Origin: an uncultured Latescibacterota bacterium
Lineage (GTDB): Bacteria; Latescibacterota; UBA2968
NCBI GenBank assembly: GCA_951812755.1
Contig: OX638329.1
Span: 4,968,522-5,032,521, forward strand
Length of the DNA stretch: 64,000 nt
Reading direction: 5' to 3'
Part shown: piece after piece, positions 1-64,000 of the stretch
Numbering within the stretch: the stretch's first letter is position 1
Layout: the number at the start of each line of letters is the position of its first letter
The notes under the pieces: model-generated
What the model was told of the DNA's origin: nothing
Seen by the model: the letters and a program-made list of their open reading frames with translations, nothing else
Database searches by the model: none
Program-made: the position numbers and the translations under genes

Positions 1-673
1 GGAGCAAGCAAAAGTTAAGGGGAGACTCCTGGGCATTGGCATCGAGCAGATATGTCAGTTTCGTGGGGAGGGACTCAAACTGGATCAGAAGGGCTTTGGT
101 CATTTCTCTCTACAGGGCCATTCTTTTCACCTGTCAATCCCGGGCAAGCACAATGTGTATAACGCGCTAATGGCTGCAACGGCAGGTCGGGCACTCAATG
201 TGCCCCTACAAGATGCGGCAAAAGCACTTGAAAGTTTTACGCTGACCAAACTGAGAAGCCAGGTGCTGGAACACAATGGAATTCGCATGATCAACGACAC
301 GTACAACGCCAATCCCGCATCGATGCGGGCAGCACTTGAGACCCTATCACAAATTGAGGTAGATGGTCGGAGGATCGCAGTGGTGGGCGATATGCGCGAA
401 TTAGGGACAATGACCCACGACGCACATCGGGCGTTGGGGCGCGAAGCGGGCAATCGGCACATTGACGCACTTTTCGCGCTGGGTGACCTGGCACCGGTGG
501 TCGTTGAAGGGGGGCGCGAAGCAGGTATAGATCAGGCGTGGGCTTATGCAGACCAGGATGCGTTAACCGGGGCATTGCAGGCCTATTTAAAACCCGGAGA
601 CTTGATGCTCATCAAGGGATCGCGCGGTATTGCAATGGAAAGAATAGTTACAGCACTGGGATTTGAGATGTGA
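1..673 (+). CDS. murF: UDP-N-acetylmuramoyl-tripeptide--D-alanyl-D-alanine ligase, 3' part
   Basis: This is the C-terminal part of MurF, the ligase that adds D-Ala-D-Ala to the UDP-MurNAc tripeptide in the cytoplasm. The frame is open from the first bases, so the gene begins upstream of the window. The Mur-ligase signature IPGKHNVYNALMAAT and the MurF-type motif NDTYNANPASMRAAL are visible, followed by the C-terminal Rossmann-like domain (VVGDMRELG, then LIKGSRGIAMERIV near the end). It ends in TGA at 671-673, which lies inside a heptamer-type repeat that separates it from ftsW. It is the first visible gene of a dcw cluster. Identity is secure; only the upstream extent is unknown. Confidence 0.95.
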   Translation, partial: EQAKVKGRLLGIGIEQICQFRGEGLKLDQKGFGHFSLQGHSFHLSIPGKHNVYNALMAATAGRALNVPLQDAAKALESFTLTKLRSQVLEHNGIRMINDTYNANPASMRAALETLSQIEVDGRRIAVVGDMRELGTMTHDAHRALGREAGNRHIDALFALGDLAPVVVEGGREAGIDQAWAYADQDALTGALQAYLKPGDLMLIKGSRGIAMERIVTALGFEM

Positions 674-722
674 GAGGTGCGAGGGGTGGACTTCTCACCT
701 CTCACCTCTTACTTCTTACCTT
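668..722. repeat. Degenerate 7-bp-period repeat with a hairpin between murF and ftsW
   Basis: The right half reads as successive 7-mers (ttctcac, ctctcac, ctcttac, ttcttac). gtgagaggtg at 670-679 and cacctctcac at 696-705 form a perfect 10-bp inverted repeat. The murF stop codon lies inside the left arm. It belongs to the same repeat class as those near 7850, 21670, 25170, 28555, 30800 and 41330. Confidence 0.7.
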
Positions 723-726
723 TTTT

Positions 727-1932
727 ATGACACTGACAAACGAACACAGATATGATCGAACCTGGATTCTGTTGCTGCTCATTGTGGTTATGCTGGTGGG
801 CTTTGGCACAGTAATGGTGTATAGTGCCAGTTCGGGATTGGCGCAACTGCGATTTGACAACAGCAACTTTTTTCTCAACCGCTGGGCCATTCGCATGGTC
901 ATCAGTCTGGCGGTGATGGTTCTGCTAATTCACATAGACTATCGAGTCTGGCGAAAAAAAGCGCGCTTGATGTTGATGATAGCTTTTGGGTTTTTGCTCG
1001 TGGTACTCATCCTCAAGCTATTTGGCATTGGCAAGGTGCGAGGTGCAACTCGCTGGATACCATTGCCGGGTGGACAATTTCAACCCGCCGACATGATGCG
1101 CGTGGTACTGGTGCTTTACCTGGCCGATTCCCTGACGCGCCGCCAGGATGTAATTGAAAATTTCAAATCGGGCTTTTTACCCCATGCCGTGGTAATCGGC
1201 ACGGCAATGGTGATGATTTTGATACAACCCGATTTGGGTACAGCGGTGGCGATTGGGATAACCTGTGCATTGATGCTCTATCTGGGCGGTGTGCGGTTGC
1301 GGCATCTCATGGCGACGTTCGCGGGTCTTTTGCCCGTTCTGTATGTGATTGTTTTTGTTTTTGGATATCGCCGCGAGCGCGTGATGACCTTTATCTTTCC
1401 CAGTGATGATGTGCAAAATACGGGCTATCACCTCGCGCAATCCCTTCTCGCCCTGGGCAGTGGTGGTTTTTGGGGCACGGGCCTGGGACAGGGCCAACAA
1501 AAATATTTCTTTTTACCCGAGCCTCATACCGATTTTGTATTTAGCATTGTGGGTGAAGAGCTCGGTTTGTGGGGCACCATGCTCGTTTTGATTTTGTTTT
1601 TTATTTTTGGGCGGTGCGGATTTCGCATTGCCCGCACAACCCCTGATACCTTTGGTTTTCTATTCGCGTCTGGTATTACCATTACGATTCTGATTTATGC
1701 TCTGATCAACATGGGTGTGGCCACCGGGTTGCTGCCTGTCACGGGACTTCCCCTTCCCTTTATCAGCTACGGTGGTTCATCCTTGATGTTTACACTCTCC
1801 GCGACAGGTGTGCTCATTGGCATTGGACGGGCGAATACTCGAAACAAAACCCGTCACTCACCTGCTACATCGCAAACCATTCCCCGGCACGCGATGTACA
1901 GACGACATCACCTCATCATTCCCCGACGTTGA
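727..1932 (+). CDS. ftsW: Septal peptidoglycan glycosyltransferase FtsW (SEDS family)
   Basis: FtsW is a multispanning SEDS protein of the inner membrane that polymerises lipid II at the division septum. The protein (401 aa from the ATG at 727) has an N-terminal membrane segment ending in VMVYSASS, many further hydrophobic segments, the HTDFVFSIVGEELG loop and the PLPFISYGGSS motif diagnostic of FtsW/RodA. The ATG is preferred to an in-frame GTG at 670 because the extra residues would be encoded by the repeat described above. The tail after about residue 375 is basic and not conserved. Its stop overlaps a possible TTG start of murC at 1929. RodA is an alternative, but the dcw position supports FtsW. 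Confidence 0.93.
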   Translation: MTLTNEHRYDRTWILLLLIVVMLVGFGTVMVYSASSGLAQLRFDNSNFFLNRWAIRMVISLAVMVLLIHIDYRVWRKKARLMLMIAFGFLLVVLILKLFGIGKVRGATRWIPLPGGQFQPADMMRVVLVLYLADSLTRRQDVIENFKSGFLPHAVVIGTAMVMILIQPDLGTAVAIGITCALMLYLGGVRLRHLMATFAGLLPVLYVIVFVFGYRRERVMTFIFPSDDVQNTGYHLAQSLLALGSGGFWGTGLGQGQQKYFFLPEPHTDFVFSIVGEELGLWGTMLVLILFFIFGRCGFRIARTTPDTFGFLFASGITITILIYALINMGVATGLLPVTGLPLPFISYGGSSLMFTLSATGVLIGIGRANTRNKTRHSPATSQTIPRHAMYRRHHLIIPRR

Positions 1933-3305
1933 ACGATTTCAAAATGGTCTCATTCGACGCTGGAACCCGGGTGCATTTTATCGGCATTGGCGGCATAAGC
2001 ATGAGCGCGTTGGCCGAATTGCTCGCCGCACGAGGATGCCTCATTTCGGGTTCTGACCAGCAGGATTCGCCGCTCATCCGGCGTTTGGAACAACTCGGTA
2101 TTCCCGTGCGCATTGGACATGCGCGCAGTGCCACCGCTGGAGCCGACTGCGTCGTTTATACATCGGCGACGGATTCTGAGAATCCCGAAAGAAAAGCGGC
2201 ACGAGAAAACGGCATCCCCCTGTTGCGCCGCGCCGAATTGCTCGGTCAACTCGTGAATCCAAATCCCGCGATATGCGTGGCGGGTACGCACGGCAAGACC
2301 ACCACAACGGCGATGATCTCGACCATGCTCATCACCGCAAACCATGACCCAACAGCTCTTGTAGGGGGTGTGATTTGTGGCTGGGAAACCGCGTTGCACA
2401 TTGGTAATGGCGCGCTCTGGGTGGTAGAAGCCGACGAATACGATCGCTCTTTTTTGACATTAAAACCCAAAATTGCCGTGGTGACGGCACTGGAAGCCGA
2501 TCACCTCGACTGCTACGAGGATATGAACGACATTCGCGCGACTTTTGGACAATTTATCAATACCCTGCCCAACGATGGCTGCGCTGTGTTGTGTACCGAC
2601 TCCCCCGAGATACGCATGCTCAATCTCGATGGGCGATACCAAACAATAACCTGCGGTTTGACAGGTGGCGATCTTCGCGCAACAAGCATTGAACAAGATG
2701 GTTTTGGGATGGCTTTTGACGTGTTGGAAAAGAATATGCGGTTGGGGCGCATACGCCTTCAAGTGCCGGGCAAACACAATGTAACCAATGCTCTCTCAGC
2801 ACTTGGGGTTGGCAAGCATGTCGGCCTCAATTGGGAAGAAATTTGTCGTGGTATGGAAGCATTTCGAGGTGTTCATCGTCGGTTTGAGATACTCGGCAAA
2901 GCACAGGATATCGCGGTGGTTGATGATTACGCTCATCACCCCACAGAAATTGCCGCCACAATTCAGGCTGCGCGGGCGGGATGGTCTGGTCGTCTTGTGG
3001 TCGCTTTTCAACCGCATTTGTACACCCGCACGCGGGATTTTGCGCCCGATTTTGCCCAAGTGCTACAACGGGCTGATCGTGTGTGGATCACCGATATTTA
3101 CCCCGCGCGAGAAGAACCCATTGCGGGTGTTGATGGAAAGTGGCTTGCCGATCAGATTCCCGGCGCAAATTACGCACCTGCGTTAAATGATCTAAAATCG
3201 GCATTGTTAAACGACTTGCACGCTGGCGACCTGCTACTGGTTATGGGTGCTGGAGATATTGAAACAGTTGCCCGCGATATTTACCAAATTCTTAGAGAAG
3301 TATAA
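1929..3305 (+). CDS. murC: UDP-N-acetylmuramate--L-alanine ligase
   Basis: MurC adds L-Ala to UDP-MurNAc using ATP in the cytoplasm. The N-terminal glycine-rich motif GIGGISMSALAELL binds the UDP substrate, GTHGKTTTTAMI is the ATP P-loop, and EADEYDRSFL with EADHLDCYED are Mur-ligase central-domain motifs. Length of about 455 aa is normal. Two starts are possible: TTG at 1929, overlapping the ftsW stop, or ATG at 1944. No strong Shine-Dalgarno sequence separates them, so translational coupling to ftsW is likely. murG, which normally lies between ftsW and murC, is absent here. Confidence 0.95.
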   Translation: MNDFKMVSFDAGTRVHFIGIGGISMSALAELLAARGCLISGSDQQDSPLIRRLEQLGIPVRIGHARSATAGADCVVYTSATDSENPERKAARENGIPLLRRAELLGQLVNPNPAICVAGTHGKTTTTAMISTMLITANHDPTALVGGVICGWETALHIGNGALWVVEADEYDRSFLTLKPKIAVVTALEADHLDCYEDMNDIRATFGQFINTLPNDGCAVLCTDSPEIRMLNLDGRYQTITCGLTGGDLRATSIEQDGFGMAFDVLEKNMRLGRIRLQVPGKHNVTNALSALGVGKHVGLNWEEICRGMEAFRGVHRRFEILGKAQDIAVVDDYAHHPTEIAATIQAARAGWSGRLVVAFQPHLYTRTRDFAPDFAQVLQRADRVWITDIYPAREEPIAGVDGKWLADQIPGANYAPALNDLKSALLNDLHAGDLLLVMGAGDIETVARDIYQILREV

Positions 3306-3309
3306 GGCA

Positions 3310-4227
3310 ATGTACAATGTACGACGCGATTTGCTCGCGAGAGAGATTCAACGCCAATGCCGGGGAAAGCTCAAGCGCGATGAACCCCTCGCCAAACATA
3401 CAACATTTGGGTTGGGCGGTACTGCAGACCTCTTTTTTGCACCAGCCGATCTCAGTGATCTGGCCATTGCTGTACCACTGATCAAAGACGCTGGGCTTCC
3501 GATTTTTCCGCTGGGTGGGGGAACAAATACCCTCGTGCGCGACAGTGGATTCCGCGGGTTGGTCATTTCACTGACAGCGGGCGCGCGGCGCATTGAAATT
3601 GGGAATGACGAAGGCGTCATACAGGCTGGCGCGAGCACGCAGGTGGTATCTCGACAATGCCAGCGAGCAGGCAAAACAGGATTGGAATTTGGGTGCGGGA
3701 TTCCCGGCACCATCGGCGGCGCAATACGGGGCAATGCCGGTGCCTGGGGAGGCGAAACGATGGATCGTATAAACTGGTTGCGCGGTATTGATCTTAGAAC
3801 GGGTCGGGAAATTCACCTCGAGCAATCCAACATTTCTTTCGGATATCGACACACTGACTTGCCCCGTGATCTGCTCATTGTCGAAGCTGGGTTTCGACTT
3901 GCAGAAGGCGATCCCAAAACCATTGCCACCGGGATGGATCGCATGTTGGCAGAGCGCAAGAGTACACAACCGCTGTCAAACCGCAGTTCGGGGTGCATTT
4001 TTAAGAATCCACCGGGGCATTCTGCGGGAGCACTCATCGACAGTGCTGGATGCAAAAGAATGTCGATAGGGGCAGTGAAAGTTTCGGATGTACACGCCAA
4101 TTTTATGGTCAACCTCGGTGGGCATTCCACCGAAGATGTACTCGCGCTGATCGCGCGGGTTCAAAAGCGCGTTTTTCAGGTTCACAAAATTGAATTGGAG
4201 ACAGAAGTAAGAATATTGGGTGAATAA
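3310..4227 (+). CDS. murB: UDP-N-acetylenolpyruvoylglucosamine reductase
   Basis: MurB reduces UDP-GlcNAc-enolpyruvate to UDP-MurNAc with FAD and NADPH. The 305-aa protein shows the FAD-binding motifs PLGGGTNTLV and GCGIPGTIGGAIRGNAG. The catalytic loop is SSGCIFKNPPG, with Cys where E. coli MurB has Ser; many homologues have Cys here. The C-terminus (KVSDVHANFMVN) is of the shorter MurB type. The ATG at 3310 is preferred to upstream in-frame alternatives inside murC. It ends in TAA at 4225-4227, adjacent to ftsQ. Confidence 0.94.
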   Translation: MYNVRRDLLAREIQRQCRGKLKRDEPLAKHTTFGLGGTADLFFAPADLSDLAIAVPLIKDAGLPIFPLGGGTNTLVRDSGFRGLVISLTAGARRIEIGNDEGVIQAGASTQVVSRQCQRAGKTGLEFGCGIPGTIGGAIRGNAGAWGGETMDRINWLRGIDLRTGREIHLEQSNISFGYRHTDLPRDLLIVEAGFRLAEGDPKTIATGMDRMLAERKSTQPLSNRSSGCIFKNPPGHSAGALIDSAGCKRMSIGAVKVSDVHANFMVNLGGHSTEDVLALIARVQKRVFQVHKIELETEVRILGE

Positions 4228-4250
4228 TGAACTCTTCTCAGGAGGATTTT

Positions 4251-5069
4251 ATGTCTGGGTATAAACCAATCTATATATCTCACAGGTCTGAAAATACAAA
4301 GGACGCGGTGAATACGACCCTGAATACAACGCCTACACCGCAGAAGCGTCCGCGAAAACTCGCACGCTGGGTGATTGTTATGACACTGATGAGTCTGCTG
4401 GTTGTGGGTATCCAAAATGCCTATTCATCGCTTGCAGATTCAGACTTCTTTCTCGTGACACATATTCGGGTCCTCGGCAACTCCCTGATGTCTGAAGCTG
4501 AGGTCGTGGCTCTTTCGCAATTGCAGGTGGGCGCAAATCTGTTTACCTGTGATATAACATCTGCAACAGAACGCGTGGCACAACACCCAATGGTCAAAAA
4601 GGTGCTGCTACATAGAGAATTACCGGAAACACTGGTCATTAGCATTGAGGAACGCCAGCCTGTTGGGCTGTTGAACACGCCCAAAGGTCTGATGGGACTG
4701 GATGAGTCCGGCAAAATTTTCCCTCTGTCTCCTGCTGAGCAGGTGGATTTGCCCATTCTGACGGGTGTCGATTTGCAAAGGGATAAGGATGGCTCCTGGG
4801 CAAGTGCTCTGGCGGGATTTGTGACGGAATTACAAACCCGTACACCGGCATTTTGGCGCGAAATTTCAGAAATCTGCACGGACAATCCCTATTCTGCTAC
4901 GGTTTATCTGGTGGCCGATGATCTGGCCCTCAAAATGCGTTTTGAAAAACCCGAAAAACAGATTCGAAATTTCCGTGCCTACACCCAGACCACATCTGGA
5001 ATTGCCACAGACCTCGCGTATATTGACCTGCGCTATCGAGATCAAGTAATCGTGGGAAGGCGGCAGTAG
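4251..5069 (+). CDS. ftsQ: Cell division protein FtsQ/DivIB
   Basis: FtsQ is a bitopic divisome protein that links early and late division proteins in the periplasm. The 272-aa product has a basic cytoplasmic N-terminus, one membrane segment at about residues 43-60, then a POTRA domain (FLVTHIRVLGNSLMSEAEVV) and the FtsQ beta domain (LVISIEERQPVGLL, LPILTGV). The ATG at 4251 is chosen because a perfect AGGAGG lies 7 bases upstream; an ATG at 4227 overlaps the murB stop but has no ribosome-binding site. Divergent sequence is usual for FtsQ; position between murB and ftsA supports the call. Confidence 0.88.
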   Translation: MSGYKPIYISHRSENTKDAVNTTLNTTPTPQKRPRKLARWVIVMTLMSLLVVGIQNAYSSLADSDFFLVTHIRVLGNSLMSEAEVVALSQLQVGANLFTCDITSATERVAQHPMVKKVLLHRELPETLVISIEERQPVGLLNTPKGLMGLDESGKIFPLSPAEQVDLPILTGVDLQRDKDGSWASALAGFVTELQTRTPAFWREISEICTDNPYSATVYLVADDLALKMRFEKPEKQIRNFRAYTQTTSGIATDLAYIDLRYRDQVIVGRRQ

Positions 5070-5094
5070 TTCATTAGTGAAAGGAACCCACAAG

Positions 5095-6315
5095 ATGGAT
5101 CGAATTGTTGGACTCGATATTGGCTCCACCAAGATCTGTGTTGTTGTAGCTGAAGTGGAAGATGACGGCACGCCCAAAATTACGGGATTGGGCAGTAGTC
5201 CCTCCCAGGGCCTCAAGCGCGGTGTGGTGATCAATGTGGAAAATACCGTGCAATCTATCCGCACAGCTATAGAAGAAGCTCAGGAAATGTCGGGCACGCG
5301 CATTGGTGCTGTTTATGCGGGCATTGCCGGAGATCATATTCGCAGCGTGAATACGCGAGCGGTTGTGGCCGTGTCGGGGCCGGACAATGAGATTACAGCC
5401 AATGATGAAGAACGCGCGATTGAAGCAGCCAAAGCGGTATCTATTCCCATGGATCGGGAAATTGTTCATGTGCTGCCACAGTCTTTTGTGGTTGACGACC
5501 AGCCCGGTATTAAAGACCCCATTGGCATGTCGGGCGTGAGACTTGAAGTCGATGTACACATTGTAACCGGTGCCGTAACCTCAGCACAGAATATCTGCAA
5601 AAGTATTCGTCGCGCAGGTGTAGAGGTGGTAGATCTGGTGCTCGAACCCATTGCTTCGAGTTATGCGGTATTGACACCTGACGAAGAGGAAATGGGCGTG
5701 GCATTGGTCGATATCGGAGGGGGCACGACCGACCTGGCGGTATTTTACGACGGTGCTATTCGCCATACGGCCGTTGTGGGATTAGGGGGGGCAAATGTGA
5801 CAAACGATATGGCTATTGGTTTGCGAACGCCCTGGAAACAAGCCGAAGCTATGAAGAGAGAAAGCGGCTGTGCATTGCAATCGCTGGTCAGACCCAACGA
5901 TATGGTCGATGTACCGGGAGTTGCCGGACGCCCTTCTCGCAAGGTGTCTCGGGCGAAAATGGCCGCGATTATTGAGGCGCGTATGGAAGAAGTTTTTGGT
6001 CATATAAATCAGGAGATTCACCGCACCGACTATGCCGATCTGCTGGGAGCGGGCGTCGTGCTCACAGGTGGAGGTTCAATGCTCCAGGGCTGTGCTGAAC
6101 TGGCCAAAGAAATTTTTGACTTGCCCGTGGCGATTGGCAAACCCCGAGGGATAACGGGGCGGGCCAATGCCGTGAGCGAACCGCTCTATGCCACCGCTGT
6201 TGGGCTGGTGCAATTCGGGCTGTTTCACCAAAATGGTAATTTTATATCCGATGACGGCGATTTTTTTGATTCAGTTTTTGGTCGTATGAAACACTGGATT
6301 CAGAATTTCTTTTAA
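5095..6315 (+). CDS. ftsA: Cell division protein FtsA
   Basis: FtsA is an actin-like ATPase that tethers FtsZ to the membrane. The 406-aa protein begins VGLDIGSTKICVVV (phosphate 1 motif), with VALVDIGGGTTDLAVF (phosphate 2) and GVVLTGGGSMLQG (adenosine motif). The C-terminus FGRMKHWIQNFF resembles the amphipathic membrane-targeting helix. The ATG at 5095 has GAAAGGA about 9 bases upstream; the GTG at 5077 is rejected because it contains this site. ftsZ follows after a 313-bp gap holding an inverted-repeat element. Confidence 0.95.
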   Translation: MDRIVGLDIGSTKICVVVAEVEDDGTPKITGLGSSPSQGLKRGVVINVENTVQSIRTAIEEAQEMSGTRIGAVYAGIAGDHIRSVNTRAVVAVSGPDNEITANDEERAIEAAKAVSIPMDREIVHVLPQSFVVDDQPGIKDPIGMSGVRLEVDVHIVTGAVTSAQNICKSIRRAGVEVVDLVLEPIASSYAVLTPDEEEMGVALVDIGGGTTDLAVFYDGAIRHTAVVGLGGANVTNDMAIGLRTPWKQAEAMKRESGCALQSLVRPNDMVDVPGVAGRPSRKVSRAKMAAIIEARMEEVFGHINQEIHRTDYADLLGAGVVLTGGGSMLQGCAELAKEIFDLPVAIGKPRGITGRANAVSEPLYATAVGLVQFGLFHQNGNFISDDGDFFDSVFGRMKHWIQNFF

Positions 6316-6318
6316 GAA

Positions 6319-6496
6319 GCTGTTTTAAAATTAATACCTGATGTTACGCATGTCAGGCGTTTTGTCATGCTGAGCGAAGCCGAAGCATCTTTTCCACCTG
6401 AGTTGGTAAGAGATTCTTCGACTCCGCTGCGCTCCGCTCAGAATGACAGGGCAATAGCGCGTCGCCAAGAAGGGGCAAAATGAGTTTTAAAACAGT
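6319..6496. repeat. MITE-like nested inverted-repeat element between ftsA and ftsZ
   Basis: Outer inverted repeats are ctgttttaaaa at 6320-6330 and ttttaaaacag at 6485-6495, a perfect 11-bp pair. Inside lies a second imperfect pair, starting tgtcatgctgagcgaag at 6363 and ending cgctcagaatgaca at 6448. The inner sequence resembles the GTCATTCTGAGCGAAG type of intergenic repeat known from many environmental bacterial genomes. No coding content was seen. The stem could fold in RNA and lies between two division genes that are usually co-transcribed. Confidence 0.7.
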
Positions 6497-6628
6497 CTCT
6501 AAAGAGTTTCTGTCTTTACTAATGTTGTGCGTTGCATGTGAAACATCTCCCCGTTGGATGTTTGGGTTGGGCTAACTGATGTTTAATAGCCTATAAATTT
6601 TTATTACTTGTTAAAACAGGGGGTTCTC
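6497..6628 (+). promoter_or_regulatory. Probable ftsZ leader/promoter region
   Basis: After the repeat element there are about 130 bases before ftsZ. They hold an aaacatc...gatgttt inverted repeat and an AT-rich stretch with a TATAAA-like box at about 6592. A -35 box is not convincing. It is the only place in the dcw cluster where a fresh promoter would fit. Confidence 0.3.
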
Positions 6629-7846
6629 ATGGTTACATTTTCCATTGTTGACGCCGATAGCCAGGCCAAAATTCGAGTTGCAGGCGTCGGGGGGTCAGGC
6701 GGTAATGCGATCAATCGCATGATTGAGTCGGGGTTGCAGGGCGTTGAGTTTATTGCCATCAACACCGACGAACAAGATCTCGAACTTTCACAGGCACCTA
6801 ATTGCATTCAAATTGGGCGCGATGTGACAAAAGGGTTAGGCGCGGGTGCCAATCCCGAAATTGGCGCAGAAGCAATCGAAGAAAACCGAGACGAGGTGGC
6901 CGAGGCATTGGCCGGATCTGATATGGTTTTTGTGACCGCAGGCATGGGGGGCGGCACGGGCACGGGTGCAGCACCCATCGTCGCCGAAATTGCTCGCGAT
7001 GCAGGCGCGCTTACCGTAGGCATTGTGAGTCTGCCTTTTAGAATGGAAGGCATGCCGCGCATGCGCAATGCTCAAGCGGGTATTGATTCCTTGAAAAGAT
7101 CTTCGGATACGGTGATTATTATTCCCAATCAGCGGCTTTTAGAAATCAGTTCAGAAGATACAACACTGACAGAGGCGTTTCTCATCGCCGATGATATTTT
7201 GTTGCAGGCTACGCGGGGTATTTCCGATTTGATCACCATACCCGGCGAGGTAAATCTCGACTTTAATGACGTGCGTACGGTGATGCAAGCCGGTGGCGAT
7301 GCGCTAATGGGTACAGCCGAGGCTTCGGGCGAAGATCGGGCGATTACAGCAGCTGAAAAAGCATTGAACAGCCCATTGCTCGACAATGTATCTGTTGCAG
7401 GTGCTCAGGGGGTGCTGGTGAATATTTCGGCCAGCAGTGAACTGAAGCTGTTTGAAATGGATAAAGCTGTGAATCTCATAACCGATGCCGTGGGCCACGA
7501 AGCCAATATTATATGGGGCACAGTGCTCGATGATAACCTCGGGGACGAATTGCGCGTCACAGTTATAGCCACGGGCTTTAATACCGGTTCCCCGCCGAAG
7601 CCCAATGCGAACATTTCTTACTCGCAATTCACACCCGAACCTCCTGTTAGCACAGATATCCCCGCCTTTATACGCAAAATTGAATCTGAGGATACCGCGC
7701 CTACAGCGACAGAGGAAGAAGTTGAGGAAAAATTTGAGAAAAAGTCCGAGGAAAAATCCGAGGAAAAATCCAAAATCGACACCATATCCCTAAACGATCT
7801 GCAATACCCCACATTTCTCCGCAGACAAAGGCAACAAGAAGGGTGA
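6629..7846 (+). CDS. ftsZ: Cell division protein FtsZ
   Basis: FtsZ is the tubulin-like GTPase that forms the Z ring. The 405-aa protein has the GTP-binding motifs VGGSGGNAINRM, NTDEQDL and the tubulin signature GGGTGTGAAP, then the T7 loop VNLDFNDVRTVM. After about residue 325 comes a charged linker with an EEKSEEKS repeat. The protein ends in a conserved-type C-terminal peptide, LQYPTFLRRQRQ, which binds FtsA and other partners. The ATG at 6629 is chosen because homology starts right after it and a G-rich site precedes it. It is followed by a heptamer-type repeat. Confidence 0.97.
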   Translation: MVTFSIVDADSQAKIRVAGVGGSGGNAINRMIESGLQGVEFIAINTDEQDLELSQAPNCIQIGRDVTKGLGAGANPEIGAEAIEENRDEVAEALAGSDMVFVTAGMGGGTGTGAAPIVAEIARDAGALTVGIVSLPFRMEGMPRMRNAQAGIDSLKRSSDTVIIIPNQRLLEISSEDTTLTEAFLIADDILLQATRGISDLITIPGEVNLDFNDVRTVMQAGGDALMGTAEASGEDRAITAAEKALNSPLLDNVSVAGAQGVLVNISASSELKLFEMDKAVNLITDAVGHEANIIWGTVLDDNLGDELRVTVIATGFNTGSPPKPNANISYSQFTPEPPVSTDIPAFIRKIESEDTAPTATEEEVEEKFEKKSEEKSEEKSKIDTISLNDLQYPTFLRRQRQQEG

Positions 7847-7849
7847 AAG

Positions 7850-7903
7850 GTATAAGACGTGAGACATAAGACGCAAGACATAAGCCCCCCCTTGCGTCTT
7901 ATG
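7850..7903. repeat. 7-bp-period repeat forming a hairpin over the next start codon
   Basis: The sequence reads as 7-mers ataagac, gtgagac, ataagac, gcaagac, ataagcc. cataagacgcaag at 7865-7877 pairs perfectly (13 bp) with cttgcgtcttatg at 7891-7903, whose last three bases are the ATG of the downstream transporter. In mRNA this would sequester that start codon, and it may also terminate ftsZ transcription. Confidence 0.75.
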
Positions 7904-8773
7904 CCCCCCCAAAAACAGGCATATATCTACGCAATTTCTGCCGTTTTTCTGTGGTCAACGGCGGCTACGGCATTTAAGCTGTCGCTGCGCGTTTTAGATC
8001 CCATTCAACTTTTGTTCTACGCTGTACTTGCGTCGTCCATTGTTCTGGGCCTGATTATAGTGGCTCAGGGCAAATGGTCGGCGATTTTTTTGTGTACGAG
8101 ACGACAGTATTTGCAATCCCTTGGAATGGGATTGCTCAATCCGTGTGCCTACTATCTGGTATTGTTGCGTGCTTATGACCTGCTGCCTGCACAGGAAGCG
8201 CAGCCTCTGAATTATACCTGGGCAATAGCACTGGCACTGTTGTCCATTCCCCTTTTGAAACAGAAATTGACCCTGTGGGATGTGATTGGCGGGATGGTGA
8301 GTTATGCAGGAGTGTTTGTGATTTCTACTCGGGGAGATGTAATGGGATTTCGTTTTTCCAATCCCCTGGGGGTGGGACTGGCCCTTTTTAGCAGCTTTTT
8401 ATGGGCACTGTACTGGATTTTCAACAAACGGGATACGCGAGATCCCGTTGTGGGAATGTTTTTGAATTTTGTTTTTGCATTGCCTTTTGTGCTAACAATC
8501 TGCATTGTATTTTCAACTATTCGGATCAATATACTGGGTTTATACGGTGCTATTTACGTCGGATTATTTGAAATGGGCATCACATTTGTCCTGTGGTTGT
8601 CGGCGATGAAACTCACTGATCATACCGCGCGAATCGGGAATTTAATTTTTTTATCCCCATTCTTATCTCTCGTCTTTATCCACTTTTTGGTAGGAGAAGA
8701 TATATTTCCCTCCACTTATGTCGGATTGATGTTGATAATCGCGGGCTTGATTGTGCAACAAAGAAAGTCATAG
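7901..8773 (+). CDS. EamA-family (drug/metabolite) transporter
   Basis: This 290-aa protein has about ten hydrophobic segments arranged as two EamA repeats, the layout of drug/metabolite-superfamily transporters in the inner membrane. The first repeat starts YAISAVFLWSTAATAFKLSL and the second GVGLALFSSFLWALYWIFNK. No substrate can be read from the sequence. The ATG at 7901 is the most likely start because upstream codons would be repeat sequence; that ATG is inside the arm of the hairpin described for 7850-7903. It follows ftsZ but is functionally unrelated. Confidence 0.85.
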   Translation: MPPQKQAYIYAISAVFLWSTAATAFKLSLRVLDPIQLLFYAVLASSIVLGLIIVAQGKWSAIFLCTRRQYLQSLGMGLLNPCAYYLVLLRAYDLLPAQEAQPLNYTWAIALALLSIPLLKQKLTLWDVIGGMVSYAGVFVISTRGDVMGFRFSNPLGVGLALFSSFLWALYWIFNKRDTRDPVVGMFLNFVFALPFVLTICIVFSTIRINILGLYGAIYVGLFEMGITFVLWLSAMKLTDHTARIGNLIFLSPFLSLVFIHFLVGEDIFPSTYVGLMLIIAGLIVQQRKS

Positions 8774-8855
8774 CGTGTTGCCTGAACCGCTTTACACTGT
8801 ACACATCTGGCATTAATTTAATTCGATTCCACAAATGATTAATCAAGGAGGGTTT

Positions 8856-10397
8856 ATGTCTGAACGTCCAAATATCCTGATTTTGCACAGTGACGAACAC
8901 AGTTTTCGCTTTTTGTCGGCTCGTAGCCACGAGCGGGGTGGTGAACCCTGTCACACGCCCACATTGGATGATTTGATCGCACAAGGCGTTAATTTTGACG
9001 CTGCCTATTGCCAAGTGCCTCTGTGTACTCCAAGTCGTATTTCGATGTTTACAGGACGGCACGCTCATCGGTGTGGCGCGTGGACCAATGGGTCGATTTT
9101 GGACCCCGATTTGCCCACTTATGGCAGTCATTTTCAGGCCAATGGATATGAAACAGCGGTCGTAGGCAAAACGCATCTGGGCGGGTCTTTGCAACACGCC
9201 GGATTTGGCGCGCGGCCCTATGGCGATTTTGGTGGTCCGTGTTCTCATCAGCCCGATCCATTGGACAAAACAGAAGACGGTTTGCGAACGCGCACAGTCG
9301 ATGCGGGAATCAGCGAGGTGCCCGAATCCCTCTTGCAAGAAAATATGATTGCACGCGAGTCGCTTGCCTGGCTGCGCGAGCATCGCCATGCCAATCCCGA
9401 CAAGCCGTGGCTGGTCTATACATCATTTAGCCGCCCGCACTTCCCGCTAACCGCGCCGAAGCGATTTTTCGACCGCTATTACCCCGAAGGAGTGACACCT
9501 CCCTGGATACGCCGCACAGGCGACAGTGCCGACCATCCAATGACCGTGGGCGCTATCAGGGGATTTCGCACCGACGAGATAGCCGAAGATGAAATGATGA
9601 AAGCACGCGCCGCGTATTTTGCGGCGGTCGATTTTCTGGACGAAATTTTGGGCGATTTTCTCGTTTTGCTCGACCGCGATGGTTTTTTGGACAATACGGT
9701 CATTGTATATACATCTGATCACGGAGAACTGGTGGGCGAACACGGGATATGGTGGAAAAATACCTGGCACGAAGCCGCCGCCCATGTACCTTTGATCTTT
9801 TCGCTTCTCGAACACCGCAACGGTAGCCTGAACGCGAGAGAAATACGCACACCCGTAAGCCTCGCCGATCTCTTTCCCACACTCTGTGGGTTGGCGGGTC
9901 TAAATTGTCCAGATGAGCTAGATGGTGTGGATTTGACCGATGTATTAAAGGGAGAAACGACTTCCGCGCTCGATAACCGTGCAGGCGTGATTACCGAATC
10001 GACAAATCCGCGCTGGGGCAAAGGCACGGAATTTCGTATGATTCGCTCCGAGAAGTATAAGTATATCGCGTTTCGAGATTGTGAAGACCTCGCTTTTGAT
10101 ATGGAAACCGATCCCGACGAGCAACGCAATTTGTTAAAAAATGATCCCGACAATGCCGACTTAAAAGCATTGCGAGAAGCGGTACTGGATGGATTTGACT
10201 TTGACGAAGTAGAAGCCCTGCGCGAAAAGCAAACCGCTGAATTGCGCGCCAAATATCCCGCACGAGTTAAAATGCGCACCCCCAATCAAATTCTGAGAGG
10301 CGACGGCAAATTGGTCGAGGTCGATACACCTCTGTACGCGCCCGAAGTGATCAGCGATAATCCCGCACGAGACTTTGACGATTATCCCACTCGGTAA
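8856..10397 (+). CDS. Sulfatase (formylglycine type)
   Basis: A 513-aa member of the alkaline-phosphatase/sulfatase superfamily, expected to hydrolyse sulfate esters of a glycan or small molecule. The N-terminus RPNILILHSDEHS is the usual metal-binding start, and CTPSRISMFTGR is the C-x-P-S-R motif whose Cys is converted to formylglycine. VIVYTSDHGELVGEHG supplies the second metal-binding Asp-His. No signal peptide is seen, so it appears cytoplasmic. The ATG at 8856 has AAGGAGG 4 bases upstream, which excludes the upstream ATG at 8835. It is followed by a rhodanese gene with its own ribosome-binding site. Confidence 0.9.
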   Translation: MSERPNILILHSDEHSFRFLSARSHERGGEPCHTPTLDDLIAQGVNFDAAYCQVPLCTPSRISMFTGRHAHRCGAWTNGSILDPDLPTYGSHFQANGYETAVVGKTHLGGSLQHAGFGARPYGDFGGPCSHQPDPLDKTEDGLRTRTVDAGISEVPESLLQENMIARESLAWLREHRHANPDKPWLVYTSFSRPHFPLTAPKRFFDRYYPEGVTPPWIRRTGDSADHPMTVGAIRGFRTDEIAEDEMMKARAAYFAAVDFLDEILGDFLVLLDRDGFLDNTVIVYTSDHGELVGEHGIWWKNTWHEAAAHVPLIFSLLEHRNGSLNAREIRTPVSLADLFPTLCGLAGLNCPDELDGVDLTDVLKGETTSALDNRAGVITESTNPRWGKGTEFRMIRSEKYKYIAFRDCEDLAFDMETDPDEQRNLLKNDPDNADLKALREAVLDGFDFDEVEALREKQTAELRAKYPARVKMRTPNQILRGDGKLVEVDTPLYAPEVISDNPARDFDDYPTR

Positions 10398-10431
10398 AAT
10401 AGTTAAGCGTTCAACTTTTTTGGAGGTTGCA

Positions 10432-10836
10432 ATGACAGCTTTTTCCCGCGTTTGTGAAACACCACCAGCTTCGCCTGATGAGATACGCGAATACTTCTCT
10501 TATAAGTTGCGATGTGAGACCGACCCGTTCGATGTGAATACGGATCTGGAAAATGGGATTGATAGTTTTGAGTTTATTGATGTCCGGGATAAAGAGGCCT
10601 ATCTCAGCGGTCACGCTGCCGGGGCCATTCACATTGATTACAATGATATGACCGAGACGCGAATGGCTGAGTTTCCCAAAGACCGATTGCTCGTGGTGTA
10701 CTGCTGGGGACCGGGGTGTAACGGAGCGACAAAAGCCGCTGTGAAATTGAGTGCCCTGGGATTTTCCGTGAAGGAAATGATCGGCGGGATTACCTATTGG
10801 AAAGAGGAGGGATATTCAATCGTATCAGGTGTTTAG
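10432..10836 (+). CDS. Rhodanese-like sulfurtransferase
   Basis: A single-domain rhodanese of 134 aa. FEFIDVRDKEAYLSGHAAGA is the CH2A-type region and VVYCWGPGCNGATKAA contains the active-site loop, with a first Cys in the catalytic position and a second Cys four residues on. Such proteins carry persulfide sulfur, but the acceptor here is unknown. TTGGAGG lies 6 bases before the ATG at 10432. It sits 34 bases after the sulfatase, so co-transcription is likely; a role in sulfur released from sulfated substrates is only a guess. Its last 12 bases overlap the convergent amidotransferase gene. Confidence 0.88.
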   Translation: MTAFSRVCETPPASPDEIREYFSYKLRCETDPFDVNTDLENGIDSFEFIDVRDKEAYLSGHAAGAIHIDYNDMTETRMAEFPKDRLLVVYCWGPGCNGATKAAVKLSALGFSVKEMIGGITYWKEEGYSIVSGV

Positions 10837-11532
10837 GACCTGGCAATGTGCTTGTGTGAGCAAGTGATTAAAGATGTGATCGAAGACTGTATTGGGCATT
10901 TTTTCGGGGTGAAATTGCACGCCGATAATGCGTCCATCTGGTGTTTCGATACCTTCTATGACACGATCTTCACTGCGGGCACTTATATTGAGTTCTCCGC
11001 CAACCGTCTCGAGTCCTTGCAGATGAAAGCTATTGGTCTTACATTCGGGCTTGCCCAAAATAGACGAGAGATGGGAATTGGGGGCAAGCGAGACCGTGTG
11101 GTAAACGGGATCTTCTGTGCGCTTGGGTGAATGAGGATCGACATCGCATTGTATTTGAATATCCGCATAGATCGTGCCGCCAAATTGAGCGTTGATAAAT
11201 TGCATGCCATAGCAGATACCCAAAACGGGCATCTGTTTTTTTTGCGCGTATTCAAAAGCGCGAATATCATTTTCATAGCGCGTGGGCACAACCGGGGGCA
11301 GGTCTTTGGGCAACTTGCCAACCAGACCTTCGGTAATACCGGGACCACCTGTGATAATCAGGCCGTTGAGCAGGGCAAACAGTGGCGCGAGCGTTTCCTG
11401 TTCCTCCGTCATAGGCAGAATGAGAGGACAGCCACCCGCGCGTTCCACGGCAATCACATATTCGTGATTTAGCGATTGCTGTTTACTTTTCGAAAGAAAG
11501 CTGGTCGTGATACCGATTATCGGACGTGTCAT
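10825..11532 (-). CDS. Class I glutamine amidotransferase-like (peptidase C26) protein
   Basis: A 235-aa protein of the PuuD/gamma-glutamyl-GABA-hydrolase type. RPIIGITTSFL starts the domain, LNGLIITGGPGI precedes the active site, LGICYGMQFINAQFGG holds the nucleophilic Cys, and GVQFHPEKMP carries the His-Glu pair, so the full Cys-His-Glu triad is present. The start at 11532 fits the family; an upstream ATG at 11580 would add an unrelated extension. The substrate is not predictable; gamma-glutamyl amine hydrolysis is the family's best-known reaction. Convergent with the rhodanese gene. Confidence 0.85.
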   Translation of the reverse strand: MTRPIIGITTSFLSKSKQQSLNHEYVIAVERAGGCPLILPMTEEQETLAPLFALLNGLIITGGPGITEGLVGKLPKDLPPVVPTRYENDIRAFEYAQKKQMPVLGICYGMQFINAQFGGTIYADIQIQCDVDPHSPKRTEDPVYHTVSLAPNSHLSSILGKPECKTNSFHLQGLETVGGELNISARSEDRVIEGIETPDGRIIGVQFHPEKMPNTVFDHIFNHLLTQAHCQVLNT

Positions 11533-11666
11533 TTTGAAAATTGGGTAGAATTGATAACGCTTTTTGCTTGATGAATGCACAAATATGTGACATCATGGAA
11601 TGAAGAACAAGGTTAAAATATTGCAGAGCGAACAGATTATTGAAGAACTTGGAACAGGAGGCGGAA

Positions 11667-12407
11667 ATGGACGCAGAAGATAGAGCGGCTGTTGAAGCCG
11701 CATGGAAGAACGGCGTAGGCGTCTTGCACAACTTGCTCTCGCAAGATGAGCTCGATGCAAGCCGCCGGGAATTAGAACAGGCTTACCTTGACCTGGATAT
11801 GGGACCGGGTGAACCCGGCAGCCGGGACAGCCTGCGAAACGAACCGCTGTTAAATTACCCCGCTCTGGGCAGCTTATTTTCTCATCCTCGCATTTTGGGG
11901 ATCGTATCGGCGATCCTGGATGAGCCGCGCCCTTTTCTTTTACAAATGAAAACCAACCGGTACACGCCAGAATACAAAGGCGTGGGGCGGCACTCAGACG
12001 GCAGCCAGACGGATCTCGCCACGCCCTTTCAGTGGCTGGCGACAATGATTTATCTGGACGATATCGATGTCAACTCCGGGGCGTTGACCTACGTACCGGG
12101 CACGCATTTATACCATTTTGCATCTGCGTGTGATCCGGGCCGAGCATTGCCCACAAAGGAAGATATTCAATCGGGTCAGTACATTCCAATCGACCTGAAA
12201 GCGGGCAGTGTCGTCTTTCGCATACCAGAAGTCTGGCACGGCGTAGTGCCCATCCATCGGTTGCGACGATATATCACCGGTTTGTACACATCTCGGACAA
12301 AGGGAAACGCACCGATCAAAGCGCGGATACAGGAAGTTCGAAAAAGCCGAAAAAAAATCCCAGAGACATCCATACCCAAACAAGTTAGAGAATACTGGCA
12401 ATATTGA
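11667..12407 (+). CDS. Phytanoyl-CoA dioxygenase (PhyH) family protein
   Basis: A 246-aa Fe(II)/2-oxoglutarate-dependent oxygenase of the PhyH family. The metal-binding HxD is in VGRHSDGSQTD at about residue 110 and the distal His is in WHGVVPIHRLRRYITG, whose Arg would bind 2-oxoglutarate. ALTYVPGTHLYH is the usual core strand. AGGAGG lies 5 bases before the ATG at 11667. The substrate is unknown; PhyH-like genes are multi-copy in this kind of genome (a second is at 46024). It is convergent with the dimethylformamidase-like gene, 8 bp away. Confidence 0.88.
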   Translation: MDAEDRAAVEAAWKNGVGVLHNLLSQDELDASRRELEQAYLDLDMGPGEPGSRDSLRNEPLLNYPALGSLFSHPRILGIVSAILDEPRPFLLQMKTNRYTPEYKGVGRHSDGSQTDLATPFQWLATMIYLDDIDVNSGALTYVPGTHLYHFASACDPGRALPTKEDIQSGQYIPIDLKAGSVVFRIPEVWHGVVPIHRLRRYITGLYTSRTKGNAPIKARIQEVRKSRKKIPETSIPKQVREYWQY

Positions 12408-12415
12408 TCAGTGGA

Positions 12416-14008
12416 TCAACCCAAAAAGCGGTCCAGCACATTCTTTGTAATCGCCGCAATCGACTCATCCACCGGCAGAGAACTTGGATAATTGATTGAC
12501 CCCACCGAAAACACCTCTCCCCCGCTCTCGGTGCGGTGATATACGACCTCCGCGCCTCCCTCATCGGGGTTTAAGCCTTTTGCCAGCAGGTGTGCGTTTT
12601 TTGGCGAACTCTCTGTCATCTTATCCGTTTCGTGTCCAGATGCACCGCCCGGACACCGCATATGCAAACACTTCTCTCCAAAAATATCTCCCGTCTTCAG
12701 GCCTGTCCCCTCAAAGATATCGTGCGCCCCATCCACCACCCGATAAGGCGCGCCAGTCATAATACCCGTCTCCGAACAGGTTATACCCAGCAGATTCGCC
12801 TCTGACTCGTGAAACAGATGGAATCGACTCTCCAATCCCAACTTCTGTAAATGGCTGAACCCCCCGCCCTTATCTCCATTTCGCACCACCATCGTATATT
12901 CATCCGTAAACACCACTTCGCAATTCAGACCATTTCCACCCAGATACATCAGCTTGCCGCCCCGCTCAAACACCCATGTCTTCAGCTTATAGTACATATC
13001 CGCAGACCAATACTCTGGATGCGTGCTGATGATCAATACCCGGTAATCGTCCAAATTCAATACCCCGGAATGGAACTGCGTCTCCGCATAAAAATCGTAT
13101 CCATATCCCTCCCGCTCCAGCCACCCCAGCAACCGCCACTCCGCCGGGGCCACATGGCAGTTCGACCTTCCCTCAATCGGATCGGTAATCCGCTCCCCCT
13201 CTGCAATAAAATTGATCGGCTCAGGCCGGTCAAACGACAGCGGTGCATATTTCTTTGAAGTAAAAAGCAAATGCCTGGGGTCCGTATATCGCTTGAGATC
13301 CATTCGCGCATTCACGGTGGGCCTGGGCGGAAATTTCTCCGCATGGATATAATTGCTGCGCCCCCCAAAATTATTATACGCATTCCAGTTTATATTCGAC
13401 GCCAGCACTGCAACGTCGGCACTCGGCTTTGCCGGTGCGACAATCCACGGAAACGAAAAAAACACACCTGACTCCGTTTTGGCGTGCAGATAATACAATC
13501 CCGACCGTTCGGGCGCTGTTACATATTGCTTGTGTGTCGGGCTGGTATAACCCTGTGCATTCCATTGAATACCGGTCTGCGTATAATCCCCATCCGGCGT
13601 AATTTGCATCGTCGCCCGGGGGCCGTGTTCATCGTACCATCCAATTGGCCCCACCAACTCTTTCTGCCACCCATACCGCCACAGCGACAGCTTGTACGCC
13701 TCTACCGCGTGCACTCTGAACTCTGACGACTGCCCGGACTGTACCCACTTTGGCCACATATATCCCAGCAGCCCATCGGTCAACAGCCGGAACTGATAGG
13801 GTTCCCTGGTCGGTATCTTAAGCGGTACTGTTTTGAAGCCATAACCCGGCTTGTAAAGTGTCACTCTATACTCTCCAGGAGGCAGATCCGCATAAACCGC
13901 TCCGGTCGCCCGCGAACGCGCCTCAAATGACCCCGCCTCGCCTTCAAACTCCAGCAACACCTCTGGCACTGCCACATATCGCTCATCGCTCACATATCCA
14001 ATCAGCAT
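12416..14008 (-). CDS. N,N-dimethylformamidase large-subunit-like protein
   Basis: A 530-aa protein. An N-terminal beta-sandwich (about residues 1-90; YADLPPGEYRVTLYKPGYG) of the carboxypeptidase-regulatory type is followed by a middle region and a C-terminal domain resembling the dimethylformamidase beta subunit (ASNINWNAYNNFGGRSNYIH, IISTHPEYWSADMYYKLKTW, GGKLMYLGGNGLNCEV). That C-terminal domain resembles class I amidotransferase folds. The true substrate is unknown; an amide hydrolase is only suggested by family. The DNA appears more GC-rich than the neighbours, as is that of the next gene, which suggests a shared origin. The two genes are in the same orientation, 67 bp apart. Confidence 0.75.
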   Translation of the reverse strand: MLIGYVSDERYVAVPEVLLEFEGEAGSFEARSRATGAVYADLPPGEYRVTLYKPGYGFKTVPLKIPTREPYQFRLLTDGLLGYMWPKWVQSGQSSEFRVHAVEAYKLSLWRYGWQKELVGPIGWYDEHGPRATMQITPDGDYTQTGIQWNAQGYTSPTHKQYVTAPERSGLYYLHAKTESGVFFSFPWIVAPAKPSADVAVLASNINWNAYNNFGGRSNYIHAEKFPPRPTVNARMDLKRYTDPRHLLFTSKKYAPLSFDRPEPINFIAEGERITDPIEGRSNCHVAPAEWRLLGWLEREGYGYDFYAETQFHSGVLNLDDYRVLIISTHPEYWSADMYYKLKTWVFERGGKLMYLGGNGLNCEVVFTDEYTMVVRNGDKGGGFSHLQKLGLESRFHLFHESEANLLGITCSETGIMTGAPYRVVDGAHDIFEGTGLKTGDIFGEKCLHMRCPGGASGHETDKMTESSPKNAHLLAKGLNPDEGGAEVVYHRTESGGEVFSVGSINYPSSLPVDESIAAITKNVLDRFLG

Positions 14009-14075
14009 ATTGTTCCCTTCTGTTCAGCGATCTATCCGGCGTGTGACCCGCTGAACAAGTCTATCAGGTCAGATC

Positions 14076-16145
14076 CTACACACGCTCAAAACAGAAAATC
14101 CGCCCATCGTACGTCCCTACAAACAAGCCTTCTTCTCCCACACAGGGAGGTGCTGTAATTGGCGACCCAAACGTCGCACGCCCCCGGCATTCGCCAGAAG
14201 CGGTATCTAAGGCGTACAAACACCCATCACATCCACAAATTAGAAGAAAGTCCTCGAAATGGATCGGCGCAGCTAAAATACTCCGCACGCCTCTGCGATA
14301 GGGAACCATATCCAACAGATCGCCCCCCGTCTGAAACCGCCACAGTAGTGCCCCAGAATTGAAATCAAAACAGAGAGCCTCTCCTTCTGGCGTGGTGGCA
14401 TAGATCAGACCATCCCGCACGAGCAGTCCGGTCGGGTAACTGGACGAAAGAATCGGCTTGTCCCACACGACCTCTCCAGAAATCGCCTGTAACGCGGTTA
14501 AATGCGACGAGTCTCCCCCACTTACCAGCAGGTCTCCCGTCACAACCGGCGTTGGATATGGATACTCAACCCCTATCTGCTGTTCCCACGCCACATCCCC
14601 GCTTTGCCGGTCCAATGCCATCAGTCCCCGCCGCTGCACGAGCAGGAGAAGCAGATCCTCATAAACCTGGGGGCTTGCGTAGCACGACCAGTTATCACTG
14701 TCTTCGACAGGTACATACCACTGCTGCTCCCCCGTTTTGAGATCGAACGCCGCGTAACCGGCCTTTGCCCCTGCGTACAACGTCCCATCTGCAATAACCG
14801 GAGACGTGTAAACCCAGCGGTCGGGATACCCGGGCAGATTCGCATGCCACAGCAGGCGGCCCGACGCCTCCTCCAGCGCATGGACCCGCCCGGTAACCGA
14901 CACAGCCGCGCAGATACCGTCATCTACAGCCACACTGTTTTTCACCGTCGCATCTGTGCGTGCATGCCACGCCAGATCCCCACTGCCCACCTCAATACAA
15001 CAGACCCCGCTGCGGGCGGGATAGCCCTCGTCCCGCAGGCTCAACAGCAGCCGATCTCGCGCCTGCACGGGTGCCGCTCGGTGCAAGCCCCCTGGAAGTT
15101 GTTGCTCCCATCGAAGGCGCAGCCCTATTTCGTCCAACGACACCTCCACCGGCGTATCCTCGGAAGGTAGCGAGACGCCAGTGGATTTAAGCGCGCAGAG
15201 TTCCACTTCCGCCCCCTCCTCTCCGAACCACACGACGCGGTAGCCTCTCGGCGACGTATCGATCCCACCAAAACAGAACGACGGGGTTGCGGCCACAACC
15301 ATCTCGCCGTAAGAGAACACCTTGCTGGAATGCCAGTGCCCGTGCAGTACCAGGCGGACATTATACCGGCTCAACGCCTTCAAAAATGAAACCGGCGGGG
15401 GCGTGTGAACCACCACCACGATCTTCCGATCCGCAGGCTGTAGTTCCAGATCTCTCCAAAACCACACCTCCTTTCGCTCCTGGTCCTCAGGCGAAAAAAA
15501 CGACTGCTCATTGGGATAAAACACAAAATGGCATCCCCCCCAATCAAAGCTGTAATACGAGGGACCGAGCACCGCCTCAAAATGTCGGGTAAACGTATTG
15601 CCCGCCTGTGAGGTCCCCTCTTGGCGTTCCTCGTTCCCGTCGTGCCCGCCGAACAGCGGGAACACCGGCGTCGGAACCGTCTCAATTGCCTCGCGGAAAC
15701 GGGACAACTCGGCAAGCTCTCCCCTGTTCGTGAGATCTCCGCTCACCACAATCACATCCAGATCGGCTTCCCGGACAAGTTGCTGTAGTGATTCGGCGAG
15801 AACCTCTCCAGAAGTCAGCATCTCTCCCTCTGTCACAACGTGTGTATCGGTAATCTGCACAAGCGTAAACTGCCGTGCAGCCCGCTCAGGCGCAGACTCA
15901 AGCCAAAAATCCACCCCATCTTGTGCATCCATCTCGTTCCTTATAGATGAGTAGAACCCCGATGGGGCCTGAAAACCATCTGGAACGGTCACAAATACGA
16001 ACCGGTGCGCCTCCGGTTCTACCACAAGCGCGTACCGGCCCTCCTCGTCCGTCTGCACAATCCGCTCTCCATTGGAGACCAAAACGCTGCCCAAACCGCG
16101 TCCAGACGGATATTCCATCACCCTGCCTCGAATTTCAATCGCCAC
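14076..16145 (-). CDS. Calcineurin-like metallophosphoesterase fused to a PQQ-type beta-propeller
   Basis: A 689-aa three-part protein. Residues 1-80 look like an N-terminal beta-sandwich (ATD-like regulatory domain). Residues about 90-310 are a metallophosphoesterase with all motif blocks: QITDTH, SGDLTN, GGHD (GNHD in most members), VVVHTPPP and HGHWHSSK. Residues about 350-689 are outer-membrane/PQQ-type propeller repeats with recurring GxLxW and Dxx(S/T)G patterns, for example DLAWHA, RLLWHA, ALLWRF and TASGECRG. No signal peptide is seen. GTG at 16145 is the start, with AAAGGAG 7 bases upstream. A phosphodiesterase with a scaffold or ligand-sensing propeller is likely; the substrate is unknown. 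Confidence 0.82.
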   Translation of the reverse strand: MAIEIRGRVMEYPSGRGLGSVLVSNGERIVQTDEEGRYALVVEPEAHRFVFVTVPDGFQAPSGFYSSIRNEMDAQDGVDFWLESAPERAARQFTLVQITDTHVVTEGEMLTSGEVLAESLQQLVREADLDVIVVSGDLTNRGELAELSRFREAIETVPTPVFPLFGGHDGNEERQEGTSQAGNTFTRHFEAVLGPSYYSFDWGGCHFVFYPNEQSFFSPEDQERKEVWFWRDLELQPADRKIVVVVHTPPPVSFLKALSRYNVRLVLHGHWHSSKVFSYGEMVVAATPSFCFGGIDTSPRGYRVVWFGEEGAEVELCALKSTGVSLPSEDTPVEVSLDEIGLRLRWEQQLPGGLHRAAPVQARDRLLLSLRDEGYPARSGVCCIEVGSGDLAWHARTDATVKNSVAVDDGICAAVSVTGRVHALEEASGRLLWHANLPGYPDRWVYTSPVIADGTLYAGAKAGYAAFDLKTGEQQWYVPVEDSDNWSCYASPQVYEDLLLLLVQRRGLMALDRQSGDVAWEQQIGVEYPYPTPVVTGDLLVSGGDSSHLTALQAISGEVVWDKPILSSSYPTGLLVRDGLIYATTPEGEALCFDFNSGALLWRFQTGGDLLDMVPYRRGVRSILAAPIHFEDFLLICGCDGCLYALDTASGECRGRATFGSPITAPPCVGEEGLFVGTYDGRIFCFERV

Positions 16146-16284
16146 AGCATACTCCTTTGTTTGCAGTTATAGGCAAAATACAATATTCACACCACGAGGC
16201 AAAACAAACAATGATTGCCTGCCACATAAAGATTGTGCATAATAGAATCGGAATCCAATATGTAACCCTCACAAAGGATGGGAG

Positions 16285-17874
16285 ATGAATGAACGACCTA
16301 ATATTCTGTGGTTATCCTTAGAAGACACAAGCCCGAGATTTGGGTGTTATGGCGATGAAGTAGCGCGCACGCCAAATCTCGACAAACTGGCATCGGAGGG
16401 ATGCCGGTATCCCAATGCATTTTCAACGGCAGGCGTATGCGCACCGAGTCGCGCGGCAATTATCACGGGCATGTATCAAACAGCAATTGGCGCGCAGCAC
16501 ATGCGCACGCGCCACACCAATGCACACGCGCCGCAAATGCCCACGCCCTATGACGTAGTACCGCCGCATTATGTAAAATGTTTTCCAGAATATTTGCGAA
16601 TGGCCGGATATTACTGCACGAACAACACAAAAACCGATTATCAATTTACCCCGCCAATTACCGCATGGGATGAATTGAGCGCGCAAGCCCACTGGCGCAA
16701 CCGTCCCGATGGCGCGCCCTTCTTTGCGGTATTTAATCGCACCGTAACGCACGAAAGCGGCATGTGGCCCGAAAAACGCCCAGAAGTAGAGACCGATCCA
16801 GATTCAGTCACGCTACCACCTTATATCCCCAATACCCCCAAAGCGCGGCTGGCATTGGCGCGGCATTACGACAACATCGCCGACAACGACGCGTGGGTTG
16901 GCGAGATGTTACAGCAATTGGAAGACGATGGATTGGCAGACAACACCATTGTATTCATCTGGAGCGACCACGGCGAAGGACTACCCCGAGCCAAACGCTG
17001 GCCCTATGATGCGGGCATTCGCGTACCGTGCATCGTGCGCTGGCCTGGTAAATTGGAACCGGGTAGCGTCAACGAGCGATTGGTGAGCATGGTCGATCTG
17101 GGGCCAACCGTACTTTCACTGGCAGGCGTACAAATCCCAGCCCATATCCAGGGCCAACCCTTTGCTGGACCACAGGAAAAAGACCGGGATTACATATTTG
17201 CAATGCGAGATCGATACGATGAATCTTATGACATGATGCGCGCCGTGCGGGATAAGCGATTCAAATACATTCGAAACTACATGACAGAAAATCCATATTT
17301 GTTGTGGATACCCTATCGCAACCGACATCCCGCATTGCAGGAAATGTGGCGGCTCCATCTCGCGGGCGAATTGGAAGGCGCACAAAACGTGATGTTTCAA
17401 AAACGCCCCGTAGAAGAATTATACGACACGGAAAACGATCCATTTGAAGTGAACAATCTCGCGGACGATCCCGCACACGCCGAAACTTTGAACCGCTTGC
17501 GCGGGGCACTGGACAACTGGCGCGAAAAATACGACGTATGGGGCGATGTACCCGAAGATCAGATGGTATTTCGCATGTGGCAGGGCACAGAGCAGCCGCA
17601 GACCGAATTGCCGGTTTTTGTGCCAATATGTGAAGAAAGCCCCGGGCGAGAGGCCGCGCCCGAAGGCGGAACCTTTAAGGGACCGATGATCGTACAATTT
17701 TACTGCGGCACACAGGGCGCGTCAATGGCGTATCAACTCGCGGGCGATGGACACAGGCGATTGTACACCGAACCCATTCGCCTGCCAAAAGGCGAGACCA
17801 CAATACGCGCCAAAGCCATTCGGATTGGATATAAGGAGAGTAAAGAAGTGGAAGCCACATTTGTCGTAACCTGA
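16285..17874 (+). CDS. Sulfatase with C-terminal chitobiase-like domain
   Basis: A 529-aa sulfatase. RPNILWLSLEDTSPRFGCYG is the N-terminal metal site, CAPSRAAIITGM the formylglycine motif with Cys, and FIWSDHGEGLPRAKRW the second metal site. Residues about 450-529 (FKGPMIVQFYCGTQGASMAY, TTIRAKAIRIGY) match the small beta-sandwich often found at the C-terminus of chitobiases and sulfatases. No signal peptide is visible. It differs from the sulfatase at 8856 and is a separate lineage. The ATG at 16285 is preceded by a purine-rich site. Substrate is unknown. Confidence 0.88.
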   Translation: MNERPNILWLSLEDTSPRFGCYGDEVARTPNLDKLASEGCRYPNAFSTAGVCAPSRAAIITGMYQTAIGAQHMRTRHTNAHAPQMPTPYDVVPPHYVKCFPEYLRMAGYYCTNNTKTDYQFTPPITAWDELSAQAHWRNRPDGAPFFAVFNRTVTHESGMWPEKRPEVETDPDSVTLPPYIPNTPKARLALARHYDNIADNDAWVGEMLQQLEDDGLADNTIVFIWSDHGEGLPRAKRWPYDAGIRVPCIVRWPGKLEPGSVNERLVSMVDLGPTVLSLAGVQIPAHIQGQPFAGPQEKDRDYIFAMRDRYDESYDMMRAVRDKRFKYIRNYMTENPYLLWIPYRNRHPALQEMWRLHLAGELEGAQNVMFQKRPVEELYDTENDPFEVNNLADDPAHAETLNRLRGALDNWREKYDVWGDVPEDQMVFRMWQGTEQPQTELPVFVPICEESPGREAAPEGGTFKGPMIVQFYCGTQGASMAYQLAGDGHRRLYTEPIRLPKGETTIRAKAIRIGYKESKEVEATFVVT

Positions 17875-17893
17875 TCGTGAAAGGAAAGGCTTA

Positions 17894-18256
17894 ATGGCAG
17901 AAGAAAAACATGATATCACAAGAACAGCGAGGATCATTTACATTCTATATCTGGTCGGCGTTGCTTTTGGTATCACGGGCCTGATTGGCGTTATTATGGC
18001 TTATGTGAACCGGTCGGATGCACCTGATTGGTTGGCTTCGCACTATCGATTTCAAATCCGCACATTCTGGCTCTGTTTGTTGTACGCGGTCTTGTTATGT
18101 GTGATGGCATTTGTGCTGCTGTCACCGATCGTGTTTGGCGTAGCGGTAGTAGTGATAATGGTTTTGCCGGTCTGGTGGATCATTCGGTGTGCAAAGGGCG
18201 TACAATATTTGTCGCGCGAAGAGGCGTATCCAGATCCCGAGGGCTGGTTTCTCTAA
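17894..18256 (+). CDS. Small membrane protein, DUF4870-like
   Basis: A 120-aa protein with a short charged N-terminus and three hydrophobic segments (about residues 14-36, 57-77 and 79-98). The NRSDAPDWLASHYRFQIRTFW block is the hallmark of the DUF4870/Tic20-like family, whose function is not known. AAAGGAAAGG precedes the start. It lies 19 bp after the sulfatase and 11 bp before the exported Pcm, so all three may be one operon. Confidence 0.75.
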   Translation: MAEEKHDITRTARIIYILYLVGVAFGITGLIGVIMAYVNRSDAPDWLASHYRFQIRTFWLCLLYAVLLCVMAFVLLSPIVFGVAVVVIMVLPVWWIIRCAKGVQYLSREEAYPDPEGWFL

Positions 18257-18267
18257 ACAGGAGGTAT

Positions 18268-18981
18268 ATGGTGCGCAGGATGCAAATTCTACTGCTCCTA
18301 TTGGTGGGTGTGGCGGTGATCGCTACATCGCATGCACAAGACCTCATGGAGCGATTGCGAGAACGTATGGTAAAGACACAGATTGAAAACCGAGGAATTA
18401 AAGACCCCGCTGTCCTTGAAGCGATGCGGAAAGTGGAGCGCCACCAGTTTGTGCCCGAGTCTTATGCGTCACGAGCATACAGCGATCATCCATTGCCTAT
18501 TGGCGAGGGACAGACCATTTCTCAACCGTATATTGTCGCGCTAATGACCGAAGTGTTGAATTTGAAGAAGTCGGATAAAGTGCTGGAAATCGGAACGGGA
18601 TCGGGGTATCAGGCGGCGATTCTGGGCGAGTTGTGTGACAGCATCTACACCATAGAGATTGTGGAAGTGCTGGGCAAGCGCGCCGCAAACTTGCTCAACA
18701 CATTGGGATATGAGAATATCGAAGTGAAAGTTGGCGATGGGTACAAAGGATGGCCAGAACACGCGCCTTTTGATGCGATTATTGTGACGTGTTCACCAAC
18801 ACAAGTCCCCCAACCCCTTCAAGACCAACTCGCCGAAGGTGGACGCATGGTAATTCCGGTTGGAAAACGCGACGCACAAGAACTCGTGCTATTGACCAAG
18901 CAGGAAGGCAAATTGCAACAAAATCACATCATACCTGTCAGATTCGTGCCAATGGTAGATTCCACCGGAGCGACGTATTAG
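18268..18981 (+). CDS. pcm: Protein-L-isoaspartate O-methyltransferase with signal peptide
   Basis: Pcm methylates L-isoaspartyl residues in damaged proteins using S-adenosylmethionine. The 237-aa product has the family blocks MVKTQIENRGIKDPAVLEAM, RHQFVPESYASRAYSDHPLP, GEGQTISQPYIVALM and the SAM motif VLEIGTGSGYQAAILGEL. Unusually, it begins with a clear Sec signal peptide (MVRRMQILLLLLVGVAVIA, then SHA before Gln), so it is expected in the periplasm, where SAM is not normally available. The ATG at 18268 has a perfect AGGAGG 4 bp upstream, so the signal sequence is not an artefact of a wrong start. Confidence 0.92.
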   Translation: MVRRMQILLLLLVGVAVIATSHAQDLMERLRERMVKTQIENRGIKDPAVLEAMRKVERHQFVPESYASRAYSDHPLPIGEGQTISQPYIVALMTEVLNLKKSDKVLEIGTGSGYQAAILGELCDSIYTIEIVEVLGKRAANLLNTLGYENIEVKVGDGYKGWPEHAPFDAIIVTCSPTQVPQPLQDQLAEGGRMVIPVGKRDAQELVLLTKQEGKLQQNHIIPVRFVPMVDSTGATY

Positions 18982-18983
18982 CC

Positions 18984-19823
18984 TCACCTCTCAACCCACT
19001 TATACGCAGCTTTTGAATTCTTCCAGAAGAATTTCTCCATCTCTTCTGGCCCCTTGTTCTCAATATAATGGGTAACAATATTGAGCACGGTCTCATAGGG
19101 AGCTGCGCGTTCGCACACGAGCCAATTGCTACCATAGACCAGGCGATCTTCACCAAAAGCATGCCATAACACATCGAGCGTGGGCACATAATAAGCCGGA
19201 TCATCGGGAGCGGGTTGTTGGGCTGCGCGTTCAACCATGCCAGATACCTTGCAATATACATTGGGGTATTTCGCAATGGTCTGAATACCCTGCACCCACT
19301 CGGGATCGGGTGCTTCACCCGTCACTTCCACATGTGCAACATGGTCGATAACAATGCGCAGACTGGGAATTTGCTCAGCAATAACCGCGTTAATCGGCAA
19401 CTGTTTGCCGTTGGTCATCAGATCGAGTTGCAAATCGCGATCAGCCAATTTTTGGAGCTGTGGCATAATAGCATCTTGATCTTCCAAACTGCCCCTCTGA
19501 AGACCCAGGCGAATCCCCCGATAGAGTGGATTGGCTGAAAAGCGGTCGAGATTCTTCTCAAAATCTTCAGTTTTGGGATCCAGACTACCCACGAATCCGA
19601 CAATACAGGGATTATCTGCTGCAAGATCCAGAATCCACTGATTGTCTTCAACGAGCTTGCTGGCTTCAACCACAACCGTACCCGTCACACCCATCTTTTC
19701 AGTGCGTTCAACAAAGTCTCGCGGCAAAATGGGGCGATAGAGCAATTCATTGTCTTCGGGCGGCCAGGGAACGCCGCCGGGTCGGGTCGTATCGTAAAAA
19801 TGAACATGCGTATCAATAATCAT
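18984..19823 (-). CDS. Amidohydrolase family 2 protein
   Basis: A 279-aa TIM-barrel metal-dependent hydrolase. IIDTHVHFYD holds the HxH metal motif, RIVIDHVAH the His at strand 6, and LVYGSNWLVC the final strand where the metal-binding Asp is usual (Asn here, YGSNW, as in several lactonase-like members). Closest types are L-fuconolactonase and 2-pyrone-4,6-dicarboxylate lactonase. The start at 19823 has AAAGGAT upstream. It lies 23 bp downstream of the dehydrogenase gene on the same strand, suggesting a two-gene catabolic operon. Confidence 0.82.
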   Translation of the reverse strand: MIIDTHVHFYDTTRPGGVPWPPEDNELLYRPILPRDFVERTEKMGVTGTVVVEASKLVEDNQWILDLAADNPCIVGFVGSLDPKTEDFEKNLDRFSANPLYRGIRLGLQRGSLEDQDAIMPQLQKLADRDLQLDLMTNGKQLPINAVIAEQIPSLRIVIDHVAHVEVTGEAPDPEWVQGIQTIAKYPNVYCKVSGMVERAAQQPAPDDPAYYVPTLDVLWHAFGEDRLVYGSNWLVCERAAPYETVLNIVTHYIENKGPEEMEKFFWKNSKAAYKWVER

Positions 19824-19846
19824 GGATATATCCTTTCCGATCAAGA

Positions 19847-20719
19847 TTATTTAATTCCCGCCATTTTTCTCAGCACTTCGACAATAGCAGAATTGTCCTG
19901 TTCAGCAAGACCGAGCGCAACGCCCGTGCGCAAAAGTTGGGCGTGCAGCCCGGTTACGGGCAAAGGCGTTTCTGTACGCGCGCTGAGGTCGAGGATGAGT
20001 TCCACATCTTTTAAATGCTGATCCAATGCGGCCTGAGTGGTAAAATCTCCGGTGATCATTTTTTCGCCTTTAATATCCATTACGCGAGAATACGCACCAC
20101 CCATCTTAAAAACATCGAGCAGAACATCGATATCCACCCCGGTTTTTTGTGCGAGAACAAGACCCTCGGCCAATACCAGACGGTTGAGACCGAGCACGAG
20201 ATTGACAATGAGTTTGGCTTCGGCACCTTTGCCCGAAGGCCCCATGTGAAAGGTCTTGAGAGAAAAAGCTTCAAAAATATCCGTACACAGTTCAAAAACA
20301 GGTAACGTGCCCCCAACCATCACGAGAACATCTGACTCGCGCACCTGCTTGCTGGAGCCGAGAATGGTCGCATCGAGAAAACGAATGCTTCTGCTTTCAA
20401 GACGTCTGGCAAGAGCGGTTGACATCTGCGGATCACCTGTGGTAGTATCTACGATAATTGCGCCGGGAGATGCCGCAGACAAAATGCCCCTCGTACCTAT
20501 AACAACATCGTTGACAACATAAGAGTCGGGAAGCGAAAGAACAATTCGACGCGCTTTATCGGCGACATCGGCTGGCGACTTGCAGGGCGTAAAACCGTCG
20601 CCCTCATGTGCTTTTATTCTTTCGGGATCAATATCATACCCCGAAATTTCTAAACCTTTGGCACGAAAGCGTTCAACAAGCGCTGATCCGACGAGTCCAA
20701 GTCCGATAAGACCGAGCAT
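19847..20719 (-). CDS. NAD(P)-dependent beta-hydroxyacid dehydrogenase (3-hydroxyisobutyrate dehydrogenase family)
   Basis: A 290-aa dehydrogenase. LGLIGLGLVGSALVERF is the Rossmann dinucleotide motif; DTTTGDP, FLDATILGSSKQ and the catalytic Lys in GKGAEAKLIVNLVLG are family blocks. Substrates of relatives include 3-hydroxyisobutyrate, tartronate semialdehyde and other beta-hydroxyacids; the exact one is not readable. AGGAGG lies 5 bases before the ATG. It is the first gene of the minus-strand pair with the amidohydrolase and is divergent from the RraA-like gene across about 210 bp. Confidence 0.86.
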   Translation of the reverse strand: MLGLIGLGLVGSALVERFRAKGLEISGYDIDPERIKAHEGDGFTPCKSPADVADKARRIVLSLPDSYVVNDVVIGTRGILSAASPGAIIVDTTTGDPQMSTALARRLESRSIRFLDATILGSSKQVRESDVLVMVGGTLPVFELCTDIFEAFSLKTFHMGPSGKGAEAKLIVNLVLGLNRLVLAEGLVLAQKTGVDIDVLLDVFKMGGAYSRVMDIKGEKMITGDFTTQAALDQHLKDVELILDLSARTETPLPVTGLHAQLLRTGVALGLAEQDNSAIVEVLRKMAGIK

Positions 20720-20928
20720 GGGACCTCCTGTAAAAAATAATGAGCCGCATCGCGCACGGCATAATAATAGAAAAATAAAACAGGGCTGGCCTGTGCAGGA
20801 CCAGTGCTTACAAAAATACTGTACAATCCGATTCTTGCCAAATAAGAAAATAGTATTGAATCCCTGCGGACATTGCTTATCTTAAGACCATAACAATATG
20901 CCCGAAACCATTCAAACAGGAGTTATTG

Positions 20929-21678
20929 ATGAGTCTGGAACCCATTCAAACACCGGATATAGAACGTCCGCCAAAAGCATTGATCGACGCGTTATCACAT
21001 ATTGGCAGTGCCACAGCCAGTGGGGAATTATTTAAGCTGGGCATCCGCAATGCCCAAATTTTGGGACCCCTACCCCGAACACCGGGCAAATCAATTTGTG
21101 GCCCAGCACTGACGCTACAATTTATGCCCAAACGAGAAGATCTGCATTCATCCGGCGAATATCAAGGACCAGAAAGACAATTGCATCGCCATGTGTTGTA
21201 TCATACACAACCGGGCGATGTGGTCGTAGTCGATGCTCGGGGCGACATGAGCAGTGGCGTTTTTGGCGAGATGATGCTGACCTATTTTTGCGGCCAGGGA
21301 GGTCAAGGTGCAATTGTCGATGGTTGTATTCGCGACTTTCCCCATGCGCGGGAATTGAACCTCGGCTTATGGCTTAAAGGAACAACGCCCAATTTCCACG
21401 CACAAACCAACATCTTCCCCCACGCCGTGAATATCCCCATAGCGTGTGGCGACACACTTGTAATGCCCGGCGATATTATTATTGCCGACGACGATGGCGT
21501 TGTGGTAGTGCCGATTAAACTCGCGCCTGAATTGGCAGAAAAAGCGACCGAACACGCCGAATGGGAAGTCTTTAGCCGAATGAAACTCGCCGAAGGCGGC
21601 GACCTGCGGAAATATTATCCACTCACAGATGAAGCGCGCGTAGAATATGAAGCGTGGCAAAAGGAACAAGAGAATTAG
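20929..21678 (+). CDS. RraA-like protein / 4-hydroxy-4-methyl-2-oxoglutarate aldolase family
   Basis: A 249-aa member of the RraA/HMG-aldolase fold. PGDVVVVDARGDMSSGVFGEMM and GAIVDGCIRDFPHARELN contain the GxxxG and the Arg-Asp that bind metal and pyruvate enolate in aldolase members; GDIIIADDDGVVVVP is the conserved C-terminal strand. Presence of RD makes an aldolase or decarboxylase more likely than the RNase-E regulator. ACAGGAG precedes the ATG at 20929. The stop TAG starts a run of AATTAAG heptamers. Confidence 0.82.
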   Translation: MSLEPIQTPDIERPPKALIDALSHIGSATASGELFKLGIRNAQILGPLPRTPGKSICGPALTLQFMPKREDLHSSGEYQGPERQLHRHVLYHTQPGDVVVVDARGDMSSGVFGEMMLTYFCGQGGQGAIVDGCIRDFPHARELNLGLWLKGTTPNFHAQTNIFPHAVNIPIACGDTLVMPGDIIIADDDGVVVVPIKLAPELAEKATEHAEWEVFSRMKLAEGGDLRKYYPLTDEARVEYEAWQKEQEN

Positions 21679-21852
21679 GAATTAAGAATTAAGAATTAAG
21701 AGTTTACTAAAGTTTGGACGACAATTTAGGAAATCTGGTATATGTGCCATATTTCACTGCACATGGCTATCCGTCCAAAGTATTTCCAAAGTATTGATGT
21801 GCGAAGGCACGCGATCTGATTAGTATTAATTCTCAATTTTTAATTTTTAATT
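21672..21852. repeat. Heptamer-bounded inverted-repeat interval between convergent genes
   Basis: aattaag heptamers start at the rraA-like stop and ttctcaa/tttttaa heptamers run up to and include the stop codon of the ROK gene, so the two ends are inverted copies of one AT-rich 7-mer. Inside, agtttggacg and cgtccaaagt form a nested near-inverted repeat. It could act as a bidirectional terminator or be a non-autonomous element of about 180 bp. Confidence 0.6.
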
Positions 21853-22788
21853 CGTTTGCGCGTGTCTGGCCGCGCCTAAAATCCCTGCATCATCTCCCAA
21901 TTCAGCAGAAACAATCTGTACATGTTCTTTTACACCAACAGTGCCGCGATCCCAAAAAGTTCTCGTCGTCGGTTCAAAAATCCAATCGCCCGCCTGCGCC
22001 AATCCACCCGTTAGCGCAACGCGATCCACATTCAACACATTCACCAAACTCACCAGCCCCACGCCGAGGAAAAACCCCGTCTCCTCAAACATCTGCATCG
22101 CAAAATCATCACCCGCCTCTGCCGCTTCAAAAATAACCTGTGTGGTCAAACCCCCAGCAGTCAAAGACGTCTCCAGCTTTTCCCCTTCAAGTTTTTCCAA
22201 CGTACGGCGCACCATGGCCGTGGCAGATGCATACATCTCCAAACATCCAAAATTGCCACACGGACAGCGCGGCCCATTGTGATCCACTGTAATATGTCCC
22301 ACCTCCGCCGCATTGCCATTAAACCCGTGCATAACCCTTCCTTCGCTAATCCATCCTCCACCAACTCCCGTGCCCAGAGTCACGCACAAAAAGTGATCAA
22401 TACCTCGACCAGATCCCAGCCATTGCTCGCCATAAGCTGCTAAATTTGCATCATTATCCACCACCACGCCCAAACCGAGCAATACCTCCAGGCGATCCTT
22501 TAACCGCACACCGTGCATACACTGCAAATTCTCGGGCGATATAATCACACCTTCAAACGGATCTAATGGGCCTGGCGCACCAACCCCTACCCCCTGTACC
22601 TCTCTCAGCGAAATCCCACCATCTCGCGCAGCCGCACGCGCACATTCGACAATGCCATTTACTACACCCTCAGCACCCAGGTGCAATCGCGTCGGTCCCC
22701 GCGCCCTGCCCACAATCTCACCCGACGCTGTCACAAGCCCCGCGCGCGTATTGGTGCCTCCCAAATCTATACCAATCGTCAGACTCAT
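21847..22788 (-). CDS. ROK-family sugar kinase (glucokinase-like)
   Basis: A 313-aa ROK protein that would phosphorylate a hexose with ATP. IGIDLGGTNTRAGLV is phosphate motif 1, VVDNDANLAAYGEQW carries the catalytic Asp, VTLGTGVGGGWI is phosphate motif 2, and CPCGNFGCLEMYAS is the ROK zinc site. No DNA-binding domain precedes it, so it is an enzyme rather than a regulator. It overlaps the KDPG aldolase gene by 4 bp (ATGA), so the two are translationally coupled. The C-terminal stop is supplied by a heptamer repeat. Confidence 0.9.
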   Translation of the reverse strand: MSLTIGIDLGGTNTRAGLVTASGEIVGRARGPTRLHLGAEGVVNGIVECARAAARDGGISLREVQGVGVGAPGPLDPFEGVIISPENLQCMHGVRLKDRLEVLLGLGVVVDNDANLAAYGEQWLGSGRGIDHFLCVTLGTGVGGGWISEGRVMHGFNGNAAEVGHITVDHNGPRCPCGNFGCLEMYASATAMVRRTLEKLEGEKLETSLTAGGLTTQVIFEAAEAGDDFAMQMFEETGFFLGVGLVSLVNVLNVDRVALTGGLAQAGDWIFEPTTRTFWDRGTVGVKEHVQIVSAELGDDAGILGAARHAQTN

Positions 22789-23426
22789 TTCTCCGCTCGC
22801 GCCTGCGCCACAGCATCTACAAAAGATTTTGCCGTTGCCGTCAAAGATGCCCAGTCTTTATTATCCACAGCCGTCTTATCCACCATCGCACTGCCAGCCC
22901 CCACAGCCACCGCGCCATTTTTGATAAACTCAGGCGTTGTTTTGGCATCCACCCCACCCGTGGGCATGAGCTTCACCTGTGGCAAAGGACCCAGAATATC
23001 CTTAAAATAAGACGGTCCCCCCACGCCAGCGGGAAACACCTTGACCACATCGGCCCCTGCTTGCCACGCCGTCAAAATTTCCGTAGGCGTAAACCCGGCG
23101 GGCATCACGGCCTTGCCATACCGCTTGCTCATCTCGATCACCGCCGTATTCAAAATGGGACTCACCACATATTCTGCGCCGGATAGAATCGCTGCCCGCG
23201 CCGTCTCTGGATCGAGCACAGACCCCACTCCAATAATCGTATCCTCCATCTTTGCCGACGCTTCTTCAATCACCTTTAGCGCACCCGGCACCGTCATCGT
23301 CACTTCAATCGCCACCACACCGCCTTCGCGCAACGCTTTTGACACATCCATCAACTGCGACGGATTATCTGCCCGCAACACAGCGACCACACCGCAATCA
23401 ATAATGCGATCCACAGTACTTGCCAT
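22785..23426 (-). CDS. eda: 2-dehydro-3-deoxyphosphogluconate (KDPG) aldolase
   Basis: This 213-aa class I aldolase cleaves KDPG to pyruvate and glyceraldehyde-3-phosphate. VVAVLRADNPSQ, GVVAIEVTMTVPGAL (Glu base), GVGSVLDPETA and VVKVFPAGVGGPSYFKDILGPLPQVKLMPTGGV (containing the Schiff-base Lys) are the family blocks. The ATG at 23426 fits the family N-terminus; codons upstream to 23465 would add an unrelated stretch. It works with the KDG kinase at 24027 in the same operon. Confidence 0.92.
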   Translation of the reverse strand: MASTVDRIIDCGVVAVLRADNPSQLMDVSKALREGGVVAIEVTMTVPGALKVIEEASAKMEDTIIGVGSVLDPETARAAILSGAEYVVSPILNTAVIEMSKRYGKAVMPAGFTPTEILTAWQAGADVVKVFPAGVGGPSYFKDILGPLPQVKLMPTGGVDAKTTPEFIKNGAVAVGAGSAMVDKTAVDNKDWASLTATAKSFVDAVAQARAEK

Positions 23427-23510
23427 TTTTCCTCTCCCAAAATTAAACCTCTCTCCAAAGCGCATAAAAGGAGAGAGGCATTATATGTTATTGGGCTATA
23501 ACCTGCCCTA

Positions 23511-23624
23511 TCACTTGTTAGACTTGTCATCATCCTTATAGGCATGTCTAATGGCCTGTATAGCGACCGTGACAATACCAGTCATGAACACCACAAAAGC
23601 GGTGATTAGCAACCATTCCCTCAT
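23511..23624 (-). CDS. Very small membrane protein, paralogue A (37 aa)
   Basis: This 37-codon ORF starts MREWLLITAFVVFMTGIVTV and ends in a charged tail rich in Asp and Lys. It has one membrane segment at about residues 5-23. A GGAGG lies 5 bases before the ATG at 23624. It is clearly paralogous to the next ORF upstream (shared EWLLIT, VFMTGI and DDKS). Function is unknown. Two tandem copies, each with a good ribosome-binding site, argue for real expression. Confidence 0.65.
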   Translation of the reverse strand: MREWLLITAFVVFMTGIVTVAIQAIRHAYKDDDKSNK

Positions 23625-23647
23625 AGATCCTCCAGTTCGTCAATCCA

Positions 23648-23770
23648 TCATGAACGTTTTGACTTGCTGGACTTGTCATCCTTTTCGCTACCGTTTCTAA
23701 CTGCCTGGACTGTGACAATGCCAATGCCTGTCATAAACACGAAAAAAACTGTAATGAGCAACCATTCCAT
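23648..23770 (-). CDS. Very small membrane protein, paralogue B (40 aa)
   Basis: A 40-codon ORF starting MEWLLITVFFVFMTGIGIVT, with one membrane segment and a basic, Ser-rich tail. Its ATG overlaps the TGA of the 74-aa gene by one base (TGATG), a typical coupled arrangement, and GGAGG lies 6 bases upstream. It is a paralogue of the 37-aa ORF that follows 23 bp downstream. Not a family I can name. Confidence 0.65.
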   Translation of the reverse strand: MEWLLITVFFVFMTGIGIVTVQAVRNGSEKDDKSSKSKRS

Positions 23771-23994
23771 CACAAATCCTCCAGTTTGTTGATCTTGCGA
23801 TACGCCGATTTGTTGACCCATACAATGCCGATTGTGGTCCCGAAAGCCCCAATGGCACAGATAATCACAAGGAATGTATCGGTTTTGTAGTTTTGTGCCA
23901 ACCAGGCAACAAGGGAGATATCAATGGCAATCAATATGGCAAATATAATTTTCATCCATCCTATTTCTTCTTTTAATTTATCAAGTTTTGCCAT
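23770..23994 (-). CDS. Small two-helix membrane protein (74 aa)
   Basis: The 74-aa product begins MAKLDKLKEEIGWMKIIFAI. It has an amphipathic charged start, two membrane segments (about residues 15-33 and 41-60) and a basic end (NKSAYRKINKLEDL). It is the first of three tiny genes between the KDG kinase and the KDPG aldolase. I recall similar small two-helix proteins in other genomes but know no function. Roles such as a membrane-anchored regulator or a toxin-like peptide system are guesses. Confidence 0.65.
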   Translation of the reverse strand: MAKLDKLKEEIGWMKIIFAILIAIDISLVAWLAQNYKTDTFLVIICAIGAFGTTIGIVWVNKSAYRKINKLEDL

Positions 23995-24026
23995 TTTTGC
24001 AACCCTGCTATATCCCCTTTCAGACT

Positions 24027-25070
24027 CTATCGTCTAATCCGCGCGCTCTCACCCTTCATAGCACTCTCGGCTTCCGCGCGCGTAGCCCAATTCACATCGC
24101 CCGGGAACGTATGTGCCAGAGCCGAATAAGCACCTGCAAAATCCACGATATCCTGTGCTGGCTCGCCCTCGAGCATCCCGGCAATAATACCAGCAGAAAA
24201 ATTATCGCCACCACCCACGCGATCCACCATCTCCAAATTTTCATAAATGCGCGAAAAATAAAACTCACTGCCATCGTAAAGCAGTGTGCGCCAGTCATTC
24301 AGCAAACCGGTCTTTGCAACGCGCAGGGTTGTGCCCACAAGCGTCACATTGGGATATTGCGATACGGCCTTGCGCGCGACATCTTTATAACTTTCGGGAT
24401 CGAGCGCATCGTAATCGCCCGACGTACCTTCGGCTTTAAGCCCCATCGTCTTTTCAAAATCCTCTTCATTGCCGATAAGCACCTGCACATGCGGAATACA
24501 CTTTGCAATCGTCTCCTGTGCTTGTTCTGCGCTCCACAATTTGGATCTGAAATTGAGATCAAAACTCGTAGTTACACCTGCATCGCGAGCAGCTACCAGC
24601 GCTTCTACCGTGGTCTCTGCCGCGCCTTCAGACAACGCGGGCGTAATCCCACTGACGTGAAACCACTTGCTCCCTTCAAAAACAGATGCCCAATCCACCA
24701 TCCCGGGTTTGATATTCATAATCGCGGTATGGCCTCTGTCATACGTCACGGCACTCGCACGCGGCCCCACACCCACTTCCATGTGATAAAACCCATTGCG
24801 CTCAAGCCCCACACCATCAAAATCCGTCCACAAAATATTGGACATATCCACCCCGTGCTCGCGCCCCTTGTTGCGAATAATCCAACCCGTCCAATTATCA
24901 ACCAACCGGGACACCCACGCCGACTTCAATCCCAAATGCGCACAACCGACCGCGACATTGTATTCCCCCCCACCGATCTCGACATCGAGTTTACTCGCAT
25001 TTTCCAACCGGCGGTATTCTGGCGAAGACAACCGAATCATCGCCTCGCCAAAAGTCACGACATCGTACAT
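24027..25070 (-). CDS. kdgK: PfkB-family sugar kinase, probable 2-keto-3-deoxygluconate kinase
   Basis: A 347-aa ribokinase-fold kinase. The N-terminus VVTFGEAMIRLSSPEYRRLE, the substrate loop IGGGEYNVAVGCAHLG and the C-terminal DRVGGGDNFSAGIIAGML (GxGD anion hole and catalytic Asp, here GGGD) are PfkB signatures. The FGEAMIRLS start is typical of KDG kinases. The start at 25070 has GGAGGG just upstream. Together with the KDPG aldolase it completes the KDG-to-pyruvate step. It is the first gene of the minus-strand operon that ends at 21847. Confidence 0.86.
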   Translation of the reverse strand: MYDVVTFGEAMIRLSSPEYRRLENASKLDVEIGGGEYNVAVGCAHLGLKSAWVSRLVDNWTGWIIRNKGREHGVDMSNILWTDFDGVGLERNGFYHMEVGVGPRASAVTYDRGHTAIMNIKPGMVDWASVFEGSKWFHVSGITPALSEGAAETTVEALVAARDAGVTTSFDLNFRSKLWSAEQAQETIAKCIPHVQVLIGNEEDFEKTMGLKAEGTSGDYDALDPESYKDVARKAVSQYPNVTLVGTTLRVAKTGLLNDWRTLLYDGSEFYFSRIYENLEMVDRVGGGDNFSAGIIAGMLEGEPAQDIVDFAGAYSALAHTFPGDVNWATRAEAESAMKGESARIRR

Positions 25071-25083
25071 ACATCCCTCCAAG

Positions 25084-25199
25084 AAAATTATTAACAGCCA
25101 GAAGTCAGCTATTAGCAGTCAGTCCACCCAGCCACACTGTCCAAAAGGCGGCGCCTCATATCACCCTTCACACTTCTTACTTCACACTTCTCACTTCTA
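25084..25199. repeat. Two blocks of 7-bp-period repeat between kdgK and the YugP-like gene
   Basis: Block one (about 25094-25122) reads agaagtc, agctatt, agcagtc, agtccac. Block two (about 25168-25199) reads ttcacac, ttcttac, ttcacac, ttctcac, ttctac. The last unit supplies the TAG stop codon of the minus-strand YugP-like gene. No gene is seen in this interval. Confidence 0.7.
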
Positions 25200-25877
25200 C
25201 TCATCCGAGCCACCCAGAAAGCCCGCCATCCACAACAGGCGCAACAACTCCAAAATTGCCACCAGTGCTGATGCGACATAAGTCAGCGCGGCAGCATTCA
25301 AAACCTTCCGCGAAGCGGGAATCTCCTCAGGCGTCAAATATCCGCCATCGGCCAAAATCTGAATAGCCCGACTACTCGCATTAAACTCAACCGGCAGAGT
25401 AACAATACTGAAAACCACAGCCGCAGAAAAGAACACAATGCCCAAAAAAATGAGTTCAAACCAGCTAAAAAGAAACCCGGCAATAAGAAAAACCCACGCC
25501 ATTTTCGATCCAATATTTGCAACTGGAACCAGACTCGTCCGAAGAGACAGGGGGACATAGCCCTGCGCGTGTTGAAACGCATGCCCGGCTTCGTGAGCAG
25601 CCACGCCAATTGCCGCTAAGGAGCGATTGCCATATACACTTTCAGACAAACGCAGCATGCGATCTCTCGGATCGTAGTGATCTGTCAAATGTCCATGCAC
25701 AGGCTCCACGCCCACGGGCAAACCACCTCCACGTAAAATATCTCGGGCGACCTGATCTGCAGTCGCACCGCTTTGTGCAACAAATTCATCGTATTTGCGA
25801 AACGTGCGCTTCACCTTGAATTGCGCCCACAGCGTAATAGCTATTCCCACAAACATCACCATCAAACCTTCCAGCAT
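25197..25877 (-). CDS. YugP-family membrane zinc metallopeptidase
   Basis: A 226-aa membrane protein with the zinc motif GVAAHEAGHAFQHAQGY (HEAGH) at about residue 95, preceded by HYDPRDRMLRLSESVYGNRS, both hallmarks of the YugP/Zn_peptidase_2 family. It has one N-terminal and two or three C-terminal membrane segments. Its substrate is unknown. The ATG at 25877 is 8 bases after AGGAGG; the ATG at 25883 would leave only 2 bases of spacing. It lies downstream of fmt on the same strand. Confidence 0.85.
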   Translation of the reverse strand: MLEGLMVMFVGIAITLWAQFKVKRTFRKYDEFVAQSGATADQVARDILRGGGLPVGVEPVHGHLTDHYDPRDRMLRLSESVYGNRSLAAIGVAAHEAGHAFQHAQGYVPLSLRTSLVPVANIGSKMAWVFLIAGFLFSWFELIFLGIVFFSAAVVFSIVTLPVEFNASSRAIQILADGGYLTPEEIPASRKVLNAAALTYVASALVAILELLRLLWMAGFLGGSDE

Positions 25878-25898
25878 GACCATCTCCTCCTGAATTGA

Positions 25899-26828
25899 TT
25901 AACCAAGTCTCTCCCCAACCTCAATGCGATATCCCCGCACGAAATCAGCACCGGACATGCGCTTTTTACCTGCCGGTTGCACCTCTTCCAGCGCGAGAAC
26001 ACCCTCGCCCGTTCCCACAATAAGTCCGCGTTTCCCATCTGCACCAAGCACAGTACCCGCTTCTCCCATCCCCGTATCAACTGTTGCCCTGTGAACCTTC
26101 AACAATTTGTTGCGCCAGAGTGTAAACGCTCCCGGAAAAGGATTGGTTCCCCGAATGAGATTGCGAATATCTCCAGCACTTTTTGACCAATCAATCTCGC
26201 CATCTTCTTTCTCTAATTTGGGGGCGCGGCTCACCCCTTCATCCGTCTGTGGCACGGGTATAACAGAACCATCTGCCATGCCATCAATAGCCCGAATGAG
26301 CAACTCGGCGCCCTTCATTTTCAACCGCTCATAAAGTTCGCCCGCCGTCTCATCGTCCCCAATTACCAACCTTTGCTGAACTAAAATATCGCCGGCATCC
26401 ACGCGCGGCGACAGTTGAAAAATGGTCACACCCGTCTCGGTCTCACCATTGATAATTGCCCATTGAATCGGTGCTGCCCCGCGGTATTTGGGCAACAGGG
26501 ACGGGTGGACATTCACAGAACCCAATTTTGGAATCGCCAGCACAGAACGCGGCAAAATCAGAAAAGCCACCACCGCAAGTAAATCTGGTTCCAAAGCCTG
26601 CAACTGCGCGTGAAAACTCTCATCTCTAAGCGCCTCGGGCTGCAAAACCGGCACATCCAATCCCAGCGACGCAACCGCAGCCTTCACATCGGTTGGTTGC
26701 ATCTGCTGACCCCGACCGCGTGGCCTATCTGGCCGCGTCACCACGCCCACCAGATCATGACCGCTTTGAGCCACGCCCACAAGCGACGGCACCGCAAAAT
26801 CGGGCGTACCCATAAACACTACCCTCAT
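25899..26828 (-). CDS. fmt: Methionyl-tRNA formyltransferase
   Basis: Fmt formylates initiator Met-tRNA with 10-formyl-THF. The 309-aa protein starts MRVVFMGTPDFAVPSLVGV, and has NVHPSLLPKYRGAAPIQWAI (catalytic Asn-His and the SLLP signature) and DAGDILVQQ (catalytic Asp). The C-terminal OB-like domain (NPFPGAFTLWRNKLLKV) is present. The start at 26828 matches the family N-terminus; upstream codons overlap yajC. It follows yajC by 19 bp. Confidence 0.95.
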   Translation of the reverse strand: MRVVFMGTPDFAVPSLVGVAQSGHDLVGVVTRPDRPRGRGQQMQPTDVKAAVASLGLDVPVLQPEALRDESFHAQLQALEPDLLAVVAFLILPRSVLAIPKLGSVNVHPSLLPKYRGAAPIQWAIINGETETGVTIFQLSPRVDAGDILVQQRLVIGDDETAGELYERLKMKGAELLIRAIDGMADGSVIPVPQTDEGVSRAPKLEKEDGEIDWSKSAGDIRNLIRGTNPFPGAFTLWRNKLLKVHRATVDTGMGEAGTVLGADGKRGLIVGTGEGVLALEEVQPAGKKRMSGADFVRGYRIEVGERLG

Positions 26829-26847
26829 CGCTGGTTTCACCTTTCTG

Positions 26848-28420
<1,573 letters not shown>

Positions 28421-28440
28421 CTAAAAACAACCGCTTAAAA

Positions 28441-28568
28441 GAAACGCGGCTCAATATAACATCCCATCTCTTGTGCGTCAAGGATCAGGATTTTCAGAGC
28501 TTGCACTGGAATGGTTCTATCCAGTGATGAAAGGATGCTCAGGATACCCCTATCCTCATTCTTAATTT
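28441..28568. other. Intergenic region with two small hairpins and an AT-rich heptamer repeat
   Basis: There are hairpins cactgga/tccagtg near 28505-28526 and aggata/tatcct near 28540-28555. A run of heptamers (ttcttaa, tttttaa, ttcttaa, tttttaa) at about 28559-28590 extends into the 3' end of the deacetylase gene. No gene is seen. Confidence 0.5.
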
Positions 28569-29813
28569 TTAATTCTTAATTTTTAATTCTTTTACCGCTT
28601 CTTCAGCCAACACAAATACAAAGCCCTGTTCTACCAACTCTGGTAACATGCGTTGCAGTGCATGTAGCGTATTGGGTTTTGCATGCCCAATGCCAATTAC
28701 TGTGCCTTCATGCCGTGCGCGTGCAGCGAGCCTGTACAGTCGTTTGACCACCGCGTTTTCATCTTCGACGATATCCAAAAACAACGCATTGCGAGCACTG
28801 GGAATACCCATATCTCGCGCGATTGCATAAGCCATTGATTGGGGTGACGTGACACTATCTATAAAAAAGAAATTCCATCGTTTCACGACCTGCAACACCG
28901 CTTTCATCGCTTCAAAATTTTGTGTTACGCGAGACCCCATGTGATTATTCATTCCCTTTGCATATGGCACGGACGCGAGGGCATCCTGGGTCAACTCAGC
29001 AATTTTTTCCGGCGCGTAATCCGAGAAAATCGCATTGGGACCTGGATCGCGCGCTGGATAGTCTATCGGTTCCATAGGCAAATGAACCATCACGCCGTGA
29101 TTTTTCTCAATAGCCTGTTGCGCTATCCATGCCGTATGCTTCTCCCCGGGAAAAATCGAAAATGTAATCGGCTGCGGCAACTCACAAAAAGACAGAATTA
29201 AATTCTGATCCTGATATCCAAAATCATCGATCACAATGGCAATGCGCCCCGCGAGTCGCTCGAGTTCTCGACTCTGCTCGAGCCTGAACAAATTCGTCTG
29301 TCTATCATTCAAACCCACGCGAAGCCACAACACATTGCCCTGTCGGTCTTCGCTACCTTCAATGACCATCCCACCCAATTGATGCGCCAGACGACTCAAA
29401 GACAGATTGCAAACAGCCAACGGCAAAGCATCGGGCACTTTTGACTGCACTTCCCAACGCAAATGGGGATCCTCGCCTTTGGACAAACGCACCTCTTTAA
29501 TCATTTCAGAAGGAACCCCCAGACCAATCAACACATCTTTTGCCTGCACGACCATTGTATCGGCAAAGGCGTCAATATCATCTGGACCGGCTTTCCATCC
29601 TGGTGTCTCTTCGACGGGAAGTGCATATTCGACCGACTGTGGTCGCGAAAAATATGACCGCAGTCGCCAAAAATACGATCGCGGTAGCCAAAAATAGGCA
29701 ACCAATCCACCGACGAGCAGAATTATTATAACACAGGGCACAACCCATAACCGAAGAGATCGCCGCTTGCGAGCCATTTCCAATGGTCTTTTTTCGGATA
29801 AACGTTTCGCCAT
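28569..29813 (-). CDS. Divergent polysaccharide deacetylase family protein (YibQ-like)
   Basis: A 414-aa protein with a basic N-terminus and one membrane anchor (about residues 22-42), then an exported region. From about residue 190 (GRIAIVIDDFGYQDQNLILSF) it has the divergent deacetylase domain: FSIFPGEKHT, HGVMVHLPMEP, GMNNHMGSRVT, FFFIDSVTSP and GIGHAKPNTLHAL. Function in this family is poorly defined; cell-wall glycan modification is assumed. The last codons (KELKIKN and TAA) are encoded by a heptamer repeat. Its start is 9 bp from the M50 protease stop, in the same direction. Confidence 0.85.
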   Translation of the reverse strand: MAKRLSEKRPLEMARKRRSLRLWVVPCVIIILLVGGLVAYFWLPRSYFWRLRSYFSRPQSVEYALPVEETPGWKAGPDDIDAFADTMVVQAKDVLIGLGVPSEMIKEVRLSKGEDPHLRWEVQSKVPDALPLAVCNLSLSRLAHQLGGMVIEGSEDRQGNVLWLRVGLNDRQTNLFRLEQSRELERLAGRIAIVIDDFGYQDQNLILSFCELPQPITFSIFPGEKHTAWIAQQAIEKNHGVMVHLPMEPIDYPARDPGPNAIFSDYAPEKIAELTQDALASVPYAKGMNNHMGSRVTQNFEAMKAVLQVVKRWNFFFIDSVTSPQSMAYAIARDMGIPSARNALFLDIVEDENAVVKRLYRLAARARHEGTVIGIGHAKPNTLHALQRMLPELVEQGFVFVLAEEAVKELKIKN

Positions 29814-29822
29814 TTTACAGAC

Positions 29823-30797
29823 TCAATAAATCTGAACCGGATCGGGAATAAAACACAAAACAAAAATAGCCAGCGACGCGTACCCAAGCCACCGCCGTGC
29901 GGGATCCAATTCAACATTGGGATTTACAGGCGGCGGATGATGCCGTCCCATCAGCGCAGCCAGCCCCAACCACACCAGCCAACCGATCCAGCGGGAATCA
30001 TACCAGGCCCTGAACATAGATTGTGCATCCCACCAGTGGTAAGGCGGTGCCAATAACCACATCAATGCCAACCCCACCATTGTCGCCCGAGAAATTAACC
30101 GGTGTTTCCCGCCAAAAATCGCATAGACAATATGCCCGCCATCAAATTGTCCCATCGGCAACAAATTCAATACCGTCACAAACAACCCCAACCAACCCGC
30201 AAAAGCCACCGGATGCAGCATCACATCATAACCCTCGGGTAAATCACCGATAACGCTTATACCCAACCAGCCCGACAAGAGAGAATCACCCAGAGTAAGT
30301 GCGCCTTCCGGTATATCTCGCACTTCAATTACTTCCGACATGTGCAGACCAGCACTCAACGCAATCACAGACATCACAAACCCGGCAATAGGTCCCGACG
30401 CGCCAATATCGATAAGCGCCCGTCGGTTCGGAATCTGAGATCGCAATTTGATCACGGCACCCAGAGTGCCAATAAATGAAGGAAAGGGAATAAAATAGGG
30501 CAATGATGCGCGCACGCCCCACCAGCGCGAAGTCACATAATGCCCCATCTCGTGTATGCCCAAAATGATCAACAATGTCGCGGAAAATGGCAAGCCATAC
30601 ACCAGATAACGCGGATCAACCAAAATGTGCCAGCTATCGGGCATAGATGCAAATTGTGGCGACATAAACACACCCGCCACCGTCGTCGTATACACAGTTG
30701 CCAAAAACAACCCAATATGCAGTCTCAAATTATCCTGCGTCCTGGGCAAAGTCGTCCGCCTGGGAAAATACCGATTACCATTCAAATCGTCTGACAC
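29823..30797 (-). CDS. Site-2-protease-type (M50) membrane metalloprotease
   Basis: A 324-aa polytopic protein. ILGIHEMGHYVTSRWWGV holds the zinc motif HExxH and VTVLNLLPMGQFDGGHIVYAIFGG the second motif (NxxPxxxxDG). Six or more membrane segments are seen. Such proteases cut membrane-anchored regulators, but no partner anti-sigma factor is nearby. There is no ATG in reach; GTG at 30797 has GAGGAG 5 bases upstream and that site is itself part of a heptamer repeat. GTG at 30803 is the alternative. Confidence 0.88.
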   Translation of the reverse strand: MSDDLNGNRYFPRRTTLPRTQDNLRLHIGLFLATVYTTTVAGVFMSPQFASMPDSWHILVDPRYLVYGLPFSATLLIILGIHEMGHYVTSRWWGVRASLPYFIPFPSFIGTLGAVIKLRSQIPNRRALIDIGASGPIAGFVMSVIALSAGLHMSEVIEVRDIPEGALTLGDSLLSGWLGISVIGDLPEGYDVMLHPVAFAGWLGLFVTVLNLLPMGQFDGGHIVYAIFGGKHRLISRATMVGLALMWLLAPPYHWWDAQSMFRAWYDSRWIGWLVWLGLAALMGRHHPPPVNPNVELDPARRWLGYASLAIFVLCFIPDPVQIY

Positions 30798-30823
30798 AAT
30801 CACTCCTCACACTTCTCACCTTA
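30798..30823. repeat. Short heptamer repeat at the PorV-like/M50 gene boundary
   Basis: On the plus strand it reads cctcaca, cttctca, cctta. On the minus strand it supplies the TGA stop of the PorV-like gene and the GAGGAG site of the M50 protease. Confidence 0.55.
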
Positions 30824-31700
30824 TCCCCATTGCAATGCGATGCGAATCGCCCAACCCCTGCGATGCAGGCACAAAAGCGTAATCCACCCGCCAGTTGCGC
30901 CTCGTGATGCCCAATCCAAACGACAACATACGCGTATCGTGCCCGGTTTGAATCCCACCGCGCAAAAACAACCTGTCCATCACCCCGTATTCCAAACCGA
31001 AATTTGCACCTCTGTTACCCACCTCTGGCAGGCGAAAATCGGCTGTTGTTATCCAGTTGCGCCAGGACCAGGCAGCCCCCAGGCGAAACACCTGGGGCAA
31101 AGGGATGCGCTCGCGGTCTAACTGCGCCATCCGTCCCAAATTTCGATACGACGCCCCCAGCATCAAGTTCTCAGACAGGCGGTACAACACACCCCCATCT
31201 GCACTCATCCCCCCCGCACTCTCTGGCCCGATATTCTCATGTAATGCCCGAACCGAAAACCCCACATAAATACGCTGCCCTATCTTCTGAGCATAAGACA
31301 ACCCCGCATTGAGGTCATAAACACTAAACGTGCCCGCAGGCGTCGCAGTTGGCTCTCGTCGCGCTTCCAATCCCCCAACTCCATAAACGCCCAAACTCAG
31401 CGCAAGGCCGCGTCTATTATTACCATAAGCCCAGCCGCCATACCCCTGCTTGATCCCCTGAAACGATCGGTGGTGAGCCAGAACAAAGTGTTTGCCCTGC
31501 ATAGCCGCCACACCTGCCGGATTCCAAAACGCCGCAGTCTGTTCACCCACCACTGCGGTCTGCGCTTCACCCATTGCAGCAGCACGCGCGCCAACCCCCT
31601 CGCGCAGCAACACAAAACCGACCTTGCGCGCCGCAGTACCGGCCTCAGCAGAAAATAAGCAACATGTTACAATAAAAATACCGAAAACAACGTGCTTCAC
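30816..31700 (-). CDS. PorV/PorQ-like outer-membrane beta-barrel protein
   Basis: A 294-aa exported protein. The GTG at 31700 has a perfect AGGAGG 4 bases upstream and opens a signal peptide (KHVVFGIFIVTCCLFSAEA). The mature start (GFVLLREGVGARAAAMGEA, then TAAFWNPAGVA) is the UPF0164/PorV signature, followed by alternating amphipathic strands typical of a barrel. In Bacteroidetes PorV serves type 9 secretion; here only the family can be stated. A consensus promoter lies upstream (31747-31775). Confidence 0.85.
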   Translation of the reverse strand: MKHVVFGIFIVTCCLFSAEAGTAARKVGFVLLREGVGARAAAMGEAQTAVVGEQTAAFWNPAGVAAMQGKHFVLAHHRSFQGIKQGYGGWAYGNNRRGLALSLGVYGVGGLEARREPTATPAGTFSVYDLNAGLSYAQKIGQRIYVGFSVRALHENIGPESAGGMSADGGVLYRLSENLMLGASYRNLGRMAQLDRERIPLPQVFRLGAAWSWRNWITTADFRLPEVGNRGANFGLEYGVMDRLFLRGGIQTGHDTRMLSFGLGITRRNWRVDYAFVPASQGLGDSHRIAMGIR

Positions 31701-31746
31701 AAAAACCTCCTGCTTGTAAATGCTCCAAAACCCAGCGTATCGTACA

Positions 31747-31775
31747 AGATTAAGCAAACGGGCAAAATGTGTCAA
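31747..31775 (-). promoter_or_regulatory. Sigma70-type promoter for the PorV-like gene
   Basis: On the minus strand the sequence has TTGACA (plus coordinates 31770-31775), a 17-base spacer and TAATCT (31747-31752), about 47 bases before the GTG start. Confidence 0.6.
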
Positions 31776-31812
31776 CCGCCCATTATTAAAATAGACCGTT
31801 TCAAGCGCGTAA

Positions 31813-31841
31813 TTGACAGGACCTAATTTCCTAATTACATT
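31813..31841 (+). promoter_or_regulatory. Sigma70-type promoter for the slyD-like gene
   Basis: TTGACA at 31813-31818, a 17-base spacer, and TACATT at 31836-31841. The slyD-like start is at 31878. It is divergent from the PorV-like promoter. Confidence 0.6.
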
Positions 31842-31877
31842 GTGCAGACCCTCAAGGCAATTCTCATTGGAGACATC

Positions 31878-32312
31878 ATGGCACAAGCAGAAATTGGCGA
31901 TCGCGTCCTGATTTATTACAAGGGAATCCTGGAAGACGGAACCATAGCTGAAGGTACACCTGAGAATGAACCATTTGAATTTACAGTAGGAGACGAACCT
32001 GTAAAAGACATATTCACGCGCCTTGTAAACGGTCTGGAAGAAGGCGATTCTCGCACGGTGATCCTATCCCCAGAAGATGCGTTTGGCCCCTATAATTCCG
32101 ACTTTGTAATCGAAGTTGCGCGATCAAAATTTCCTCCTGATGCACTCCTTGAAAAAGGAATGCGTATGGAAGTACAATCCGACCCGAATGGCACACCCGT
32201 CGAAGTATCTGTCAAAGAAATAACGCCCCAAACCGTTACATTAGACGGCAACCATCCCTTTGCGGGTGAAGAAATTACTATGACAATTCAGTTATTAGAG
32301 ATAGTGGTTTAG
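31878..32312 (+). CDS. slpA: FKBP-type peptidyl-prolyl isomerase, SlyD-like
   Basis: A 144-aa FKBP with an inserted-flap layout: GDRVLIYYKGILEDGTIAEG, PFEFTVGDEP, GLEEGDSRTVILSPEDAFGPYN, then the IF domain (about residues 75-120) and a return to the FKBP core (TLDGNHPFAGEEITMTIQLLEI). It lacks the His-rich metal-binding tail of E. coli SlyD and so is closer to SlpA/FkpB in form. The ATG at 31878 has GGAG about 6 bases upstream. Cytoplasmic folding helper by family. Confidence 0.85.
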   Translation: MAQAEIGDRVLIYYKGILEDGTIAEGTPENEPFEFTVGDEPVKDIFTRLVNGLEEGDSRTVILSPEDAFGPYNSDFVIEVARSKFPPDALLEKGMRMEVQSDPNGTPVEVSVKEITPQTVTLDGNHPFAGEEITMTIQLLEIVV

Positions 32313-32377
32313 TAGTACGAACGCATTGCCAAAATTCAAAAGAAGGCCATCTGCGAACCTTCTGGAGACCTCAAAAT

Positions 32378-32623
32378 ATGTCCTATATCCGCTGTTCCGA
32401 CAATCACAGTTCCCCTTACTATATACCTGCTAAAAATCTACGAGGTTTGTTTAAAGATCTGGCAGTTCAACCATTTGAAAATCATCCACGCACCTCTTCG
32501 TGGATAAACCTGGTAAAAAATAAAGACTCCAATTACCATAGAGTAGAAATTCTAGATCAAGGGCGGGCCAATTTTAGTGAATGGCATGAGGGGCTTCCTC
32601 AAAAAACAGTTCTCGACATTTAG
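32378..32623 (+). CDS. Small hypothetical protein (81 aa)
   Basis: An 81-codon ORF with GGAG 10 bases before its ATG. It is rich in polar and aromatic residues with no membrane segment or motif I recognise. The reading just downstream in another frame (to 32765) also looks protein-like (EEFHCNWFRLNNGQLIMRR), so the ORF may be the first part of a frameshifted older gene. It lies between slyD-like and alkB-like genes. Low certainty. Confidence 0.35.
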   Translation: MSYIRCSDNHSSPYYIPAKNLRGLFKDLAVQPFENHPRTSSWINLVKNKDSNYHRVEILDQGRANFSEWHEGLPQKTVLDI

Positions 32624-32765
32624 AAGTCGGATAACCCAATCCAATATTGAAGAATTTCATTGTAATTGGTTTCGGCTGAATAATGGGCAGTTAATAATGC
32701 GTAGATCTACTGAACCGATACAGGTCTCTTGCGATATTCTATTTCAGACCATTGGAGATCTAACC

Positions 32766-33398
32766 ATGTCAGAACAACTCAGTTTCCTCTCTACATCGCC
32801 CCAGCCATCTCTATCCCCTCCAAGCAATCAGGAGGCGATTGATGCAATCGCCGGGCTTGATTACAAAAAAGACTATATCAATGAAATCGAACATGATCAG
32901 CTACTCAAACAAATTGACGAACAGCCGTGGCTCAATGACCTGAAACGGCGGGTTCAGCATTACGGGTATAAGTACGACTACAAAGCGCGGAGGGTAGTCC
33001 GTGATATGCGTATTGGTAAATTGCCTGAGTGGTTGGAAGAGTTGGCTGAGAAATTATGTAAAGATAGACACATGCCAAAAGTCGCTGATCAGGTGATTGT
33101 AAATGAATACAGACTGGGGCAAGGGATCTCAAGACATATTGATTGTGAACCTTGTTTTGATGATACGATTGTTTCTTTGAGTTTGGGATCGGGCTGTGTT
33201 ATGGATTTCATAAACAAATTTGATAAAAGAAAAAAAAGTGTTTGGCTTGCGCCAAAAAGTATTGTCGTCCTGAAAAATGAAGCGAGATATGAATGGTTGC
33301 ACGGGATTGCCGCCAGAAAATCGGATACATGGGAAGGGAGCAAGGTACCGCGGGAACGAAGAGTATCGCTAACCTTTAGAAAGGTGATTATAGATTGA
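32766..33398 (+). CDS. AlkB-like Fe(II)/2-oxoglutarate dioxygenase
   Basis: A 210-aa AlkB-family protein likely to demethylate alkylated nucleic acids. VNEYRLGQGISRHIDCEPCF carries the HxD, IVSLSLGSGCVMDF the core strands, YEWLHGIAAR the distal His, and RRVSLTFRKV the Arg pair for 2-oxoglutarate. Residues 1-40 are a low-complexity Ser/Pro-rich start. TTGGAG lies 8 bases before the ATG at 32766. It resembles the ALKBH type more than E. coli AlkB. Confidence 0.85.
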   Translation: MSEQLSFLSTSPQPSLSPPSNQEAIDAIAGLDYKKDYINEIEHDQLLKQIDEQPWLNDLKRRVQHYGYKYDYKARRVVRDMRIGKLPEWLEELAEKLCKDRHMPKVADQVIVNEYRLGQGISRHIDCEPCFDDTIVSLSLGSGCVMDFINKFDKRKKSVWLAPKSIVVLKNEARYEWLHGIAARKSDTWEGSKVPRERRVSLTFRKVIID

Positions 33399-33574
33399 TG
33401 CTTGGAAAATCGCTGAATGAAACCGAGTCTGTCACGACAATTCGAGTCCGCCCGCGATTTAGTTCGCACGGCGGTGCTGAAATTCAAGAGAAGACTATCC
33501 AGAAATTTTTATTTTAGCACCTCATTTACATCAAGCTAATCATACAATCCGAAATATTTGAAAGGAGACCAACC

Positions 33575-33868
33575 ATGCAAACTCCAACAAGAGAATGGAT
33601 ACACAAGGCGGTGGATGGGCTTCCTGATCAAGAGACAGAACAACTGAAAGACTACCTCGAATTTCTAACCTGGAAAGCCAAAGAGAAGAAGTCATCGCCG
33701 GAACAGACAAAAAAAAACCCGACTGCTCAACGCATTATCAAGGCAATGGAAAAACCGCCGTATGTCTCCAGTGAAGACATCGAATCACTTCTACAAGTGA
33801 TTAAAGAAGCAAAGCAACCAACACAATTCGAGTCTCCCTTTGAGTCAGATGGGCAAGAAGATTTATGA
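33575..33868 (+). CDS. VapB-like antitoxin candidate
   Basis: A 97-aa protein starting MQTPTREWIHKAVDGLPDQE and including QLKDYLEFLTWKAK, in the style of small DUF2281-like antitoxins, with an acidic C-terminal tail that could bind a toxin. Its last bases overlap the toxin-like ORF (ATGA). AAAGGAG precedes the ATG. Two broken partial copies of this gene lie at about 36196-36228 and 37843-37975, showing that the locus was duplicated and rearranged. Confidence 0.6.
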   Translation: MQTPTREWIHKAVDGLPDQETEQLKDYLEFLTWKAKEKKSSPEQTKKNPTAQRIIKAMEKPPYVSSEDIESLLQVIKEAKQPTQFESPFESDGQEDL

Positions 33869-34272
33869 GCAGGTATCTATTAGAAACCACGACTTGTAGC
33901 CGCTTGATGCAAAATGAACCCACCGTCAAGAGGCATTTGGACTCTCTGACCGATTCGGACTACCCCTTCACTATTCCTATCGTCCACGGAGAGATACTAT
34001 ACGGGATTGAACGGTTACCAAAAGGAAAAAGACAGCGAGATATTTCACAGAGGGCCAATCGTCTTTTTTCCGAAATTCAATGCGATCCCATTCCAAAAGA
34101 AACTGCCACCCACTACGCAAAACTCAAACGACAAGCCGAAGAACAGGGAACCTCACGAAAATCGGAAGGCGTAATTATACAGTACGACGTCTTGCCGGAT
34201 TTTGGCGAGATCAAGCCAAAGCAAGAACGTGAAACACTCAGAAAACATCTACTTAGCCCGACTAATTCATGA
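33865..34272 (+). CDS. VapC-like PIN-domain toxin, probably inactive chimera
   Basis: A 135-aa PIN-like protein. The N-terminus SRYLLETTTCSRLM stands where active VapC has LLDTNxxS, so the first catalytic Asp is Glu. VHGEILYGIERLPKGKRQ keeps the second acidic position. After QAEEQGTS the usual D/N-DxWIAA stretch with the third and fourth acidic residues is missing and replaced by an unrelated tail (KSEGVIIQYD onward). PIN RNase activity is therefore unlikely. It is coupled to the antitoxin-like gene. Confidence 0.65.
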   Translation: MSRYLLETTTCSRLMQNEPTVKRHLDSLTDSDYPFTIPIVHGEILYGIERLPKGKRQRDISQRANRLFSEIQCDPIPKETATHYAKLKRQAEEQGTSRKSEGVIIQYDVLPDFGEIKPKQERETLRKHLLSPTNS

Positions 34273-34499
34273 ACAGTAATGTTTGGTTGTGTATGGCAGT
34301 CGGCGTGGGTTCCAAGCATCAAAATTAGGGCGTTTGCAGTCTTGTCTGCCTGCATAGGCGTGTTCATAAGGAGCAAGCCGCCCAGCATCGTCACCTGCCC
34401 GTCCCTGACGGTGTCAAAAAGTACAGACTCGCCCTTGCCTGCTCTTTGTGTGGAGCGGTCGGTGTATTTGTAAAGTCAGCCAATGATGGTGCAGCCCCC

Positions 34500-35970
34500 T
34501 TCCCCTCCCCGGTTGACGAGTTATGGCACAGCTTTTGCCAGATTGCTCAGGATTTTATCATACAAGTGTGGCAATGGAAATGACATAGGCAGATGGAAGG
34601 TGATCTTAGTTTTCAACTCACAGACGCGTCCTGCGACTTTAAGAAAGCGATTTTGGAGTGTATTGACCTGTGCGTTTATCCACGTTGTGCCCTGCAATCC
34701 GATTTGCGCTAAACTGTGCAACAAGACATAGGCAGCCGAATGGAGGAAGAGGCGGAACTGATTGGCTCCAAAAGCGTGACAGGATGTGCGGTCTGAGTGG
34801 AGAAAGGTCTTGTGATTTTTAATGAAGTTTTCCATCTGTCCGCGCGCACAATAGATGTTTTGGTAGATAAAGGAGGCCCTTGAACTTTCAAGGTTGGTCA
34901 CGACAAAGCGTGTGTTTTGGCCTCGGGTGGTGATTTCAGCTTTGCAGATGATGCGTCTGGCACATGCCCAAGTCTGAGCTTGGTAATAAAATGAGGTAAA
35001 AAGTCGCACCGGTTGCCCGGTATCTGCATACAGGCTTTTGGCCTGATCTATAAGGGGCTTTGCCAAGGTTAAAAGTCGGGTATTGGCGGTCTGTCCGAGG
35101 ATAAAATAGAGGTCCTTTGTCGCACAGAAGTCCTGGACTTCTGGACTTGAGAAGTGGGCATCGCCTCGCAAAAAGATCGCCACATGAGGCCAAGCCTGAC
35201 GAATATAAGCGACTAACCGCTTGAGAATCGTGACAATCTGTTTGCCATCAGGACGCACACCCGGACGCAAAATCGTCGTGATTAGCTTACCCGATTGCCC
35301 TTCGTAAATGTGCAAGGGCTGGTAGGCGTAGGCACCCAAATACCCATTGAATAAGGACAACTGCTGCGTCCCATAAACCGTGTCTTGTGTATCATCTATA
35401 TCTAAGATGATCGACGAAGGCGGCTTTTTATACGAGGCAATAAAACAATCGAGGAAGGCACGCGCAACGCGATACAAATCGCTTCTGCTCATCTGATTCT
35501 CAAACCGACTCATCGTGGGTTGACTACTCAGATCTTTCCCCTGCAAGGGCAAGCGACCACACGCCGCCTTGAAGCCGGGATCGCTTTTTAAGGCATCGCA
35601 ATCATTGGCATCTTCATACCCGCAGGCGATTTGAAACACCCGCTGCTTGACCAACTCTGACACACTGTGAGCCACATAACTTGGATGCCGACGGTCTTTG
35701 ACCGCCTCAATGATGCGTGATAAAATGCCGGTTTTGGCCTCCACTTCTCGAAGCAATAAGACACCGCTATCGCTGGTGAGAATACCCCCATCAAAGGCGA
35801 GGTCGAGACGTTTTCCGAAAATGCTTGCCAAAGGAACCTTGCTATGATTATCTTGTGTGCTCACGGTAGTTTCTCCCAAGTTTATTGTTCAATGGTTATG
35901 CGTGTAACCTAACATAATACAATAACTTGAATAGGGAAACTACCTTTTTTATGAATTTTTCGGGTTAGGG
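34500..35970 (-). mobile_element. IS1380-family insertion sequence
   Basis: The element holds one transposase gene on the minus strand. Ends are not firmly fixed: a weak inverted-repeat candidate starts ccccggttgacgagttat at about 34507 and is matched poorly by the complement of the sequence ending at about 35965. No target duplication was found. It separates the VapBC-like pair from the hsdM and Fic remnants. Confidence 0.7.
34521..35864 (-). CDS. IS1380-family transposase
   Basis: A DDE transposase of about 447 aa. IILDIDDTQDTVYGTQQLSLFNGYLGAYAYQPLHI contains the first catalytic Asp with the conserved GY/QPL block, IFLRGDAHFSSPEVQDFC the second Asp, and IYCARGQMENFIKNHK the YxxRGxxEN Glu motif of IS1380/IS4-like elements. 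The C-terminal FRLFLHSAAYVLLHSL is also typical. It appears intact, so the element may be active. GTG at 35864 (GGGAG upstream) or TTG at 35879 is the start. Confidence 0.88.
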   Translation of the reverse strand: MSTQDNHSKVPLASIFGKRLDLAFDGGILTSDSGVLLLREVEAKTGILSRIIEAVKDRRHPSYVAHSVSELVKQRVFQIACGYEDANDCDALKSDPGFKAACGRLPLQGKDLSSQPTMSRFENQMSRSDLYRVARAFLDCFIASYKKPPSSIILDIDDTQDTVYGTQQLSLFNGYLGAYAYQPLHIYEGQSGKLITTILRPGVRPDGKQIVTILKRLVAYIRQAWPHVAIFLRGDAHFSSPEVQDFCATKDLYFILGQTANTRLLTLAKPLIDQAKSLYADTGQPVRLFTSFYYQAQTWACARRIICKAEITTRGQNTRFVVTNLESSRASFIYQNIYCARGQMENFIKNHKTFLHSDRTSCHAFGANQFRLFLHSAAYVLLHSLAQIGLQGTTWINAQVNTLQNRFLKVAGRVCELKTKITFHLPMSFPLPHLYDKILSNLAKAVP

Positions 35971-35972
35971 AC

Positions 35973-36229
35973 GTGTACTTCGATGAAGACCTTGGGGTAG
36001 AGGAATCGTGGTACTCAGCAGATGAGGCCTATCGCATAGCTCAATCTTTGCATCGATACCGCCTGATTATATTTAGCAATTTTCTTACCGAGGAGGAGAT
36101 GGTAAAGGATGAGAAGGAGAAGACATTTGATTGCGTTGAGATGAAACGCCGTGGCGCAGAACGAATCTACAATCAAATAGCAAACATGACACTCAAAGAA
36201 CAACTGAAAGACTACCTCGAATTTCTAAT
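35973..36229 (+). pseudogene. Truncated hypothetical ORF fused to an antitoxin fragment
   Basis: An open stretch encodes an acidic peptide and then KRRGAERIYNQIANMTLKEQL, which resembles the start of small antitoxin-like proteins. It continues with LKDYLEFL, a 30-bp match to the antitoxin gene at 33643-33671, then runs into the hsdM remnant. The 5' end lies at the edge of the IS. It looks like a recombination product rather than a working gene. Confidence 0.5.
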
Positions 36230-36414
36230 GATGTGTTGCCCTACGCATCGGATGCGTGGTAAGACCTGGCCAGCGCCAAGGTCGGATACGAAATCAGCTT
36301 CACGCGCTACTTCTACAAACCGCAGCCGATGCGAATACTGAAAAAATAAGGGCCGATATTCTGGCTCTGGAGCAGAAAACGGTGGGACTGTTGGGGAAAA
36401 TTCTCGGCGGGTAA
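36230..36414 (+). pseudogene. Remnant of a type I restriction-modification methylase (HsdM) C-terminus
   Basis: In frame from 36230 the sequence encodes DVLPYASDAW, a stop codon (TAA), then DLASAKVGYEISFTRYFYKP, the typical C-terminal block of HsdM. A second stop at about 36348 and a frameshift follow, after which ADILALEQKTVGLLGKILGG and TAA match the usual HsdM end. So about 60 C-terminal residues remain, broken by at least two lesions. The rest of the system is not in the window. Confidence 0.75.
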
Positions 36415-36471
36415 TACAAGGTGGTGCAGTTATTGAACGCAGTGCTTTACAAGGACGGAATTTTTCTCCAT

Positions 36472-36530
36472 ATTAAAGGTAGCCTTTAATAAAGATACAA
36501 TTATGCGCCATGGTCAACGTAGCCTTTACT
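36472..36530 (+). promoter_or_regulatory. Putative operator/promoter of the Fic gene
   Basis: attaaagg at 36472-36479 and cctttaat at 36483-36490 form a perfect 8-bp palindrome around TAG. The half-site gtagcctttaa recurs as gtagcctttac at 36519-36530. A TACAAT box at 36496-36501 lies between the two, so a protein bound here would cover the promoter. The C-terminal winged-helix-like part of the Fic protein is a candidate binder. Confidence 0.5.
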
Positions 36531-36570
36531 ATGGCCCCGACAACCGCATATACGTAATGGAAAGTTTGCC

Positions 36571-37731
36571 ATGACAGACTATTTTTCGCCCTCGACGCGG
36601 GCAGGCCGTTACATTATACAGCCGGAAGGATACAGAGCTTTCCTTCCGGCGCCGTTGCCACCCGACCCACCGCTTCAGATCACTGGGATGATGCAAACGC
36701 TACTGTCAGAGGCTGACCGTGTCCTCGGACGCCTAGATGGGTCAATCCAGACGCTGCCCAATCCGGACCTGTTTGTATATATGTATGTCCGGAAAGAAGC
36801 GGTGCTATCGAGCCAAATTGAAGGTACGCAAAGCTCCTTGCAGGACCTACTGGCTGCCGAAGCCAATATTTTCGCACCCAATCGACCTAGAGATGTAGCC
36901 GAAGTAGTAAATTACGTAAGGGCGATGAATTATGGTCTCAGTAGGCTATCGGAACTCCCCGTATCGGTTCAGTTGATACGTGAGATCCATGCTGAACTGC
37001 TGAGAGGTGTAAGAGGTTCTCAACTTACGCCCGGTGAACTGCGAACCAGCCAGAACTGGATCGGATCCGCAGGCCAGTCGATTTACGACGCAATATTTGT
37101 CCCTCCGCCACATCAGGAAGTTCCCGAGAAGCTATTTGAGTTGGAGAACTTTCTACAGGATGCAAAACTGCCACTCCTGATTAAGGTCGGTTTGGCTCAT
37201 GCACAGTTCGAGACGATTCACCCTTTTCTGGACGGCAACGGCCGTGTTGGCCGGCTCCTTATCACCTTTCTGCTCTGTGAGCAGAAGGTGCTTCAAAAGC
37301 CCGTACTCTACCTATCCTACTTCTTCAAACAGAATCGGCAACAATATTACGAGGAACTTCAATCTATACGAGATGCCGGGACTTGGGAGCAATGGCTTAT
37401 GTTCTTCCTGCACGGCATTGTGGAGGTAAGCAAGCAAGCGACCGACACCGCGCGCGGAATCATTGATCTACGTGAAGAGCACCGGAAAGTAATCACCGAG
37501 AATTTCGGACGTGCAGCAAGCAACGGACATCGAGTCCTAGAAAATCTCTACGAACGCCCCATTATTTCGGTCAGCGACGTTCAGGAATTGACTGGGACCA
37601 CGTACACGGCAGCCAACAATCTTGTCAACCGGTTGACAAGTAGCGGCATCTTGCACGAGTTCACCGGTCAGGCGCGCAACCGCAGATTCATATACAGCAG
37701 CTACATTAACCTGTTCCACGAAACTGAATAG
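36571..37731 (+). CDS. Fic-family protein with N-terminal inhibitory helix and winged-helix tail
   Basis: A 386-aa Fic protein expected to transfer AMP (or another nucleotide moiety) onto a target protein. ETIHPFLDGNGRVGRLL is the complete active-site motif HPFxDGNGRxxR. SSQIEGTQSSLQDLL near residue 80 is an (S/T)xxxE(G/N) inhibitory helix, so autoinhibition is built in. Residues about 310-386 (HRVLENLYERPIISVSDVQELTGTTYTAANNLVNRLTSSGIL) are a winged-helix DNA-binding domain, as in SoFic-type proteins. The gene looks intact amid decayed neighbours. The target is unknown. Confidence 0.9.
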   Translation: MTDYFSPSTRAGRYIIQPEGYRAFLPAPLPPDPPLQITGMMQTLLSEADRVLGRLDGSIQTLPNPDLFVYMYVRKEAVLSSQIEGTQSSLQDLLAAEANIFAPNRPRDVAEVVNYVRAMNYGLSRLSELPVSVQLIREIHAELLRGVRGSQLTPGELRTSQNWIGSAGQSIYDAIFVPPPHQEVPEKLFELENFLQDAKLPLLIKVGLAHAQFETIHPFLDGNGRVGRLLITFLLCEQKVLQKPVLYLSYFFKQNRQQYYEELQSIRDAGTWEQWLMFFLHGIVEVSKQATDTARGIIDLREEHRKVITENFGRAASNGHRVLENLYERPIISVSDVQELTGTTYTAANNLVNRLTSSGILHEFTGQARNRRFIYSSYINLFHETE

Positions 37732-37842
37732 GATGGTGATGGATTAACTCCGTTCTTCGAGTCCATCTTTGGTTCGTGGATCCAAAACGAAGGCTTGTGT
37801 AATAGAGGATGCGATCCATGACCGCGCCCAGTGCCTAGCGAA

Positions 37843-37975
37843 CAAGGCGGTGGACGCATTATCAAGGCAATGGAAAAACCGCCGTATGTCTCCAGTGAAG
37901 ATATCGAATCACTTCTACAGGTAATTAAAGAGTCAAAGCAACCGACACATTTTGAATCTCCCTTCGAACTATCTT
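37843..37975 (+). pseudogene. Second degraded copy of the VapB-like antitoxin
   Basis: acaaggcggtgga at 37843 matches 33602-33614 of the intact antitoxin, then after an internal deletion gcattatcaaggcaatgg at 37855 resumes the match to 33732 and continues to about 37972 with a few substitutions. There is no start. The MORN lipoprotein begins right after it, so the copy may have been joined to that gene by recombination. Confidence 0.7.
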
Positions 37976-37993
37976 CAAAAATCAGGTAAAAAC

Positions 37994-38509
37994 ATGTGGC
38001 ATCAATTGGGAATCATCGCAATTTATCTCACGCTATTTGCATGTGGACCCGATGTTCAATTGGTAAAAGATGGACACGAAGAATACTATGTATATTGGGA
38101 TGACGGTCACAAACGGTATTTCAGACATGGGTTGTATCAGTCATTTTACGAAAGTGGTCGCCAGCGTTCGGTTGGCAAATACGAACGCGACATAAAAGTG
38201 GGCATTTGGACACACTGGTATGAAAACGGGCAAAAACAAGGGGAAATGGATTGGGTCAACGGCAAGCCCGAAGGCGTAGTAACAGAATGGTACAAAAATG
38301 GACAACAAAAGAACACAGGAACGTGGGAAAATGGTGGGCGGCATGGTCTTTCGACCTGGTGGTATGCCAACGGACAAAAGGAAAAAGAAGTGACCTACAT
38401 AGAAGGAGAACCCGACGGGATCTGGACATATTGGGACTCGACGGGTGTGATAACAAAAAAGCAGTATTGGGATCGCGGTGCATTTTTGCGGGTTGAAGAA
38501 TCGCATTGA
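37994..38509 (+). CDS. MORN-repeat lipoprotein (YwqK-like)
   Basis: A 171-aa lipoprotein. The signal peptide MWHQLGIIAIYLTLFACG has a lipobox (LFAC), so it is lipid-anchored. The mature part holds about five MORN-type repeats with the pattern WYENGQKQGEM, WYKNGQQKNTG, WYANGQKEKEV, as in YwqK-family proteins. YwqK is named as an antitoxin in Bacillus, but MORN lipoproteins occur widely with other roles. AGGT lies 7 bases before the ATG at 37994. polA follows after 21 bp. Confidence 0.8.
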   Translation: MWHQLGIIAIYLTLFACGPDVQLVKDGHEEYYVYWDDGHKRYFRHGLYQSFYESGRQRSVGKYERDIKVGIWTHWYENGQKQGEMDWVNGKPEGVVTEWYKNGQQKNTGTWENGGRHGLSTWWYANGQKEKEVTYIEGEPDGIWTYWDSTGVITKKQYWDRGAFLRVEESH

Positions 38510-38530
38510 CCCGCACTGAAAGGATCAAAA

Positions 38531-41296
38531 ATGGCAGACAAAACCCTGTATTTATTAGACGGCATGGCGCTGGTTTATCGCGGGCATTTTGCGATGATAC
38601 GCAATCCGCGGATGACGTCGAAAGGTTTGAACACCTCGACGTTATTCGTTTTTGCCAATACAATATTAGATATTTTGGGCAACACACAGCCCTCTCATTT
38701 GGCCGTGGTCTTCGACACACCAGAGCCGACGTTTCGGGACGAGATATACAAAGAATACAAGGCACAACGAGAAAAAATGCCCGAAGACATAAGTAGCGCC
38801 CTCCCCTACATCGATCAAATGTGTGAAGCGTTCAATGTACCTGTCATCCGCAAACCCGGCTATGAAGCCGACGACGTAATCGGCACACTCGCAAAAATAG
38901 CTGAAAAGGACGGCTTCACAACATATATGGTAACCCCCGATAAAGACTACGCGCAACTCGTCTCAAACAAAACATTCATCAGCAAACCCGGACGCACGGG
39001 CGATGGTGCTGAGACCCTGGGCGTGCCAGAGATACTAAAACAATGGGAAATCGAACGTGTGGATCAAGTCATCGACATGCTGGGACTGATGGGCGACTCA
39101 AGCGATAATGTACCGGGCATACCGGGCATTGGACCAAAGACCGCTCAAAAATTGATCGCGCAATACGGCAGTGTGGAAGGCTTACTCGATCACGTTGATG
39201 AATTGAAAGGCAAACAAAAAGAAAATGTGGAGACATATCGAGAACAGGCCCTGCTATCAAAAGAATTGGTCACCATCCATCTCAATGTGCCGATGGATCT
39301 TGAATTGGATGATCTCGCGGTGAAAAAAAGAGACGAACAAAAATTGAAAGCCCTGTTCGCAGAATTGGAATTCAGCACACTGGGTAAGAGGTTATTTGGA
39401 AATGATTTTAATGTAGATCAGCAACAAATCTCACTCTTCGGCGAAGAAATAGCACTGACGGACGTGTCAAAACACAAAACCATTGCGAATGTAGAACACG
39501 AATACCACCTGATAGATACACCGAAAAAGCGCGCAGCATTAATCGAAAAATTGGCACAGCAAAAGACGTTTTGTTTTGACACAGAAACAACGGGACTAAA
39601 TCCGAGAACCTGTGAATTACTCGGCCTCGCGTTTTCATTTCAACCGCACACGGGATATTACGCACCAATGCCAGAAGACCCGGATAAAAATAAGGCTGTA
39701 TTGGAAGAATTCCGCGGAATTTTGGAAAATCCGGACACTGAAAAAATCGGACACAATCTCAAATTTGACCTCGCCGTATTATTGTGGCAAGGCGTCTGGG
39801 TTCAGGGACCTGTCTTTGATACCATGCTCGCCGCTTATGTGACCGCACCCGAAATGCGTCGCAGTATGGATTCTCTATCGCTGTCATTAATGGGTTATGA
39901 ACCCATTAAAATTGAGTCTTTAATCGGCAAAAAAGAAAAAGGCAAAGAACAAAAAACCCTGCGCGAAGTCCCCCTGGACAAAGTAGCGGAATACGCAGCC
40001 GAAGATGCGGACATCACCTTGCAACTGTCCGAAGCTCTGCGTCCCAAAATCAAAGAAATGGGGCAAACGCGCGTATTCGAAGACATAGAATGCCCGCTGG
40101 TATCTGTCCTTGCCCAAATGGAATACGAAGGCATCCGCATGGAAGCATCTGTAATCGAGGCACTTTCGGAAGACTTGAAAGATGAATTGGTTGCCATTCG
40201 AGAGCGCATTTACGATCTCGCTGATGAAACATTTAACTTAAACTCACCCAAACAATTGGGCGAAATCCTATTTGACAAATTAAAACTGGACCCCAATGCG
40301 CGGCGGACAGCCAGGACAAAGCAGTATCAAACAGGGGAATCTATTTTGCAACGATTGGCGCACAAACACAAAATTGTAGAACAAATTTTGATGTATCGAA
40401 CATATTCGAAACTGAAATCGACATATCTGGACATGTTGCCGGGAACCGTATTTAAAAATACCGGGCGCGTCCACACCCATTACGAGCAGGCGGTCACCGC
40501 CACCGGGCGGTTGCAATCGCACGGGCCAAATTTGCAAAATATTCCCATTCGCACAGAAAAGGGACGCGAAATTCGCAAAGCCTTTGTGCCCCGCAATGAA
40601 AATTACACGCTCTTGTCAGCAGACTATTCGCAAATTGAATTGCGCGTAGCGGCCGAACTGAGTCGCGATGAAGAGATGCACAGGGCATTTCGAGAAGGAC
40701 TGGATATCCACGCGGCAACCGCAATGAAAATTTACGGATTGGATGAACGCAATGTAACCGAAGATATGCGTCGGCAGGCAAAAACCGTGAATTTTGGCAT
40801 TATTTATGGAATTTCGGCCTTTGGCCTGGCGCAGCGTCTGAACATTCCGCGATTTGAAGCCGGCAAATTGATTGAGCAATATTTTGAGCAATTTCCCGGA
40901 GCAAAAAAGTACATGGATGACACCATTGATTTTGCGCGAGAACACGGGTATGTCGAAACCATGACGGGACGCAGGCGATATTTGCGGGATATTCACTCGC
41001 GCAATGCCACCACGCGCAAGGGTGCCGAGCGCAACGCAATTAACTCGCGTATTCAAGGCTCAGCGGCCGACATGATAAAAATTGCGATGCGCCGCGTTCA
41101 GGATGCCCTGTTTGAACGGGACTTAAAAACGCGCATGTTGCTGCAAGTACACGACGAACTCGTCTTTGACATGCACAAAGACGAAGCCGATATAGTGATG
41201 CCTCTAATCGAAGACGCAATGAAAAATGCCCTGCCAATGTCCGTGCCAATTGTAGTGGAAATGGGCATGGGAAATACCTGGTTGGAAGCGCATTGA
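38531..41296 (+). CDS. polA: DNA polymerase I
   Basis: A full 921-aa Pol I with three domains. Residues 1-290 are the 5'-3' exonuclease (YLLDGMALVYRGHFAM, GYEADDVIGTLAKIAE, GLMGDSSDNVPGIPGIGPKTA). Residues about 325-510 are a 3'-5' proofreading domain with its acidic residues kept (FCFDTETTGLNP, HNLKFDLAVLL, YAAEDADITLQL). The rest is the polymerase with motif A (LLSADYSQIELRVAAEL), motif B (RRQAKTVNFGIIYGIS) and motif C (LLQVHDELVFDM). AAAGGATC precedes the ATG. Confidence 0.97.
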   Translation: MADKTLYLLDGMALVYRGHFAMIRNPRMTSKGLNTSTLFVFANTILDILGNTQPSHLAVVFDTPEPTFRDEIYKEYKAQREKMPEDISSALPYIDQMCEAFNVPVIRKPGYEADDVIGTLAKIAEKDGFTTYMVTPDKDYAQLVSNKTFISKPGRTGDGAETLGVPEILKQWEIERVDQVIDMLGLMGDSSDNVPGIPGIGPKTAQKLIAQYGSVEGLLDHVDELKGKQKENVETYREQALLSKELVTIHLNVPMDLELDDLAVKKRDEQKLKALFAELEFSTLGKRLFGNDFNVDQQQISLFGEEIALTDVSKHKTIANVEHEYHLIDTPKKRAALIEKLAQQKTFCFDTETTGLNPRTCELLGLAFSFQPHTGYYAPMPEDPDKNKAVLEEFRGILENPDTEKIGHNLKFDLAVLLWQGVWVQGPVFDTMLAAYVTAPEMRRSMDSLSLSLMGYEPIKIESLIGKKEKGKEQKTLREVPLDKVAEYAAEDADITLQLSEALRPKIKEMGQTRVFEDIECPLVSVLAQMEYEGIRMEASVIEALSEDLKDELVAIRERIYDLADETFNLNSPKQLGEILFDKLKLDPNARRTARTKQYQTGESILQRLAHKHKIVEQILMYRTYSKLKSTYLDMLPGTVFKNTGRVHTHYEQAVTATGRLQSHGPNLQNIPIRTEKGREIRKAFVPRNENYTLLSADYSQIELRVAAELSRDEEMHRAFREGLDIHAATAMKIYGLDERNVTEDMRRQAKTVNFGIIYGISAFGLAQRLNIPRFEAGKLIEQYFEQFPGAKKYMDDTIDFAREHGYVETMTGRRRYLRDIHSRNATTRKGAERNAINSRIQGSAADMIKIAMRRVQDALFERDLKTRMLLQVHDELVFDMHKDEADIVMPLIEDAMKNALPMSVPIVVEMGMGNTWLEAH

Positions 41297-41319
41297 AAAG
41301 CAAAAAGCAACCACAGATG

Positions 41320-41375
41320 AACAGGTATAAGACGTGAGACGACTGCCCCACTCATCAGCCTCCAGCCTCCAGTCC
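41320..41375. repeat. 7-bp-period repeat after polA
   Basis: Units ataagac, gtgagac, gactgcc run from 41331, then agcctcc, agcctcc, agtccca at about 41359-41379. The first block matches the repeat after ftsZ (7850). It lies between the polA stop and the GNAT start. Confidence 0.55.
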
Positions 41376-41391
41376 CAAAAATGGAAAACAC

Positions 41392-41961
41392 ATGTTCAAC
41401 TGGCTGAAAAAAATATTCGCCCCACCTGTCGAACGCCTGCCGCAACTCGAAATGTTTCGCGATAATCTCGATAACCTACCCAAAATTCAACAAATTACCG
41501 GTTATGCCACACGCACCTATCGTTCGGGTGACGAAGCCGCATGGTGTCGCATCATGGAAGGCAATGTGGGCAGCAACTGGACAACGGAGAAATGCCGGGC
41601 ACAATTGATCCGCGATCCTCGCTTCCAGGCAGAGAATCTCTTTTTCATCACCCACAACGACGACCCCATAGCCAGCGCGTGTGCCTGGAAAACACCCGGA
41701 CAATCTCCGGAAACAGGCGAAGTTCACATGGTGGCCGCGCATGCAGACCACCGCGGCAAAGGACTCGGACACCTGCTCAACGCCCTCGTCCTCCATCGCT
41801 TAAAAAACCTGGGCTATCGAAAAGCACATCTCAAAACCGATGACTGGCGCCTACCGGCCATCAAAACCTACCTCGACGCGGGCTTTCAGCCCCTCAACAC
41901 CCACGAAAGCCATCCCGAACGCTGGGAAGCCATCTATGCCCAGCTCAAAATTAAAAAATAA
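41392..41961 (+). CDS. GNAT-family N-acetyltransferase
   Basis: A 189-aa GNAT protein. The acetyl-CoA-binding motif A is GEVHMVAAHADHRGKGLGHLLNALVL (RGKGLG loop), followed by the B motif KAHLKTDDWRLPAIKTYLDAGF. The first 40 residues are an extension with an amphipathic start. Substrate unknown. It is convergent with trpS, with only 6 bp between the stops. Confidence 0.85.
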   Translation: MFNWLKKIFAPPVERLPQLEMFRDNLDNLPKIQQITGYATRTYRSGDEAAWCRIMEGNVGSNWTTEKCRAQLIRDPRFQAENLFFITHNDDPIASACAWKTPGQSPETGEVHMVAAHADHRGKGLGHLLNALVLHRLKNLGYRKAHLKTDDWRLPAIKTYLDAGFQPLNTHESHPERWEAIYAQLKIKK

Positions 41962-41967
41962 ACTTCC

Positions 41968-42966
41968 TCATCCCATCAACGCCTTATATCCCATCCCCAT
42001 CACCTCCTTGACATACTCCAGCGTGCGTTGTCCCTCAATACGCGCTCTCGAACCGCCCAGATTCAAAATATCGCGCACCAGATCGGACTGTTCTTCAAAA
42101 CCCTTGCGACGTATCCGAAACGGCGTCATAAAATCGTTCAGCACATCTGCCAACGCGCCTTTACACGTCGTACAGCCGACCGCTCCACTGCGACATGCCC
42201 TTGCCACCTGCCCGGCATTCTCTTCATCGAACACCTCTCGATAGTGAAATGCCGAACACACATCGGGATTTCCCGGATCAGTTGCCCGCACCCGCCCCGG
42301 ATCGGTAACCATATTCATCACCTTTGCCCGTACAGACGCTTCTCTATCCGATAAATCAATGGCATTGCCATAACTCTTCCCCATCTTGTTCTGACCATCC
42401 GTGCCCTTCAAGCGCGTACCATAAACACCATCGGGAATGGGAAACACCTCGCCATAAATCCGATTAAATCGCGCAGCCACTTCCCGTGCCAATTCAATAT
42501 GGGGTCTTTGATCTGGACCCACCGGCACATATCGCGGACGGAAAAGCAAAATATCCGCCGCCTGAGACACCGGATACCCCACAAAACCGTAAGGCACCCG
42601 ATTCCCCAACCCCATCTTACCCATTTCCTCCTTAACCGTTGGATTTCGCAACAAACGCGGCAACGTCACCAAATTGGAAAAAATCATGGTTAACTCTGCC
42701 AGTTGTGGCACCTGTGATTGCAAAAAACAAACGCTTTTTTCGGGATCAAAACCCGCCGCCAGATAATCCAGAGCCATTTCTCTGACGTGATGCTCCAGAT
42801 CCTCTGTCCGATCCCGATGCGTCGTCAGCGCCTGATAATCGGCAATCATAAAAAAACACTGAAACTCATCCTGCATCTCAAACCGATTCTTCAACGACCC
42901 AACATAATGTCCCAAATGCATTCTGCCCGTTGGGCGATCACCTGTTAAAACAATTGTGCGACTCAT
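41968..42966 (-). CDS. trpS: Tryptophanyl-tRNA synthetase
   Basis: TrpS charges tRNA(Trp). The 332-aa class I synthetase has the HIGH motif in GRMHLGHYVGSLKN, the KMSKS-equivalent GQNKMGKSYGNAIDLSD, and FMIADYQALTTHRD and VPVGPDQRPHIELAREVA. AAAGGAA lies about 7 bases before the ATG at 42966. The 5' leader carries two Trp-rich leader/terminator modules (42967-43475), so expression is very likely set by transcription attenuation. Confidence 0.95.
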   Translation of the reverse strand: MSRTIVLTGDRPTGRMHLGHYVGSLKNRFEMQDEFQCFFMIADYQALTTHRDRTEDLEHHVREMALDYLAAGFDPEKSVCFLQSQVPQLAELTMIFSNLVTLPRLLRNPTVKEEMGKMGLGNRVPYGFVGYPVSQAADILLFRPRYVPVGPDQRPHIELAREVAARFNRIYGEVFPIPDGVYGTRLKGTDGQNKMGKSYGNAIDLSDREASVRAKVMNMVTDPGRVRATDPGNPDVCSAFHYREVFDEENAGQVARACRSGAVGCTTCKGALADVLNDFMTPFRIRRKGFEEQSDLVRDILNLGGSRARIEGQRTLEYVKEVMGMGYKALMG

Positions 42967-43150
42967 GTCTGTTCCTTTCTTGAGCTGTTAAAATCCATGT
43001 CTTCAAAAAAAAAGCGCGCCACCATCCGGTAGCGCGCGTTACAAATAAAGATCGCCAGATATCCGGTGGTGGACATACATCTCCCATTGCGCCTACCGAC
43101 CACCAGCGCCCGCCAACATTAAACAGCTCTGTCATCGCACTCAAAAACAT
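42967..43150 (-). promoter_or_regulatory. trpS leader module 2 (Trp codons, antiterminator and terminator)
   Basis: An ORF from ATG 43150 (or 43135) has tandem TGG codons at 43100-43105. Segment 1 CTGGTGGT (43099-43106) can pair with segment 2 ACCACCGG (43063-43070). Segment 2 can instead pair with segment 3 CCGGATGGTGG (43019-43029), which is the 5' arm of the terminator. This 1:2, 2:3, 3:4 order is that of classical amino-acid attenuators. A weakness is that the leader ORF has no stop before it overlaps trpS (stop at 42938). Confidence 0.6.
43005..43037 (-). terminator. Attenuator terminator 2, directly upstream of trpS
   Basis: In the minus-strand RNA a 10-bp stem (GCGCGCUACC with GGUGGCGCGC, one G-U pair, GGAU loop) is followed by nine U residues. 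It ends only 38 bases before the trpS start, so it must be bypassed to express trpS. Confidence 0.85.
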
Positions 43151-43240
43151 CGCATATCTTTCTCAAAGCAAAAAGGGTTATTCGGCTGGGTGGATGAGAA
43201 GGGTTCCGCGTCCTTCCGCGTAATCAGTCCCATCCGCGAT

Positions 43241-43273
43241 AAAAAAAACCGCCATCAAAAAGCCGACGGCGGT
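43241..43273 (-). terminator. Attenuator terminator 1
   Basis: In the minus-strand RNA ACCGCCGUC pairs with GAUGGCGGU (9 bp, one G-U), with an 8-base loop, followed by eight U residues. It starts 31 bases after the stop of the Trp-rich leader peptide. Confidence 0.8.
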
Positions 43274-43304
43274 CAATTCAGAATTTTCAAATAAATACAA
43301 TCCG

Positions 43305-43418
43305 TCAGCAAACCCACACAATGGCACGCCACCACCAACCACGGACAGTCTCGGACACACGGGGAGCCAGCACCCTATCGGGCGTCGCATCAGCCAAAAT
43401 GTGATCGTGCATAGTCAT
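43305..43418 (-). CDS. trpL: Trp-rich leader peptide upstream of trpS (37 aa)
   Basis: A 37-codon ORF with CGGGAG 6 bases before its ATG at 43418. It ends VRGWWWRAIVWVC, with three consecutive TGG codons (43329-43337) and a fourth at 43314-43316. This is the classic form of a trp-operon leader peptide. A terminator follows 31 bases after the stop and a sigma70-type promoter lies just upstream. It would sense charged tRNA(Trp) by ribosome stalling. The gene symbol follows the general name for such peptides. Confidence 0.78.
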   Translation of the reverse strand: MTMHDHILADATPDRVLAPRVSETVRGWWWRAIVWVC

Positions 43419-43445
43419 AACAAACTCCCGTAATATATCGCCGAT

Positions 43446-43492
43446 GAAAATAACGACTTCAACAACTTGTGTCAAGCCGTTTGATCTTCTTT
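43446..43492. repeat. Copy A of a 45-bp duplication (gene end plus promoter)
   Basis: A perfect 22-bp match (starting gtcaagccgtttgatc) plus about 24 further bases at roughly 70% identity are shared with 46931-46977. The duplicated DNA encodes the C-terminal KEDQTA and stop of two different proteins and contains the promoter. Confidence 0.85.
43447..43475 (-). promoter_or_regulatory. Promoter for the trpS leader transcript
   Basis: On the minus strand TTGACA (43470-43475), a 17-base spacer and TATTTT (43447-43452). It overlaps the stop codon of the preceding gene. The same promoter, slightly diverged, occurs at 46932-46960. Confidence 0.65.
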
Positions 43493-44962
43493 CCGCACGA
43501 ACCGGAACGAGTAGAGCTTTGCCGACCGCATCACGACGCGAAGCCGCAGCGGCCCCCGATCCGTGGGGATCCGGCGGCCAGCCCCCTGCCACGACACCCC
43601 TACCTTGATTGCGTTGGCGACAATCGTCTCGCACGTCTTCAGCGTGTAGCCTTCTACGGGGCGCCCCTCCTCGTCTTGCAGCTCAACCAGCAGCCAGCCG
43701 CCCCCGCCACAATCTACATTCAGCTCGAGTGCCTGGCCATCGAACGCCAGCGGCGGTGTCACAAACTCTCCGCCAGAGAGAGATGCATCCGCCGAGACGA
43801 AACCATCCCGCCTCAGGATCGCTCGGAACAGACCGGTATTCCAACCGTCGCGCACCTCATCATTGTGCCGACTCCCCCTCCCCGAATAGTAGATCCACAT
43901 CTCGGTCTCGGTAAGCACGGGCCAGACATTGGCCATCACCATGCCACCCGATGGCCCCCCATCCAGCCCCCGGCGGATGAACGGCTCCCGGTCTCCCTGG
44001 CGCGACCATATAACCCCGTCACGGCTCGTGAGGAGCTGGACGTCCATCGTGGCCGGGAAATCGGACGCTTCCCAGTGGTAGTAAGCGGCGGGCATCATAA
44101 AGTACGCATCATCCGCTTCGGGATGCTTATAAACCGCGTTCGTATAGTAGTCAACCTGTGGCCTGTCCATCGACCGGGGAGGCAGAGGGGCTTCCAGGTC
44201 CAGCGCATCTCCTTCCAGGACGATCAACGTGGGCTGTGACCAGGTCTTGAAGTCGGGCGACGTGATCCGGCCAACGGACCGGTACCGCTTTCCGAGCTTC
44301 ATTTCCGCGGCCTCGTCCCGTCGCTGGGTCTCATGCACCCGCGTATAGCCGACGTAGAGATCCAGGCTGTCATCCCAGAAGAAAACATTCTGGGTGTCGC
44401 ACATCTGGTTGGGCGGATTCGGCTGGTCCTCATCATACGTCCAGTGAATCCCGTCGGGTGAATGCATAGCCCAGAGCCCCGGCTGAACACCGGCCTCGAT
44501 TTCATCATCCCTGGGCTGGTACTTCGACCAGAGCCGGTAGCGCGAATCGGCGGGCGCGCGTTCGTCTATATAGACCGTCGCGCCCTGCATGCTCTGACGT
44601 TCATCCAGCGGGGCGACGATGTTGTTGGCGGTGCTGCCCTGAAACGAGACGAGGTGCATCTCCGGCTTCTGCCAGGAGACCCCGTCTTCGGACTCTGCAT
44701 AGCAGAGACGTACCGCCCCTTCCTGCGGACCTCCCGATTTCATCTGTGCGCCGTACCAGAGCCGGAAGTGCCGCTCCCCTTCCCGGATCACCGTATTGTA
44801 CCCCCCAATCCCGAGCTTCTCCCACTGCTTATCCGCCTGGAGCACTGGCTCGGGGGACTGCAAAGGCGGATTCATACGGAGGTTGACGCCGGAGGCCCGA
44901 TCAAAGAAACGCGCGTCGATAAAAAGCTGCTTCCGACTTCCGACCTGGACTGTAGCGGTCAT
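43472..44962 (-). CDS. Glycosidase-like five-bladed beta-propeller protein
   Basis: A 496-aa protein. Repeated motifs AESEDGVSWQKPE, HSPDGIHWTYDED, TSPDFKTWSQP and TSRDGVIWSRQGD are the (S/D)xDGxxW signatures of GH32/GH43-like propellers. The C-terminal 120 residues (LELNVDCGGGGWLLVELQDEEGRPV) are a beta-sandwich. Catalytic carboxylates cannot be assigned with confidence. The ATG at 44962 has AAGGGG upstream. The last residues KEDQTA are identical to those of the DCC-family protein at 46957, being part of a duplication. The DNA appears GC-rich relative to neighbours. Last gene of a three-gene minus-strand operon. Confidence 0.7.
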   Translation of the reverse strand: MTATVQVGSRKQLFIDARFFDRASGVNLRMNPPLQSPEPVLQADKQWEKLGIGGYNTVIREGERHFRLWYGAQMKSGGPQEGAVRLCYAESEDGVSWQKPEMHLVSFQGSTANNIVAPLDERQSMQGATVYIDERAPADSRYRLWSKYQPRDDEIEAGVQPGLWAMHSPDGIHWTYDEDQPNPPNQMCDTQNVFFWDDSLDLYVGYTRVHETQRRDEAAEMKLGKRYRSVGRITSPDFKTWSQPTLIVLEGDALDLEAPLPPRSMDRPQVDYYTNAVYKHPEADDAYFMMPAAYYHWEASDFPATMDVQLLTSRDGVIWSRQGDREPFIRRGLDGGPSGGMVMANVWPVLTETEMWIYYSGRGSRHNDEVRDGWNTGLFRAILRRDGFVSADASLSGGEFVTPPLAFDGQALELNVDCGGGGWLLVELQDEEGRPVEGYTLKTCETIVANAIKVGVSWQGAGRRIPTDRGPLRLRVVMRSAKLYSFRFVRKEDQTA

Positions 44963-45038
44963 GAGATACCCCTTCCTATTGTCGATGCCACCAACGAAAA
45001 GTTTGCCTGAGCCTGATTCCGGTCCATCCTGTACATCC

Positions 45039-45986
45039 CTACTCACACGCAAGGGCGGCCAACAAGGCTTTGATATACCCAATTGAGTAGGCGAGCGCGT
45101 GGGTGTTGCCTGCAGCCCCATCCCCTTCGAGCGTCGGATAGTGGTCGGGATTCAGGCAGCCGTCGTAACCCACCCGCTTCAGCTCACGCAGGATCTTGAA
45201 CATGTTCATGTCCCCATCGTCGAGCAGGACCTCCTCAAACGCACCGGCGGTTGCAAAGCTCGCCCGCACGTTTCGAAAGTGAATCTCGAAGAGACGTCCC
45301 TTCCGCCCGTAGTTGTGAATCTCGTCCAGAACGAGTGGAAGTCCTCCGGCCTCCGCGCGTGTCCCGCAACAGTAGAGATAGCCGACACACGGGTTCGGAA
45401 AAGCATCGATCACCCGGTGGAATCCCAGCCCGCCGAAGAGCGCATCCTGCGTCGGAGGGTCGGAAGGATGCATCATCAGTCTGACGCCTGCGGCTTCCGC
45501 GATGGGCACGAGCCGTTTGTAAGCCGCACAAACGCGCTCCCACCGCTGCTCTCGCACTGCTATGGCCGGCGGCTCATCCCCTTCTGCGAGAGACAGACTG
45601 TCCCCTCGAGCCGGGTATCCGCCGCGGTGCGATGCCCGATAGCGTCCAATCATCCAGGGATCCGTGGAATAGTCGAAGTGTACCCGTCCGAGAGGATAGC
45701 CCGCTTCGCCGAGGACCTGGACGGACTCACACGCGGCGTCGAGTTCCTCCTCAGCCCCATCCTCTTCGTCCATGAACCGCTTCGATAGACCGGGCAAACT
45801 GATGCGATTTACCTGCAGGCCCCAGGAATGAACCCGTGTCTTCATTTTCAGTGCCTCGTCCAGATCGAAGACGCCACGGTCATCGGTCGGCAATGGCAGG
45901 GCATCAACGCAATCGACGCCCAGTTGAGTTAGCTGGCGCAACGACGCGTCGGACGGGTCTTGGCACCAGGCAGCTACTTTGATCAT
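45039..45986 (-). CDS. Mannonate-dehydratase-like (UxuA family) TIM-barrel protein
   Basis: A 315-aa xylose-isomerase-like barrel. RLMMHPSDPPTQDALFG resembles the HPDDPP metal block of UxuA, GYLYCCGTRAEAGG its CxG block, RLFEIHFRNV the following metal-binding strand, and CLNPDHYPTLEGD the C-terminal His/Asp. UxuA dehydrates D-mannonate to 2-keto-3-deoxygluconate, which would feed the KDG kinase at 24027. A plain sugar-phosphate isomerase/epimerase is the alternative. AGGAGG lies 6 bases before the ATG at 45986. Confidence 0.7.
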   Translation of the reverse strand: MIKVAAWCQDPSDASLRQLTQLGVDCVDALPLPTDDRGVFDLDEALKMKTRVHSWGLQVNRISLPGLSKRFMDEEDGAEEELDAACESVQVLGEAGYPLGRVHFDYSTDPWMIGRYRASHRGGYPARGDSLSLAEGDEPPAIAVREQRWERVCAAYKRLVPIAEAAGVRLMMHPSDPPTQDALFGGLGFHRVIDAFPNPCVGYLYCCGTRAEAGGLPLVLDEIHNYGRKGRLFEIHFRNVRASFATAGAFEEVLLDDGDMNMFKILRELKRVGYDGCLNPDHYPTLEGDGAAGNTHALAYSIGYIKALLAALACE

Positions 45987-46023
45987 GGGAAACCTCCTAT
46001 TGTAGTCTCAAACCCGAGCAGCA

Positions 46024-46869
46024 CTACTCCCCTTCTGGATGGCGGCCGCCGAGCAATTGAAGCAGGCGGTCGCTGGCAGACACCCGCGCATCTTTGGGAA
46101 TGGGCACCCGGTTCATCCATCCGAACCGCCGGAACGCCCAGTCAACCGCGTACTGCGACTGCATCAGGTATCGCGTGCGATCGGACCTGTTCGGTGCCCC
46201 CCGGTGCCAGCACTGCGGATCCTGCACGTAGATATCCCCCGCCTTGCAGAAAACAGCTACGGGACCTTGCCCCTCAAACTCCGGATTCTCCTGACTATTC
46301 GGCGCCTTGCCCGAAAGGTGGCTGCCGGGGACGTACTGCGTGGGACCGTGTTCGATCCGCTCGATATCGCTCAGTGCCATTTGCACGGTAATCCAGAGCA
46401 CCGGCGGTCGAATCCGGGGGTCGTGGCGAGGCACGCTCTCCGGGACGGGAAAGTGAACCGCGCCATCCACATGCCACCTTTCGATCGCCACGCCGGACTG
46501 GTTTCGCAGCACGTTCTGTCCACAGAACCGGCAATTGGGTCCGACAATCGCCTCGGCAAGGCTCAGGATCGGTTCCCGAAGAAGCATATCCCTGAAGATC
46601 CCGTCCAGCGCAATCGTATTCCGCAGGATAAACGGTCGATCCTCCTCACCGTGCATTTGCACGTAGCGGCGGTCATGCAAGCCGAGGTCTTCCTCTTCCG
46701 CAAGTAGAAGATCGTCGAGAAGCGCATCCGTTCGGTCCCTCAGTGCCTGCATTTCACCTGCTTCGAGCACGCCGGGGATATGCACGAAACCGTCCCTGTG
46801 GAAGCGGTCGATGATCTCCTGGATGGTCTCTTCTCCGAATGGCTCGCCGGATTGGATCGGACTCGACAA
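46024..46869 (-). CDS. Phytanoyl-CoA dioxygenase (PhyH) family protein
   Basis: A 281-aa Fe(II)/2-oxoglutarate oxygenase. ERWHVDGAVHFP holds HxD, PTQYVPGSHLSGKAP is the core loop, and VQDPQCWHRGAPNRSDRTRYLMQ carries the distal His and the Arg for 2-oxoglutarate. The start is TTG at 46869 with AAGGAG 8 bases upstream; no ATG fits. It is the first gene of the three-gene operon and lies downstream of the duplicated promoter (46932-46960). Unlike the PhyH at 11667, it belongs to a longer subgroup. Confidence 0.86.
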   Translation of the reverse strand: MSSPIQSGEPFGEETIQEIIDRFHRDGFVHIPGVLEAGEMQALRDRTDALLDDLLLAEEEDLGLHDRRYVQMHGEEDRPFILRNTIALDGIFRDMLLREPILSLAEAIVGPNCRFCGQNVLRNQSGVAIERWHVDGAVHFPVPESVPRHDPRIRPPVLWITVQMALSDIERIEHGPTQYVPGSHLSGKAPNSQENPEFEGQGPVAVFCKAGDIYVQDPQCWHRGAPNRSDRTRYLMQSQYAVDWAFRRFGWMNRVPIPKDARVSASDRLLQLLGGRHPEGE

Positions 46870-46930
46870 TGGAATTCTCCTTGAGATGGCCTGGAAGGAC
46901 GTTTTGGAACACCCTCTAATGTATCATCAA

Positions 46931-46977
46931 AAAAATAGCGACTCCAAAAACTCACGTCAAGCCGTTTGATCTTCTTT
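46931..46977. repeat. Copy B of the 45-bp duplication (gene end plus promoter)
   Basis: It matches 43446-43492 and holds the last codons of the DCC-family gene. It contains TTGACG (46955-46960), a 17-base spacer and TATTTT (46932-46937) on the minus strand, which would drive the PhyH operon. Confidence 0.85.
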
Positions 46978-47379
46978 TTTCCCTTCCACGCGCTCCCCAT
47001 AAGACAATTCACACGTCCCCGTATCGCACGCCACGCGACCTGAAAGATGGCGATATCGCGCAATCAACGCGTATCCCGCCCGAAAAACGAGATGCAAAAC
47101 CGGCACGCGATACAACCATGCAAACAGATGGAAGGGTGGCAGCCTGCGATAGATTTGATACACGGCATCCGCACCCACATAAATATCCTCTTTACTCACC
47201 ACCAGGCGCATACCCGTATTGAAATCCGACGACGCCAGCTTTGGAAAATGGTCTTCAATCCCCTGCGTCTGCCTGGGCAAATAATCAAACTGACTGCGCT
47301 TGTCCTTCTTTTTCATGCGGCGAACACTCCAGATACAAAAACGACATTCGCCGTCATATACAACAATGGGTTTCTCCAT
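46957..47379 (-). CDS. Thiol-disulfide oxidoreductase of the DCC family (DUF393)
   Basis: A 140-aa protein with the DCC motif at the start (IVVYDGECRFCIWSVRRM, DGxCxxC), followed by YLPRQTQGIEDHFP and ADAVYQIYRRLPPFHLF, all family features. It may act in thiol exchange; function is not established. The ATG at 47379 is preceded by GGAGG. Its stop region is duplicated at 43472. It lies 15 bp downstream of the oxidoreductase gene on the same strand. Confidence 0.85.
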   Translation of the reverse strand: MEKPIVVYDGECRFCIWSVRRMKKKDKRSQFDYLPRQTQGIEDHFPKLASSDFNTGMRLVVSKEDIYVGADAVYQIYRRLPPFHLFAWLYRVPVLHLVFRAGYALIARYRHLSGRVACDTGTCELSYGERVEGKKEDQTA

Positions 47380-47397
47380 CACGCCTCCGCGAAAAAC

Positions 47398-48588
47398 CTA
47401 ACTCCTCGGATAAAACACATCCACCAGAGTCTCCACATCGTCCCATGCACACAAAAATCGCTCTTCAAAACTGCGATGGATATTGTGCTCGACCTCTGTC
47501 TCGTCGGGCAGCGGGAACACAATCGTCTCTCGGTTGGCCTCAATTGACGCATTCACCGCCAGACTCATCTCCTGATCCAACCGACCCATCGCAGCCCCGT
47601 AATCCGGCTCGCGATCTTCTCGAACGGCATTGGCGATACTCAACAACTCATCAGCCACAGCCACTTGCCCTTCACTCAGCGCATAGTTTGCATAAGGATT
47701 CTCCCACGCAATCGCACCGCCGGGCAACTCATAGCGAATCTCGCGCAACACATTTACCCCATTTACCGTTTCCGTCACGCGCACAGGTTCATAAGCCACG
47801 CCCTGTGCCCCGGTTTCCAATTCACCCTTTGGCACAACATACACATTGCCATCCACAATGCTGCCCGCTGTCCCGTCAATCTCATCCATACCCGCCTGCT
47901 TGCGCCCGAGTGAACGCGCGTGAATCACATTGGAATACACCATAAGAGCAGCCACATCATTGTCAAATTCCAAAAAACTCAAACTCCATCTTTCCAAATC
48001 GTGATGGCGCTTCATGCGATCTATATGCGGAATCACGGGCGTTGTATGACTCAACCCAATCACCTGCCTGGGATTACCGCCAGCCAAAACGCGCAACAAA
48101 CTCATGCCGTGATACCCACCCTCGTGGCATATCCGATAGATCCGTCCAATCTCTCCAATAACATCTGATACGAGCACCTTCTTCTTTAACCGCTCAATCG
48201 GCGCGCGATAATAATTCTCGGCAACCTCCAGATAAACGCCCGCATCTCGCGCCGCGCGAATCATCATATCTGATGCCGGTCGAGTCATAGCAATAGGCGT
48301 CTCCACAACCTGATGCACACCTGCTTGCGCCAAAAAACAGCAAATCGCATGGTGCGCCACACCTGGCACCACCACATCGGCAACATCGATATCTTCATTA
48401 TCGACCAGGTCGCGCACACTCGTATAAGCCTTTACCCCGTGTTCTGCTGCCAAACTCTGGACTGTTTCCTCATCCTTATCGCAAATGGCGACAAAGTCAA
48501 AAACATCTGCCAACTGCACAATCACGGGCAAATGCGCCCCTGCGCCGCGCCGCCCGGCACCCACAAGTGCAATTTTGAGACGATCCAT
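47398..48588 (-). CDS. Gfo/Idh/MocA-family oxidoreductase
   Basis: A 396-aa NAD(P)-dependent sugar or inositol dehydrogenase-like protein. LKIALVGAGRRGAGAHLPVI is the Rossmann motif; the usual EKP signature is replaced by ETP (QVVETPIAMTR), and EVAENYYRAPIERLKKKV follows. Loss of the Lys in EKP, which normally acts in catalysis, means the activity may be altered. The ATG at 48588 has GGAGGG 6 bases upstream. The substrate is unknown. Confidence 0.8.
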   Translation of the reverse strand: MDRLKIALVGAGRRGAGAHLPVIVQLADVFDFVAICDKDEETVQSLAAEHGVKAYTSVRDLVDNEDIDVADVVVPGVAHHAICCFLAQAGVHQVVETPIAMTRPASDMMIRAARDAGVYLEVAENYYRAPIERLKKKVLVSDVIGEIGRIYRICHEGGYHGMSLLRVLAGGNPRQVIGLSHTTPVIPHIDRMKRHHDLERWSLSFLEFDNDVAALMVYSNVIHARSLGRKQAGMDEIDGTAGSIVDGNVYVVPKGELETGAQGVAYEPVRVTETVNGVNVLREIRYELPGGAIAWENPYANYALSEGQVAVADELLSIANAVREDREPDYGAAMGRLDQEMSLAVNASIEANRETIVFPLPDETEVEHNIHRSFEERFLCAWDDVETLVDVFYPRS

Positions 48589-48720
48589 AACATCCCTCCA
48601 ATAGAAATGGTGTTTTCGCCATTCTGCCAATGGTCTTACATCAATCTGCTTGCGGAATTTTTATCTTAACCTATCTTTGCGATAAATCAAACAATAATCA
48701 ACACAAAAGAGGAGCAGGTC

Positions 48721-49137
48721 ATGTCGCAAAACAAAACCATTGGGGGTGGGGGCTTTCACCACGTTGCTATTCGCGCCCACGACTTTGAAGCATCCGTAAA
48801 ATTTTATACCGAAGCGATGGGATTTCAAAAAAAAATCTCCTGGGGTGAAGGCAAAAGACGCGCCATCATGCTCGACACTGGGGATGGAAATTACCTCGAA
48901 ATTTTCGCCAATGGCACAGATGAACCCAAACCGGAAGGGTCCATTATTCACTTTGCATTGCGTACCAGCGACTGCGCCGCCGCCATCGAACGCGCCAGAG
49001 CAGCCGGTGCCCAAATCACTGTAGAACCCAAAGACGTCGAAATACCCAGCGAACCCCACAAAACCCCTGTACGCATTGCCTTTTGCAAAGGTCCCGACGG
49101 CGAAATCATCGAATTTTTTCAAAACGAACTGACTTGA
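48721..49137 (+). CDS. VOC-family (glyoxalase-like) protein
   Basis: A 138-aa single VOC domain. FHHVAIRAHDFEASVKFYTEAMGF, YLEIFANG, IHFALRTSD and GPDGEIIEFFQ give the beta-alpha-beta modules and the metal ligands (His, Glu, His, Glu). Relatives include glyoxalase I, dioxygenases and epimerases, so the reaction is open. GAGGAG precedes the ATG. It is divergent from the oxidoreductase gene across about 130 bp. Confidence 0.83.
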   Translation: MSQNKTIGGGGFHHVAIRAHDFEASVKFYTEAMGFQKKISWGEGKRRAIMLDTGDGNYLEIFANGTDEPKPEGSIIHFALRTSDCAAAIERARAAGAQITVEPKDVEIPSEPHKTPVRIAFCKGPDGEIIEFFQNELT

Positions 49138-49226
49138 TCAATTGTATGCGGAACCCCGCTTTGTCCTTAAACGTCTTACACAAGACACCACAACCGTTAT
49201 TACATTTGCCGGGAAAAGGAAAAATC

Positions 49227-49649
49227 ATGAACAAAATTATACCTGTTTTGTGTCTGATATTTGCAATCGCCGCATGCGGTGACGACAACCCCGCTGATTC
49301 GGGTCAACCGGTCGTCAATGAAACATTTAATCTGCCGAGCGGATCAAGTGAAGACTTTAGCTTTACCATTGACACAGATGTACAGCAAAACGTCATTCTT
49401 CAAGGCGAATTTAGCGTTGAAAACGGCAGTATTCAGATGGCTATTGTGACCGAATCCGAGTATCAAATCTGGCGAGAAGGGGGCACGCCCACCGTGATTT
49501 ATAGCACGGACATAGTATCTGGAGATACCTTTAGCTTTTCCATTGATGACAGTGACACCTACTACATCGTTTTTCTCAACACGGGGCCAAATACCGTAAC
49601 GGTCAAAGCCGAAATTTTCCTGCTCAGTACCGCTGAACCAGAGATTTAG
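49227..49649 (+). CDS. Small secreted lipoprotein of unknown function
   Basis: A 140-aa protein with a lipoprotein signal ([20 protein letters not shown], lipobox AIAAC). The mature part looks all-beta ([41 protein letters not shown]), like pre-peptidase C-terminal or jelly-roll domains. AAAAGGA precedes the ATG at 49227; longer ORFs upstream run into the VOC gene. frdA follows after about 140 bp. Confidence 0.75.
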
Positions 49650-49792
49650 ACTACCCGGAAAAATACCCGCCTGTGTTATCAGATATGCGGCGTCTGAGAC
49701 GCATTTTTAGCCCAATTTTCCGATTGACGAGACAAGAAGAACAAGTTATAATTACTCCTACTCATTATCAATCACAGTTAAACGAGGTATTT

Positions 49793-51499
49793 ATGAACAT
49801 CCCCAAGCACGACGTGCTCTTAGTGGGTGGAGGGGGTGCGGGCCTGCGTGCAGCAATTGCCGCATCTGAAACTTATCGTGGTGCAGATATTGGCGTAGTC
49901 TCCAAAGTCTATCCCATGCGAAGTCATACCGTCTCTGCCGAAGGTGGCACCGCAGCGGTCCTGCGCGAAGACGACAATCTGGATCTGCATGCTTATGACA
50001 CCATCAAAGGCAGCGATTTCCTCGGCGATCAGGACGTGGTAGAAGCCTTTGTCAAAGAAGCCGTCGATGAAGTCATCCAGTTAGAACACTGGGGCTGCCC
50101 CTGGAGCCGCGACGAAGACGGCCGAGTAAGCGTCCGCGCATTTGGTGGTATGAGTGTTAAACGCACGCTCTATGCCGCTGACAAAACCGGCTTCCACATG
50201 CTGCACGCCCTCTTTCAAACGTCTCTCAAATACGACGCCATTACCCGATACGACGAATGGTTTGTCACCTCTTTACTCGTCGAAGATGGCAGGGTATGCG
50301 GCGTCACGGCTCTCAACATCCGATCCGGCAACATTCACGCCATTAGTGCAAAATCCGTCATTATATGCACGGGTGGCGCGGGCAAAATTTTTCCTTTTAC
50401 CACCAATGCCGCCATCAAAAACGGCGACGGAATGGCTCTTGCCTACCGCATTGGCTGTCCTCTAAAAGACCTCGAATTTGTGCAATATCACCCCACGGGC
50501 CTGCCCGGCACGGGCATCTTAATGACCGAAGCCTCGCGGGGCGAAGGCGGTCACCTCGTCAACAGCAAAGGCGAACGCTACCTGAGCGAATACGTGCCCG
50601 GCAAAATGGAACTCGGTCCGCGCGACATCTTATCTCGCTCCTTTATTCACGAAGAGCGCAAGGGCAACGTCTTTGAAGGTCCCGATGGCAGCTACGTTCA
50701 CCTCGACCTTCGGCACCTGGGCGAAAAAGTCATCGACGAAAAACTGCCCTTTGTGCGCGAACTCACCCGCAATTACGTCGGCATTGACCCCGTTATCGAA
50801 CCCATTCCCGTGCGTCCAGTCGTCCACTACTGCATGGGCGGCGTACATACCGATATCCATGGCGCAACACCTATCTCTGGTCTTTATGCCGCAGGCGAAG
50901 CGGCTTGTGTCAGCCTCAATGGCGCCAATCGCCTGGGATCCAACTCACTGACCGAATGCCTCGTCTTTGGCGCGCGCGCAGGCCAGGTAGCCGCGCAACA
51001 CGCCGCCGACACCGACTTTGCAGATTCGGCCTCGATGGTCAAAATGGCGCAAGACGAACAAAAACGCATTGAAACTCAATTCTTTGGCAACAACGGCAAA
51101 GAGCGCGTGGCCAATATCCGCGATGATCTCCGCCAAACCATGGAAGAAGGCGCGGGTATTTTCCGCACGGAAGACGCGCTCAAAGCCACTTGTGACACCA
51201 TTCGCGCCCTCAAAGAACGGTATAAAAATATCGGCATAGACGACCACTCGCGCGTCTTCAATACCGATCTCGTCAATGCCCTCGAACTGGGTTACATGCT
51301 CGACGTTGCCGAAGGACTCGCACACTCGGCCCTCTTGCGACGCGAATCTCGAGGCTCTCATGCGCGATCGGACTATGAAGAGCGCGACGATGAAAACTTC
51401 CTCAAACACTCTCTGGCCTATCAAACCGATGGCGACCCCCGCATCGAGTACATGCCCGTAACACTCACCCGCTGGGAACCCGAAGAACGAACCTATTAA
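49793..51499 (+). CDS. frdA: Fumarate reductase/succinate dehydrogenase flavoprotein subunit
   Basis: A 568-aa flavoprotein that interconverts succinate and fumarate. [19 protein letters not shown] binds [18 protein letters not shown] has the His for covalent [28 protein letters not shown] and the active-site Arg region [13 protein letters not shown] follow, with [24 protein letters not shown] near the end. The ATG at 49793 has GAGG upstream. First gene of a four-gene operon frdABCD. Confidence 0.94.
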
Positions 51500-51509
51500 A
51501 GGAAAATTT

Positions 51510-52262
51510 ATGAGCGATCTCCGAACCATAAAAATCACGGTATTGCGCTATCGTCCAGAAGAAGAGGACGAGCCGACCGAACAGACTTACGAAGTTGAAT
51601 TTCGCGACGACTGGGTCGTTCTCGACGCGCTCAACCACATCAAAGACCACATCGATGGCACGCTTTCATTCCGCTGGTCTTGCCGAATGGGCGTGTGCGG
51701 CAGTTGCGGCATGATGGTCAATGGAGAACCCAAACTCACCTGTGCCGCGATGTTGCGCGACTATTATCCCAACGAAGTGCGCGTGGAACCCCTGGTCAAC
51801 TTCCCCATTGTCCGCGATCTCGTCACCGACATGACCGATTTTATGGACAAACTCAAAGCGGTCAAACCCTGGATCATCCGAGAAGAAGAAAAACCCGTAT
51901 CCGAAGGGGAATACCTCCAGACACCGGATCAGCTCAAAGATTACAAACAATTCAGCCAGTGCATCAACTGCATGCTCTGTTACGCAGCCTGTCCAGTCTA
52001 TGGACTCGAACACGACTTCGTCGGTCCGGCCGCAATTGCGCTGGGCCACCGCTACAACCTCGATTCCCGAGATGAAGGCAATCAGCAACGTCAACACATT
52101 ATTGCCAGCAAAGAAGGCATCTGGGAATGCACGTATGTAGGTGAATGCTCCGTCGTTTGTCCCAAACACGTCGATCCCGCAGAAGCCATTCAACAGACCA
52201 AAGTGGCAACCACAACCAACCGCCTCAAATCGCTTGTCATGCCCTGGGGAAACAAAAAATGA
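51510..52262 (+). CDS. frdB: Fumarate reductase/succinate dehydrogenase iron-sulfur subunit
   Basis: A 250-aa subunit. The N-terminal ferredoxin domain binds [2Fe-2S] ([22 protein letters not shown]), and the C-terminal domain binds [4Fe-4S] and [3Fe-4S] ([14 protein letters not shown] and [17 protein letters not shown]). It passes electrons between FrdA and the quinone. It lies 10 bp after frdA and overlaps frdC by 4 bp (ATGA). Confidence 0.95.
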
Positions 52263-52693
52263 TGCTCGATTCCGAAACGACCAAAACCTATACGCGCCCC
52301 ATATCCAAAGCCTGGTGGCTGCGCGACCGCGGATATTTTAATCGCAGATATTTCATGTTCTTGCTCCGCGAACTCACAAGCGTATTCGTCGCCCTGTATG
52401 TTGTGCTCTTTATCTACGAACTTTTTCTTTTGACAAAAGGGCAAGAAGCACACGCTGCGTTCCAGGAATCTCTCAGATCGGGTCCCTTTATTGTCTTTTT
52501 TCTCATCGCCCTGCTCTTCGCCCTGTACCATAGCTGGACATGGTTGGGGCTAACGACCAAAATGCAGGCGGCTGGACGTGGCCTCGTCAAAATTGGCACA
52601 AAGACCTTGCCACCCATTTTTGTCGCACTGGGGTCTTATGGCGCGTGGCTTGTTGCGACCTGTGTCATCGCCTACCTATTCCTAACTCTTTAG
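52259..52693 (+). CDS. frdC: Fumarate reductase membrane subunit C
   Basis: A 144-aa protein with three membrane segments. [30 protein letters not shown] is the FrdC N-terminal signature (Arg-rich with WW). [16 protein letters not shown] follows. This is the heme-free, two-anchor E. coli-type layout rather than the single cytochrome b of other classes. Its start overlaps the frdB stop. Confidence 0.88.
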
Positions 52694-52708
52694 ATCGAGG
52701 ATATCGCT

Positions 52709-53071
52709 GTGAATTACAAAGAACACAAAAGCGAACCCTTCTGGTGGGGCATGTTCTCTCAAGGTGGTGTTATTGCCGCACTCCTCATACCCATCCACAT
52801 TTTTTTATGTGGTCTGGCTGTTCCACTGGGGCTTATAGACCCCGAACTTCTGTCTTACGAGCGAATAACAGCACTGCTCCAAAATCCGTTAGTCAAAGTC
52901 TATCTCTGTGTCCTGCTCATCTTCCCCCTCTACCACGCGGCTCACCGAATCCGCTTCACCCTCGCCGAAATCGGATTGCACAGCCTCGCCAAAGTCCTGC
53001 CCGTTCTCTGCTATGGCGGCGCACTATTAGGCACAGCGGTAGTCCTCTACATCTTGTGGGTATTGTTCTAA
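52709..53071 (+). CDS. frdD: Fumarate reductase membrane subunit D
   Basis: A 120-aa protein with three membrane segments. SEPFWWGMFSQGGVIAALLIP is the FrdD signature and HAAHRIRFTLAEIGLH the last loop before helix 3. GTG at 52709 is the start, with GAGGAT 8 bases upstream. With FrdC it anchors FrdAB in the inner membrane and binds quinone. A terminator follows. Confidence 0.88.
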   Translation: MNYKEHKSEPFWWGMFSQGGVIAALLIPIHIFLCGLAVPLGLIDPELLSYERITALLQNPLVKVYLCVLLIFPLYHAAHRIRFTLAEIGLHSLAKVLPVLCYGGALLGTAVVLYILWVLF

Positions 53072-53091
53072 GCCATCTTATAAAAAATAAA

Positions 53092-53128
53092 AAGCTCGGA
53101 TGAATTCTAAAGAAGTTCATCCGAGCTT
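53092..53128. terminator. Bidirectional terminator after frdABCD
   Basis: aagctcggatgaa (53092-53104) and ttcatccgagctt (53116-53128) form a perfect 13-bp stem. A/T-rich DNA on both sides suits termination of frdD and of the convergent SGNH hydrolase gene. Confidence 0.8.
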
Positions 53129-53153
53129 GTGTTTTGTAGCAAAAGACCGATTT

Positions 53154-54221
53154 CTATTTTGTTTTCTTTATCTTTCTAATCTTCCTGACCTTTCTAATGG
53201 TCCCGCCCCGCTCATCGCGATCTAACAGAGACCCCAACCTCCCCGCAACGCGCTCTCCCATCTCGATCATCCCGTGATCCCCCGGATGAATCAGATCCAC
53301 CGTCAACCCACCGATATTGCTCAACATGTCTGTCCCCTCAATCAAATGTGCATTCTCATGGGGACAACTATCCACCGCATCTCGCAATGCTTGCCTGAAA
53401 GCCGCCGTCCTTTCGCGTTCTTCGGCATCGCCACAAAATTCTCTAAAATGCGGATAAATAGTAATACACCCCACGGGACGGTCGGGATTCGCACCTGCAA
53501 CCGCATTTACCATATACGTCACGCGCTCAGAAAACTCCGACAGAGAAAATCCCGCACCCATCATATTGACCGACAAAGCCAGCGTCGCCACATCCCAATC
53601 GTCGCGCGCGGCAATATAATCGGCCAATTCGCGTTCGCAATAAGCCGACCCACCCACGCCTAAATTGATCAAATCCGCTCCCAAACGCCACGCCACCTGA
53701 CTCACATAGGTCAAATGCATAGCCGTAGCCGATGCGCCGTGTGTAATCGACGTGCCATAGCTCAAATATCGCCGCCTTGGCAATTCATCAACCGTGGGTG
53801 GGCGAAGTCCTTCGCCCTCAATACCGTGGTAGTGCAAACTGGTATTTCTCAGAACCAGGCGCCACACATCGCGCGAAAAAGGCAAATCCCGCACCGCTTC
53901 AAGCGTCTTTAGTCTTGCGGGATAAGTCAATTCCAACGTCTTTGGCTCTTTCCCAATTTGAAAACGCTCTTTCCCTTGAAAAGGGCCAAAAAACGGAATC
54001 ACTTCAGCCGATCCACCCGGGCTGGACAGCGTCACATGGACCTTATCACCCGCGCTCACAAAACGGATCTCCGATCCCGCCGGACTCAACATGCGTTCCT
54101 GGGCACCTGCATTCAAACACAACCGCACATCTTCGGGCACGCGCTGCACCCGAAGCCCATCTCTCCCTGCAACTTCTCGCAATTCAGCTACATTGTGAAA
54201 TTCGACATTGTCGTGGATCAT
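53154..54221 (-). CDS. SGNH/GDSL-family hydrolase
   Basis: A 355-aa esterase-like protein. An N-terminal beta-sandwich (about residues 1-140) precedes the SGNH domain: RRYLSYGTSITHGASA (block I, with Ser in GTSIT), INLGVGGSAYCE (Gly block), LALSVNMMGAG (block III with Asn) and DLIHPGDHGMIEMG (block V with Asp and His). Such two-domain enzymes include acetyl-xylan-type esterases. The C-terminus is a basic tract (RKVRKIRKIKKTK) from a 9-bp-period repeat. TAGGAG precedes the ATG at 54221. Confidence 0.83.
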   Translation of the reverse strand: MIHDNVEFHNVAELREVAGRDGLRVQRVPEDVRLCLNAGAQERMLSPAGSEIRFVSAGDKVHVTLSSPGGSAEVIPFFGPFQGKERFQIGKEPKTLELTYPARLKTLEAVRDLPFSRDVWRLVLRNTSLHYHGIEGEGLRPPTVDELPRRRYLSYGTSITHGASATAMHLTYVSQVAWRLGADLINLGVGGSAYCERELADYIAARDDWDVATLALSVNMMGAGFSLSEFSERVTYMVNAVAGANPDRPVGCITIYPHFREFCGDAEERERTAAFRQALRDAVDSCPHENAHLIEGTDMLSNIGGLTVDLIHPGDHGMIEMGERVAGRLGSLLDRDERGGTIRKVRKIRKIKKTK

Positions 54222-54267
54222 AAAAAAACTCCTATTTTGCGTTAATACACCAATACACCCATCAGAC

Positions 54268-55791
54268 TTACGCAGCCTGGGGGACCAGAACGGCTCCATC
54301 GGCTGTTGTGGCCTGGAAAGCAAACGCCCAGCCGCCATGATTGGAGCCCAGATCGTTACTGAGCTTGAGCACGATGGAATTGGCGCCTGCCTGAAGCCTC
54401 ACCGGAATGCTCTGGGCTCGAAAAGCGTAGTGGTGCCCCAGATCGAAAACCTCATCGTTTACGCGCAGTATCAAGACGTCATCCCAAGCCACACGCAGGT
54501 TTGCCTTCATATCCACAGGTGCATGTAAGACGCAGCGGGCAAGTGCTGCGCCCACATCGGTTTTGCCCACACCCGGGCCCCAGGGCCGAAACACATGGTT
54601 AAAATCGACAAATCCGTGGTGGGCGGCGCGTTTGACCCAACGCGCTACGTCCCGTCCCCGTTGTCGTGAGCCAGCGGCCAACCAGGCCGACTCTTCACCG
54701 TGCAAACCATCAAACGTCGCTTCTATCTGAAAGACTGTCTCCGGGGGCAAGGTCGTTTCCATCGCTTGACCGTTGTGATTGGCGAAAGGGCCGCATAGCC
54801 ACCATTCGCCGCTGGTCGGCAGCGGCAGATCATGGGTGCCGCGCGGCAGTTCGACACCGGGCAGCAACTGCGACCAATCAGGCACGGCGAAGAACGGTCT
54901 CACGGCGTCCTGCTGGTACCAATAGACGGTAGAGCAGATATCGTTGGCCATACAGCCGAAGCGCATGTGAATCGATTGCTGGAAGGGAAGTGCGTCCTTT
55001 TCGAAGAAGCGGTAGCCCACCAACCGTTGCGCCGGGCGCGCCTGCCCCACATCGTCATGCACATAGTAAGGCATTGCGGCGTAGTGATGGGTTTCGGGCG
55101 GATGCAGGGCACCCCCGTAGCCAGCTCCAAAGGTATCCTCGCCCCCAATGCCGCGCAAAAAGGCCGGGTATTCGCCCTCCCCATCGATGTAGATATTTTC
55201 AGCCCCGCCGTGACTCCAGCGATCAACATCATCGAGCAAACGCACGCCGTACACAAAGCCCAACAAATCTCCCGGCCCGTCGGCATCCAGCATCATGAAA
55301 TCTTCACCGTAGCGCTGGGTCGGCATTTCTCGCCGCCAGCGGGCGCAGAAACGTCGCCGTTCGCTCAAAGTCTGATTGGGGTAGCGGTGCCAATCCACTT
55401 GCAAGTAAGCGCGGTTCTCTTCAGGTCCGGCTTCAAACTCAACCCGTGCGGATCGGGCGAAGGGCATCTGGAAGTAGCAATTGTAGCCAATCCAGGCCTT
55501 GACCGATAGGAAGTGGGTGTCTATCGGATACCAGCCCTGACCATGCATGACCCCAAAAAAGTCACCGACGGGTGCCTCAACATAGGGGATCGGCTCATCA
55601 TCAAAATAGATGCGGATAAGCGCTTTGCGGCTGGTCATGGGTATGCGCTCTGGCCGCGACAGTACGACCCAAAGGTGCTGAATACAGCCTGGCCCATCGA
55701 GTTCGGCATAGACGGCTTTTTGGTTGGCCTGCAAAGGTCCGTTCATACTGACGCGGTCGGGAATACCAACTTCAGGGAGTTGTAAATCCAT
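54268..55791 (-). CDS. DUF2961 (GH172-like) glycoside hydrolase
   Basis: A 507-aa DUF2961 protein; this family is now classed as GH172, with alpha-D-fructo/arabinofuranosidase activities known. GPGCIQHLWVVLSRPERIP, IYFDDEPIPYVEAPVGDFFGV and WYPIDTHFLSVKAWIGYNCYFQMPF are the conserved blocks, including the acidic residues of the active site (EAPVGDFFG). The C-terminal region (residues about 380-507) is a carbohydrate-binding-type sandwich. GGAG lies 6 bases before the ATG at 55791. The DNA appears more GC-rich than the neighbours. The specific sugar is not readable. Confidence 0.8.
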   Translation of the reverse strand: MDLQLPEVGIPDRVSMNGPLQANQKAVYAELDGPGCIQHLWVVLSRPERIPMTSRKALIRIYFDDEPIPYVEAPVGDFFGVMHGQGWYPIDTHFLSVKAWIGYNCYFQMPFARSARVEFEAGPEENRAYLQVDWHRYPNQTLSERRRFCARWRREMPTQRYGEDFMMLDADGPGDLLGFVYGVRLLDDVDRWSHGGAENIYIDGEGEYPAFLRGIGGEDTFGAGYGGALHPPETHHYAAMPYYVHDDVGQARPAQRLVGYRFFEKDALPFQQSIHMRFGCMANDICSTVYWYQQDAVRPFFAVPDWSQLLPGVELPRGTHDLPLPTSGEWWLCGPFANHNGQAMETTLPPETVFQIEATFDGLHGEESAWLAAGSRQRGRDVARWVKRAAHHGFVDFNHVFRPWGPGVGKTDVGAALARCVLHAPVDMKANLRVAWDDVLILRVNDEVFDLGHHYAFRAQSIPVRLQAGANSIVLKLSNDLGSNHGGWAFAFQATTADGAVLVPQAA

Positions 55792-55812
55792 AGCAGACTC
55801 CATTCTTGTTTA

Positions 55813-57771
55813 TCACTTCCGCACCCATGCCTCGCCTGAAGACAGATCTCGTCCAAGCGTCCATGTTTTTTCAAATGCCTCAACAGTCAATTCAACGCGG
55901 TCATCCCCAGCGCGAAATACCTCGGACAATTCGGTTGCAACACCGGGAACATCTGTCCCGCGATAGGGCACAACCACAGTCAAAAACGCCGTGGGCGCCT
56001 GCTCGTTCAGCGCAAAACGAAATGCCTTGCGCGGCATGCGCGAACCATAAGTCCATGCAAACCAGCCCTCTTCTTTCGCCATACACGTCTCGCAATTTGC
56101 ACCAGCCTGCACCAGCACATTTGCATCGTCAAATTGCGTAAAAGCACGCCTTCCCGCCTCGTCAAATATCACATCGCCCGGCGCAAATTGGAAATGCAAA
56201 TCCAGTTGACCAGGTACATTGCCAATCGCCTCGTCCAAAAACGCGAAAAACTGTCGATTGACAAACCACACCGAACGGCGGTGAATCAATCCTGGATACG
56301 ATCCATTTTCCACAACCAGAATATCGCTATCGGCCCCTTCTGACACCCACAACAAATGCCGTCCATCATCGGACGTATCACCGCCGTCCAGTGTCAAAGT
56401 CTGATGCACCGTCGTCTGCCGGTGCCAGGCGCGGCCTTCTGCATCGTGACCATAAGTATAAAACCCTGTATCAGGCATCAACCAGCGCCCGTAAGCGTAC
56501 AATTCAAACGTCCCATTATCCGGTTGATCGTGGCTCGAAATAGCGGGCGGCGAACAATGCAGCGCCATGTGAATCTGATCGGGCCCCCAATCATCGCGCA
56601 TCACATACAAACCCGCCTCTTGAAATGCACGGCTCTTGTGATCGGGCAACAATTCGCGATCCAGAGTCGCCCGCGCAGCGTATTTGAGATCACCCAGCAA
56701 CTCTGTAGCCTCGATAAGTGCGTCATAAAGGTCCCATTTTGAACGATCATCCGTCTCATGCAACGCACGCGACCCATCCCCAAACATCGGCGGGCCCAAA
56801 TCGGGTGACGCAATCCAAAAAATATAATCGTACATCAACCGCACGCGCGCTCGAAACGCCTCTGGAATTTCAATATCAAAATCATCCATGCGGCCAAAAA
56901 TTTCCACAGCATCCCGCAACACGCCCACATGATATCCAAAAGACCACTCTCGCTGAACGCCATCTGTTGTTGTCTGCGCCAGAAAATTCTCTTCAACGCG
57001 CTCCAGTGCCAATTCCATCCATTCACGCGATTCCGCAAACTCGCGGAACGTATAGGCAATATTGATAAATCCCCGCTGTTCAAACACGGCCTTGTTGTGA
57101 ATCAGCCCCATTGGAATCAGCTTTGTCTTAACCTGATGATCGTACAGACTCGCCAGCAACATACCGAGAAACTCGGGCGTAAATGCCTCGGCATGAACCA
57201 AACTGCGAAATGCCGAACAAATATTCGTCGCCCGAATACCCGTCTGAATATCCAGCCAGACAAACCCCTTCCAGTACGTATAAACGGAATGGGTTTTGGT
57301 GTGATTTTCCAGCGGATGTTTTGCAATCCAATCGGTCGTCATATCCACAAATGTCCGGGCGTATTTCTCATCGCGCGTCGCAGCATAAGCCTGTGCGAGC
57401 GGTGCAGCCCAATAAAAACGGTACACAGCCGCAACCCATTCAATATCGCCGCGGGGATCCCATTCCCAGTCAAAATCATCGCCATAACGCGCCTCTTCAT
57501 AAGGTCCCCACTGAATAATGCGCCGGCATATTTTGTCGGCTGTTTCAAAATCGCCTTCCCCGGAAGCCTCATCCAGCGGATATTTCGCCCGATAATAATC
57601 GCGCAAAGCTGTAAGTACGCCACTTCGGTCTCCAGCGTCTGCAGCCCGTTTTACCGCCTCCAAACCCATCAGATCTAATTTTTCCAAAATACGTCCAGAA
57701 TCAAACGACTCCAAAGGCATCTCGTGATCAATTTGATCTGCCCCTTTGGGGTACTCCACTACTGAACTCAT
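55813..57771 (-). CDS. Heparinase II/III family polysaccharide lyase-like protein
   Basis: A 652-aa protein. Residues about 60-370 are the alpha/alpha toroid (IIQWGPYEEARYGDDFDWEW, YTYWKGFVWLDIQTGIRA, IPMGLIHNKAVFEQRGF) and residues about 380-650 the beta-sandwich lyase domain (FQEAGLYVMRDDWGPDQIHM, ISSHDQPDNGTFELYAYGRW, GRAWHRQTTVHQTLTLDGGD). His and Tyr residues of the catalytic cleft are present. The target is probably a uronate-containing glycan. No signal peptide is seen. The ATG at 57771 is 8 bases after GGAGG. Confidence 0.83.
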   Translation of the reverse strand: MSSVVEYPKGADQIDHEMPLESFDSGRILEKLDLMGLEAVKRAADAGDRSGVLTALRDYYRAKYPLDEASGEGDFETADKICRRIIQWGPYEEARYGDDFDWEWDPRGDIEWVAAVYRFYWAAPLAQAYAATRDEKYARTFVDMTTDWIAKHPLENHTKTHSVYTYWKGFVWLDIQTGIRATNICSAFRSLVHAEAFTPEFLGMLLASLYDHQVKTKLIPMGLIHNKAVFEQRGFINIAYTFREFAESREWMELALERVEENFLAQTTTDGVQREWSFGYHVGVLRDAVEIFGRMDDFDIEIPEAFRARVRLMYDYIFWIASPDLGPPMFGDGSRALHETDDRSKWDLYDALIEATELLGDLKYAARATLDRELLPDHKSRAFQEAGLYVMRDDWGPDQIHMALHCSPPAISSHDQPDNGTFELYAYGRWLMPDTGFYTYGHDAEGRAWHRQTTVHQTLTLDGGDTSDDGRHLLWVSEGADSDILVVENGSYPGLIHRRSVWFVNRQFFAFLDEAIGNVPGQLDLHFQFAPGDVIFDEAGRRAFTQFDDANVLVQAGANCETCMAKEEGWFAWTYGSRMPRKAFRFALNEQAPTAFLTVVVPYRGTDVPGVATELSEVFRAGDDRVELTVEAFEKTWTLGRDLSSGEAWVRK

Positions 57772-58236
57772 AGCCATGCCCTCCACTTACTCCATCTTGT
57801 GATACACCTTATAACACGCAATAAAATCTATAAGCCCTATCTCTATGGGATTGCAGAATTGCAGCCCACATCTTGAGATTTGAAGACCGATCTTCCGCAC
57901 CTGTCCTCCCGCGATTGCCCACAATATAGTCCAGAGCCAAAAGGGTGTCAACGAACCCTCTGATGTACATATCTTTCACCTTCCTTCCCATTCACCGCTC
58001 AAAATTTACACTCTTTCCCCCTTTAATCCATCGGCTGTCAACTGGCAATCGCCAAATCGAGTTGTAAATCACATGAAATACAGCGTATCGAGGGTATAAT
58101 AAGGCATTTTTCGCGTCTATACGGGCTATTTATCGCCAATTCTCGCATCACCGCGTTTTCTGGCATAAAATTTGCGAGTCCCAATGGTGTGTTCCAAATC
58201 TCGTTTTGTTATACTTTTCGAAAGGAGCTATGATAA
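57772..58236. other. 465-bp intergenic region, no clear gene
   Basis: A 60-codon minus-strand ORF (57809-57991) has a purine-rich site before it, but no recognisable motif. A TATAAT box at 58095 and TATACT at 58210 lack well-placed -35 boxes; the latter could serve the membrane-protein gene at 58237. Nothing else was seen. Confidence 0.4.
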
Positions 58237-58764
58237 ATGGCAAACAAAGCGGAAGCAGAAAGAGTATCTATTTGGAGTATTGGAGACGCGGAGAGAACAT
58301 TGTTTGTGGGCATGGCCTTCGCGTTCTTTGTATTTGGGTTGGCGTTTGTGCTTTGGTATATTATCAAAGATGGCAGTGTGGATCAGGCAATTTTTGACGG
58401 GATAAAAATAGTTGGTCCTGTGGGTCTTTCCGCTGTTACTTTAACATTTTTTTTAATAGAAGGGTGGCATCTTATGATTATTCCAGTAGAGAAATACCGC
58501 GAAAAATACCGCGAAAAATACCGCGAAAAATACCGTAAAGAGCGGTTTGAAGAAGGGCGAAAAGAAGGTATTGTGCAGGGGATTAAAGAACGTGCTATTG
58601 AAGATATCCTCGAAGTATTGGAGATTCGCTTTGCGCGCGCTCCATCGCATCCCATAGCGGATCGCCTTGCCGCTATGGACGATGTGCAACGCCTCAAGCA
58701 GTTGCTCCGCACAGCGATACAGGTATCTGACCTTGAGGAATTTCAACAAGCATTGGACACCTGA
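58237..58764 (+). CDS. Membrane protein with EKYR tandem repeat and Rpn-like C-terminal tail
   Basis: A 175-aa protein. Two membrane segments (about residues 22-42 and 58-80) are followed by a tetrapeptide repeat (KYRE repeated four times, from a 12-bp DNA repeat at about 58494-58533) that forms a highly charged helix. Residues about 100-175 (RKEGIVQGIKERAIEDILEV, then EIRFARAP, RLAAMDDVQRLKQLLRTAI) resemble the tail of Rpn/PD-(D/E)XK transposase-like nucleases, though no nuclease domain is present. AAAGGAG lies 9 bases before the ATG. Function unknown. Confidence 0.7.
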   Translation: MANKAEAERVSIWSIGDAERTLFVGMAFAFFVFGLAFVLWYIIKDGSVDQAIFDGIKIVGPVGLSAVTLTFFLIEGWHLMIIPVEKYREKYREKYREKYRKERFEEGRKEGIVQGIKERAIEDILEVLEIRFARAPSHPIADRLAAMDDVQRLKQLLRTAIQVSDLEEFQQALDT

Positions 58765-58835
58765 TGCGATGATAAATGGAGCGGTAAACGAGGTACACAA
58801 TCCCCAATGGAGTATGATAGCACCCCTGAACTGGA

Positions 58836-60998
58836 TCACCTTCGCACCTCCCAAGATGAGACAGCCGAATTTATATTGCGATTTAACGCGACCACCACAC
58901 TTTGAAAGGGTTGCAATTTCATCGACACACCTTCGTCCGTCAACGCGATACCGGGGCCAGAATCCGAACCATCAAAAAATTCATAAGTATCGTACGCGGG
59001 AATCCGGTCTATACGCAATAGCAAAACATCTGACAAGTGATGAATTGGACAGACAACTTCCCTGACAAAACGCGCATCCAGATTGTGCGCCACCAATAAT
59101 CCCGAATGCCGGGTATAGCGGGTATAGGCAAAAACGCGATCTTCAGAATCGATATTGCGATGAAAATAAACATGCCCGGTTTGCAACTCAGGTTGCTGGC
59201 TCACAAATTGACGCAAAGCCTCATAAGCGGCAACAAGCTGTGAATGGGGTTCTTGCTCTGCCCACCCTGGATGCAACAATGTGGATGCTTCAAAATCAGT
59301 ACGCGTCTCCTCGCCCCATTCTGAACCCCACTCCAAAGCATACGCCAAATTCACATAATGTGCCGTACCCGCCGTCGCATTGATCAGCGAACACTGTATA
59401 TTGCGCAACAGTGCCAATGCCCGGGACTGATAGCGTTCTCGCCAAATTTTTGTCGCACGCGGGCTATCGTGATTTTCAAAATAAGCCATCGCCACAGTGC
59501 GAGGCACAAACGCGCCAGAAGTGCGCTCTAAAAAGTCGGCATACTGATTTCCGTATTCCGCATCCCGATGGAAATCCACCAGCAATGCATAAATCATATC
59601 CACCGGAATATCCACCGCCTCGCTTAACTCGCACAGAGTTTCGCCCAAAACGAGCGCATCGGATTTAACCGCATTGATGCGGTTTTTAATCTGCTTCAAA
59701 AATGGCCGATCCACAGTTTGGCTCGCGTCAATACGCACCCCGTCCAAATCACAAGTACGCATCCAAAAAGGCGCGATTCCCGACAGATAATTTTGCAAGG
59801 ACCTGTTAAAAGGTAGGTCGAGCAACGCCACATCCGAATAAACCAGCCATGCAATCTGATGAATTTTGGGCTGCCCGTGCTCATCCATCACATACCAGTC
59901 GGGATATTGTTCAATCAACGGACAATCGCGGCTGGTTTGCATCAACACCAGATCGAAAATCACCTGCTTGCCCAATGCGTGTGCCCGCCGCGTTAGCGCG
60001 CGCAATTCCGCACGCCCAATCAACTGTATCAGCGTATCGCGCCCGACCCAATCAATCAATTCTTTGAATGTGCGAAAATTGTTAAAATCATCGACCTTAC
60101 GCAACCTCGACAACTGTCGCTCGTGCAATAATGTCTGCAAATCCAAATCGACAATCAGCCCATCCGACACCAGCGCAAGAATATCCACGTCTTCTGGCTG
60201 CGTGACCAGATCGGGATCGATCCGATAAAAATCCCGCACGGCATAAACACTACCCAACGCGCCTTTTCGCACATCCTGTCCCGTGTGCAAATCTCCAAAA
60301 CCAGGTTCAAAAAACGGAAGCAAATACACCACATCCGTCTGCATCTCCTCAAGCCGCCATGTCACATCGCAAAATGTACCACTCACGAATTGCCCATCTG
60401 CATCCAGACGCGCACCAACTTTTCGCACACAGACTTCGGTAATTGAAAGACAACGGCCAACCTGTTCGGGGCTGATCGCGATTACCCCATCTCGATTCAG
60501 TGCAATATCATTAATCGAAATCCACGCCTTTGAAGCATCCGATACCGCCTTATCATCAGCCGAAAACTCGACCGTATAGTGAAAAACACCCGTCTGATCG
60601 ATCTGTATCGCATCCGACTCGAATACCAGATTATTACCCGAAATTACGGGTTGTCCTCCCCTATCCACAATCATACGCATAGAAACATAAAAGCCTGTAC
60701 CTGTGCGAAACTCACCCCGCTCATCTACAAAGCCGCGATCATTCACATCGGTCCACAAACGCGCTTCTACATCGCCCGTGCGACAGGTGGCGAAATCGAT
60801 ATCCGCAACAAATAACTCAGCTCGAACACGCGCTTCTACGGCACGATCAGGCATCAAAAACGCCCGAGCCATCACTGTATCATATCGAATACCATCCAAC
60901 TCAACCGTCAGATTACCTGCCCAGACATCTGCGTTATCATACGCCTGAACAGCATATCGCTCGTGCAATTTGTATTTAAATTCCAAACGCTTATCCAC
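58836..60998 (-). CDS. Alpha-amylase-family (GH13) glycosidase
   Basis: A 720-aa protein. Residues about 1-200 are a beta-sandwich N-terminal region, followed by a GH13 barrel: LGKQVIFDLVLMQTSRDCPL (region I), LDGVRIDASQTVD (nucleophile Asp), ALVLGETLCEL (acid/base Glu) and VAMAYFENHDSPRA (NHD). The C-terminal 100 residues are the domain C sandwich. No signal peptide is seen, so an intracellular role in alpha-glucan or trehalose-type metabolism is likely. Exact specificity is unknown. Confidence 0.86.
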   Translation of the reverse strand: MDKRLEFKYKLHERYAVQAYDNADVWAGNLTVELDGIRYDTVMARAFLMPDRAVEARVRAELFVADIDFATCRTGDVEARLWTDVNDRGFVDERGEFRTGTGFYVSMRMIVDRGGQPVISGNNLVFESDAIQIDQTGVFHYTVEFSADDKAVSDASKAWISINDIALNRDGVIAISPEQVGRCLSITEVCVRKVGARLDADGQFVSGTFCDVTWRLEEMQTDVVYLLPFFEPGFGDLHTGQDVRKGALGSVYAVRDFYRIDPDLVTQPEDVDILALVSDGLIVDLDLQTLLHERQLSRLRKVDDFNNFRTFKELIDWVGRDTLIQLIGRAELRALTRRAHALGKQVIFDLVLMQTSRDCPLIEQYPDWYVMDEHGQPKIHQIAWLVYSDVALLDLPFNRSLQNYLSGIAPFWMRTCDLDGVRIDASQTVDRPFLKQIKNRINAVKSDALVLGETLCELSEAVDIPVDMIYALLVDFHRDAEYGNQYADFLERTSGAFVPRTVAMAYFENHDSPRATKIWRERYQSRALALLRNIQCSLINATAGTAHYVNLAYALEWGSEWGEETRTDFEASTLLHPGWAEQEPHSQLVAAYEALRQFVSQQPELQTGHVYFHRNIDSEDRVFAYTRYTRHSGLLVAHNLDARFVREVVCPIHHLSDVLLLRIDRIPAYDTYEFFDGSDSGPGIALTDEGVSMKLQPFQSVVVALNRNINSAVSSWEVRR

Positions 60999-61376
60999 AT
61001 ATCCTCCCTATAATAATAATCGCATGGGCGCAGAATATACGAAGGTTTGTGCCGTACATGGAAATTAAAAACGGGAGCTGATTGGGCGGGCGAAAAATTT
61101 TTCGCCCCTACGCCTGCCGATAGGTCACACTTCACAGGGCGACCACGAGCGGTTCACAACGGTTCGTCCCTACATTCTTCACACTTCAATAACTTGACAG
61201 CTTTATCTGCGTTCATCTGCGTTCATGCTCAAATTACTCGCCTTCATTCTGCGGATCCATCTTCACGCTTCTTTTGTAATACGCATTTAACAGATAAGAA
61301 ACGGTAAAGAAATATACACCTAATATATTCAACCGTCAGTTTACGCCACCCCAACTACCTCAGGGAGGAATTCAGT
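60999..61376. repeat. 378-bp intergenic region with palindrome and dispersed-repeat-like sequence
   Basis: A perfect 20-bp palindrome gggcgaaaaatttttcgccc lies at 61088-61107. It is followed by an imperfect inverted pair around agggcgaccacg (61137) and cgttcgtccct-like sequence (61160), then a 10-bp tandem repeat atctgcgttc at about 61206-61225. Such sequences resemble dispersed intergenic repeats of environmental genomes. No gene was seen. Confidence 0.6.
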
Positions 61377-61715
61377 ATGAAACTCATCACAGCAGTCATC
61401 CAGCCCCACAAGCTGGACGATGTACGCGCAGCACTCGGCGACATCGGCATCCAGGGCATGACCGTTACTGAAGCACGCGGTTTTGGACGCCAAAGAGGAC
61501 ACCGAGAAGTCTATCGCGGTGCCGAATACATCGTCGATTTTCTGCCCAAAGCCAAGCTGGAAATCGCCGTCAATGACGATGAAGTTGATCGCGCTATTGA
61601 TGCGATAGAGAACGCTGCCAAAACGGGCAATGTAGGCGATGGAAAGATATTCGTTGCGGATTTGGGACAAGCTGTTCGCATTCGAACGGGCGAAACCGGG
61701 CCCGATGCACTGTAA
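61377..61715 (+). CDS. glnK: Nitrogen regulatory protein P-II, copy 1
   Basis: A 112-aa PII protein. MKLITAVIQPHKLDDVRAAL, the T-loop REVYRGAEYIVDFLPK with the uridylylated Tyr51, and VGDGKIFVADLGQAVRIRTGE are complete. It binds ATP and 2-oxoglutarate and controls AmtB. It is paired with amtB 25 bp downstream. Nearly identical to copy 2 at 63256. Confidence 0.95.
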   Translation: MKLITAVIQPHKLDDVRAALGDIGIQGMTVTEARGFGRQRGHREVYRGAEYIVDFLPKAKLEIAVNDDEVDRAIDAIENAAKTGNVGDGKIFVADLGQAVRIRTGETGPDAL

Positions 61716-61740
61716 CACAATCACATATCAGGAGAATACA

Positions 61741-63069
61741 ATGATTAAACGCCATAACATCTTTACCCTGCTCCTCGGCCTGGCATTGTTGCTCGCCTTG
61801 CCCAACATCGCGCTTGCCGACGCACACGAACCCAACTCAGGCGACACAGCCTGGATGCTTACCTCAACTGCACTGGTGCTATTTATGACCATCCCCGGCC
61901 TCGCCCTCTTTTACGGCGGCCTCGTACGCACCAAAAATGTTTTGTCTGTCCTCATGCAGTGTTTCGCCCTCACCGCCATCATGACCCTGGTCTGGGTTAT
62001 CATCGGCTACAGTCTCGCCTTCAACACCGATGGCATGGAAGCCGGTTCGACCAACATAAATTCCTTTGTCGGCGGTTTAGGCACCATGTTCTTATCCGGT
62101 GTGACCGCCAGTAGCCTGTCTGGCACCATTCCCGAAACAGTTTTTATCACCTTCCAGATGACCTTTGCCATCATCACCCCGGCCCTCATCGTCGGTGCTT
62201 TTGCAGAGCGCATGAAATTCTCGGCCATGATTCTGTTCTCAATCCTCTGGTCCATGGTCGTTTACGCGCCTATCTGCCACATGGCCTGGAGTGGTGATGG
62301 TTCCTTCTTTGGAGACATGGGCGTGCTCGACTTTGCAGGTGGCACGGTTGTACACATCAACGCGGGTATCGCAGCACTCGTCGCGTGTATTGTCATTGGC
62401 AAACGCCAGGGCTATCCCGATACACTTATGGCCCCTCACAGTCTGACAATCACCGTTATAGGTGCGTCTATGCTATGGGTCGGTTGGTTCGGCTTTAATG
62501 CCGGAAGTGCTGTTGCAGCCGACGGAGCCGCAGGCATGGCCATGCTCGTCACGCAGGTAGCCACCGCATCTGCAACACTGGGTTGGATGGCCGCCGAATG
62601 GATCAAACACGGCAAACCCAGTATCCTGGGTGCTGTCACGGGTGCTGTTGCCGGTCTCGTCGCCATCACCCCTGCTTCGGGCAGTGTAGGACCGATGGGC
62701 GCGATTGTCGTTGGCCTGGCCTCTGGTGTCCTCTGCTTCTGGGCCGCCACCAGCCTCAAGCGCGCATTGGGCTATGACGACTCCCTCGATGCTTTCGGTG
62801 TTCACGGCATAGGCGGTATTGTAGGTGCACTCCTCACGGGCATCTTTGCCGCGGAAAGCCTCGGTGGACAAGGGCTTAGTGCCGATTCTATCGGCGGACA
62901 ATTCGTCGTACAGCTCATCGGCGTCGTCTTCACCATTGTCTATTGCGGTGTCTTATCCTTCATCTTGCTCAAAATCGTCGATGCCATCGTCGGTTTACGA
63001 GTCTCACAAGACGAAGAAACCGAAGGACTCGATATCGCGCTCCACGACGAACGAGGCTACAATTATTAA
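61741..63069 (+). CDS. amtB: Ammonium transporter, copy 1
   Basis: A 442-aa Amt protein with a signal peptide (LLLGLALLLALPNIALADA) and eleven membrane segments. GDTAWMLTSTALVLFMTIPG is the N-terminal signature, AGGTVVHINAG and DAFGVHGIGGIVGALLTG carry the twin pore His residues. The ATG at 61741 has AGGAG upstream. It works with the preceding GlnK. Two terminators follow. Confidence 0.95.
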   Translation: MIKRHNIFTLLLGLALLLALPNIALADAHEPNSGDTAWMLTSTALVLFMTIPGLALFYGGLVRTKNVLSVLMQCFALTAIMTLVWVIIGYSLAFNTDGMEAGSTNINSFVGGLGTMFLSGVTASSLSGTIPETVFITFQMTFAIITPALIVGAFAERMKFSAMILFSILWSMVVYAPICHMAWSGDGSFFGDMGVLDFAGGTVVHINAGIAALVACIVIGKRQGYPDTLMAPHSLTITVIGASMLWVGWFGFNAGSAVAADGAAGMAMLVTQVATASATLGWMAAEWIKHGKPSILGAVTGAVAGLVAITPASGSVGPMGAIVVGLASGVLCFWAATSLKRALGYDDSLDAFGVHGIGGIVGALLTGIFAAESLGGQGLSADSIGGQFVVQLIGVVFTIVYCGVLSFILLKIVDAIVGLRVSQDEETEGLDIALHDERGYNY

Positions 63070-63083
63070 AAACTGTTAGCCAA

Positions 63084-63120
63084 ACCAAAAGAGCGGGCAC
63101 ATCGTGCCCGCTCTTTTGGT
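63084..63120 (+). terminator. Intrinsic terminator after amtB copy 1
   Basis: A perfect 17-bp stem accaaaagagcgggcac with gtgcccgctcttttggt, 3-base loop, read in either direction with a U-rich arm. Confidence 0.85.
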
Positions 63121-63127
63121 TTCTCAG

Positions 63128-63157
63128 GCGCACTTCTCCACGAAGTGCGCTTTTTTT
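63128..63157 (+). terminator. Second intrinsic terminator
   Basis: gcgcactt (63128-63135) pairs with aagtgcgc (63143-63150), followed by seven T residues. It lies just after the first terminator, so read-through into copy 2 is blocked twice. Confidence 0.85.
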
Positions 63158-63162
63158 CTTCT

Positions 63163-63190
63163 TTGTAATTCAAAAATCAGGTTTTATAAT
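63163..63190 (+). promoter_or_regulatory. Promoter for glnK-amtB copy 2
   Basis: TTGTAA at 63163-63168, a 16-base spacer and TATAAT at 63185-63190, about 65 bases before the start at 63256. It lies right after the two terminators, so copy 2 has its own transcription unit. Confidence 0.5.
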
Positions 63191-63255
63191 ACACGACCTC
63201 GGAAATGGATCGAAAAGCGATCCCGATCACACACCTTATGAAGGAGGAGTACAGT

Positions 63256-63594
63256 ATGAAACTCATCACAGCAGTCATCCAGCCCCACAAGCTGGACGAT
63301 GTGCGCGCAGCACTCGGCGACATCGGCATCCAGGGCATGACCGTCACGGAAGCGCGCGGCTTTGGACGCCAAAGAGGACACCGGGAAGTCTATCGCGGTG
63401 CCGAATACATCGTCGATTTTCTACCCAAAGCCAAGCTGGAGATCGCCATTGATGACGATATGGTTGATCGCGCTATTGATGCGATAGAGCATGCAGCCAA
63501 GACGGGCAATGTAGGTGATGGGAAAATTTTTGTCACAGATTTGGGACAAGCTGTTCGCATTCGAACGGGTGAAACCGGACCCGACGCACTTTAG
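63256..63594 (+). CDS. glnK: Nitrogen regulatory protein P-II, copy 2
   Basis: A 112-aa PII nearly identical to copy 1; the few differences cluster in the region around residues 63-80 and near the B-loop (VTDLGQ against VADLGQ). Tyr51 is kept. GGAGG lies before the ATG at 63256. The DNA identity is high through the T-loop, pointing to a recent duplication or gene conversion. Confidence 0.95.
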   Translation: MKLITAVIQPHKLDDVRAALGDIGIQGMTVTEARGFGRQRGHREVYRGAEYIVDFLPKAKLEIAIDDDMVDRAIDAIEHAAKTGNVGDGKIFVTDLGQAVRIRTGETGPDAL

Positions 63595-63643
63595 AACCTG
63601 CTTGAAAATGGATGGCCCCTGGGCGCGACCAGTCTTACATCAT

Positions 63644-63716
63644 TCCGCGAAAATCTGCGATCAAACAGAGTTTTAATCTGCGCCATCCTATAATCCGCGA
63701 AAATCCGCGATCAAAC
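63644..63716. repeat. Direct repeat between glnK copy 2 and amtB copy 2
   Basis: tccgcgaaaatctgcgatc at 63644 recurs at 63694 with one mismatch (period 50 bp). The spacer holds a third, weaker echo. It is absent from the glnK-amtB copy 1 junction. Confidence 0.7.
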
Positions 63717-63735
63717 TATTGGAGGGAACACAAAT

Positions 63736-64000
63736 ATGAAACGCCACTCTTACATCTTAGCAAGCCTCATGCTCATCTTAGGACTCCCAGACCTCGCACT
63801 TGCCGATGGACACGAACTCAACGGCAGCGACACAGCCTGGCTACTCACCGCAACTGCCCTGGTGCTATTTATGACCATCCCCGGCCTCGCCCTCTTTTAC
63901 GGCGGCCTCGTACGCACCAAAAATGTACTCTCCGTCCTCATGCAGTGCTTTGCACTCACCGCAATATTGAGCGTCGTCTGGGTCATCATCGGCTATAGTC
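63736..64000 (+). CDS. amtB: Ammonium transporter, copy 2 (5' part)
   Basis: The first 88 codons of a second amtB, cut by the window end. The signal peptide differs (MKRHSYILASLMLILGLPDL) but from SDTAW onward it matches copy 1 almost residue for residue (VLFMTIPGLALFYGGLVRTK). GGAGGG lies upstream. With glnK copy 2 it forms a tandem duplicate of the glnK-amtB pair; the 3' end is not visible. Confidence 0.95.
   Translation, partial: MKRHSYILASLMLILGLPDLALADGHELNGSDTAWLLTATALVLFMTIPGLALFYGGLVRTKNVLSVLMQCFALTAILSVVWVIIGYS

Follow-up and report, generated by a model that had tools for sequence, protein, structure and literature searches.

The window, which is the whole stretch of 64,000 nucleotides analysed here, covers positions 4968522–5032521 of a single-contig 6.53-Mb genome, and the records of its near relatives place them in Candidatus Latescibacterota. 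The genome contains two genes for tryptophanyl-tRNA synthetase (TrpRS), of which the copy in the window is the second, auxiliary one (termed trpS2). On the minus strand it is preceded, in this order, by a promoter, a leader ORF with three consecutive Trp codons and a stop codon (ORF1), a terminator, a second leader ORF with tandem Trp codons (ORF2) and a second terminator. ORF1 with terminator 1 is referred to as module 1, and ORF2 with terminator 2 as module 2:

43447–43475, minus strand: sigma-70-type promoter TTGACA-N17-TATTTT, 10/12 matches
43305–43418, minus strand: leader ORF 1, 37 amino acids, MTMHDHILADATPDRVLAPRVSETVRGWWWRAIVWVC and stop (ATG 43418, TGA 43305, GGGAG upstream)
43302–43309, minus strand: segment 2 of module 1, GCTGACGG, overlapping the TGA stop; antiterminator pairing with 43269–43262
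43241–43274, minus strand: terminator 1, hairpin and U8 (stem 43274–43247; covariance model R3)
43160–43240, minus strand: spacer between the modules, single copy in the genome
43063–43150, minus strand: leader ORF 2, from ATG through Trp-Trp (43105–43100) to Pro-Pro-Pro; the frame is open through terminator 2
43063–43072, minus strand: segment 2 of module 2, CCACCACCGG, pairing 1:2 with the Trp codons or 2:3 with CCGGATGGTGG of the terminator
43005–43037, minus strand: terminator 2, 10-bp stem and T9 (stem 43037–43014; covariation)
41968–42966, minus strand: trpS2, second TrpRS, with motifs HxGH, KMGKS and C-x20-C-x6-C-x2-C

This succession had been proposed earlier from the letters of the window alone (the original prediction), and all of its elements are indeed found on the minus strand in their proposed places: the TTGACA-N17-TATTTT promoter (43475–43447, 10/12 matches), the 37-codon leader with Shine-Dalgarno sequence, WWW and a further Trp codon (43418–43305, GGGAG upstream), the first intrinsic terminator (stem 43274–43247 and U-tract), the second ORF (ATG 43150, WW 43105–43100), a segment 2 with two alternative partners, the second terminator with its 10-bp stem (43037–43014) and nine T's, and trpS. 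A TTGAC(A/T) promoter ahead of module 1 is also present in genus g1 and in sequences L009 and L010; none is visible before module 1 in L008. The spacer between the modules was considered as a dispersed repeat, which is ruled out by its being a single copy in the genome.

The cysteine motif C-x20-C-x6-C-x2-C (residues 237–268 of trpS2) is missing from trpS1, which is 45% identical to trpS2, sits elsewhere in the genome and is preceded by an ORF that by eye is HNH endonuclease-like, without a Trp leader. The solved structures nearest to trpS2 are TrpRS II (2a4m), 1yi8 and 2g36, of which the first two are Deinococcus enzymes and the third is the Thermotoga enzyme, a close sequence match whose iron-sulphur motif the cysteine motif resembles. 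It is possible from these motifs that trpS2 is an iron-sulphur TrpRS. Like the inducible, inhibitor-resistant auxiliary enzyme of the Streptomyces TrpRS1 type it is a second TrpRS beside a housekeeping copy.

Folding of the window's leader as a single sequence is no better than that of shuffled sequences (z −0.24 and −1.03), and the count of terminator-like sites in the region is near the shuffle expectation. Since the single sequence does not exceed the shuffles, significance rests on the comparison with relatives, for which 16 genomes supplied leaders of the second trpS, the sequences within the genus not being independent of each other. Mutually exclusive stems, for which folding had been proposed as a check, were found in the form of antiterminator/terminator alternatives, but single-sequence folding did not rise above shuffles. 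In the comparison of related trpS leaders, proposed as a second check, module 2 recurs in family f1 and part of family f2, and module 1 across genus g1 and two further genera.

In module 1, the Trp codons of ORF1 are located at 43337–43329 (WWW) and 43316–43314. A short leader ORF with Shine-Dalgarno sequence, a run of WW or WWW and a nearby stop was found in the members read, that is, in genus g1, in L009 (GWWWHNVMLRGQS, then stop) and in L010 (GWWSVPSRPGRL, then stop). The original prediction had considered module 1 to be without an antiterminator. This is wrong: terminator 1 has a competing partner for its 5′ arm in GCTGACGG, located at the stop codon, so that antiterminator and terminator are mutually exclusive. 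The pairing is kept in three f1 genera (g1, g4, and g5) with differing sequences; for example, in L010 GGCCGAC pairs with GTCGGCC and in L009 GGCCAATCG pairs with CGGTTGACC with one mismatch. In the window the TGA is part of GCTGACGG, and the stop lies no more than a few nucleotides from segment 2 in L010 and L009. When partial transcripts were folded as if a ribosome occupied the last Trp codon, the antiterminator of module 1 formed in 4/4 sequences tested; when it was placed at the stop codon instead, terminator 1 formed in 4/4. The energy of the antiterminator duplex was matched by no more than 3 to 59 out of 500 shuffles (f1 and f2 sequences). Covariance model R3 finds module 1 in 11/11 genomes of genus g1 and in G013 and G014, in all of which terminator 1 recurs. 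As far as sequences can test it, module 1 has all the parts of a classical attenuator.

Module 2 is more widely distributed. Covariance model R1 finds it in 15/15 genomes of family f1 (the G010 copy being interrupted by a contig end) and in 3/6 genomes of family f2, and it precedes trpS2 wherever the neighbouring gene could be read. With the same model nothing clear or comparable was found in other families of the phylum, nor a comparable element elsewhere in the window's own genome, and beyond the order there were weak terminator-like matches only; among the trpS loci of other phyla examined, no leader had a similar element. A pattern search of the window's genome for a further arrangement of Trp codons and CCACCACC gave two additional matches, which does not exceed the reversed control. 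Terminator 2 is supported by covariation: 93% of the cells of its alignment are paired, changes on both sides, compensatory to each other, occur at 5/12 pairs, and the covariation score is 0.408 as compared with 0.204 for shuffles and 0.04–0.12 when the pairing is slid.

Segment 2 of module 2, CCACCACCGG, is nearly invariant across the relatives. Its general partner in the terminator is CCGGAAGGTGG, of which CCGGATGGTGG is the version in the window. The alternative pairing of segment 2 with the Trp codons or with terminator 2 had been predicted, and 93% of cells retain the 2:3 pairing versus 21–58% when slid; it exhibits no covariation, the element being almost invariant, and shuffles are not consistently surpassed in duplex energy. 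Folding of partial transcripts in which the ribosome occupies the last Trp codon yielded the module 2 antiterminator in L001, L003, L008, L009, L014 and partly L130, and not in L010, L012, L015, and L020; in f2 folding does not favour the antiterminator. Minimum free energy folds of the full-length leaders favour the terminators in most sequences, and the antiterminators therefore depend on folding during transcription.

The peculiarity of module 2 is its reading frame. An ORF2 of the type RRWWW..CPPPD is conserved in seven lineages, and an in-frame ATG with a Shine-Dalgarno-like sequence is present in most lineages, so that module 2 has both a start codon and the cognate codons. There is, however, no stop codon in the Trp frame before terminator 2 in any of the 10 sequences compared, as had been noted for the window as a weak point of the prediction, a point that is thus correct and conserved. 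In this respect module 2 departs from the classical attenuator, where a stop precedes the terminator. The other two frames contain stops in several lineages, and in L020 a stop is reached only within the terminator's 3′ arm. By chance, the Trp frame would be open with a probability of 0.3–0.6 per lineage, as estimated from shuffles, the product for the seven lineages being about 0.003 if they are independent. The Trp codons and CCACCACCG are in the same frame at nearly constant spacing, and segment 2 therefore reads Pro-Pro-Pro, which it does in nearly all relatives (Pro-Thr-Pro in L020).

The stop codon of a classical attenuator arrests the ribosome close to segment 2. If there is none, a ribosome close behind the polymerase would be expected to disrupt the terminator and thereby spoil repression. 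The answer that we favour is that pausing of the ribosome on the in-frame prolines may replace the stop codon of ORF2; a simpler alternative would be a ribosome that lags behind by the right distance. For E. coli it has been shown that a polyproline stall 5′ of an intrinsic terminator raises termination, clearly only in the absence of EF-P (PMC5021804). Taken further, CCACCACCGG would have a triple role as partner of the Trp codons, as antiterminator strand and as a Pro-Pro-Pro pause, tunable by EF-P, in place of the stop, and together with the classical attenuator this would make a two-step series switch; we regard this extended proposal as tentative and on balance rather doubtful. With its stop codon missing, module 2 is a variant of the classical attenuator rather than a plain member of the class.

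With respect to the arrangement of the two modules, only about 15–20 nucleotides separate the U-tract of terminator 1 from the start of ORF2 in L003, L004, L006, L007, and L011. There is therefore no room for a second promoter, and the modules are in series on one transcript, which, as far as the sequences tell, must pass both terminators unless a promoter is hidden within module 1. In family f2 the parts are found in front of separate genes in the order leader1–trpS1–leader2–trpS2: the canonical trpS1 has a classical-type Trp leader of its own (e.g., one ending in SWWWHDFNRTGRLNAC and stop), and trpS2 with module 2 follows directly after trpS1 (L015, L016, and L020). Module 1 of L010 can be aligned with these leaders at scores well beyond those of shuffles (z 4.8 to 8.1) and has no similarity to module 2 in alignment. 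Module 1 of genus g1 alone gives z values of only 0.3 to 2.6, and the link of the window to the f2 trpS1 leaders therefore runs via L010. Covariance model R2 gives an E of 3.6e-4 on L010, and R3 gives 7.5e-4 to 0.07 on the f2 leaders, both models also matching generic terminators; these matches are no more than suggestive of homology between module 1 and the f2 trpS1 leader. The stack has probably arisen from two single-gene attenuators of neighbouring genes, joined by loss of the gene between them. In G014 the order is module 1, an ORF of 127 amino acids, and then module 2 with trpS2, for which insertion of the ORF into an existing stack is an equally simple explanation. The intervening ORF (L009 1338–1721) is tautomerase-like, an identity assigned by eye only. 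Upstream of trpS1 in L018 (G019) there are promoter-like and terminator-like sequences without a Trp leader ORF, this leader having apparently decayed.

The modules have outlived changes in the protein behind them. In G004–G006 (L012, L013, and L011) trpS2 has a common in-frame deletion of about residues 196–278, which removes KMSKS and the cysteines; the deleted forms are under purifying selection (dN/dS 0.05–0.08 among themselves), and both attenuators are still in place. In family f2 the catalytic motifs of trpS2 are lost and dN/dS is 0.37 versus 0.06 for trpS1. The attenuator is retained before all of these altered genes. The TrpRS-like ORFs without catalytic motifs in f2 (L015 2839–3699, L016 289–1152, and L020 526–1227), which follow trpS1 directly and have module 2 ahead of them, may have a regulatory role or be in decay. 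In L130 and at G011:C47:234746–235345, module 2 lies ahead of a remnant of trpS2 with in-frame stops (pseudogene).

The history just outlined also lends itself to another reading, in which module 2 is the sole working attenuator and module 1 is a leftover leader (of trpS1, or of the gene between in g5) that merely lowers basal expression. The wider occurrence of module 2, the fact that in f2 the first leader serves trpS1, the ORF between the modules in G014 and the alignment of the L010 module with the f2 trpS1 leaders all speak in its favour. A leftover is, however, expected to decay, and the conservation of module 1 therefore counts against it: Trp codons, stop, antiterminator, and terminator are kept across the genus, G013, and G014, the segments differing and yet pairing. 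We consider this reading unlikely.

Far less probable still is the control of trpS2 by a tRNA-sensing T-box or another riboswitch instead of by translation of a leader peptide. T-boxes do control trpS in other bacteria, and one precedes a related trpS of an Anaerolineae genome (L049). In the window, however, no Rfam family reaches its gathering score, and in the leader neither the T-box (RF00230) nor Trp_leader is matched even at E up to 10, whereas the same library detects the T-box of L049 with 111.9 bits, and what is conserved in the leaders are in-frame Trp codons and start codons. The T-box of L049 (961–1213) represents a different solution for a related gene; a weak module-2-like match in L049 proved to be this T-box. 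Finally, the ORFs could be fortuitous or untranslated, and the hairpins could simply terminate the upstream gene and a small RNA, as might be thought from the folding and terminator counts of the window alone. Conservation in two families with covariation, the open Trp frame, the nearly invariant segment 2 and the near-constant spacing leave such a coincidence hardly any probability.

We therefore return to two ribosome-mediated Trp attenuators in series on one transcript before the auxiliary trpS2, an interpretation in which we have good, if not full, confidence. Its elements, their conservation, the terminator covariation and the serial order are read directly from the aligned leaders. We infer that the ORFs are translated, with a response to Trp-tRNA and a pause. 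When Trp-tRNA is sufficient, the ribosome at the stop codon of ORF1 would cover GCUGACGG, terminator 1 would form and transcription would end. When Trp-tRNA is short, the ribosome would be stalled on WWW, GCUGACGG would remain accessible and bind the 5′ arm of terminator 1, and the polymerase would pass. In module 2 a stall on the second Trp run would then free CCACCACCGG for pairing with CCGGAUGGUGG in terminator 2, and trpS2 would be transcribed; with sufficient Trp-tRNA the ribosome would reside on segment 2, held there by a pause, for which the in-frame Pro-Pro-Pro (CCACCACCGGAT) is the likely site, or simply by lagging behind the polymerase. The need to read through two successive terminators would provide a low background and a steeper response, which, if both modules act, would be graded or AND-like.

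How does this compare with known systems? For an auxiliary TrpRS of Streptomyces, control by a leader-peptide attenuator was reportedly tested by Vecchione and Sello (2010). The leaders of the E. coli trp operon (Rfam Trp_leader) and of pheST likewise have 1:2, 2:3, and 3:4 segments and a ribosome on regulatory codons, and module 1 fits this scheme; module 2 differs in having no stop before the terminator, and there is no Rfam match. In B. subtilis, the rtpA (anti-TRAP) leader and the tandem T-boxes of thrZ also place several sensors of uncharged tRNA in succession ahead of a single gene; these use T-boxes, or a T-box with a translational leader peptide, whereas here two leader-peptide transcription attenuators are stacked. 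Classical attenuators have been predicted in Streptomyces before leuS and before trpS (trpS2 of S. avermitilis), the latter with a tandem-Trp leader peptide, antiterminator, and terminator as in our case; they are, however, single modules from another phylum, and stacking is not described in the accessible part of the source (PMC1262725). What is new is not an attenuator before trpS, already known from Streptomyces (PMC1262725), but the stack and the stop-less module. In the open-access literature, no earlier report of such a stacked or stop-less attenuator was found. Polyproline stalls before terminators (PMC5021804) and mgtP of the mgtCBR leader, cited in the same paper, likewise let a downstream RNA structure form by a pause at consecutive prolines; they are an artificial reporter or an EF-P/proline signal, whereas here the prolines double as the RNA partner of the Trp codons.

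The usual picture of leader-peptide attenuation has one switch, and its leader ends in a stop codon. If our interpretation is true, there is a natural series of two switches, together with relatives that have the parts before separate genes, from which it could be seen how a stacked switch can arise, and the stack would be a natural test of steeper responses. The stop-less leader raises the question of how the Trp-rich state is read, and a pause at the prolines offers an answer open to direct testing. Leader-peptide control of an aminoacyl-tRNA synthetase would thus be extended to the Latescibacterota, including relatives whose second TrpRS lacks the catalytic motifs.
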